Below are positions 1 through 40,371 of a stretch of 40,371 bases of DNA, piece after piece. The DNA is from Candidatus Nanopelagicaceae bacterium (GTDB lineage: Bacteria; Actinomycetota; Actinomycetes; Nanopelagicales; Nanopelagicaceae), in NCBI GenBank assembly GCA_018882885.1, contig VERG01000013.1, forward strand, positions 1 to 40,371, in the 5' to 3' direction. Numbering within the stretch: the first letter of the stretch is position 1; every line of letters begins with the position of its first letter. The position numbers and the translations under genes are program-made. The notes beneath the pieces are model-generated. The model searched no databases. It saw nothing but the letters and a program-made list of their open reading frames with translations, and had not been told where the DNA came from.

Positions 1-496
1 AAGCAAAGGTGTCATTGCAACCTACCAGAATTACCAGTGTTGCAATGTAGGAAAAGCCTTCGCCGGAACGAGCCAATAAGAATATGAAACCTGCGACAAA
101 ACCTGGATAAAGAAGTGCAAAGGCGCTCGCGGTCGCATTCTTAATAAAGCCTTCAGTGCCTTTTAGTAAGGTAAAGAAAAGAATTGCGATCAAACCAATA
201 ACAATCGAAACCGATAATCCAGGTAATCCACCAAACCAAGCGCTAATAAGTACCAGTGTGGTGGCTAGAGCTAGGTGCAAATAATTAGTTTGAATATCCC
301 GCGCCCTAAAGGCTCCCGTTAACTCCCGCAATGCAATCAATACGGCAACTCCGACAAAGGCGGCAAACAATGGTGGCACAAATGCCATAGTTGAAAAGAT
401 GATCGCTAAAAGAGCCAAACCAACAATTATGGAAGGGATTAACTTGCGACCAGCCCGCTTGTTAATGGCCTCGTTAATTGAGTGGAGGTCGCTCAT
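1..496 (-). CDS. cdsA: Phosphatidate cytidylyltransferase, C-terminus cut by window edge
   Basis: Makes CDP-diacylglycerol from phosphatidate and CTP in the membrane, the branch point of phospholipid synthesis. The first 165 codons are readable, from ATG at 496 to the window edge. After a short polar N-terminus (MSDLHSINEAINKRAGRK) come several hydrophobic membrane spans, and the visible part ends in GCNDTFA, which resembles the conserved CNDTFAYxxG motif of CdsA. The catalytic C-terminal signature lies outside the window. It sits 15 nt downstream of frr, the usual actinobacterial pyrH-frr-cdsA order, so it is probably cotranscribed. Assignment rests on membrane topology, the ND motif and gene order. 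Confidence 0.85.
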   Translation of the reverse strand, partial: MSDLHSINEAINKRAGRKLIPSIIVGLALLAIIFSTMAFVPPLFAAFVGVAVLIALRELTGAFRARDIQTNYLHLALATTLVLISAWFGGLPGLSVSIVIGLIAILFFTLLKGTEGFIKNATASAFALLYPGFVAGFIFLLARSGEGFSYIATLVILVGCNDTFA

Positions 497-511
497 AGAA
501 TCTCCTCAAAG

Positions 512-1072
512 TTAAACTTCGAGAAGCTCAGCCTCTTTATGCTTTAAGAGCTCATCGATTTTGGCGACATGATCAGAGGTAACTTTCTCTAAATCCTTTT
601 CGCCGCGGGTCAGATCATCTTTACCAATCAACCCATCTTTTTCTAACTTTTCCATCGCCTCTTTTGCAGCGCGACGGATTGAGCGGATTGAAATCTTGGA
701 ATCCTCGGCCTTGCCACGAGCCACTTTGATGAACTCTTTGCGCCGCTCTTCAGTCAATTGTGGGAAATTGACTCGAATTACATTGCCATCGCCACCTGGG
801 TTTACCCCAAGATCTGATTCGCGGATGGCCTTTTCGATCGATGGAATCGCGCTTTTATCAAAAGGTGTAACCAATGCGGTACGGGCCTCTGGGACCTGAA
901 CAGTTGCAAGTTGTGAAAGCGGAGTAGCTGTGCCGTAGTACTCCACCATGATCTTGGCGAACATTGATGGGTGCGCACGTCCCGTACGGACGGCGGCAAA
1001 ATCCTCTTTAGCCACATCGACAGCTTTGTTCATCTTGGTGTTTGTATCTGCGAGTACGGCTTGGATTGTCAT
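512..1072 (-). CDS. frr: Ribosome recycling factor
   Basis: Cytosolic factor that, with EF-G, splits post-termination ribosomes. At 186 aa it has the standard family length. It shows the three-helix-bundle sequence, including VRTGRAHPSMF near the N-terminus, PEARTALVTPFDKSAI in the middle, and the conserved VNFPQLTEERRKEF and RGKAEDSKISIRSIRR segments. The start ATG at 1072 follows a clear ribosome binding site (TAGGAGAGC), and the gap to pyrH is 32 nt. It lies between pyrH and cdsA as in most actinobacteria. Nothing is missing or unusual. Confidence 0.97.
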   Translation of the reverse strand: MTIQAVLADTNTKMNKAVDVAKEDFAAVRTGRAHPSMFAKIMVEYYGTATPLSQLATVQVPEARTALVTPFDKSAIPSIEKAIRESDLGVNPGGDGNVIRVNFPQLTEERRKEFIKVARGKAEDSKISIRSIRRAAKEAMEKLEKDGLIGKDDLTRGEKDLEKVTSDHVAKIDELLKHKEAELLEV

Positions 1073-1104
1073 TTTGCTCTCCTAATTCAATTAGTTGTTT
1101 CTAA

Positions 1105-1827
1105 TTAGTTGACTAGCGTGCCGATTGCTTCGCCGCGAACCGCTCGAGCGATGTTGCCTTTTTGCATTAAGTTGAAAACCACGATTGGTAGTTTGTTTTC
1201 ACGACACAAACTAAACGCTGCCGCATCTGCAACAGCAAGGGATTTTGAAAGCACATCATCATAAGAAATAAAATCAAACTTGGTTGCGCTCTTATCTTTG
1301 CGGGGATCTGCAGAGTAGACCCCATCCACTCCACTCTTAGCTAAGAGCAGCGCATCCGCGCCAATCTCTAGCGCACGCTGTGCTGCCACAGTATCGGTTG
1401 TAAAGAAAGGCATACCTGCGCCCGCACCAAAAATAACTACTCGGCCTTTTTCTAAATGTCTGATTGAGCGACGAGGAATGTACGGTTCGGCAACCTGTCC
1501 CATCGTGATGGCGGTTTGAACGCGGGTGTCGATTCCCTCTTTTTCCAAGAAATCTTGCAGGGCTAGACAGTTCATTACTGTACCTAGCATTCCCATGTAA
1601 TCAGCACGGGCACGATCCATGCCGCGCTCTTGCAACTCAGCACCGCGGAAGTAATTTCCGCCACCAACAACAATCGCTACCTGAACACCACTTCGCACAA
1701 CATCGGCAATTTGTAGAGCGACATCGTTAACAACATCTGGATCTACGCCCACACCTTTTTCGCCACCGAAAACCTCGCCAGAAAGTTTAAGGAGCACCCG
1801 CTGATAGCTCTTACGAACCTGTGTCAT
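1105..1827 (-). CDS. pyrH: UMP kinase (uridylate kinase)
   Basis: Phosphorylates UMP to UDP using ATP in pyrimidine nucleotide synthesis. It is a hexameric enzyme of the amino acid kinase fold. Its 240 aa match the family length. Visible motifs are the N-terminal KLSGEVF nucleotide loop (about residues 14-20), GGGNYFRG (55-62), the [15 protein letters not shown] segment, and the C-terminal [14 protein letters not shown] region. It lies 52 nt downstream of tsf and 32 nt upstream of frr in the rpsB-tsf-pyrH-frr block, linking translation factors with nucleotide supply. The ATG start is preceded by AGGAGCACTCGC on the coding strand. Confidence 0.97.
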
Positions 1828-1879
1828 GCGAGTGCTCCTTTCTTAAACTGCGGTGCTAGCTATTCATACTGCCTAAAGG

Positions 1880-2707
1880 TTACTGACCAACTCGGAATCG
1901 ATAGAAGGCAGACACGGAGTTTCCGGCCTCGGAAAGTACCTGTTGGACCGTCTTCTTCTGATCCTTTGCGAAGGCCTGCTCAAGTAATGAGACCTCCTTC
2001 ACGAAACCAGTTACCCGACCCTCAACAATCTTTGCGATTGCTGCATCAGGCTTACCTTCATTACGAGCGGTCTCCTCAGCAAGGCGGCGCTCATTCTCAA
2101 TTACATCTGCCGGAACGGCATCACGGTTTAAATACTGCGGTGCGAATGCTGCAATATGTTGCGCAACATCTTTACCTACAACCTCATCAGCCTTGGCAAG
2201 TGCAACCAAAACTCCAACCTGTGGTGGTAGATCTGGACTGGTGCGGTGTAGATACAAAGCACTTGCGGAACCATCGATTACCGCGATGCGACGTAGCTCT
2301 ACCTTTTCACCCATTGTTGCATTTGCTTCATCGATAGCCTCTTGTACACCTTTACCATTAGGAAGTTTTGAGGCGATAAATGCTGCGAGATCATTTTGCT
2401 TGGTGGCATAAAGATGAGACAACAACTCATCTGCAACAGCTTGGAAGCGATCGCCCTTAGCAACGAAATCTGTTTCGCAGTTAAGTTCGAGCATCACAGC
2501 GGTTGAGCCTTCAGACTTAGCAGCGATCAATCCATTAGAGGTCGCACGGCCTTCACGCTTGGTAACGCCCTTTAGACCTTTAACACGGATGATCTCAACC
2601 GCTTTATCGAAATCGCCATTGGCCTCATCGAGTGCTTTCTTGCAATCGACCATTCCGGCCGCGGTAGCTTCACGGAGACGCTTTACATCTTCAGCTGTGT
2701 ATGCCAC
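1880..2707 (-). CDS. tsf: Translation elongation factor Ts
   Basis: Nucleotide exchange factor that regenerates EF-Tu-GTP. The N-terminal UBA-like helical domain (about residues 4-45, with LREATAAGMVDCKKAL) is followed by the core domain carrying the EF-Tu-contacting TDFV motif at 79-82. At 275 aa it fits actinobacterial EF-Ts. The start is GTG at 2707, directly abutting the rpsB stop codon (TAA at 2708-2710) with no spacer, so translation is probably coupled to S2. The C-terminal part contains the expected QVLSEAGNSVSAFYRFRVGQ end. Confidence 0.97.
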   Translation of the reverse strand: MAYTAEDVKRLREATAAGMVDCKKALDEANGDFDKAVEIIRVKGLKGVTKREGRATSNGLIAAKSEGSTAVMLELNCETDFVAKGDRFQAVADELLSHLYATKQNDLAAFIASKLPNGKGVQEAIDEANATMGEKVELRRIAVIDGSASALYLHRTSPDLPPQVGVLVALAKADEVVGKDVAQHIAAFAPQYLNRDAVPADVIENERRLAEETARNEGKPDAAIAKIVEGRVTGFVKEVSLLEQAFAKDQKKTVQQVLSEAGNSVSAFYRFRVGQ

Positions 2708-3544
2708 TTATGCACCTGCTCCTTCAGATTTATTTTCCTCAGCCTTGGCAGCATCTGCTCCAGCTAGAAGATCCTTTTCCCAATCCGCCAATGGTTCGCC
2801 AGCAGCAACGGTTTCAGCACCAGCCTTTGCAGCTTCGGCCGCTTCCTTGGCAACTGTTGCGGAGCGAGCTTGGAGACCGGCAGCAATCGCATCCGAGATA
2901 ACTCGAGTGAGCAGAGTTACTGAGCGGATTGCATCATCATTGCCCGGAATCTTGAAATCAACTTCATCTGGATCGCAGTTGGTATCAAGAATTGCAATTA
3001 CTGGAATTCCTAACTTGTGCGCCTCAGCAACAGCAAGGTGTTCTTTCTTGGTATCAACAACCCAGATTGCAGATGGCAGCTTGGTCATGTTGCGGATTCC
3101 ATCAAGGTTCTTGTGTAGCTTCTCGCGCTCGCGACGAAGTAACAAAAGTTCTTTCTTTGTTAGAACCTGATCATTTGAAGCCTCTAGCGCTTCTAATTCC
3201 TTTAAACGTTGGATTCGCTTGTAAACAGTTGGGAAGTTGGTGAGCATTCCACCAAGCCAACGCTCTGTTACATATGGCATTCCAACTCGTGCAGCCTGAG
3301 ATTGAATCGGTTCTTGTGCTTGCTTCTTGGTTCCGACAAAAAGAACATGTCCGCCTTTTGCAACGGTGTCCTTAACAAAGTCATACGCTTTGTCGATTAG
3401 AGCAAGTGATTGCTGGATATCGATGATGTAGATGCCATTGCGCTCTGTGAAAATAAAGCGCTTCATCTTTGGGTTCCAACGACGAGTTTGGTGTCCAAAG
3501 TGAACACCGCTGTCGAGGAGTTCTCGCATTGTTACAACCGCCAT
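2708..3544 (-). CDS. rpsB: 30S ribosomal protein S2
   Basis: Small-subunit ribosomal protein. The N-terminus [19 protein letters not shown], the [10 protein letters not shown] and [10 protein letters not shown] segments, the GGMLTNF motif and the [18 protein letters not shown] segment are diagnostic. It has 278 aa, with an Ala/Glu-rich tail after about residue 235 (many A, E and G residues ending in SEGAGA), as is common in actinobacterial S2. The GAAGGAGCG ribosome binding site precedes ATG 3544. It is the first gene of the rpsB-tsf-pyrH-frr-cdsA block. Upstream lies a region of about 280 nt with strong inverted repeats that may be its regulatory leader. Confidence 0.97.
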
Positions 3545-3760
3545 GGCGGCACGCTCCTTCGCGCGAACTTTCTTAGGGTTCGCATCGGTTAATGAACTAG
3601 CGATTTGCTAGCTCTCTAGCGTCTGAGCACCGACTAACTCAATTGAGTTAGACCGAAATGGTTCCGCTTAAGAACTGCCGCGTGAGCAGTTAAGAGGCAG
3701 ACGCGTGAAGTCACAGAGTTTTTAACTCTGTGCGGGCGAAATCCTACCTGACCCACAACC
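3545..3760 (-). promoter_or_regulatory. Candidate structured rpsB 5' leader
   Basis: This stretch upstream of rpsB has no convincing minus-strand gene but carries three inverted repeats. The first is a perfect 18-bp palindrome at 3634-3651 (CTAACTCAATTGAGTTAG). The second is a stem at 3673-3678/3686-3691 with a 7-nt loop, extendable with a bulge. The third is a perfect 9-bp stem at 3712-3720/3724-3732 with a 3-nt loop. A possible extended -10 (GGTAGGAT on the minus strand) lies near 3740-3747, just upstream of the 9-bp stem, but I see no good -35. S2 leaders are autoregulatory in other bacteria; a similar role here is inference. Confidence 0.4.
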
Positions 3761-3826
3761 CCTGTTTTTCCACTGCGGTCGCCGCTATCCCCGCATGAAA
3801 TCGGTGGATTTGGCCAGATTCTGCCG

Positions 3827-3955
3827 GTGAAGATCGCCGCTCTTGCGACCTCCTTTGTTATTGGCTTCATAACCGGAATCGCATTTTTGCCTACTCCTTA
3901 TCAAGATTTACCAGAGTTAAGCACCGAGCAAATTCGCCGAACTGAGAATAAATAA
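3827..3955 (+). CDS. Possible small single-span membrane peptide (42 aa)
   Basis: An open frame from GTG 3827 to TAA 3953-3955 would encode 42 residues: a short basic start, a hydrophobic span of about 18 residues (AALATSFVIGFITGIAFL) and a polar charged tail ending in STEQIRRTENK. This looks like protein rather than noise. It stops 2 nt before the xerC stop codon on the other strand, as real convergent genes in compact genomes do. Against it, there is no clear ribosome binding site before the GTG, and the frame stays open upstream to 3752 without an ATG. It could be a remnant of a larger gene, or start at an unrecognised codon. I recognise no family. Confidence 0.35.
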   Translation: MKIAALATSFVIGFITGIAFLPTPYQDLPELSTEQIRRTENK

Positions 3956-3957
3956 AA

Positions 3958-4869
3958 CTATGCCCTGGGATGGGCCTGCTCGTAGGCTTTCTTGATGCGA
4001 TCCTGTGTCACATGGGTGTAAATCTGAGTTGTTGCCAGAGATGAGTGGCCGAGAATCTCTTGTACCGTTCTTAAATCAGCTCCGCCCTCTAACAAGTGAG
4101 TGGCCGCGCTATGGCGCAAAGCATGTGGCCCAAGCTTTTTGTTGTTTCCTAATGATTGAACCGCTTCGTAAACAGTCTCTCGTACTACTCGCTGGTCAAT
4201 CCGCTTTCCTCTTGAGCCCAGGAATAAAGCGTTATCGGAGTTTTTATTTTGCAATTCAGAACGACCTTGGTTGAGCCACTTATTAATCGCGTTTAAGGCG
4301 GGTACTCCAATTGGCACAACTCTCTCCTTATTGCCTTTGCCAATTACTCTCAATGTATTTCTATTTTGGTCAACATCGCCAATATCTAGCCCCACTAATT
4401 CTGAAACACGAATTCCCGAACCATAAAGGGTTTCGACCATTGCCCAATCCCGTAAAGATTGTGGAGAGCCCTCTTCATTTGCGCGAAAACTTAAGAACTC
4501 TAAAGCTGAAGCAGCGCTTTCAATATCCAAAATCTCGGGAAGATTTCGCTCCGGCTTTGGCGCAACTAGCTCCTTGCCGATATCACTTTGCAACCAACCA
4601 TTCCTAGAACCCCAATAAGTAAAAGCTCGGATAGAAACTACACGTCTTGTAATTGAGGAGCGCGCGGCACCTTTGATTTGCAAATTTGCCAGCCAGGAAC
4701 GCAAATGGTTTATCTCTAGTTGGGAGAACTCTGTGACCCCAAGTTGATTTACAAAAAGTAGCAATGATTCAAGATCGGCTAGGTAGGCGCGGATTGAGTT
4801 TTCAGAAAGATTACGCTCGGTAATCAAATGTGAGCGATAAGCCTCTGCAAGAGCTGAATCCAATGCCAC
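3958..4869 (-). CDS. xerC: Tyrosine recombinase XerC
   Basis: Site-specific recombinase that, with XerD, resolves chromosome dimers at dif. The N-terminal SAM-like core-binding domain (about 1-90, with LSENSIRAYLADLESLL) precedes the catalytic domain. The full active-site set is visible: R154 (GSGIRVSEL), K178 (GKGNKERVVP), H249 and R252 (HALRHSAATH), H275 (LGHSSLATTQ) and nucleophile Y284 (IYTHV). Its 303 aa are normal for the family. The start is GTG 4869 with no clear ribosome binding site. A CATAAT -10-like hexamer at 4889-4894 would give a very short leader. Its place beside rpsB fits a chromosomal housekeeping role, not an integrase of a mobile element. Confidence 0.9.
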   Translation of the reverse strand: MALDSALAEAYRSHLITERNLSENSIRAYLADLESLLLFVNQLGVTEFSQLEINHLRSWLANLQIKGAARSSITRRVVSIRAFTYWGSRNGWLQSDIGKELVAPKPERNLPEILDIESAASALEFLSFRANEEGSPQSLRDWAMVETLYGSGIRVSELVGLDIGDVDQNRNTLRVIGKGNKERVVPIGVPALNAINKWLNQGRSELQNKNSDNALFLGSRGKRIDQRVVRETVYEAVQSLGNNKKLGPHALRHSAATHLLEGGADLRTVQEILGHSSLATTQIYTHVTQDRIKKAYEQAHPRA

Positions 4870-5010
4870 AACAAAAAGAGTACTTCAGATTATGACCTGT
4901 CACTCATTAGACACAGCGTTGCTAATACGCAACACTTTAGCCAAAATTCTGCTGTCGGAGGTAAGTGGCTTACTTATCCGCTTTCTTGTCCGCTTTGAAA
5001 AGGAGGGGCT

Positions 5011-5247
5011 ATGAGGATTGTTTTAGTTATCAACGATTATTGCCTATTCCCAGATCTCTCAAATACCGACAACGAAATAAAGGTAACTATTGGGGTGGGC
5101 CACAACTTTGATGAGATTCTTGATGTAGTTGGTGGTGCTTTATCTAATGAACAGATTGCTCATTTGCATCGACTTTGGGCTGATGACACATTCCCCCGCA
5201 ACTTCGAACGGGTTGGTGATGATTTGATTATCACCGCACGTGATTAG
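5011..5247 (+). CDS. Hypothetical protein, 78 aa, no recognised family
   Basis: I do not recognise this gene. It is a soluble, rather acidic 78-residue protein starting MRIVLVINDYCLF and ending DDLIITARD, with a mixed strand/helix look and no signal peptide or membrane span. A strong ribosome binding site (AAAAGGAGGGG) sits 4 nt before ATG 5011, which argues that it is translated. It is one of only two plus-strand ORFs proposed here. It runs away from xerC and converges on the XRE gene with a single base between the two stop codons. Upstream, 4919-4934 holds a small inverted repeat (GTTGC...GCAAC). TTGCTA followed 17 nt later by CAAAAT is a weak promoter candidate. Confidence 0.7.
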   Translation: MRIVLVINDYCLFPDLSNTDNEIKVTIGVGHNFDEILDVVGGALSNEQIAHLHRLWADDTFPRNFERVGDDLIITARD

Positions 5248-5248
5248 T

Positions 5249-5509
5249 TCAGCGTTTTCTATCAACTGCGCCTAAAGCAATCAAAAGGGTCTCCGGAGAT
5301 ACCTCGAGCGCTTTACATAGTGGCGCAATTACATCAATCCCAGGAACCCGCTCCTGTCTGAAGTATCTGGACAACGAGCCGCGATCAATCCCAGTTTTTT
5401 GGTGTAACTCTTCGAGTCCACTTATACCAAGGTGTGACATTTGCGCCTTCAACCACTCTGCGCTTTCGGCAGGACTGTATCGATAACCTCTTTTGACCGC
5501 AGTTTTCAT
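5249..5509 (-). CDS. Small XRE-family helix-turn-helix protein
   Basis: An 86-aa DNA-binding protein. The HTH lies at about residues 30-75: LEELHQKTGIDRGSLSRYF provides the two helices, followed by VIAPLCKALEVSPETLLIALG, the usual last helices of a Cro/C1-type domain. About 30 residues precede it (KTAVKRGYRYSPAESAEWL). There is no second domain for ligand binding. It is the last gene of the ilvB-to-cimA operon: its ribosome binding site (TAGGAG) overlaps the cimA stop codon, 14 nt away. It may regulate this operon or something unlinked; the sequence does not say. It could also be an antitoxin-like regulator, but no toxin partner is evident. Confidence 0.8.
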   Translation of the reverse strand: MKTAVKRGYRYSPAESAEWLKAQMSHLGISGLEELHQKTGIDRGSLSRYFRQERVPGIDVIAPLCKALEVSPETLLIALGAVDRKR

Positions 5510-5523
5510 AACTAATCGATCTC

Positions 5524-7113
5524 CTACTCGGGCGACTTGCCCTGCCTAAGTAGACCATAAGTTAATGCATCTTCTAACGCCATAGCTGAAGCGGCGATAA
5601 CATTTTCATGAACCCCGATAGTGCTCCACTCTCCATTGCCATCACTGGTTTCTACTAAGACTCGAGTTATAGCGCCAGTGCCGAGACGGCCCTCGAGAAT
5701 ACGAACTTTGTAATCCGTTAGCTCTAAATTCTTTAGCTCCGGATAAAGTTTTTCTAGCCCATTACGCAAAGCATTATCTATTGCGTTAACCGGACCGTTG
5801 CCAACTCCTTGCGACTCTATATTTTGACCCTTAGATTGCAGTTTTACTATCGCTCTTGAAGAGACTGATTTATGCGCGTCTTGATCTACCGTTGTTTCCC
5901 AACTTTCCAACTTGAAAAATGTGGGTCGTTTTCCATCTAACTCTTCACGTAAAAGGAGTTCGAAAGAGGCATCAGCAGCTTCGAAGGTATATCCCTTGGC
6001 CTCCATACTTTTTACTCGTTCAACAACACGGGTCACTACTTCTTTTTCCTTACTTAAATCAAAACCTAACTCTTGGGATTTAAGTTCGATCGAAGCCCGT
6101 CCAGCCATTTCGGAGACCAACATCCTCATATCATTTCCAACGCTTTCCGGATCTTCATGCTGATACAAGGCCGGATCAACCTTAATGGCAGAGGCATGAA
6201 GTCCCGCCTTGTGAGCAAACGCGGAAACTCCCACATATGGCTGTCTAGCACTTGGTGAAACGTTGGTTACTTCAGCTACCGCATGAGAGATTCGAAATGC
6301 TTCTTCCAACGTACCAGCGGGAAGTACTTGCTGTTTTTTCTTTAGCTGCAAATTAGCAATTATTGAAACTAGATCAGCGTTACCTGTTCTTTCGCCGTAT
6401 CCATTTAAAGTTCCTTGAACATGGGTAGCGCCAGCAGCTACTGCTGCAAGCGAGTTAGCAATCGCACAGCCCGTATCGTTGTGACAATGAATTCCTAAAC
6501 GAGCGGAGCTTTTTGCTAAGACTTCGTGTACTACATCAGAAAGCTCATCTGGCAACATTCCACCATTAGTGTCACATAAAGCTATTACATCGGCTCCGGC
6601 CTCTGCTGCTACTCGAACTACCTCTAAGGCATATGCAGAGTTAGAACGATAGCCATCAAAGAAATGTTCCGCATCAAGAAAAACTCTCTGCCCACCAGCA
6701 CGCAAAAACTGAATCGAGTCACGAATCATCGCCAGGTTTTCATCTAGATGGGTTTTGAGCGCTAAATCAACATGACGATCATGAGACTTTGCTACCAGAG
6801 TAACAACTGGAGCACCTGAATCTTGCAGCGCGCGAAGCAGCACATCATCTGCCGCTTTAACATTTGGTCTGCGTGTGGCGCCAAAGGCAACAAAGGTGGC
6901 GTTTTTTAACTTCAACTCAGTCTGGGCCAGTTTAAAAAACTCGGTGTCTTTGGGGTTGGCTCCAGGCCAGCCGCCTTCAATAAAACCAACACCTAATTCA
7001 TCGAGATGTCGGGCGATTGTTAGCTTGTCATGAACGGAAAGGTTTAACCCCTCTTGTTGTGCACCATCCCGCAAAGTTGTGTCATAGATATGGAATGAAT
7101 CAGAGATCGTCAT
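5524..7113 (-). CDS. cimA: (R)-citramalate synthase
   Basis: Condenses pyruvate with acetyl-CoA to citramalate, the first step of threonine-independent isoleucine synthesis. It belongs to the LeuA/homocitrate synthase family. DTTLRDGAQQEGLNLSVHDK at the N-terminus and GIHCHNDTGCAIANSLAAV carry metal and substrate ligands of the TIM barrel, and a LeuA-type dimer domain follows from about residue 400. DELGVGFIEGGWPGANPKDTEFF is typical of the CimA type rather than LeuA. I chose ATG 7113, which overlaps the ilvE stop as ATGA and gives 529 aa. An in-frame ATG at 7134 would add seven residues but has no ribosome binding site. Its role is supported by leuB, ilvE and ilvBNC in the same operon. A different 2-oxoacid substrate cannot be excluded from sequence alone. 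Confidence 0.88.
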   Translation of the reverse strand: MTISDSFHIYDTTLRDGAQQEGLNLSVHDKLTIARHLDELGVGFIEGGWPGANPKDTEFFKLAQTELKLKNATFVAFGATRRPNVKAADDVLLRALQDSGAPVVTLVAKSHDRHVDLALKTHLDENLAMIRDSIQFLRAGGQRVFLDAEHFFDGYRSNSAYALEVVRVAAEAGADVIALCDTNGGMLPDELSDVVHEVLAKSSARLGIHCHNDTGCAIANSLAAVAAGATHVQGTLNGYGERTGNADLVSIIANLQLKKKQQVLPAGTLEEAFRISHAVAEVTNVSPSARQPYVGVSAFAHKAGLHASAIKVDPALYQHEDPESVGNDMRMLVSEMAGRASIELKSQELGFDLSKEKEVVTRVVERVKSMEAKGYTFEAADASFELLLREELDGKRPTFFKLESWETTVDQDAHKSVSSRAIVKLQSKGQNIESQGVGNGPVNAIDNALRNGLEKLYPELKNLELTDYKVRILEGRLGTGAITRVLVETSDGNGEWSTIGVHENVIAASAMALEDALTYGLLRQGKSPE

Positions 7114-8198
7114 TTCGAAACTTTCTTCATCCATCCATGTTTGTCAGCGATAGTTCCATGTTGAATCCCAAGCAAGTGATTGCGGATTTCCATGGTGATT
7201 TGGCCCGGGTTTCCATCTCCAGTTACCCAAGTTCCATGGACGCTCTTTGCGGTGCCGACTGGGGCAATTACCGCCGCGGTTCCGCAGGCAAAGATCTCTG
7301 AGATCTCGCCACTTGCAACACCATCACGCCATTCCTCGATTGAGATCATTCCCTCTTCTACTTTGTATCCAAGATCTGAGGCGACAGAGAGAATTGAATC
7401 TCTAGTAATTCCAGGCAAAAGAGTTCCAGTTAATTTAGGGGTGAAGATTGTGGCCGCCTTGCCGCGTCCCTTTACGAAGTAAAGGTTCATGCCACCCATC
7501 TCTTCGACATAGCGGCGCTCTTTTGCATCCAACCAAACAACCTGATCACAGCCTTGTGCGGCAGCTTGTTGTTGGGCAAGTAAAGAGGCCGCGTAGTTAC
7601 CGCCACACTTTGCTTCTCCAGTTCCGCCAAGAGCGGCACGCACATACTCTGTAGAGATCCAAACCGTAACCGCTTTTGCAGCATTGAAGTAAGCGGCTGC
7701 AGGTGTTGCAATTACCGCAAACAATGCTTGATTTGAAGGACGAACTCCCAATCCGACTTCAGTCGCAATCATGAAAGGTCTGATGTACAAGGATTCCCCA
7801 ACTTTTTTAGGAACCCAACCAGAATCAATTTTAACTAGCGCTTCAACCGCGCTGACAAAATCAGCCACCGGTAACTCTGGAAGAGTTATGCGAGCTGCGC
7901 TTTTAGCAAATCTCAAACCATTCGCCTCAGGACGGAACAAAGCGATGGAACCATCAGGTTGTGAGTAAGCCTTCATACCTTCAAATATCTCTTGACCGTA
8001 ATGAAAAACCATTGCGGCTGGATCCAAACTAATCGGTCCATAAGCCAGTACATCTGCATCAGACCAACCGGATCCTTGATTCCATTGCGCGGTAACCATG
8101 TGATCGGTGAAGTACTTACCAAACCCTGGCTCTGCAACTCTTTTTTCCCGCTCTGAAACCGGAACCGGATTGCTAGTTGGAGTGATATTTATCTTCAT
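7110..8198 (-). CDS. ilvE: Branched-chain amino acid aminotransferase
   Basis: PLP enzyme of fold type IV that transaminates the 2-oxo acids to valine, isoleucine and leucine with glutamate. At 362 aa it is the longer actinobacterial/eukaryotic-type BCAT. The PLP lysine is K197 in GTGEAKCGGNYA. Other conserved segments are FHYGQEIFEGMKAY (66-79), SLYIRPFMIATE and EMGGMNLYFV. It is the sixth gene of the ilvB operon. Its start overlaps the leuB stop by one base (TAATG), and its stop overlaps the cimA start. Confidence 0.96.
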   Translation of the reverse strand: MKINITPTSNPVPVSEREKRVAEPGFGKYFTDHMVTAQWNQGSGWSDADVLAYGPISLDPAAMVFHYGQEIFEGMKAYSQPDGSIALFRPEANGLRFAKSAARITLPELPVADFVSAVEALVKIDSGWVPKKVGESLYIRPFMIATEVGLGVRPSNQALFAVIATPAAAYFNAAKAVTVWISTEYVRAALGGTGEAKCGGNYAASLLAQQQAAAQGCDQVVWLDAKERRYVEEMGGMNLYFVKGRGKAATIFTPKLTGTLLPGITRDSILSVASDLGYKVEEGMISIEEWRDGVASGEISEIFACGTAAVIAPVGTAKSVHGTWVTGDGNPGQITMEIRNHLLGIQHGTIADKHGWMKKVSK

Positions 8199-9234
8199 TA
8201 TGCCAACGCCTTTACCATTGCATCGCCGACCTCTTTAGTAGAACGCTTGACGGTACCGCGCTGCAATATGTCCTGCTCCACCGCTTTCTCAACATCTGCT
8301 GCGGCTTTATCCAAACCTAAATGTCGCAGCATCATGGCAACAGACATAACTGTTGCGGTTGGATCTGCGATTCCTTTTCCTGCGATATCTGGAGCTGAAC
8401 CATGGACCGGCTCAAACATCGATGGGAATTTCCCTTCTGGATTGATATTGCCAGAAGCAGCTAATCCAATTCCGCCACAGATTGCCGCTGCGATATCTGT
8501 GAGAATGTCACCAAATAGATTGTCAGTTACCACTACATCAAAGCGCTCCGGATTAGTTACAAAGAACATTGAAGCTGCATCTACGTGAAGATAGTCAGTG
8601 GTCACATCAGGGAACTCTTTTGCCACCTCGTTAAAGGTGCGGGTCCATAAACCTCCAGCACGCACCAAAACATTGTTTTTGTGAACCAGAGTTAATTTCT
8701 TGCGCGGTCTGGCTTGAGCGCGAGCAAAAGCATTGCGGATAACCCGCTCTGCACCTCTTCTGGTATTTAGCGACTCCTCTGTTGCGATCTCACTCGAAGT
8801 GCCTTCAGCTAAAACTCCACCGGCACCGACATAAGGACCTTCAGTTCCTTCTCTGACTACAACAAAATCTATGGGTACTTCTGTGCGCAGTGGGCCGGTG
8901 GTTCCGGGATATAGTCGAGCGGGACGCAAATTGATGTAGTGATCAAATGCGAATCTCAGCTTTAGTAGCAATCCGCGCTCGAGTACTCCACTTGGAACTG
9001 ATGGATCTCCAACTGCTCCAAGCAAAATAACATCAAAACCTTTTAACTCCTCCAAAACCGCATCAGGCAAAGTTTCTCCGGTGCGGTGCCAAAGTCGAGC
9101 ACCGAGATCAAACTCCTTTTTGGTAAAGGACACTCCATATTTAGCAGCAACCGCATCCAGAACCTTTACACCTTCGGCAACAACCTCTGGCCCAATCCCG
9201 TCGCCACCAATTAAAGCTAGTTTGAATTGTTGGC

Positions 9235-9238
<4 letters not shown>
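8198..9238 (-). CDS. leuB: 3-Isopropylmalate dehydrogenase
   Basis: NAD-dependent oxidative decarboxylase of leucine synthesis. Family members can also act on 3-methylmalate in the citramalate route, which fits the nearby cimA. It has 346 aa with GDGIGPEVV at the N-terminus, the arginine-rich substrate segment (about 90-135), YVGAGG, and the metal-site signature [44 protein letters not shown] binds the cofactor. The start overlaps the serA stop as ATGA. No leuA, leuC or leuD is present in the window, so the remaining leucine genes lie elsewhere. Confidence 0.96.
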
Positions 9239-11881
<2,643 letters not shown>

Positions 11882-11895
11882 TTATTTCGTGATAT

Positions 11896-12453
11896 TTAGT
11901 TTTGGTAATCCTCTGTCTGGCTTTGCGACTCTGATGAGGCTAGTCCAGTTTCCTGCAATGTCCGCTCTACCAATGTTGTGTCACTAGTTTCAATAGCGAT
12001 CAACCCGGATTGAACCAACTCTTTTACTCCGAACTTATTTAACTCAGTTAACAAAGTTGCCAGATCTTTGCTGGTACCAACCGCTTCAATAACTAACGAG
12101 TTACTGCTTTCCTCAACAATTTGGCCGTTATATTTCTTGACCAAAGACTCAATCTCGCCACGAGAAGTTGAGTTGCTGACTTTGACCATCAGAAGTTCGC
12201 GTTGCCTTGAGTTGGTGCTGGTCATTTCTTGAATACCAATGACATTAACTAGTTTGAATAGCTGGGCGCTGACTTGATCAAGTGCGTGGCCTTCAAGATT
12301 CAAAACAATAGTCATGCGAGAAACCTCAGGGTTCTCAGTTGGTCCTACCGCGAGAGAATCGATGTTGTAACCGCGTCGCGAAAAAAGTGATGCTACTCGA
12401 GCCAATACGCCAGGACTATTTTCAACTAATACAGAAAGAGTGTGCTGGGCCAT
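11896..12453 (-). CDS. ilvN: Acetolactate synthase small (regulatory) subunit
   Basis: Regulatory partner of IlvB; the family confers valine feedback inhibition. It has 185 aa. An ACT domain covers about residues 4-75 (LSVLVENSPGVLARVASLFS, then RRGYNIDSLAVGPTENPEVSR), and the C-terminal ALS small-subunit domain includes RELLMVKVSN and the SLVIEAVGTSKDL region. A Ser/Gln/Glu-rich tail ends the protein. It begins 2 nt after the ilvB stop. Confidence 0.96.
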   Translation of the reverse strand: MAQHTLSVLVENSPGVLARVASLFSRRGYNIDSLAVGPTENPEVSRMTIVLNLEGHALDQVSAQLFKLVNVIGIQEMTSTNSRQRELLMVKVSNSTSRGEIESLVKKYNGQIVEESSNSLVIEAVGTSKDLATLLTELNKFGVKELVQSGLIAIETSDTTLVERTLQETGLASSESQSQTEDYQN

Positions 12454-12455
12454 GG

Positions 12456-14195
12456 TTATAACTCCTGTGAATCCCAGTCCGGCGCCATTTCTTTGGCGAT
12501 CATGATGTCATCATTTGAAGTTCCGGCGGCAACCATCGGCCATACCATTGCATCACGATGTACATTGAAATCAACAACTACTGGAGCGTCATTGATGGCG
12601 TTAGCTTCTTTGATGATCTTGTCTACATCAGATTTGCTGTCACAACGCAGACCAACACAACCCATAGCTTCTGCCAACTTGGCGAAATCTGGAATACGTT
12701 TTGAGTGTAAATCAGTGTTTGAGTAGCGCTGTTGATAAAACAGAGATTGCCATTGACGTACCATTCCCAAACTCTCATTATTAATAATCGCTACTTTGAT
12801 TGGGATGTTATTGAGCGAACAAGTAACCAACTCTTGATTGGTCATCTGGAAACAACCATCTCCATCGATCGCCCATACCGGCGTATCTGGCGCACCAACC
12901 TTTGCACCCATAGCGGCCGGAACCGCATAACCCATGGTTCCTAATCCACCAGAGTTCAACCAGGTACGCGGTTTTTCATACTTAACAAACTGCGATGCCC
13001 ACATCTGATGTTGACCAACACCAGCTACATAAATTCCATCAGGACCTGTAATTGCTCCAATTCTTTCAATTACATACTGCGGAGAAAGTGATCCATCTAC
13101 CGGCTCGTTGTAACCCAATGGGTACTTCTCGCGTAGTGAACCCATCTGACGCCACCAAGTAGTTAGGTCTGGTTTATTTTTCTTGAACTCGGCTTCTACT
13201 GCCGGAATCAGCGCTCGAATGGTTGGACCTAAATCGCCAATGATCGGAACATCGGCATAGCGATTCTTTCCAATCTCAGCGGGATCAATATCGGCATGAA
13301 TAATCTTGGCATTAACAGCGAATGTTGAGAGCTTTCCAGTTACTCGATCATCAAAACGAGCACCTAAAGTGATTAACAAATCTGCTTTTTGCAGCGCAGT
13401 AACCGCCGCTACGGTGCCATGCATGCCAGGCATTCCAAGGTGCTGGTGATGGCTGTCAGGGAAAGCGCCGCGAGCCATAAGTGTGGTCACCACAGGCGCG
13501 CCAACTAGCTCTGCAAATTTAAATAAATCCTTTGCAGCATTAGCCTTAATTACGCCGCCACCAATGTAGAAAACTGGTTTTACAGATTGCGCTATCAGTG
13601 CCGCTGCATCTCTGATTGATTGTGCATTTGGTTCTGTTTGCGGTTTGTACCCGCGAAGATTTATAGAGCTTGGATAGTTGTAATCCGTCATTTTTTGCAG
13701 AGCATCTTTGGCGATATCCACCAAAACTGGACCAGGCCGTCCGGTGTTTGCAATATAGAAAGCTTCAGCGATTGCTTTCGGAATATCTGCTGGATCGGTC
13801 ACCAAATAATTGTGTTTTGTAATTGGCATAGTTACGCCACGGATGTCTGCTTCTTGGAAAGCATCAGTACCAATTGCCGGCGCTGGTACCTGCCCAGTGA
13901 TTGCTACGACTGGAACAGAGTCCATCTGCGCATCAGCAAGTGGGGTAACTAAATTGGTCGCCCCGGGGCCTGATGTTGCAATGCAAACTCCAACTCGCCC
14001 AGTTACCTGCGCATAACCTGTGGCCGCGTGCCCTGCACCTTGTTCATGTCGCACCAAAATATGGCGGATCTTTGAATCATAAATTGGGTCGTAAGCAGGA
14101 AGGATTGCACCGCCAGGAATACCGAACATGACATCAACGCCAGCTTGCTCTAAGGCGTTGACGAGAGATTGTGCTCCCGTAATCTGATTGCTCAT
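12456..14195 (-). CDS. ilvB: Acetolactate synthase large (catalytic) subunit
   Basis: ThDP/FAD enzyme that joins two pyruvates, or pyruvate and 2-ketobutyrate, to start valine or isoleucine synthesis. It has 579 aa. The catalytic glutamate is E51 in [15 protein letters not shown]. The central FAD-binding domain (about 190-340) is followed by the ThDP domain with the [12 protein letters not shown] signature near residue 440. The start ATG 14195 follows a very strong ribosome binding site (AGGAAGGAG). It is the first structural gene of the operon, 41 nt downstream of an intrinsic terminator that is part of a leader-peptide attenuator. Confidence 0.97.
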
Positions 14196-14235
14196 GTTCT
14201 ACTCCTTCCTATACTTAAATTTATTCCGCTCCAAT

Positions 14236-14264
14236 AATGCAAAAACCCTCAGTTTCCTGAGGGT
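14236..14264 (-). terminator. Intrinsic terminator of the ilv attenuator
   Basis: On the minus strand an 8-bp perfect stem, ACCCTCAG with CTGAGGGT (14264-14257 and 14252-14245), closes a GAAA tetraloop and is followed at once by a run of five U (14245-14241). This is a textbook rho-independent terminator. It lies between the promoter at 14356-14384 and ilvB, so it would stop ilvBNC transcription unless suppressed. It also serves any read-through transcript from ilvD. Confidence 0.85.
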
Positions 14265-14294
14265 GCGCGTGAACTTGAAGCTAGTTCACGCGCA
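14264..14294 (-). promoter_or_regulatory. Long leader hairpin directly upstream of the ilv terminator
   Basis: A perfect 11-bp inverted repeat (GCGCGTGAACT on the plus strand at 14265-14275, its complement at 14283-14293) extends to 12 bp with T14264-A14294. The loop has 7 nt. The arm nearest the leader peptide contains its stop codon (14286-14288), so a ribosome finishing the peptide would melt this hairpin. It touches the first base of the terminator stem. It is probably the translation-sensitive element of the attenuator, but I could not identify a clean competing antiterminator pairing. Confidence 0.65.
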
Positions 14295-14348
14295 GCGAAT
14301 CACCACCACTGAAACAATGATTGAGACAGATGATGTGTTCGCTGACAT
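14286..14348 (-). CDS. Branched-chain leader peptide (20 aa, Val/Ile rich)
   Basis: ATG 14348 to TGA 14286 encodes a 20-residue peptide with eight branched-chain residues: V8, I10, I11, V12, V14, V15, V16 and I17, including three consecutive GTG codons followed by ATT at 14309-14298. This is the classic composition of an ilv attenuation leader peptide. It is immediately followed by a long hairpin and an intrinsic terminator ahead of ilvB. There is no ribosome binding site; the promoter -10 ends 7 nt before the ATG, so the mRNA is predicted to start at or next to the ATG and be read as leaderless, which is common in actinobacteria. No leucine codon is present, suggesting that it senses valine and isoleucine only. 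Confidence 0.82.
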   Translation of the reverse strand: MSANTSSVSIIVSVVVIRCA

Positions 14349-14355
14349 GAAGAGA

Positions 14356-14384
14356 ATTATCCCGTCACAAAAAGTATGAGTCAA
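14356..14384 (-). promoter_or_regulatory. Promoter of the ilvBNC-serA-leuB-ilvE-cimA operon
   Basis: On the minus strand TTGACT (14384-14379) and GATAAT (14361-14356) are separated by 17 nt, each with five of six consensus matches for the housekeeping sigma factor. Start of transcription 7-8 nt after the -10 falls on or beside ATG 14348 of the leader peptide. The promoter lies just after the ilvD stop codon. Confidence 0.75.
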
Positions 14385-14426
14385 CCCCTGAGACGCCTAT
14401 CTCACATTTTGAACGTGAAATCCGGC

Positions 14427-16103
14427 CTAGTCGCAGACCGCGCCTTTTGAGGCTGAACCAACCAACTTCGAGTATTTTCCAAGAACCCCCGAGGTATAGC
14501 GCGGAGGTAGTGGGCGGAACTCTGAGCGACGTTTGGCGAGTTCTTTTTCATCTATCAAAAGATCCAAAGTACGCAGCTTCGTATCGATTCGAATTCGATC
14601 CCCATCCTTTACCAAGGCAATTGGTCCACCATCAACCGCTTCTGGTGCAACATGGCCAACACAAAGACCTGTTGTGCCACCAGAGAAACGACCATCAGTT
14701 AGAAGCAAAACAGATTTTCCAAGTCCGGCACCCTTAATTGCACCAGTAATCATCAACATCTCGCGCATACCAGGACCACCTTTTGGTCCCTCGTAACGAA
14801 TGACAACAACATCGCCGGCCTTGATAGTTCCATCTTCAAGCGCCTGCATCGCAGATTGTTCTCTATCAAAAACTCTAGCCGGACCTTCAAATACATCAAC
14901 ACCAACACCAGCAACTTTGGTGACCGCTCCCTCGGGAGCCAAACTGCCGCCCAAAATTGTTATGCCACCAGTTGTTGCCATCGGATTGCTGGTAGCTTTC
15001 AAAATATCGCCATCAGGATCTGGAGGATTTACATCAGCAAGATTCTCCGCCATTGTCTTTCCGGTTACAGTCAAGCAATCTCCGTGCAGTAACCCTGCAT
15101 CCAACAACGCTTTTAGAACTACCGGGATTCCGCCGACCTTGTCTACATCACTCATTACAAATCGACCGAATGGTTTTAGATCACCAAGCAAAGGAACCTT
15201 TGAACCGATCCGATGGAAATCATTAAGAGTTAAATCAACCTTTGCTTCATGTGCGATAGCGAGAAGATGTAGAACCGCATTGGTAGAACCACCTAAAGCC
15301 ATCAGAGATGTAATCGCATTTTCAAAAGCGGGTTTAGTAAGAATTTGTCGGGTCGTAATCCCTTGGCGAATAAGTTCTACAACCGCTGCACCAGATTTAA
15401 TTGCATAAGTATCTCGGCGGCGATCCACTGCCGGAGGCGCTGCTGAACCCGGCAGCGATAATCCGATTGCTTCACCGATAGTCGCCATGGTGTTTGCGGT
15501 GTACATGCCACCACATGCACCCTCTCCCGGACAGATCGCCCTTTCAATTTTGTCGACCTCTTCACGGGTTATTAAGCCGCGAGCACATGCGCCAACAGCT
15601 TCAAAAGCATCGATGATGGTTACATCTTTTCCATCGACCTGACCTGGCAATGTGGAACCGGCATAAACAAAAACGCTGGCAACATCAAGGCGGGCAGCTG
15701 CCATCATCATTCCAGGTAGTGATTTATCGCAGCCGGCAAATGTGACCATGCCATCAAGTCTCTCGGCTTGCATAACGGTTTCTACTGAGTCGGCGATTAC
15801 TTCACGTGAAACTAGAGAGAAATGCATTCCTTCATGTCCCATTGAAATTCCATCGGAGACTGAGATAGTTCCAAACTGCATGGGAAATCCGCCGGCATCG
15901 ATTACGCCTTGCTTTGAAGCTTTGGCTAATCGGTCGAGGGAGAGATTGCATGGAGTAATTTCATTCCAAGATGATGCGATGCCGATCTGCGGCTTAGCAA
16001 AATCCTCATCCTTCATGCCGACCGCGCGCAACATGCCACGAGCTGGAGCCCGCTCTAAACCATCTGTTACATCTTTAGAACGTGGTTTCATGTTGTCGGT
16101 CAT
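14427..16103 (-). CDS. ilvD: Dihydroxy-acid dehydratase
   Basis: Iron-sulfur enzyme that dehydrates the dihydroxy acids in valine and isoleucine synthesis. At 558 aa it is normal length. Cysteines C52 (EITPCNLSL), C125 ([11 protein letters not shown]) and C197 ([14 protein letters not shown]) match the cluster ligand positions of the IlvD family. The C-terminal half contains [12 protein letters not shown] and [18 protein letters not shown]. It lies 13 nt downstream of gatB but upstream of the ilv promoter, so it belongs to the proB-proA-gatCAB transcript rather than to the attenuated operon. Confidence 0.96.
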
Positions 16104-16116
16104 GAGGTTAGCCTAC

Positions 16117-17619
16117 TTAAGCCTGACCTAAATGCTTTAGAAGTAGTTCGCGAACTTTAGCTGCGTCGGCCTGTCCTTTAGTTTCTTTCATAACCGCGCC
16201 AATTAATGCGCCAGCGGCAGGAAGGTGACCCCCTTTTACCTTTTCTGCAACATCTGGTTGGGCGGCAATCGCCTTTTCGATTGCGACCATCAACGCAGAA
16301 TCATCAGATACAACTTGAATGCCGCGACTCTTAATGATCTCTGCGGGTCTACCTTCTCCAGCAATAACACCATCAACTACCTGACGAGCCAACTTATCGG
16401 TTAGTTCACCTTTTTCAATTAAAGCAACGATTTCCGCTACATCTGCAGAGCTAATCGGAAGCTCCGCGGCAGCAACACCTTTTTCATTTGCCAACCTGGC
16501 AATCTCACCTAACCACCAAGATCTGGCTCGGGTGGGGTCTGCACCTAATTTCACTGTGGCTTCAACCAGATCAAGAACATCGGCGTTAATCATCGCCGCC
16601 ATTTCCTTATCAGGAACCTGCCAAGCTTCCTGTAATTTCTTTCTTCTAACCGAAGGTTTCTCTGGAAGTGACTTCTTAATCTTTTCGATTAACTCAGGTG
16701 TTGGGGCGACCGGTACTAAATCTGGCTCTGGAAAATAACGGTAATCCTCAGCCTGTTCCTTGGAACGACCGGGAGTGGTTAAACCAGTGTCCTCGTGAAA
16801 ATGTCTGGTTTCCTGAACCACTTTCTCGCCCTTGTTAAGCAGTTCGGCATGACGAATCATCTCGCCTCTCACCGCTCGCTCTACTGAGCGAAGTGAGTTA
16901 ACATTTTTGGTCTCGCTTCTGGTTCCGAGTTTTTCTACACCAATCGGACGTAATGAAACATTGGCGTCACAGCGCAGCGAGCCCTGCTCCATCTTCACAT
17001 CGCTAACACCTAATCCCCGCAAAATATCTCTTAACTCTGAAACATAAGCTCGAGCCACCTCCGGTGCATACTTTCCGGTTCCAGGGATTATTTTGGTAAC
17101 AATCTCTACAAGTGGAATTCCAGCGCGGTTGTAATCCAACAATGAGTAGTCAGCACCATGTATGCGGCCGGTGGCTCCACCCATATGTAGAGATTTTCCA
17201 GTGTCCTCTTCCATATGAACCCGTTCAATTTCGATACGGAATTCCTTTGGGCCCTCCTCTGTATCAATGGTTACATCCAAATAACCATTTACACAGATTG
17301 GTTCATCGTATTGAGAGGTTTGAAAGTTCTTGGGCATATCGGGGTAGAAATAGTTCTTGCGAGCAAACCGGGAAAATGGCGCAATAGAGCAGTTGAGCGC
17401 CAGTCCAATAGCGATTGTGTACTCAATTGCTTTGCCATTTACCACAGGCAATGATCCGGGAAGTCCTAAGCAAACCGGGCAGGTTTGAGTGTTTGGTGCA
17501 GCGCCAAACACTGTATTGCAGCCACAAAACATCTTTGATTCAGTACCAAGTTCAACATGTACCTCTAGACCAAGAACCGGTTCATACTTTGCAATTACAT
17601 CCTCATACTTCAAAGCCAT
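16117..17619 (-). CDS. gatB: Asp-tRNA(Asn)/Glu-tRNA(Gln) amidotransferase subunit B
   Basis: tRNA-binding and kinase subunit of GatCAB, which converts misacylated Glu-tRNA(Gln) or Asp-tRNA(Asn) to the amide form. I chose ATG 17619 (reads [17 protein letters not shown]), preceded by TTAGGAGCAAAGTA and overlapping the gatA stop as TAATG; it gives 500 aa. A longer frame to 17667 would run inside gatA. Motifs are [30 protein letters not shown] (a zinc-type cysteine pair), [16 protein letters not shown], and the C-terminal YqeY-like tail. Its presence implies indirect Gln- or Asn-tRNA synthesis. Confidence 0.95.
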
Positions 17620-19103
17620 TACTTTGCTCCTAACTTTGGAGCGGAGGCCAGAATTGGTTGGCCCCACTTAGCAAGCAATGCCGCCTCTAATGCTGAACCA
17701 ACTTTGTACATTCGATCATCCTGCATCGCAGGTGCCATGATTTGGAATCCAGCTGGCAAACCATCCTCTTCTGCTAAACCTGATGGCAGAGACATTCCGC
17801 CAATTCCAGCTAGGTTGGTAGGAATGGTTGCAATGTCATTTAGATACATAGCGATTGGATCATTAGCTTTTTCCCCAATCTTGAAAGCTGTGGTCGGGGC
17901 GGTTGGTGACACCAAAACATCAGCCAACTTAAAGGCATTTTCGAAGTCACGCGATATTAAAGTGCGTACCTTTTGCGCGCTACCGTAATAAGCATCGTAA
18001 TAACCACTAGATAATGCATATGTGCCCAAAATTATGCGCCGCTTTACCTCACGGCCAAATCCGGCCTGGCGCGTCAGATTCATGACATCTTCTGCTGAAC
18101 CAGATCCAACACGCATTCCATAACGCATTGCGTCAAAGCGAGCCAAGTTAGAGGAGCACTCACTCGGCGCAATTAAATAGTAAGCGGCCAATGCATAATC
18201 AAAGTACTTACAGGAAACCTCAACAATTTCAGCACCCTGTTGTGCAAGTAGCTCTAGAGATTCATTGAATAGCTTTAAGACACCTGGTTGGTAACCATCG
18301 CCTTGCAGCTCCTTGATTACACCAATCTTCATGCCTTTTACATTGCCATCTTTAGCAGCGGCAACAACTGGTGGTACCGGTGCGTTAATTGAAGTGGAAT
18401 CTAATTTGTCATAACCACCAATTGCTTCATGTAGATATGCCGCATCTAAGACGGTACGAGCACATGGACCGGCTTGATCAAGTGATGAGGAAAAGGCAAC
18501 CAATCCATATCGGGAAACTCCACCGTAGGTCGGCTTTACTCCCACAGTTCCGGTAACAGCTGCCGGCTGGCGAATTGATCCACCGGTATCAGTACCAATT
18601 GCCAGTGGTGCCTCAAATGCTGCAAGTGCTGCAGAGGAACCGCCACCTGATCCACCTGGAATTCGAGTTAAGTCCCAAGGGTTGTGGGTTGGTCCATATG
18701 CTGAGTTCTCTGTCGAGGAACCCATTGCAAACTCATCCATATTGGTCTTACCCAAAATTACAACCCCGTTTTCCTTTAAGCGGGTTACAACAGTGGAGTC
18801 ATATGGTGGACGCCAACCTTCTAACATCTTTGAACCACATGTAGTGGGAATACCTTTTTGTGTCATTACATCTTTAAGAGCCAATGGAACTCCGGCAAGT
18901 GGTGGAAGCTCTACTCCGCTGTTGCGCTTTTCATCGATAGCTCGTGCTTGAGAGATAGCGCCTTCTGTGTCTATATGTAAGAAAGCGTGTACTTGAGAAT
19001 CTACTTTGGTAATTTGATCAAGATGAGCTTGAGTAAGTTCGACACTTGAAATCTCTCCTGCTTTAAGAGCAGCAGCCATTTCTATCGCAGTTTTTTGAAT
19101 CAT
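17619..19103 (-). CDS. gatA: Asp-tRNA(Asn)/Glu-tRNA(Gln) amidotransferase subunit A
   Basis: Glutaminase subunit of GatCAB that releases ammonia from glutamine. It has 494 aa with the amidase-signature triad visible: K77 (PLALKDVM), S152 and the nucleophile S176 in the Gly/Ser-rich region [13 protein letters not shown] to [13 protein letters not shown]. It sits between gatC and gatB with one-base TAATG overlaps on both sides, so the three subunits are probably made in coupled amounts. Confidence 0.97.
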
Positions 19104-19399
19104 TACTCTTCACCCAAAATCTGAGGCACTTTGAATCTTTGCTCTTCTTGAGCCGGCGCACCTGATAAAGCCTCTTCTGGGGTCAAGCTAGGACGAACTT
19201 CATCTGCTCGAAAAACATTTTTCAAAGGTAGAGGGTGGGAGGTAGGTGGTACATCCGCTCCAGCGACCTCTTGAACTCTTGCTACCGCATCAAGAATGAC
19301 GGCAAGTTCATTAGAGAGATGATCTAACTCGCTATCTGACATATCTATTCGAGCTAATTTAGCTAGGTTTGCTACATCGTCACGAGAGATGTTTGACAT
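19103..19399 (-). CDS. gatC: Asp-tRNA(Asn)/Glu-tRNA(Gln) amidotransferase subunit C
   Basis: Small subunit that wraps and stabilises GatA. I chose ATG 19399 (reads [21 protein letters not shown]), preceded by the AAGGTGA ribosome binding site at good distance, giving 98 aa. A GTG nine bases upstream would add three residues. The N-terminal helix and the later [17 protein letters not shown] segment are typical of the family. It ends by overlapping gatA by one base. Confidence 0.93.
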
Positions 19400-19437
19400 G
19401 AGGGTCACCTTACCGAGTGTTCCGCACTTCGCGCGAA

Positions 19438-20706
19438 TTACTTTCGGATCTGGCCTTCCCCTCTAACTATCCACGTAGTCGTTGTCATCTGCTCTAGACC
19501 CATGGGTCCCCTGGCATGCAATTTCTGATTTGAAATACCAATTTCAGCGCCGAAGCCCATCTCTTCGCCATCTGTAAATCTCGTTGAAGCATTAACCATA
19601 ACCGCAGCACAATCCGAAAGCGAAATAAAGGCATCTGCGTTCTCTTTGGATTCGGTAACGATTGCCTCAGTGTGATTGGTGCCGTATTTCAAAATGTGAT
19701 CTGCGGCTGCAAGCAATGTTGGAACAACGCCAACATTCATCTCTAAAACGCCGTACTCAGTGGACCAACTTTCATTGCTGGCCAACGAAGCTGGAATGCC
19801 CAGTGATTTAGCCACCTCAAGAGCCTGCGCATCGCAATGCAGCACGACACCTGAGTCATGCAAGGCTTGCAAAGCTGTGGGCAAGAATCGATCAGCAACA
19901 TCCTGATGTACTAATAAAGTTTCGGCTGCATTACAAACACTTGGGCGATGACACTTTGAGTTAATTAGAATCGGAAGTGCCTTCAATAAATCCGCTTTTG
20001 AATCTACATAAACATGGCAAACACCAGCCCCGGTTTCAATTGTCGGAACCGTCGATTCATCAACCACCATACGAATCAGAGCCGCACTTCCTCGCGGAAT
20101 CACCAAATCTACTTTTCCTCTGGCATGTAGAAGGGCACGAGTTGTGTCACGATCATGGGAGGGAATAAGTTGTAATACATCTGGAGAAATAACGGTCTTA
20201 GCCAAACTCTCTCTCATTACCTCTACCAAAACGGCGTTGCTCTTCTCTGCCGAGGAAGATCCCCTCAATAAAGCAGCATTTCCAGACATCAACAAAATTA
20301 CAGCAGCATCAACTGTGACATTAGGTCTTGCCTCATAAACCATACCCACAACTCCGAAAGGAACTGTGATTTGCTGTAGGTGTAAACCATTTTCTAAGGT
20401 TCGATCTCGAATTACATTGCCTAAAGGATTTGGTAGCGCAGCTACTTTACGAGCGCCGTTAGCTATTCCTTTAATTCGAGATGCATCAAGCATCAAACGA
20501 TCTAGAAGTTGGGAGTTCAAGCCGGAACTCCTGCCTTGCTCCATATCGGCTTGATTTGCAGCAATTATCCGTTCTTGGTTCTCCTCAAGAGCAGAGGCAA
20601 TTGCCAATAATGCAGCTTGGCGTTGTTCATAAGTGGCTGCAACTAGAGTTCGTGCGGCATGACGCGCCAAATCCGCCAAATCTGAAATTAATCTGTCATT
20701 ACTCAT
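19438..20706 (-). CDS. proA: Gamma-glutamyl phosphate reductase
   Basis: Second step of proline synthesis: NADPH reduction of glutamyl-5-phosphate to the semialdehyde. It has 422 aa of the aldehyde dehydrogenase fold. The catalytic cysteine is C258 in KCHRPSVCNAAETLL. PFGVVGMVYEARPNVTVDAA and GAEIGISNQKLHARGPMGLEQ (toward the C-terminus) are family signatures. Its ATG overlaps the proB stop as ATGA. gatC follows 38 nt downstream. Confidence 0.96.
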   Translation of the reverse strand: MSNDRLISDLADLARHAARTLVAATYEQRQAALLAIASALEENQERIIAANQADMEQGRSSGLNSQLLDRLMLDASRIKGIANGARKVAALPNPLGNVIRDRTLENGLHLQQITVPFGVVGMVYEARPNVTVDAAVILLMSGNAALLRGSSSAEKSNAVLVEVMRESLAKTVISPDVLQLIPSHDRDTTRALLHARGKVDLVIPRGSAALIRMVVDESTVPTIETGAGVCHVYVDSKADLLKALPILINSKCHRPSVCNAAETLLVHQDVADRFLPTALQALHDSGVVLHCDAQALEVAKSLGIPASLASNESWSTEYGVLEMNVGVVPTLLAAADHILKYGTNHTEAIVTESKENADAFISLSDCAAVMVNASTRFTDGEEMGFGAEIGISNQKLHARGPMGLEQMTTTTWIVRGEGQIRK

Positions 20707-21815
20707 AGCAGTACCAAATCATCTCGATGAACCAATTCTCTCTCGTACTCAGCTCCCAGTTCTCTTGCTAAATCCTTGGTGGAACGCCCAAGCATCTGTG
20801 GAATTTCATCGGAATCAAAAGCGACCAAGCCGCGGGCGATAACCACCCCAGAGCCACTGACTAATTCGACAGTATCTCCAGAGCTGAACTCTCCCTCAAC
20901 CGCTGTTACGCCAGCCGGCAACAAAGAGACACCTTTTTCTTTAAGAGCTACGACCGCTCCATCATCAAGAATCAATCTTCCTCTTGGAGTCGCGGCATGT
21001 GCCAACCACAATAAGCGAGAGGATTTCTTGTTGGCTGATGCGACAAACAAGGTTCCGTGTTCTGATCCAGTTATTGATTGTGAAACTTCATTTAGAGAAG
21101 TCAAGAGCATTGGAATTCCAGCACCGGTAGAGATGCGAGCCGCTTCGATTTTAGTAATCATGCCACCGCTACCGACCTTTGAGCCAGCACCGCCAATATC
21201 TGCCTGCTCCAGTTGATCAATGCTGACTACTTCAGAGATTTTCCGTGCATTTGGTTGAGTTGGAGGTGCGTCATACAAGGCATCTACATCAGTTACTAAA
21301 ACCAATAGATCAGCACCAACTAAATGTGAAACCAATGCTGCGATTCTATCGTTGTCACCAAATCTAATCTCTTGAGTTCCAACCGAGTCATTCTCATTAA
21401 TAATTGGAACCACTCCAAGTTGTAGAAGTTTGAAAAGTGTGCGCTGTGCATTTTGGTAATGAGAGCGGCGCACAATATCTTCAATAGTTAAGAGCACCTG
21501 GGAAGCGGTAATCGAATGAGTTCGAAATGACTCGGTATAGCTATGAATTAACAAGCCTTGTCCGACAGATGCTGCAGCCTGCTGCGTCGCTAGATCCTGT
21601 GGCCGAGCCTGCAATCCAAGAGGTGCTAAACCAGCTGCAATCGCACCAGAGGAGACAACAATTACCTCTTTACCCTGTTGCTTCAGCTGTGCGACCGCAT
21701 CAACGAGCTTAGAAACTGCTGCTTGATTTAAACCAGCTCCATCTTTGCCAGTTAGTGATGATGATCCAATTTTGATAACAATACGGCGCGCATCTGCGAC
21801 CACTTTGCGGTTCAC
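20703..21815 (-). CDS. proB: Glutamate 5-kinase with PUA domain
   Basis: First step of proline synthesis, normally feedback inhibited by proline. It has 370 aa. An amino acid kinase domain (about 8-260: [63 protein letters not shown]) is followed by a C-terminal PUA domain of about 80 residues ([21 protein letters not shown]). The start is GTG 21815, overlapping the obg stop (GTGA) after a GGAGG ribosome binding site. Confidence 0.95.
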
Positions 21816-23287
21816 TTCTGATCCTCCTCAATCCGTGGATTGGTTGGATCAGAGATGTTGTACTCCCATTGCTGGGCCAACTCCTCATCATCTAATTGAT
21901 CAACAGCTTCCTCATCAAACTTTTCCCAGCCACGTGGAATACGTAGATCATCACCGCGTGGACCTGATAACAACTCTGCACCAGCCTCGATGGTTGGTTC
22001 CCAATCAAAAATGACCGCATCATCGCCAACACCGATGCGCACCTCGTCACCTTGTTTGGCGCCAAGTTTGAATAACTCTTTCTCAACACCCAAACTGGCC
22101 AAACGATCGGCTAAGTAACCAACAGCTTCTGCATTACCAAAATTGGTTTGATGCACCCAACGCTCGGGGCGCGTTCCAATTACCGTGAATGAACCATCTT
22201 CGTTGGCGCTAACTTTGAAACCAGCATCATCGACAGGGGTTGGGCGCAGAACAATTCTCGCCTTTTCCTCTTGGCTTTGTTTGGCACGATACTCATTTAC
22301 CAATCTGGACATGGCATACAACATCGGCTCTAGCCCAATACGTGCAGCGGCAGATATTTGGTAAACCTCATAACCCCGCTCTCGCAAAATTGGTTCGACC
22401 ATATCGGCCATCGCTTTGCCATCTGGTAAATCAACTTTGTTTAAAACAACAATTCTTGGTCTGTCACTTAAGTCTTGAGCATACTTCTTTAACTCATCTT
22501 CGATTATTTCAAAGTCTTTTATTGGATCACGGTCACTTTCTAATGTTCCACAATCCAAAACATGCACCAAAGCTGCACAACGCTCTACATGGCGCAAAAA
22601 CTGTAAGCCAAGTCCTTTTCCTTCAGATGCACCAGGAATAAGTCCAGGAACATCTGCAACCGTAAATCGAGATTCACCAGCTTGAACTACACCAAGATTT
22701 GGCGCCAAAGTTGTGAATGGATAGTCAGCAATCTTGGGACGTGCCGCAGAAATTGCTGCAACCAATGATGATTTTCCCGCGCTGGGATATCCAATCAATC
22801 CAATATCAGCAACTGATTTCAGCTCGAGAATCAAAGTACGTTTTTCGCCTGGCTCACCAAGTAAAGCGAAACCAGGAGCACGTCTGCGCGATGAGGCCAA
22901 AGCGTTGTTGCCTAAACCTCCCATGCCACCTTTTGCAGCGACAAATCGGGTGCCAGTACCAATCAAATCAGCTAGTACTCGACCATCTTTTGTCATTACA
23001 ACTGTGCCGTTTGGAACGCCCAAAATTAGATCTTCGCCATCTGGTCCATTTTTTAATGCACCATAGCCCTGTCTTCCAGAGCTGGCACTGCGATGTGGAG
23101 AATGGTGAAAATCCAACAAGGTAGTGACGCTTGGATCTACAACCAGAATCACATCTCCGCCACGACCACCGCTGCCACCATCTGGTCCGCCAAGTGGAAC
23201 GAATTTTTCGCGGTGTACTGAAACACAACCATCTCCACCTTTTCCGGCGGAGGCATGAAGGGTTACTCGATCAACAAATGTTGTCAT
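21812..23287 (-). CDS. obg: GTPase Obg/CgtA
   Basis: Ribosome-associated GTPase for 50S assembly and stress signalling. It has 491 aa in three domains. The Gly-rich Obg fold covers about 1-158 ([33 protein letters not shown]). The G domain has G1 at 166-174 (GYPSAGKSS), switch residues [18 protein letters not shown] and NKVD. A C-terminal OCT domain (about 345-420) is followed by an acidic tail of about 70 residues. It overlaps proB by 4 nt. A likely terminator separates it from rpmA, so it may partly depend on read-through or on an unseen promoter. Confidence 0.96.
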
Positions 23288-23330
23288 TTTCTCCCCTTCT
23301 TTCTCTTATTTGAGTTATTTGTTTTTGAAA

Positions 23331-23359
23331 TAAAAAACGGGCCCGTGTTTACGGACCCG
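23331..23359 (-). terminator. Intrinsic terminator between rpmA and obg
   Basis: On the minus strand a 9-bp stem (CGGGTCCGT at 23359-23351 with ACGGGCCCG at 23346-23338, one G-U pair) closes a 4-nt loop and is followed by six U, then A, then more U at 23337-23328. It lies 22 nt after the rpmA stop and 44 nt before the obg start. It probably limits expression of obg-proBA-gatCAB-ilvD relative to the ribosomal proteins. Confidence 0.75.
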
Positions 23360-23380
23360 CAATTTAAAAAGTCCGTTGTA

Positions 23381-23635
23381 TTAGGAAACCGGAACGATGT
23401 TAACTACGCGACGACCACGTGCGTTTGAGAACTCAACTGAACCTGAAGCGAGTGCAAACAAAGTGTCATCTTTGCCGATTCCTACATTCTTGCCTGGGTG
23501 AAACTTGGTGCCACGTTGACGAACAAGAATCTCGCCACTGTTTACAACCTGTCCACCAAAACGCTTGATGCCAAGGAACTGTGGATTGGAATCGCGACCG
23601 TTACGGGTTGAGGAGACGCCTTTTTTGGATGCCAT
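23381..23635 (-). CDS. rpmA: 50S ribosomal protein L27
   Basis: Large-subunit protein reaching the peptidyl transferase centre. It has 84 aa. [19 protein letters not shown], the LGIKRFGGQ segment, [15 protein letters not shown] and the terminal [13 protein letters not shown] are diagnostic. The N-terminus lacks the extension that is cleaved in Firmicutes. It follows rplU by 13 nt, the universal L21-L27 pair. Confidence 0.97.
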
Positions 23636-23648
23636 TTTTTGCTACCCC

Positions 23649-23963
23649 TTACTTCACACCGTTAATCGCAGTGATTTTCACGCGAGTGTTCTTGGAACGG
23701 AAACCTTGACGACGACGATAGCCGGTCTTGCTCTTGTAACGCAGGATATGAATCTTTGGACCCTTTACCTCTGCGACTACTTCGCCAGTTACTTTTACGC
23801 CTGAAAGGAGCTTTGGGTCTGAGGTAACAGCAGCACCATCGACTACCAAAACAGCAGGAAAGGTCACGGTTGAGCCAGCTGCAGCATCGATACGGTCTAC
23901 AAAGACGGTATCGCCGACAGCGACTTTCTCCTGGCGGCCGCCAGCTTTAACAATTGCGTACAC
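23649..23963 (-). CDS. rplU: 50S ribosomal protein L21
   Basis: Large-subunit ribosomal protein of 104 aa. [20 protein letters not shown] and the C-terminal [19 protein letters not shown] with TRVKITAI are family signatures. The start is GTG 23963, preceded by TTGGAAGG. It sits downstream of rne and upstream of rpmA and obg, and probably has its own promoter and a short hairpin leader in the 84-nt gap to rne. Confidence 0.97.
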
Positions 23964-23979
23964 GATTTTCCTTCCAATA

Positions 23980-24041
23980 ACCCTTCTTCAGGGTCCTTCA
24001 ATCAGGGGGCTAGGTTACGGATTACTCCGCATTTGGGTCAA
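23980..24041 (-). promoter_or_regulatory. Probable rplU-rpmA promoter with small leader hairpin
   Basis: On the minus strand TTGACC (24041-24036) and TAACCT (24017-24012) are separated by 18 nt, a reasonable housekeeping promoter in the gap after the rne stop. Downstream, before the rplU ribosome binding site, a 5-bp hairpin (ACCCT, 5-nt loop, AGGGT; 23980-23994) lies in the presumed leader. It is too short to assign to a known L21 leader family. Confidence 0.45.
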
Positions 24042-24047
24042 ACTGAG

Positions 24048-26183
24048 TTAGGCGGTTACCACCCCAGAGCTCGCGGCTCTGCGACGCTTCCGGCCAAAAC
24101 GGGGTTTCTCCTCGGAATCCTGGCTTTCTGGCGACGGTGCTTCAGAAGCCGCCTCCGGCTCAGATTGTTCAGCATGATCTTGAGCATCATCTTGAGCATG
24201 TTCATGAGTTGGAGTGATTTCACGGTCCAAAGACTTCTTATTTACCGGCTCCATATGAACATGGATTCCTCTGCCTCCACAACTTTCGCAAGTAGTAGAG
24301 AAGGCTTCAATCAAACCTTGTCCCACGCGTTTGCGGGTCATTTGAACCAAACCTAGTGAGGTTACTTCAGCAACCTGATGCTTGGTGCGATCTCTTCCGA
24401 GACATTCAACTAGACGACGTAACACCTGCTCACGGTTTGATTCCAAAATCATATCGATGAAATCGATGACGATAATTCCACCTAAGTCGCGAAGGCGAAG
24501 TTGGCGGGCGATCTCTTCAGCTGCCTCAAGGTTGTTCTTTGTAACAGTCTCTTCAAGGTTTCCACCTTTACCGATGAACTTTCCAGTGTTGACATCAATA
24601 ACCACCATTGCTTCAGTGCGATCGATTACTAGAGAACCACCTGATGGTAGGTAAACCTTGCGATCCAAAGCTTTTGCTAACTGTTCATCGACGCGATTTT
24701 CGGTAAAGAGATCTTTGACGCCGCTCCACTTTTCAATCTTGGAGATTAACTCTGGTGCAATGTGGCCCAGATAGTTATTGATATCTTCCCAAGCACCATC
24801 ACCTTGAACTGTTAGTTTACGGAAATCTTCATTGAAGATATCGCGAATAACTCGAACCGTTAGATCTGGTTCACCATAAAGCAAGGTTGGAGCATTGACA
24901 TTTGTGCTCTCTGATTTCTTTTTGATGTCTTCCCATTGTGCTTTCAATCTAACGACATCACGAGTTAGCTCTTCATCAGATGCACCTTCTGCTGCGGTAC
25001 GTACGATGACACCTTCTTCATCTGTGATCAATCCTTTTAGGATTTCCTTCAAACGAGAACGTTCTGAGTCCGGTAGACGTCGTGAAATTCCACTCATTCC
25101 GCCACCTGGTACATAAACAAGATAACGGCCAGGTAATGAAATCTGACTGGTTAAGCGAGCACCTTTTTGTCCAATCGGATCCTTGGTCACCTGAACCAAA
25201 ACTGATTGCCCGGTTTTCAAAACTCTTTCAATCTTGCGCTCTTGGTTGTCGGTCAGGCCTGCTGCATCCCAATTAACCTCGCCGGCATACAAAACAGCGT
25301 TGCGACCTTTACCAATGTCGACGAAAGCCGCCTCCATTGAAGGCAAAACATTTTGGACCTTACCTAAATAAACATTGCCAACATAAGAGATGTTGCTATT
25401 GCGATTTACATAGTGTTCAACCAAAACATTATCTTCCAAGATCGCAATCTGGGTTCGATCACCTTGTTGGCGCACCAACATCTCTCGATCTACAGACTCA
25501 CGTCTTGCCAAGAACTCTGCATCGGTCAAGATTGTTCCGCGGCGACGATTCTCGCGATAATCAGATTTATAATCATTGTAACGATGACGATCCCGACCGC
25601 GATCACGATCACGATCACGGAAGCGACGATCATTGCGTCCACCTCGATCATTGCGATCAAAGCTCTTCCGCTCTCTTGCCGGTTTTTCTTGTGCGGGGCG
25701 AGATTCGCGCACCTTGACTACTGTGACTACGCCATCTTCTTCAACCGTCTCCCCTGGAGTTACACCATCGGAGCCAGAGCGGCGGCGACGGCGACGTTTC
25801 TTGAATGCAACGGAGGTTGCTGAATCCTCATCAACATTTGTGGTTGCCGAGTTGTCAGAAAGTTGATCTTCGCCACCTTCTTTGTCAGAACGGCGGCGGC
25901 CACGACCACCACGTCTGCGACGGCGGCGACGGTTCTCGTTTTCGCTTTCAGTTTCAGCGATATTTTCTGAGGCTTTTTTAGCCGGAGCTTTTGCAGCTTT
26001 GGCTTTTGGAGCAGCTGCAGCAACTGGTGCGGCTTGGAAGATAGGAGCAGGAATAACACCTGCCGCCTTACTCTTTTTCTCCGCAGGCTTATCTGCACTC
26101 TTGTCTGAACTCTTAGCAGCTCCCTCTTTTGGAGCGGCTTTCTTTACAGCGCGCTTACGCACCTTTTTTGGCTCATCAGCCAT
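24048..26183 (-). CDS. rne: Ribonuclease E/G family endoribonuclease
   Basis: Main mRNA decay and rRNA processing endonuclease. It has 711 aa. A basic, Ala/Lys/Arg-rich disordered N-terminus of about 215 residues (R-runs at about 85-98 and 129-135, an RD-repeat at about 187-199) precedes the catalytic core. That core has an S1 domain starting near 267 (YVGNVYLGKVQNVLPSMEAA), active-site aspartates D530 (VVIDVNTGKF) and D574 (IVIDFIDM), and the zinc-link cysteines C632 and C635 (CESCGGRG). A short acidic/basic tail follows. This centre-placed core with disordered ends is the actinobacterial layout. Upstream is a hairpin-rich leader. Confidence 0.93.
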   Translation of the reverse strand: MADEPKKVRKRAVKKAAPKEGAAKSSDKSADKPAEKKSKAAGVIPAPIFQAAPVAAAAPKAKAAKAPAKKASENIAETESENENRRRRRRRGGRGRRRSDKEGGEDQLSDNSATTNVDEDSATSVAFKKRRRRRRSGSDGVTPGETVEEDGVVTVVKVRESRPAQEKPARERKSFDRNDRGGRNDRRFRDRDRDRGRDRHRYNDYKSDYRENRRRGTILTDAEFLARRESVDREMLVRQQGDRTQIAILEDNVLVEHYVNRNSNISYVGNVYLGKVQNVLPSMEAAFVDIGKGRNAVLYAGEVNWDAAGLTDNQERKIERVLKTGQSVLVQVTKDPIGQKGARLTSQISLPGRYLVYVPGGGMSGISRRLPDSERSRLKEILKGLITDEEGVIVRTAAEGASDEELTRDVVRLKAQWEDIKKKSESTNVNAPTLLYGEPDLTVRVIRDIFNEDFRKLTVQGDGAWEDINNYLGHIAPELISKIEKWSGVKDLFTENRVDEQLAKALDRKVYLPSGGSLVIDRTEAMVVIDVNTGKFIGKGGNLEETVTKNNLEAAEEIARQLRLRDLGGIIVIDFIDMILESNREQVLRRLVECLGRDRTKHQVAEVTSLGLVQMTRKRVGQGLIEAFSTTCESCGGRGIHVHMEPVNKKSLDREITPTHEHAQDDAQDHAEQSEPEAASEAPSPESQDSEEKPRFGRKRRRAASSGVVTA

Positions 26184-26310
26184 ACGATCAAATCCTTTTT
26201 AATATCTAGAAAGTTTCCTAGTTAATGACCTTGCGATCATTATTAAAAAAATCTCTGGTGGCGCCACTTTCTGGATCAGCCGACCGCACCTAAAGAGCGG
26301 TCCTAGCGAC
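26184..26310 (-). promoter_or_regulatory. Candidate structured rne 5' leader
   Basis: The 205-nt gap between the rodA stop and the rne start holds no gene but has three inverted repeats on the minus strand. One is a stem at 26282-26287/26297-26302 with a 9-nt loop. One is an 8-bp stem at 26223-26230/26235-26242 with a GCAA tetraloop. One is a 16-nt element at 26206-26221 (CTAGGAAACTTTCTAG) forming about 6 pairs, just before the AAGGA ribosome binding site. A run of seven T precedes the tetraloop hairpin. RNase E autoregulates through leader hairpins in Escherichia coli; the same here is inference. Confidence 0.4.
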
Positions 26311-26388
26311 CTCGAGAATTGAGGCGATTCGAACCCCCGAAGTATGGCAGAACTGAGGCCAACGAGCCTAATTTGAGCGTGGATTCAA

Positions 26389-27543
26389 CTACCGTGTTCG
26401 CTGGTAAACATTTTGTAGCAAACCTACCCCAATTAGGTTTGCGAACATACTTGAGCCGCCATAGGAAAGAAACGGCAGCGGCACACCGGTCATCGGCATC
26501 AACCCCATCGTCATCCCGATATTTTCAAAGATTTGGAATGAGAACCAAGCGATTACACCGACACAAACCATGCGCCCAAATAAATCATTGGTACGGCGTG
26601 CAATCGAAAATGCTCTCATCAAAATAACAAAATAGAGAGCGAGAATTAAGCCGGCACCTAGAAATCCGAGTTCTTCTCCTGCAACAGTGAATATGAAGTC
26701 CGTTTGTTGTTCAGGTACGAATCTGCCATTTGTCTGTGGTCCATCAAATAAACCTTTTCCTAGTAACCCGCCCGATCCAATTGTGATTCGGGCCTGTCTG
26801 AGTTGATATCCACTAGCTTGTGGATCAGCATTTGGATCGACAAAGGAACGAAGACGATTTAATTGATACTCACTTACCTCTCCACTTGCGACCGCGAGAT
26901 AGGCACCAGTAATTCCTACAACAATCAAACCAAGCACCCAACGCAGACCTGCACCAGATACCGCAATCATGGTAATCACGCAGGCGGAAATAATTAAGAC
27001 GGTTCCTAAATCAGGTTGCAGAATAATTAGCAATACTGGAACTGCCGCAACACCGAGAGATTGAACTACTTGTTTATCGGTTGGAGCATCGTTATTAGCT
27101 ATACGTTCAGAGAGAATTAATGCCATTCCAATGATGATCGAAATCTTTGCCAATTCAGCGGGTTGAATTTGAAAGCCACCTGGAAATGAAATCCAGGAAC
27201 GTGCGCCGTTTACAGTGGAACCTAAGCCAGGAATCAAAACCACGATTAGTCCCAGAACTCCAAGTCCCCAGACCACAGGGGTGTAGGCCCGCAATAGTCG
27301 GTAATCAATCAAAGTGGTTCCGTATGCCAGAGCAATTCCAATAATTACATTGATTAATTGTCGTTTTAGGTAGTACTCCGGGTCCAAACCATTGGATGCA
27401 AACCAATCGCGCGTGGCGGCATAGACCAAAACAATGCCCATAAATAAAAGTAAAAGAACAGCTATGTTGAGAGCTCGATCCGAACCAGCAAAGAAAGATC
27501 GACGGTCCTTTCCTCTGTGGCCGATATTCAGATTAGTTGCCAT
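26389..27543 (-). CDS. rodA: Rod-shape peptidoglycan glycosyltransferase RodA
   Basis: SEDS-family membrane glycosyltransferase that polymerises lipid II during elongation, working with PBP2. It has 384 aa with about ten hydrophobic spans. Family segments include STVNGARSWISFPGGFQIQP, ILQPDLGTVLI, and the C-terminal GMTMGLMPMTGVPLPFLSYGG. Placement 2 nt after mrdA and with mreBCD indicates RodA rather than FtsW. The start ATG 27543 follows the mrdA stop. Confidence 0.94.
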   Translation of the reverse strand: MATNLNIGHRGKDRRSFFAGSDRALNIAVLLLLFMGIVLVYAATRDWFASNGLDPEYYLKRQLINVIIGIALAYGTTLIDYRLLRAYTPVVWGLGVLGLIVVLIPGLGSTVNGARSWISFPGGFQIQPAELAKISIIIGMALILSERIANNDAPTDKQVVQSLGVAAVPVLLIILQPDLGTVLIISACVITMIAVSGAGLRWVLGLIVVGITGAYLAVASGEVSEYQLNRLRSFVDPNADPQASGYQLRQARITIGSGGLLGKGLFDGPQTNGRFVPEQQTDFIFTVAGEELGFLGAGLILALYFVILMRAFSIARRTNDLFGRMVCVGVIAWFSFQIFENIGMTMGLMPMTGVPLPFLSYGGSSMFANLIGVGLLQNVYQRTR

Positions 27544-27545
27544 AG

Positions 27546-29612
27546 TTATGAAATCGCTCCCTTTGATGAGTCAATATATGGCAAACGATTCGGTACTCCA
27601 TTTGGGAAGACTGCTTTCTTACCATTTGTGCCGAAGATATGCTCATAAATTCTTCTAACACCAATACCGCTGGTGCTAGCACCAAAGCCTCCTTGGCTAA
27701 CCATCATTACGACAGCATATTGAGGATTTTTGGATGGTGCGTAAGAAGCAAACCAAGAAGTGTCATCTTTGGCGGAGCCATCTAAGTTTCTACCGAAAAC
27801 CTGACCAGTTCCAGTCTTACCACTTACCTCTACCCCTAAACCAGCAAATGCTCCGGTCGCTGTTCCTGAGGTAACAACCGCTCTAAGTGAGTTCTGTAAA
27901 AACTTCAAGGTTGTTTTTTTAATTGGTAGCTCACCAGAGTATTTAGGTGCAAAACTCTTTATTACTTTTCCATTTGGTTGAACTATTGCTTTGGCTACTT
28001 GTGGAACCACGAGGCGACCATCTGTGGCAATCGCTGCATACATGACCGCCATCTGGATTGGAGTCATTAATGTGTCGCCCTGTCCAATAGAGAAATTAAC
28101 CATGTCACCTGCGCGGACTTTGTCACCATCTAGACAGTTCTCTCTGGCGATCTCAATTAAATATGCGGTTAACTGTGACTTTTTTGCTCGTTTCTCATAG
28201 TTGCAGTAGAAATCTTTGTTTTGCTCATACCAACCGCGCTTCCACTCTCGATTAGGTAGTCTGCCGCTAATCTCCGAGGGTAAATCAATTCCAGTTCGCT
28301 TTCCGACCCCAAAACCAGCAGCCATATTGAAAAAGTAATCATTTGGGTTGGCCTTCGGCTTCAAACCGCCATCTCTCACCCATTCATCGTAGGAAATCTG
28401 GTACCAGATTGAGTCGCAGGAAATAGCCATTGCCTTTGTCATATCTATCAAGCCAGCCGCTTTGCTATCAAAGTTCTTAAATTCACGGTTACCGATTTGT
28501 ACACTCGAAGGGCAGTTGTAACGGCTTTTCAAGCTGTATCCGGCATCTACTGCTGCTGACAATGAAACAACTTTAAAGGTTGAAGCTGGTGCAAAACCAC
28601 CTTGAATGGCCCGTGATAGCGCGGGCACTCCAGATTGCGCGCTGTAAAGCTCTTTTGCCTGCTTCACAGTAATTCCATTTTCCCAAATATTTAAATCGTA
28701 ATCTGGATAAGAAGCCATTGCTAAAACACCGCCGGTCTTAACATCTAGAACAATTGCGGCGCCAGCATCTGCGCGTCGACCAGATGCTTTAGCTCTTAAT
28801 ACTGAACTCTTCAACTCCTGCTCCACCACAGCCTGTAACTTTGCATTGATATGAACAATTAGATGATTGCCAGAGATGGCTGGTGTATTGCGAGACTCTT
28901 GAGTTACCGCCTCTTTACGATCAACAATAACTGTCTTGACTCCAGCTGTTCCACGTAAGAAACGATCGTAAACTGACTCCAATCCGGCTTTACCCTTGAA
29001 CTCATTTCGGTAATAGCGAATTCCTGAATCATTGTTCAAATCTGCTTCAGTTATCGGTCCAACATAACCCAATACATGTGTTGCTCTCTCGCCTGCCAAT
29101 GCCGGGTAGTAGCGAATAGATACGGGTTGAGCATCAATTCCAGGGAACAAATCAGATTGCTCCAAGATAGTTAAAACTTGATTCTCGCTGGCTTCCTTGG
29201 TTACTGGAATCGGCTGATATCGATTGCCATTCCAGCAGCCGTTTCGCTGATCTTTGGGAAGTTCAGGACAGAGACGAGTTCTTAGATAGACATCCTCATA
29301 ATTTAATTTCAAGACACTAGAAACTCGAGTTAAGACCGATACACCTTTATCCTCCAATTTATCAAGAACCGAGCGATCGGCGGTCACCATTAAGCCAGCT
29401 TTATTTGTGGCAAGTAAATTTCCCTCGTTATCAACAATTAGGCCTCTCAACGCCGGGGTGACAATGTCACGACTTTGAATATCTAGCGCCGCCTGCTGAT
29501 ATCGCGGTCCATCTGCGACTTGTAGGTAGAAGAGTCTGCCAAACAAAGCCAACATCAATGAGGCCACGAGAATCTGCACAACAAGCAAACTAAGCGCTGA
29601 ACGATCTCTCAT
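27546..29612 (-). CDS. mrdA: Penicillin-binding protein 2 (elongation transpeptidase)
   Basis: Class B PBP that crosslinks peptidoglycan during elongation, partner of RodA. It has 688 aa with one N-terminal membrane anchor (about 7-31). The dimerisation/pedestal region runs to about 250. The transpeptidase motifs are STFK at 344-347 (nucleophile S344), SCD at 398-400 in the SxN position, and KTG at 599-601. It abuts mreD. A cysteine pair, C115 and C126, in the pedestal could form a disulfide outside the cell. Confidence 0.94.
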   Translation of the reverse strand: MRDRSALSLLVVQILVASLMLALFGRLFYLQVADGPRYQQAALDIQSRDIVTPALRGLIVDNEGNLLATNKAGLMVTADRSVLDKLEDKGVSVLTRVSSVLKLNYEDVYLRTRLCPELPKDQRNGCWNGNRYQPIPVTKEASENQVLTILEQSDLFPGIDAQPVSIRYYPALAGERATHVLGYVGPITEADLNNDSGIRYYRNEFKGKAGLESVYDRFLRGTAGVKTVIVDRKEAVTQESRNTPAISGNHLIVHINAKLQAVVEQELKSSVLRAKASGRRADAGAAIVLDVKTGGVLAMASYPDYDLNIWENGITVKQAKELYSAQSGVPALSRAIQGGFAPASTFKVVSLSAAVDAGYSLKSRYNCPSSVQIGNREFKNFDSKAAGLIDMTKAMAISCDSIWYQISYDEWVRDGGLKPKANPNDYFFNMAAGFGVGKRTGIDLPSEISGRLPNREWKRGWYEQNKDFYCNYEKRAKKSQLTAYLIEIARENCLDGDKVRAGDMVNFSIGQGDTLMTPIQMAVMYAAIATDGRLVVPQVAKAIVQPNGKVIKSFAPKYSGELPIKKTTLKFLQNSLRAVVTSGTATGAFAGLGVEVSGKTGTGQVFGRNLDGSAKDDTSWFASYAPSKNPQYAVVMMVSQGGFGASTSGIGVRRIYEHIFGTNGKKAVFPNGVPNRLPYIDSSKGAIS

Positions 29613-30131
29613 TTAGCGATTCCTTGCGGTCAAAGTAGCTCGATAAAGCTTGATGGAAATTGGTGCATAAATCGGAGAGAGCAAAAGTGTCCACAAGGAA
29701 TTACCAAACAATTCTTTCAAAACGTAATTGGCAGAACCAACCTCTTGACCAAGAATTGCACCTGAAATCAAAAACATTACCAATGCGGTTGCACTTCCAA
29801 AAACTGCGACCAAACTGATTGTCACCGGACTTAAATCTGAATCTAGTGCGCTTCTTACGTTATTTGCGACTAAATATGCCACGACAGTAAAAACAAAACT
29901 CCATAACCCAAATGGTGCCTCTAAAGTAGGGGATAAATCCGCAATGAACCCGGCAATAAATCCACTAGCAACCGCAGACCCTCTTTCCTCTTGCATAACC
30001 CACACAATGAAAAAAGCTAAATACAAAGAAAATCCACCGATGATAAATGGCACATGATTTATCAATGCTTCCTGAAGTAGAAACATCAGGCTGAATACCG
30101 CAACTATTCCTGGAACTCTATTGATAGTCAT
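29613..30131 (-). CDS. mreD: Rod shape-determining protein MreD
   Basis: Small multi-span membrane protein of the elongation complex. It has 172 aa with about five hydrophobic segments and a basic tail (KLYRATLTARNR). Its sequence is weakly conserved, as usual for MreD. The call rests on topology, the AGFIADLSPTLEAPFGLWSF segment (the MreD GLxxD-P-G-like region) and position between mreC and mrdA. Confidence 0.88.
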   Translation of the reverse strand: MTINRVPGIVAVFSLMFLLQEALINHVPFIIGGFSLYLAFFIVWVMQEERGSAVASGFIAGFIADLSPTLEAPFGLWSFVFTVVAYLVANNVRSALDSDLSPVTISLVAVFGSATALVMFLISGAILGQEVGSANYVLKELFGNSLWTLLLSPIYAPISIKLYRATLTARNR

Positions 30132-30135
30132 AGAT

Positions 30136-31053
30136 TTACTCAGAAGGAGTAGGTTCTGGCGTTACAAAAACGGTAACTGTAGGCGCAGGCTTTGGTGCGC
30201 GCGGAACTAGAGCCTCTCCTGGGTCTCCGGCAACTGCATTCAAAACAACACTCACAACACCCAATCCATCTAAATCTACAAAACCTTCAACACGTCCCTG
30301 TTTGGTTAATTGACCGGCTGAACTTTCTACAAAGGAAACTTTGCCAACTGGAACACCAGGAACAAAGGGGCGATCGCCAGAGCTGCCTCGTGACAATAAA
30401 ACATCTCCCACTTTGATTTGTCCGGTGGCGCTGAGCATTTGAATGGTAAATCGATTGTCTCCCCCGCCGCTCAAAACACCCATGTCTTGTGTACCGGCGA
30501 CACGAACTCCCACTCGAAAAGATGGATCGCTCATAAGCAAGATGACCGAAGAGTTGGTGGTTGTTGATTTAACAACACCTACCAATCCACTGGTCGCAAT
30601 AACCGTCATGTCACGCTTGATTCCAGCGCTGGTGCCTTTATCAATCACAATTGTTTCACCAAAGGTTGCTGTACCACCTCTGGTTATCACTCGGGCAGGT
30701 ACTACTTTAAATTTGGCTTGACCAGCTAAATCAAGCACTCCCTTCAACTGCTCTAACTCCCCAACTATATTTTCATTAAGAATCAACTGGGATTTGAGCT
30801 GCTCATTCTCTTCCTTTAAAGCGTCAATCTTGGATTGTGTTCTTCCTAGATTTGTAATGTCATCAAAGAGGTTTCCGAGAGGAGAGAAAACTGAGCTGCC
30901 CGCTTTTTGAAATGGTGTCAAGACACTCTGAACCCCGGAGCGGATTGAGGTTATGATGCTAACTCCACGCAGATCTAGGGTTATCAAAAACAATGAGGTA
31001 ACCAAAAGCGAAATCCAAAGAAGTCGCGTGCGATTTGAACCTCTAGCCGCCAT
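30136..31053 (-). CDS. mreC: Rod shape-determining protein MreC
   Basis: Bitopic protein linking cytoplasmic MreB to the extracytoplasmic synthesis machinery. It has 305 aa: a transmembrane helix at about 11-31, a coiled coil at about 65-105 (KIDALKEENEQLKSQL), then the beta-rich domain (VVPARVITRGGTATFGETIVIDKG to about 265), and a Pro/Thr-rich tail ending in TPEPTPSE. It lies 7 nt downstream of mreB and 4 nt before mreD. Confidence 0.94.
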   Translation of the reverse strand: MAARGSNRTRLLWISLLVTSLFLITLDLRGVSIITSIRSGVQSVLTPFQKAGSSVFSPLGNLFDDITNLGRTQSKIDALKEENEQLKSQLILNENIVGELEQLKGVLDLAGQAKFKVVPARVITRGGTATFGETIVIDKGTSAGIKRDMTVIATSGLVGVVKSTTTNSSVILLMSDPSFRVGVRVAGTQDMGVLSGGGDNRFTIQMLSATGQIKVGDVLLSRGSSGDRPFVPGVPVGKVSFVESSAGQLTKQGRVEGFVDLDGLGVVSVVLNAVAGDPGEALVPRAPKPAPTVTVFVTPEPTPSE

Positions 31054-31060
31054 GAGCTAC

Positions 31061-32101
31061 CTAGCGTCGTGGTTCGGAGATCAAAACTTTTTCTAAGGCT
31101 TCAAACTCTTCAACACACTTACCAGATCCCTCAACGACCGCATTTAGTGGTCGCTCTGCAATATGGATCGGCATATTGGTTTCGTGGCGCAATCTCTCAT
31201 CAAGACCCTTCAAAAGCGCACCGCCACCGGTTAGTACGATGCCACGATCCATAAGATCTGCTGCCAATTCTGGTGGAGTCTTATCTAGAGTGTTCTTAAC
31301 CGCATTAACAATTGCATTAACCGGTTCCTCCAAAGCTTTTCTAATGTCTTCCGATGAAACCACAATTGTCTTTGGCAATCCGGTAGCAAGATCGCGACCG
31401 CGAATCTCTGCATCTGGTTCGTCACGAAGTGGATAAGCAGAACCAATCGCCATCTTGATTTCTTCCGCAGTGCGCTCACCCAGCATGAGTGAGAACTCTT
31501 TCTTTACCCAATTGATAATCGCCTGATCTAGCTCATCTCCACCAACTCGGATAGAAAGTGCTGAAACAATTCCACCTAGAGAAATAACGGCAACCTCAGT
31601 GGTACCGCCTCCAATATCAACCACCATATTTCCGGTTGGTTCATGGATTGGTAAACCCGCTCCAATGGCTGCGGCCATTGGCTCTTCAATAATGTAAACC
31701 TTACGTGCGCCGGCTTCATAACCAGCATCTTTAACCGCTCTTTGCTCCACACCGGTAATACCTGATGGCACGCAGATAACAATGCGTGGTTTGGCCAAAT
31801 ATGTGCGTTTGTGAACCTGGCGAATGAAGTACTTAATCATTAAGGCTGTTGTGTCGAAGTCTGCGATAACGCCATCTTTCAGTGGGCGGATCGCGACGAT
31901 GCTTCCCGGAGTGCGGCCAATCATCTTCTTGGCTTCGCTACCTACTGCCAATACCGCGCCTGTGTCTTGATTTACTGCAACCACGCTTGGCTCATTTAGA
32001 ACAATTCCTTTGCCGCGTACGTAGACCAAAGTATTTGCAGTACCTAGATCAATCGCCATATCGCGACCTAGAAAGGTCCAACGGTTAATTTGATTTGCCA
32101 T
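31061..32101 (-). CDS. mreB: Rod shape-determining actin homologue MreB
   Basis: Actin-like filament protein that guides elongation. It has 346 aa. [21 protein letters not shown] (phosphate 1), PKIVVCVP-type segment [19 protein letters not shown], and [21 protein letters not shown] (phosphate 2) are visible, as is the adenosine motif [15 protein letters not shown]. First gene of mreBCD-mrdA-rodA; it starts 12 nt after the ndk stop, so it may be read from the upstream operon. A complete Mre set indicates lateral cell-wall growth and probably a rod shape. Confidence 0.96.
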
Positions 32102-32113
32102 TGTGTTTGCTCC

Positions 32114-32563
32114 TTACAGGTTGGGGAAGAAAATTTTTATTTCGCGTTCGGCGGATTCTGGAGAATCAGATCCGTGGACAATGTTCTGAACAACTTTTGT
32201 ACCTTGATCTCTGGCCAAGTCTCCGCGGATAGATCCTGGTGCAGCAGTGGTTGGGTCTGTGGTTCCAGCTAAAGATCTGAAGCCCTCAATAACACGCTCA
32301 CCCTCTGCAATCATCGCAACGATTGGTCCTGAGAGCATGAACTCGACAAGCGGTTCATAAAAAGGTTTTCCTTCATGTTCTGCGTAATGCGCTGCCAAGG
32401 TATTGCGATCGGCTTGCAGCATTCGTAATGCAGATATTTTGTATCCCTTGCGCTCAACTCTAGAGATAACTTCGCCAACTAAACCACGTCGCACGCCATC
32501 GGGTTTAACCAAAATAAGAGTGCGCTGTACCGAAGTACTGGATGAGGAAGTTGAATTAGCCAC
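32114..32563 (-). CDS. ndk: Nucleoside diphosphate kinase
   Basis: Transfers the gamma-phosphate between nucleoside triphosphates and diphosphates. It has 149 aa. The phosphohistidine is H130 in [36 protein letters not shown] and the Kpn-loop segment are present. A Ser/Thr-rich extension of about 11 residues precedes the core, because the only in-frame start found is GTG 32563, which has no clear ribosome binding site. It begins 9 nt after the DUF4233-like gene. Confidence 0.95.
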
Positions 32564-32572
32564 GGGGGCAGT

Positions 32573-32917
32573 CTATTGCGTTTTCTCTCTCTCGCTAAAT
32601 GCAGCCCGGGCCGCCTCACCCTTTCGCCCCAGAACTATGGCGGCCACCCAGAGCCCCATAAATAAAGCGCCCAGGAAGAACATTGTAAAAACAAAAAACC
32701 CGTAGCCGATCAAGGCGAATTGAGTAATCCAACCAAGCGCCCAACCGAATTTGGATTTCAAGGTACCAGATGAAATCAACGCTAAGAATGCGATGACGCC
32801 GGCTGACCAAAATGCGGCCGGACTTAAATTGGTCGCAGTCAAATCTTTTGCAACTAAAACGGCAAAGCCAATTACAAAAATTTCCATAATCAAAACGCTG
32901 CGCGCCAACATCTTCAT
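32573..32917 (-). CDS. DUF4233-like small membrane protein
   Basis: A 114-aa protein with about four hydrophobic spans (for example VLIMEIFVIGFAVLVA and GYGFFVFTMFFLGALFMGLWV) and a charged tail rich in Arg, Glu and Lys. Its function is unknown. The folC-DUF4233-ndk order is a conserved actinobacterial arrangement, and the topology matches, which is the basis for the family name. ATG 32917 overlaps the folC stop as TAATG. Confidence 0.75.
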   Translation of the reverse strand: MKMLARSVLIMEIFVIGFAVLVAKDLTATNLSPAAFWSAGVIAFLALISSGTLKSKFGWALGWITQFALIGYGFFVFTMFFLGALFMGLWVAAIVLGRKGEAARAAFSEREKTQ

Positions 32918-34269
32918 TACTTTTTTTCCTTCATTCGCCGAATTATGCCCCGTGATTCTCCCGCAGTAACAACCGAACCTGCAATCAATACCGCTGCGTT
33001 TAAATCATTCACAGCGTTTTCTAATTTAGCTTGTTCAATAGCCGTAGCAATTGCATCAGATAGGGATTCGATGGCAACTACTCTTGATGATCCAAAAACT
33101 TGTTGTGCCCTAGAAAGAAGTTCAGGCAAATCTGCTGCTCGATGTGAAGAGTTGCGAGAGACAATTACTTGAGAAACCACACTCTCCAACTCTTCTAATA
33201 TGCCATCAACATCTTTATCTCCCATTGGAGCGATAACCGAAATTACTGATTCGAAATCAAACTCCTCCTTCAGGGTCTTGCGTAACGAAACAGCTCCATG
33301 TGGATTATGTGCTGCATCAATAATTACTGTGGGGTTGCGCATTATGACTTCGCATCTTCCTGGAGAGGTTGCGTTTGCAAATGCCTCACGGACTACACCC
33401 TCATCCAATTTACTCTCTCCCGCAAAAGCCTCGACCGCAGCCAAAGCGGTCGCAGCATTTGAGGCCTGGTGTGCTCCGTGTAAAGGAAGAAACAAATCAT
33501 CGTAATCCCCGTAAATACCTGCAATAGAAATCAACTGTCCGCCGACTGCCAAAGCCCGACTCTTTACTGAATACTCGATTCCTTCGCGCAGCGGAGTCGC
33601 ATCTACCTCAGCACATTTATGCATCAAAATCGGGGCTACCTCAGACTCCTGTCTTGCCAAAACTGCAAAGGAGTGAGGTTTGATGATTCCTGATTTTGTC
33701 AGAGCAATCTTCTCTAATGTATCCCCCAAGTACTCCATATGATCAAAGCCGATTGGTGTTACAACTGAAACTGCGGCATTAATAACATTTGTCGAATCCC
33801 ATTCCCCACCCATTCCACATTCAAATATCCCAACATCAACTGGATACTCGGCAAAGGCCACAAAAGCCAGCGCACACATAGATTCAAAAAATGAAAGCTT
33901 GTTTGGCATACGAGAGTCGATTAGATCCAAGTACAAAGCGATGTCGTTATAGGTGGCGATCATCCCTTCTGGAGAAATAGGTTCACCATTGATGCTAATG
34001 CGCTCCAGGAAACTCTCCAGATGAGGGCTGGTAAATCTCCCGGTCCGCATCCCTAATTCAAAACACAATGAGTCAATTAAACGTGTAGTCGTAGTTTTTC
34101 CATTTGTGCCAGCAATATGAATAGTGGGATAGGACAATTGAGGCGAACCAAGTGCATCGGCTAGAGCTGCAATCCGATCTAAAGTTGGAGCGATACGGGT
34201 TTCTGGCCAGCGATTCAATAATGCTTTCTCTATAGCATCGAGGCGCTGTAAGTCATCCTGTGATGTCAT
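32917..34269 (-). CDS. folC: Dihydrofolate synthase / folylpolyglutamate synthase
   Basis: Mur-ligase-fold enzyme that adds glutamate to dihydropteroate and folates. It has 450 aa. The P-loop [18 protein letters not shown] is at about 51-68; [30 protein letters not shown] and [14 protein letters not shown] follow. Start ATG 34269 overlaps the valS stop as ATGA. The bacterial valS-folC pairing is common and supports the call. Confidence 0.95.
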
Positions 34270-36854
34270 TGTTGTGGCAAAGCAGCGAGTAAAGCATTAA
34301 TGCGGTTAATCTCAGATTCACAAAACTCCATACGTTCGCGGATGGTATTAACAACATCCATTGGAGCTTTGGCCATGAAGTTTTCATTTTCTAATTTAAC
34401 TTTTGCGGTCGCTTGATCCTTCTTAATCGCCTCTAAATCCTTGGTCAATCGGGCGCGCTCTGCTTTGACATCGATACTTCCAGTTAAATCAAAGTTGACT
34501 ACAAACTCGCCAACTTCAATCTTGGCGGATGGGTTGAACTGCGCGGCCGGTTCATCCAGTTTTACTAAGAAGCGCAGGGAAGATTCGTATTTAGCTAGGG
34601 CACCTTGCATGCCTTCAATCTTTGCCGAAATACGAGCAGAGGTCTTGATCCCCTGTTCGCTTCGGAAACGCCTGATCTCTGTAATCAATCTCTGCATATC
34701 GCCGACAACTTCAACAGCCTCAGCGTCTTGCTCCGTAGATTGTGGCTTTGGCCAAGTAGCGACCACAAGTGATTCGCCTCCTGTTAGTGAACACCAAAGT
34801 GCTTCTGAGAGGAATGGCATTGTGGGATGCATCAAACGAAGTAATTGATCTAGTACATGACCCAAGACTCTGCGGGTTTTTTCTGCTTCAGCTCCACCTT
34901 TTGCAAAGGAATCTTTAATTAATTCTAGATACCAGTCACAGACCTCATCCCATGCAAAGTGATAAATCTCTTCGCACCCCTTAGCAAATTCAAAACTTTC
35001 GAACAAGCGATCGGTATTTGCGATCGTTTCATCAAGTCTAGAAAGTATCCATCTATCTATGTGGTTTAGCTCTGATCTGTCAGGTAGCGGTCCAGAGACA
35101 GTGGCACCGTTCATCATCGCGAAGCGAGATGCATTCCAAACTTTTGTTGCAAAATTTCTGGATCCGGCAATCCACTCTTCGGCTAAAGCTTGATCAGTTC
35201 CTGGATTTGCACCTCTAGCTAGAGTAAATCGCAGCGCATCTGAACCATATTTATCCATGAACTCAAGTGGATCTACAGTGTTGCCGCGGGACTTGCTCAT
35301 TTTTTTGCCATGCTTGTCTCGAACTAATCCATGCAATGCAATCACTTTGAATGGTGGTACTCCATCCATCGCAAACAAACCAAACAGCATCATGCGCACT
35401 ACCCAGAAAAATAAAATGTCATAGCCAGTAACTAGAACACTGGTCGGATAAAACTTCTTTAGATCATCACTGTTGTTGGGCCAACCCAAAGTTGAAAATG
35501 GCCACAAGGCGGAGGAAAACCAGGTATCTAAAACATCTGGGTCTTGGTTGTAGCCAGCAGGCGCTTCTTCGCCAGGGCCAACAACAACTACTTCACCATT
35601 TGGCCCGTACCAAACTGGGATGCGATGACCCCACCATAATTGTCGGGAGATACACCAATCATGCATGTTATCTACCCACTCAAAATAACGAGGCTCCATA
35701 GATACCGGATCAATCTTTACCTTGCCATCACGGACCGCATCGCCAGCAGCCTTTGCAAGCGGTGCAACCTTTACAAACCATTGCTTAGAAAGTCTTGGCT
35801 CTACGGTGGTATCGCAGCGAGAACAATGTCCAACCGCGTGAATGTATGGGCGCTTTTCTGAAACCATTCTGCCCATGCTGCGTAATTTTTCTACTACCGC
35901 TTTGCGCGCATCAAAGCGATCCATGCCATCAAACTCGGTGCCAGTTCCTGACATCACACCATGCTCATTCATAATCACAATCAATGGAACGTTATGGCGC
36001 ATTCCCATTTCAAAGTCATTTGGATCATGGGCTGCAGTGACCTTAACCGCTCCAGTTCCAAACTCTGGCTCGACAAGCTCATCTGCAATTATCGGGATCA
36101 AGCGATCTACAAGAGGAAGAAGAACCTTTTTGCCGATTAAGTGCTTGTAACGCTCGTCATCTGGGTGAACGGCAACAGCCCCATCACCCAACATGGTTTC
36201 TGGGCGGGTAGTTGCAACGGTAATTCCGATTTCATCATCGCCGTATCTGACTTGAACAAACTCACCAGCGTCATCGCTGTGATCAACCTCAATGTCTGAC
36301 AAAGCGGTTAAACAACGTGGACACCAGTTAATTATTTTCTCTGCGCGATAGATCAAACCTGCATCATAAAGTCTCTTGAAAATGGTTAGGACAGCTTGAG
36401 ATAAACCTTCATCCATGGTGAAACGTTCACGGTTCCAATCAACGCTGTCACCCAAACGTTTCATCTGTCCCAGAATCGCTCCACCAGATTCTGCTTTCCA
36501 CTCCCAGACTTTCTTTACAAACTCTTCGCGACCTAAATCATGTCTTGATTTACCTTGCGCCGCTAACTGTTTCTCAACAACATTTTGTGTCGCAATACCA
36601 GCGTGATCCATTCCTGGAAGCCACAAGGTTTCAAAACCTTTCATCCGCTTCATTCGGGTCAAGAGATCTTGAATCGAGTGATCTAGTGCATGACCGATAT
36701 GCAAACTACCGGTGACATTTGGTGGCGGGATAACAATGCAGAACGGCGGCTTGTCTGATTTTGAATCTGCTGTGAAATAACCAGCATCAATCCATTTTTG
36801 GTAGAGCGGACCCTCAATATCGCTAGGAGAAAATTGCGCGGGTAGCTCTGACAT
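34266..36854 (-). CDS. valS: Valyl-tRNA synthetase
   Basis: Class I synthetase charging tRNA-Val. It has 862 aa. HIGH is at 52-55 ([13 protein letters not shown]) and KMSKS at 518-522. The CP1 editing domain lies between them ([22 protein letters not shown]). Cysteine pairs CPRC and CSRC suggest zinc sites. The anticodon-binding domain is followed by the C-terminal coiled coil typical of ValRS ([19 protein letters not shown]). I see no T-box or other leader in the 21 nt separating it from clpX. Confidence 0.97.
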
Positions 36855-36875
36855 AAGGCGTGATACTACCGAGTG

Positions 36876-38162
36876 TTAAGCGGTCTTCTCTTCCCCGCGT
36901 TTGTTGGATCGCTTTACGCTGTTGGGGCCGCGCTCAACATATGTAGGTGCCACTTTGGAATGTATTACCTCAGGGGTAACAATCACTTTTCCGATTTCCT
37001 TCTTGCTTGGCACTTCATACATAACAGGCAGCAAAATCTCTTCCATAATCGCACGTAAGCCACGAGCACCAGTGCCACGAGCAATAGCCTGATCTGCAAT
37101 TACCTCAAGGGCCTCGTGAGTAATCTCGAACTCAACCTCATCCATCTCGAATAGGTGTTGATATTGACGCACTAATGCATTTTTTGGCTCTGTAAGAATC
37201 TGTAACAAAGCTGCTCGGTCCAAATTCTCCACCGAAGTAACTATCGGCAAGCGGCCAATGAACTCTGGAATCATGCCAAACTTCAACAAGTCCTCAGGCA
37301 TCACATCTGCAAATGGATCATTAGTTTGCTTGTCTTTTTCACTCTGCAGAGTTGCATTGAAACCAACACCAGCTTTGCCTTTGCGGCCTTCGATAATTTT
37401 CTCAAGGCCAGCAAATGCTCCGCCGACGATAAACAATACATTTGAGGTATCGATTTGAATGAACTCTTGGTGAGGATGCTTGCGTCCACCTTGTGGTGGA
37501 ACTGATGCTGTAGTTCCCTCAAGAATCTTTAGCAAAGCCTGCTGAACTCCTTCACCAGAAACATCTCGAGTGATCGATGGGTTTTCGCTCTTGCGTGCCA
37601 CCTTATCGATTTCATCTATGTAAATAATTCCTTGTTCTGCTTTCTTTACATCAAAATCTGCGGCTTGAATCAACTTTAAAAGAATGTTTTCGACATCTTC
37701 GCCAACATATCCAGCCTCGGTAAGTGCAGTCGCATCCGCAATTGCAAATGGAACATTGAGCATTCTGGCAAGAGTTTGTGCGAGAAGTGTTTTTCCGCAA
37801 CCGGTTGGACCCAATAAAAGGATGTTGCTCTTGGAGAGTTCGACGCCATCCTCGCGATGACGATCTCCGGCCTTGATGCGCTTGTAATGGTTGTAAACGG
37901 CAACAGAGAGAGATTTCTTCGCACGATCCTGACCGATTACATATTGATCTAGGAAGTCATAAATTTCTTGCGGCTTGGGTAGCTCCTTAAAGCCTTCAGA
38001 CGAGGCTTCTGATAATTCATCCTCAATGATTTCATTACAGAGATCGATACATTCATCGCAGATATAGACGCCAGGTCCGGCAATTAACTTCTTGACCTGC
38101 TTCTGGGTCTTGCCACAGAAGGAACACTTGAGAAGATCGCCGCTTTCACCGATGCGAGTCAC
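36876..38162 (-). CDS. clpX: ATP-dependent Clp protease ATPase subunit ClpX
   Basis: AAA+ unfoldase that feeds ClpP. I place the start at GTG 38162 (reads [18 protein letters not shown]), matching ClpX N-termini and giving 428 aa. The frame continues upstream to an ATG at 38219, but those 19 residues do not resemble ClpX. The zinc-binding domain has C13, C16, C35 and C38. Walker A is at 118-125 (GPTGCGKT), the GYVGED pore loop at 151-156, Walker B IDEID at 182-186, and [10 protein letters not shown] carries sensor 2. A 91-nt gap with an inverted repeat separates it from clpP2. Confidence 0.96.
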
Positions 38163-38221
38163 TGAACGCCTACTTTCTTTAGGGAAGGCACATATCGTAA
38201 ATCGCCATGCATCAACCATGT

Positions 38222-38240
38222 GGGCGAAACATGTTCGCCC
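38222..38240 (-). promoter_or_regulatory. Inverted repeat between clpP2 and clpX
   Basis: A perfect 7-bp inverted repeat (GGGCGAA at 38222-38228, TTCGCCC at 38234-38240) with a 5-nt spacer lies 13 nt after the clpP2 stop. There is no U-run, so it is not an obvious terminator. It could be an RNA-processing hairpin or an operator. It resembles, but does not match, an actinobacterial SOS box: the spacing is one base short. Confidence 0.45.
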
Positions 38241-38253
38241 TGAGAGTAATTAA

Positions 38254-38877
38254 CTATTTCTTGGCTGAAGCTTTGCGTGAAGCGAGGATTTGGTCGACAA
38301 GGCCATACTCAACAGCTTCTGTTGCGGTAAGAATCTTGTCACGTTCAATATCTTTTCCAATCTCCTCTTTGGACTTCTTGGAGTGCTTGGAAAGCATCTC
38401 TTCTAGAAGTTCGCGCATGCGCAAAACTTCTCGAGCTTGAATCTCGATATCAGAGCCCTGTCCGCCACCTTCGCTGTAAGGCTGGTGAATCAAGATTCGG
38501 GAGTGCTCTAGCGCGTAGCGCTTGCCTGCGGTTCCTCCTGCAAGCAGTACAGCAGCGGCAGAAGCTGCTTGCCCTAAGCAGATTGTCATCACATCTGGAC
38601 GGACAAATTGCATGGTGTCGTAAATCGCGGTTAGAGCTGTGAAAGATCCGCCGGGTGAGTTGATGTACATCATGATGTCGCGATCAGGATCCATAGATTC
38701 AAGGGTCAACAACTGAGCCATAACATCGTTGGCAACAGTGTCATCAATTCCCTGTCCTAGGAAAATAATGCGCTCTTCAAATAACTTTGTATAAGGATCT
38801 AATCTCTTGTATCCGTATGCGGTGCGCTCTTCAATTGTTGGGAGCACATAGCGATTGTGAATGTCATTTATTTTCAT
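38254..38877 (-). CDS. clpP2: ATP-dependent Clp protease proteolytic subunit ClpP2
   Basis: Serine protease ring subunit. It has 207 aa. Catalytic residues are S106 (GQAASAAAV), H131 (ILIHQPY) and an Asp at about 179 (IERDK). In actinobacteria two different ClpP rings form one mixed tetradecamer with ClpX or ClpC1. The ATG overlaps the clpP1 stop as ATGA, so the two are translationally coupled. Assignment as P2 is by operon order. Confidence 0.95.
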
Positions 38878-39488
38878 CGTGCAGTTCCGCCACTTCCTGA
38901 TACCTGTCCAGCAGACTTAACAACATGATCAACAAAACCATACTCTTTGGCTTCTTCTGCTGTGAACCAACGGTCACGATCTGAGTCCGCTGTGATGGTG
39001 TCCATTTTTTGACCTGTGTGATGAGCGATGAGTTCTGCCATCTTCTTCTTAGTGAATGACATTTGCTCTGCCTGAATCTTGATATCTGATGCGGTTCCAC
39101 CGATTCCACCGGAAGGTTGGTGCATCATGATGCGCGCATGAGGCAATGCATAACGCTTGCCGGGCGCACCAGCACATAACAAAAACTGTCCCATAGATGC
39201 AGCAAGTCCCATCGCAACGGTTGCAACATCATTCTTGATGTATTGCATAGTGTCATAAATAGCCATTCCCGCAGAGATTGAACCTCCGGGAGAGTTAATG
39301 TAAAGGTAGATATCTTTTTCAGGATCTTCAGCAGCTAGTAACAACATCTGAGCTGCAATTGCATTTGCCATGGTGTCTTCAACGACAGAGCCCAAGAAAA
39401 TAATGCGCTCCTTTAGAAGCCGGTTATAAACCTGGTCATCCAAACCGCCGGCACCTGCGCTCGCCAAGCGTGGGGTAATTAGCTCCAC
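38874..39488 (-). CDS. clpP1: ATP-dependent Clp protease proteolytic subunit ClpP1
   Basis: Partner ring of ClpP2. It has 204 aa with S98 ([11 protein letters not shown]), H123 ([10 protein letters not shown]) and D173 ([13 protein letters not shown]) as the triad. The start is GTG 39488 after AGGAGG. It follows tig by 105 nt; that gap holds an inverted repeat (CGCTC...GAGCG) near the tig stop, but I find no convincing promoter. The two ClpPs are clearly different in sequence and not a recent duplication. Confidence 0.95.
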
Positions 39489-39593
39489 AAATTCCTCCTG
39501 ATAAAAGTTATGTAGTGACCCTAACGCTCACCGGGCCAAAATGCTTCCTCGAAATAGGTAAATCTGGTGCTGTTCGCTCAAAGCAGAGCGGAG

Positions 39594-40371
39594 TTAAGCC
39601 TGAGCCTCTTCAGTTTTCTTTGGAGCCAATGCTGAGAGATCTACCTTGTTGCCCGAAGCATCCTTAACTGAGACTCGTTCGAGAACAACAGCTAGTCCCT
39701 TGGTGCGCGCCACTTCAGCCATCAAAGTTGCGACCTGTCCTGCTTGAGTGATCTGCTGGACAAATTGATCTGGGGTCATCTGATAACGAGCAGCTGTGCG
39801 AATTAAGTACTCAGTTAACTCTGCCTCTGAAACCTGAACCTCTTCTGACTTAACAATCGCATCTAGAAGGAAGTCTCCTCGCACAGAACGTGTGACCTCT
39901 TCTGTTACCTCTTTACGATGTGTCTCATCTTCAAGACGGTTTTCCTTCTCGAGATGATCATGAACTTCATCATTAACCAAGTTCTCTGGAACTGGAATTT
40001 CAACGGTATCCAATAGCAGTTTAAGCAGATTATCGCGTGCTTGCGCTCCTTGCTCCATCGACTTCAATCGAGTCAAGCGCTCACGAACATCAGCTTCAAG
40101 CTCTTTTAGAGTTTCAAACTCACTTGCTAACTTGGCAAATTCATCATTGAGTTCAGGCAACTCACGCTTCTTGACCGCTTTGAGAGTAACCTCAACTTCA
40201 CCGGTCTCGCCCTCTTTCATTCCCACAAGTGGCGCATTGAACTTCTTGCTCTCTTCAACCTTCATTCCTTCAAGCGCAGCATCAAGTCCATCAACCATTC
40301 GATTCGAGCCAACTTCATAAGAGATTCCGTTAGCATAACCACCTTCGATTTCCTTGCCATCAACGCTAGCA
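39594..40371 (-). CDS. tig: Trigger factor, N-terminus cut by window edge
   Basis: Ribosome-bound chaperone and prolyl isomerase. The frame is open to the window edge. The visible part begins in the FKBP-type domain (DGKEIEGGYANGISYEVGSN, then GLDAALEGMKVEESKKF), typical of trigger factor around residue 160-200. The helical C-terminal chaperone domain follows (VRERLTRLKSMEQGAQARD and MTPDQFVQQITQAGQVATLM). The N-terminal ribosome-binding domain lies outside the window. An internal ATG at 40298 is not the real start. It is followed by clpP1-clpP2-clpX, the common order. Confidence 0.94.
   Translation of the reverse strand, partial: ASVDGKEIEGGYANGISYEVGSNRMVDGLDAALEGMKVEESKKFNAPLVGMKEGETGEVEVTLKAVKKRELPELNDEFAKLASEFETLKELEADVRERLTRLKSMEQGAQARDNLLKLLLDTVEIPVPENLVNDEVHDHLEKENRLEDETHRKEVTEEVTRSVRGDFLLDAIVKSEEVQVSEAELTEYLIRTAARYQMTPDQFVQQITQAGQVATLMAEVARTKGLAVVLERVSVKDASGNKVDLSALAPKKTEEAQA

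Follow-up and report, generated by a model that had tools for sequence, protein, structure and literature searches.

The leader preceding ilvB in the window (the whole 40,371-nt stretch of DNA that was analysed) is very probably, taken as a whole, the ilvL attenuator of actinobacteria. Leaderless ilvL attenuators are already known from Corynebacterium glutamicum, Streptomyces lividans and Mycobacterium tuberculosis, so the kind is not new. The leader works like an attenuator, and it lacks the shared strand and the ribosome binding site of the classical type as well as the three-base overlap of C. glutamicum. A sequence-only reading of this DNA had proposed a complete leader-peptide attenuator and had held such attenuators in streamlined actinobacteria to be little described. 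The term 'streamlined actinobacterium' is fair, given a genome size of 1.29 Mb and relatives among Nanopelagicales and Nanopelagicaceae: the genus relatives include L074, recorded as Candidatus Nanopelagicales bacterium, whose IlvB is 90% identical, and some records among the family members bear the name Nanopelagicaceae. The literature search found no paper on such attenuators in Nanopelagicales, which agrees with the remark on novelty, whereas for actinobacteria at large ilvB attenuators are well documented. The parts of the leader, in the order of transcription, are as follows.

14389-14404, minus strand: inverted repeat TGAGATAGGCGTCTCA, overlapped by TTCAAAATGTGAGA, probable IclR-type operator
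14379-14384, minus strand: -35 box TTGACT
14356-14361, minus strand: -10 box GATAAT, 7 nt upstream of the ATG of the leader ORF
14286-14348, minus strand: leader ORF ilvL, probably leaderless, encoding MSANTSSVSIIVSVVVIRCA, with stop codon
14294-14343, minus strand: P1 helix, AGCGAACAC (14335-14343) with GTGATTCGCT (14294-14303)
14265-14293, minus strand: P2 hairpin of 11 bp, GCGCGTGAACT/AGTTCACGCGC
14245-14264, minus strand: intrinsic terminator ACCCTCAG-GAAA-CTGAGGGT, directly adjoining P2
about 14241-14245, minus strand: U-run of the terminator, whose first U and the first A of the stem may form a further pair

The promoter, the 20-codon ORF, the hairpin of 11-12 bp and the terminator were thus confirmed on the minus strand where the sequence-only reading had placed them, and its five Val codons, three Ile codons, three GTG in a row and GAAA loop were counted correctly. 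The probable leaderless start, the P1 helix and the upstream operator had been missed. The two promoter boxes are separated by a spacer of 17 nt, and TTGACT-17-GATAAT was the sole promoter-like match with 10/12 within 13.5 kb. The ORF ilvL consists of 20 codons and a TGA stop codon and lies directly upstream of ilvBNC. Val codons (n = 5) occupy positions 8, 12, 14, 15 and 16 and Ile codons (n = 3) positions 10, 11 and 17, so that 8 of the 20 codons are Val or Ile, and codons 14-17 read GTG GTG GTG ATT. By promoter spacing the 5' leader of ilvL measures about 0-2 nt, and the ORF is without a ribosome binding site of its own. The distance from TTGAC to the start codon is 36 nt in the window's leader, and an in-frame start codon was found 35-37 nt past TTGAC in 83 of 104 leaders of the class-wide set. 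This spacing suggests that ilvL, in the window as well, is probably translated without a leader.

The 112-nt leader RNA was calculated to fold at -50.4 kcal/mol, compared with -27.9 +/- 3.2 kcal/mol for dinucleotide shuffles (z = -7.1), and none of 200 shuffles was as stable. In P1 the beginning of ilvL is paired with its Val/Ile codons, while the 5' arm of P2 contains the end of ilvL and its stop codon. P2 reaches 12 bp when a flanking T-A pair is counted. It shares no base with the terminator, or one base if that pair is included, and the two fold together; the terminator and its U-run stand upstream of ilvB. The fold far below the shuffles, together with the recurrence of the parts in the genus relatives, argues that the leader is not a product of chance.

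The comparison of leaders among relatives, which had been suggested as a check together with covariation of the stems, supported the reading. The ilvB gene was found in 57 of 60 relatives. All genus relatives with an inspected upstream region had kept the ORF end ..SVV(V)IRCA*, P2 and the terminator, while the first part of ilvL varied in length within the genus (16, 19 or 20 codons). P1 was also found, in a comparison limited to the genus. Among 19 distinct genus leaders, one pair of P1 was exchanged on both sides from G-C to A-U in seven, and one pair of P2 changed from A-U to U-A or U-G likewise in seven. Overall, 96.2% of cells paired in these 19 leaders, against 27-47% in controls with slid partners. 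Because the sequences are close, this covariation is thin (two pairs), so it is supportive rather than strong.

For the class, ilvB upstream regions were taken from 24 further genomes and from 80 named loci. P2 and the terminator were called automatically in 109 of 134 ilvB upstream regions; several of the regions missed by the search were incomplete, and nearly all others showed the same plan by eye, as with L015, a locus missed by the automatic finder whose leader was seen on separate reading. The plan is common to Nocardioides, Blastococcus, Kribbella, Jiangella, Streptomyces, Cellulomonas, Micromonosporaceae and others. Conservation of the parts in the genus and in Nanopelagicaceae, and recurrence of the plan across many families of the class, indicate that the leader is real and selected. 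In the MAFFT alignment A1 the terminator arms of leaders with three C and with four C are out of register. Some variants were observed along the way. In four family leaders (L085, L091, L093 and L098) P2 begins with the stop codon, TAG, and GCCC forms the start of the terminator. In the Micromonosporaceae leaders L114, L117, L130, L131, L142 and L144, P2 has the form GCGCACTC..GAGTGCGC, and the terminator has a GGCCCC or AGGTCCC foot, likewise without a spacer. Four metagenome bins titled Bifidobacterium breve (L094, L100, L102 and L105) carry ilvB genes and leaders resembling those of Nanopelagicales or related freshwater actinobacteria, and their titles are probably wrong.

The placement of the codons relative to P2 points to a ribosome that would decide whether P2 forms. 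In the class leaders, Val, Ile and Leu codons cluster 7-17 nt upstream of P2, and in most leaders the stop codon falls within -5 to +13 nt of the P2 start. With a distance of 11-15 nt assumed from the A site to the ribosome front, a ribosome with codon 14 or 15 of the window's ilvL in the A site would leave 8-11 of the 11 P2 pairs free, one stalled at codon 16 would leave 5-9, and one at the stop codon none; it is this dependence on the codon that would put P2 formation under control of the ribosome. The proposed sequence of events is as follows. Transcription would start at or beside the ATG of ilvL, and ribosomes would read the ORF leaderless. With ample Val and Ile, the ribosome would reach the stop codon in the 5' arm of P2 and keep P2 open, the terminator would form, and transcription would stop near 14240. 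If charged tRNA-Val (or tRNA-Ile) runs short, the ribosome would stall on the Val/Ile codons, P2 would be free to form, and RNA polymerase would pass into ilvBNC-serA-leuB-ilvE-cimA. P1 would probably keep RNA that is not translated in the OFF form. Ribosome-mediated attenuation of ilvBNC, as the sequence-only reading had proposed, is strongly supported by the class-wide conservation and by work on orthologous leaders (PMC11857589, PMC13236596; the leaderless IlvL of PMC8079986), and we infer that in the window's organism, too, stalling regulates and charged tRNA is sensed. Nanopelagicaceae, which are streamlined and largely uncultured, would thereby join the bacteria that control branched-chain amino acid synthesis via ribosome stalling.

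The leader is followed on the same strand by the Shine-Dalgarno sequence of ilvB and by seven genes.

14202-14209, minus strand: Shine-Dalgarno sequence of ilvB, GGAAGGAG
12456-14195, minus strand: ilvB, acetolactate synthase large subunit (NCBIfam NF005860, 1066.8 bits, cut-off 881)
11896-12453, minus strand: ilvN, acetolactate synthase small subunit (NCBIfam NF008864)
10820-11854, minus strand: ilvC, ketol-acid reductoisomerase (NCBIfam NF004017)
9235-10854, minus strand: serA, phosphoglycerate dehydrogenase (NCBIfam TIGR01327)
8198-9238, minus strand: leuB, 3-isopropylmalate dehydrogenase (NCBIfam NF002898)
7110-8198, minus strand: ilvE, branched-chain aminotransferase (NCBIfam NF009897)
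5524-7134, minus strand: cimA, citramalate synthase (NCBIfam TIGR00977)

All seven genes scored above an NCBIfam cut-off in the profile search. They run in the same direction with intergenic gaps of at most 41 nt or with overlaps, and since the gene coordinates run from the first start codon, the exact overlaps (e.g. serA/ilvC and cimA/ilvE) are uncertain. A search for strong minus-strand terminators inside the run from ilvB to cimA found none. We infer that ilvBNC-serA-leuB-ilvE-cimA is one transcript, and control by ribosome stalling possibly extends to serA and cimA. The minus-strand leader is flanked by ilvD (14427-16103) and ilvB. No terminator was seen between ilvD and the leader (14405-14427). 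On transcripts that read through from ilvD, ilvL would not begin at a free 5' end, and attenuation might therefore differ.

In one respect the earlier claim of a 'complete' attenuator finds no support: an antiterminator that excludes the terminator was not found, and the hairpin adjoins the terminator rather than competing with it for bases. A strand-exchange antiterminator was sought by equilibrium folding with nearest-neighbour energies in 104 leaders and was not found. When the 3' foot of the terminator was forced open, the gain by its 5' foot averaged -1.07 kcal/mol, against -1.14 kcal/mol with swapped upstream sequences. Opening the terminator bottom cost a median of 9.7 kcal/mol, of which pairing elsewhere regained nothing. 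P2 and the terminator being compatible, and opening being costly without gain, base pairing yields no ON state. Some family leaders (e.g. L022 and L024) open more cheaply, so that this statement covers the set and the window rather than each leader. Two candidate pairings were rejected: an extension of P2 by GGU/ACC with the terminator foot, which is complementary on paper in several leaders and brings no energetic gain, and a his-type D:E pairing of the P2 3' arm with the terminator, for which the strands are not complementary by eye.

What is constant is the junction. The spacer between P2 and the terminator was 0 nt in 58 and 1 nt in 25 of 98 distinct leaders (0-1 nt in 85%), although the lengths vary, with P2 spanning 23-70 nt and the terminator 16-43 nt. 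A spacer of 0-1 nt also appears in about 35% of shuffled sequences, because folds are drawn to their ends, and the linker statistic is in this part an artefact of calling. A stable P2 at 0-1 nt from the terminator was present in 84% of leaders, compared with 20% of shuffles. Terminator hairpins have been reported to form while still inside the RNA exit channel (PMC10907184). A stiff helix such as P2, adjoining the terminator without a spacer, might keep the lowest terminator pairs from closing there. Such abutment, with P2 blocking these pairs, is our leading guess for the ON state, although we would give it somewhat less than an even chance. The wider proposal, that throughout Actinomycetes a complete hairpin with no strand in common with the terminator serves as the ilvB antiterminator, overrides the terminator by spacerless abutment since the exit channel would not have room for both helices, and is switched by the ribosome, is more doubtful and is put forward tentatively. 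Within the literature searched, no description of an antiterminator acting by spacerless abutment was found. The adjoining, non-overlapping hairpin, being class-wide, makes a point that is unclear for actinobacterial ilvB testable by spacer length, and it may bear on the conflicting results of codon replacement in Streptomyces.

Another explanation is strand exchange as in C. glutamicum, in which P2 or an extended P2 would take bases of the terminator, perhaps only kinetically during transcription. In that species the boundary GCC belongs to both H2 and H3, and mutating it has an effect (PMC11857589). The window offers something comparable: the GGU(G) of the GTG codons is complementary to the (C)ACC at the terminator foot, and the flanking T-A pair of P2 would take one base from the terminator. 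However, P2 extension in the window amounted to 0.0 kcal/mol when the foot was forced open, the 104 leaders showed no gain over the swapped controls, and the GGU would be covered by a ribosome stalled on the GTG run. We therefore consider strand exchange unlikely.

Abutting hairpins could also act in the opposite way to the one that we favour. Adjacent helices usually stack and stabilise one another, and stacking of P2 on the terminator could aid termination; P2 would then be a pause or synchronising hairpin, and the ON state would come about by means that the sequence does not show, e.g. by contact between ribosome and polymerase. Helices in the exit channel can indeed stabilise pauses, as described for a riboswitch helix (PMC11087558). 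On this account, however, a stalled ribosome would promote termination, whereas starvation has the contrary effect in C. glutamicum (PMC11857589) and M. tuberculosis (PMC13236596), and the explanation seems improbable to us.

Control mainly at the promoter, by an IclR regulator of the NdgR/LtbR group, with the leader setting a basal level and the codons not acting as sensors, was judged to be about as improbable. Conserved inverted repeats stand directly before the -35 box. In the window the repeat at 14389-14404 sits four bases upstream of the -35 box, within a site region of 14385-14415. In 35 of 84 leaders, most of them from the window's family, the pattern GAGAYnnnnRTCTC ends 5-6 nt upstream of TTGAC, and in other families the operator-like pattern is closer to TCAnnATnnTGAGAC. 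An IclR-family gene (L154, G000:C35 around 24832, an open frame of 240 aa) is divergent from leuC in the window's genome, and a similar site, TCTCACATGATGAGA, lies between the two, an arrangement that looks NdgR/LtbR-like. The repeat before the -35 box is thus a probable operator of an IclR-type (NdgR/LtbR-like) regulator. Six further matches to it in the genome lie elsewhere, mostly inside genes. The IclR regulator NdgR of S. coelicolor binds at ilvB and leuC (PMC4340878). An equation of the repeat with the S. coelicolor NdgR site was rejected: the ChIP-seq motif (PMC4340878) differs, and the claim is therefore limited to likeness with the IclR-leuC intergenic site. Promoter control would also agree with the finding, as quoted in PMC1262725, that replacing the presumed control codons of the S. 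coelicolor ilvB leader left regulation unaffected. However, it leaves the class-wide codon placement, the stop codon in P2 and the terminator unexplained, and it can coexist with an attenuator. As judged from the DNA, dual control by a promoter regulator and the attenuator is likely.

A riboswitch or a protein-bound leader in place of a translated one is hardly credible: the Rfam search at gathering and relaxed thresholds gave chance-level matches only, with no family at its gathering threshold and a weak SAM/SAH riboswitch match far below it (15 bits against a gathering value of 40, E 0.41), a conserved unpaired core was not seen, and what is conserved lies in the codons, helices and terminator.

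Classical enterobacterial trp, his and ilv attenuators have their own ribosome binding site, and one strand of their terminator also takes part in the antiterminator. The window's leader resembles them in having an ORF with control codons, followed by an intrinsic terminator and a biosynthetic operon, and differs from the trp/his type in that it is without a shared-strand antiterminator (by equilibrium folding) and without a ribosome binding site for the ORF. Closer likenesses are found among actinobacteria. The ilvB1NC leader of M. tuberculosis (PMC13236596) likewise has a uORF rich in branched-chain amino acid codons (LVVI), a short terminated RNA and a codon-dependent response; changing LVVI to Ala in the ilvB1 leader resulted in low, unresponsive expression. 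That leader differs in having been published with a mutually exclusive terminator and antiterminator. The ilvB (ilvBHC) leader of S. lividans and S. coelicolor (PMC8079986, PMC1262725) shares the leaderless ORF, the codons just before P2, the stop codon in P2 and the adjoining terminator. In S. lividans the leaderless IlvL MRTRILVLGKRVG is known from transcriptome data (PMC8079986), and the same peptide also occurs in locus L048. The Streptomyces leader has fewer control codons, and their replacement in S. coelicolor was reportedly ineffective, as noted above from the quotation.

The ilvBNC attenuator of C. glutamicum, in which the ORF of IlvL (MTIIRLVVVTARRLP) starts one base from the transcription start, has been described by a three-hairpin model (PMC11857589), and an ilvB-II motif has been reported for Corynebacterium (PMC10272879). 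Replacement of Val by Ala abolished the valine response there, and weakening of the terminator changed the regulation (PMC11857589). The two leaders share a leaderless Val/Ile-rich ORF before ilvBNC, a terminator with a U-run, a hairpin over the ORF (H1, like P1) and a second one like P2 (H2). They differ at the junction: H2 and the terminator of C. glutamicum overlap by three bases (PMC11857589), whereas P2 and the terminator of the window share none or one.
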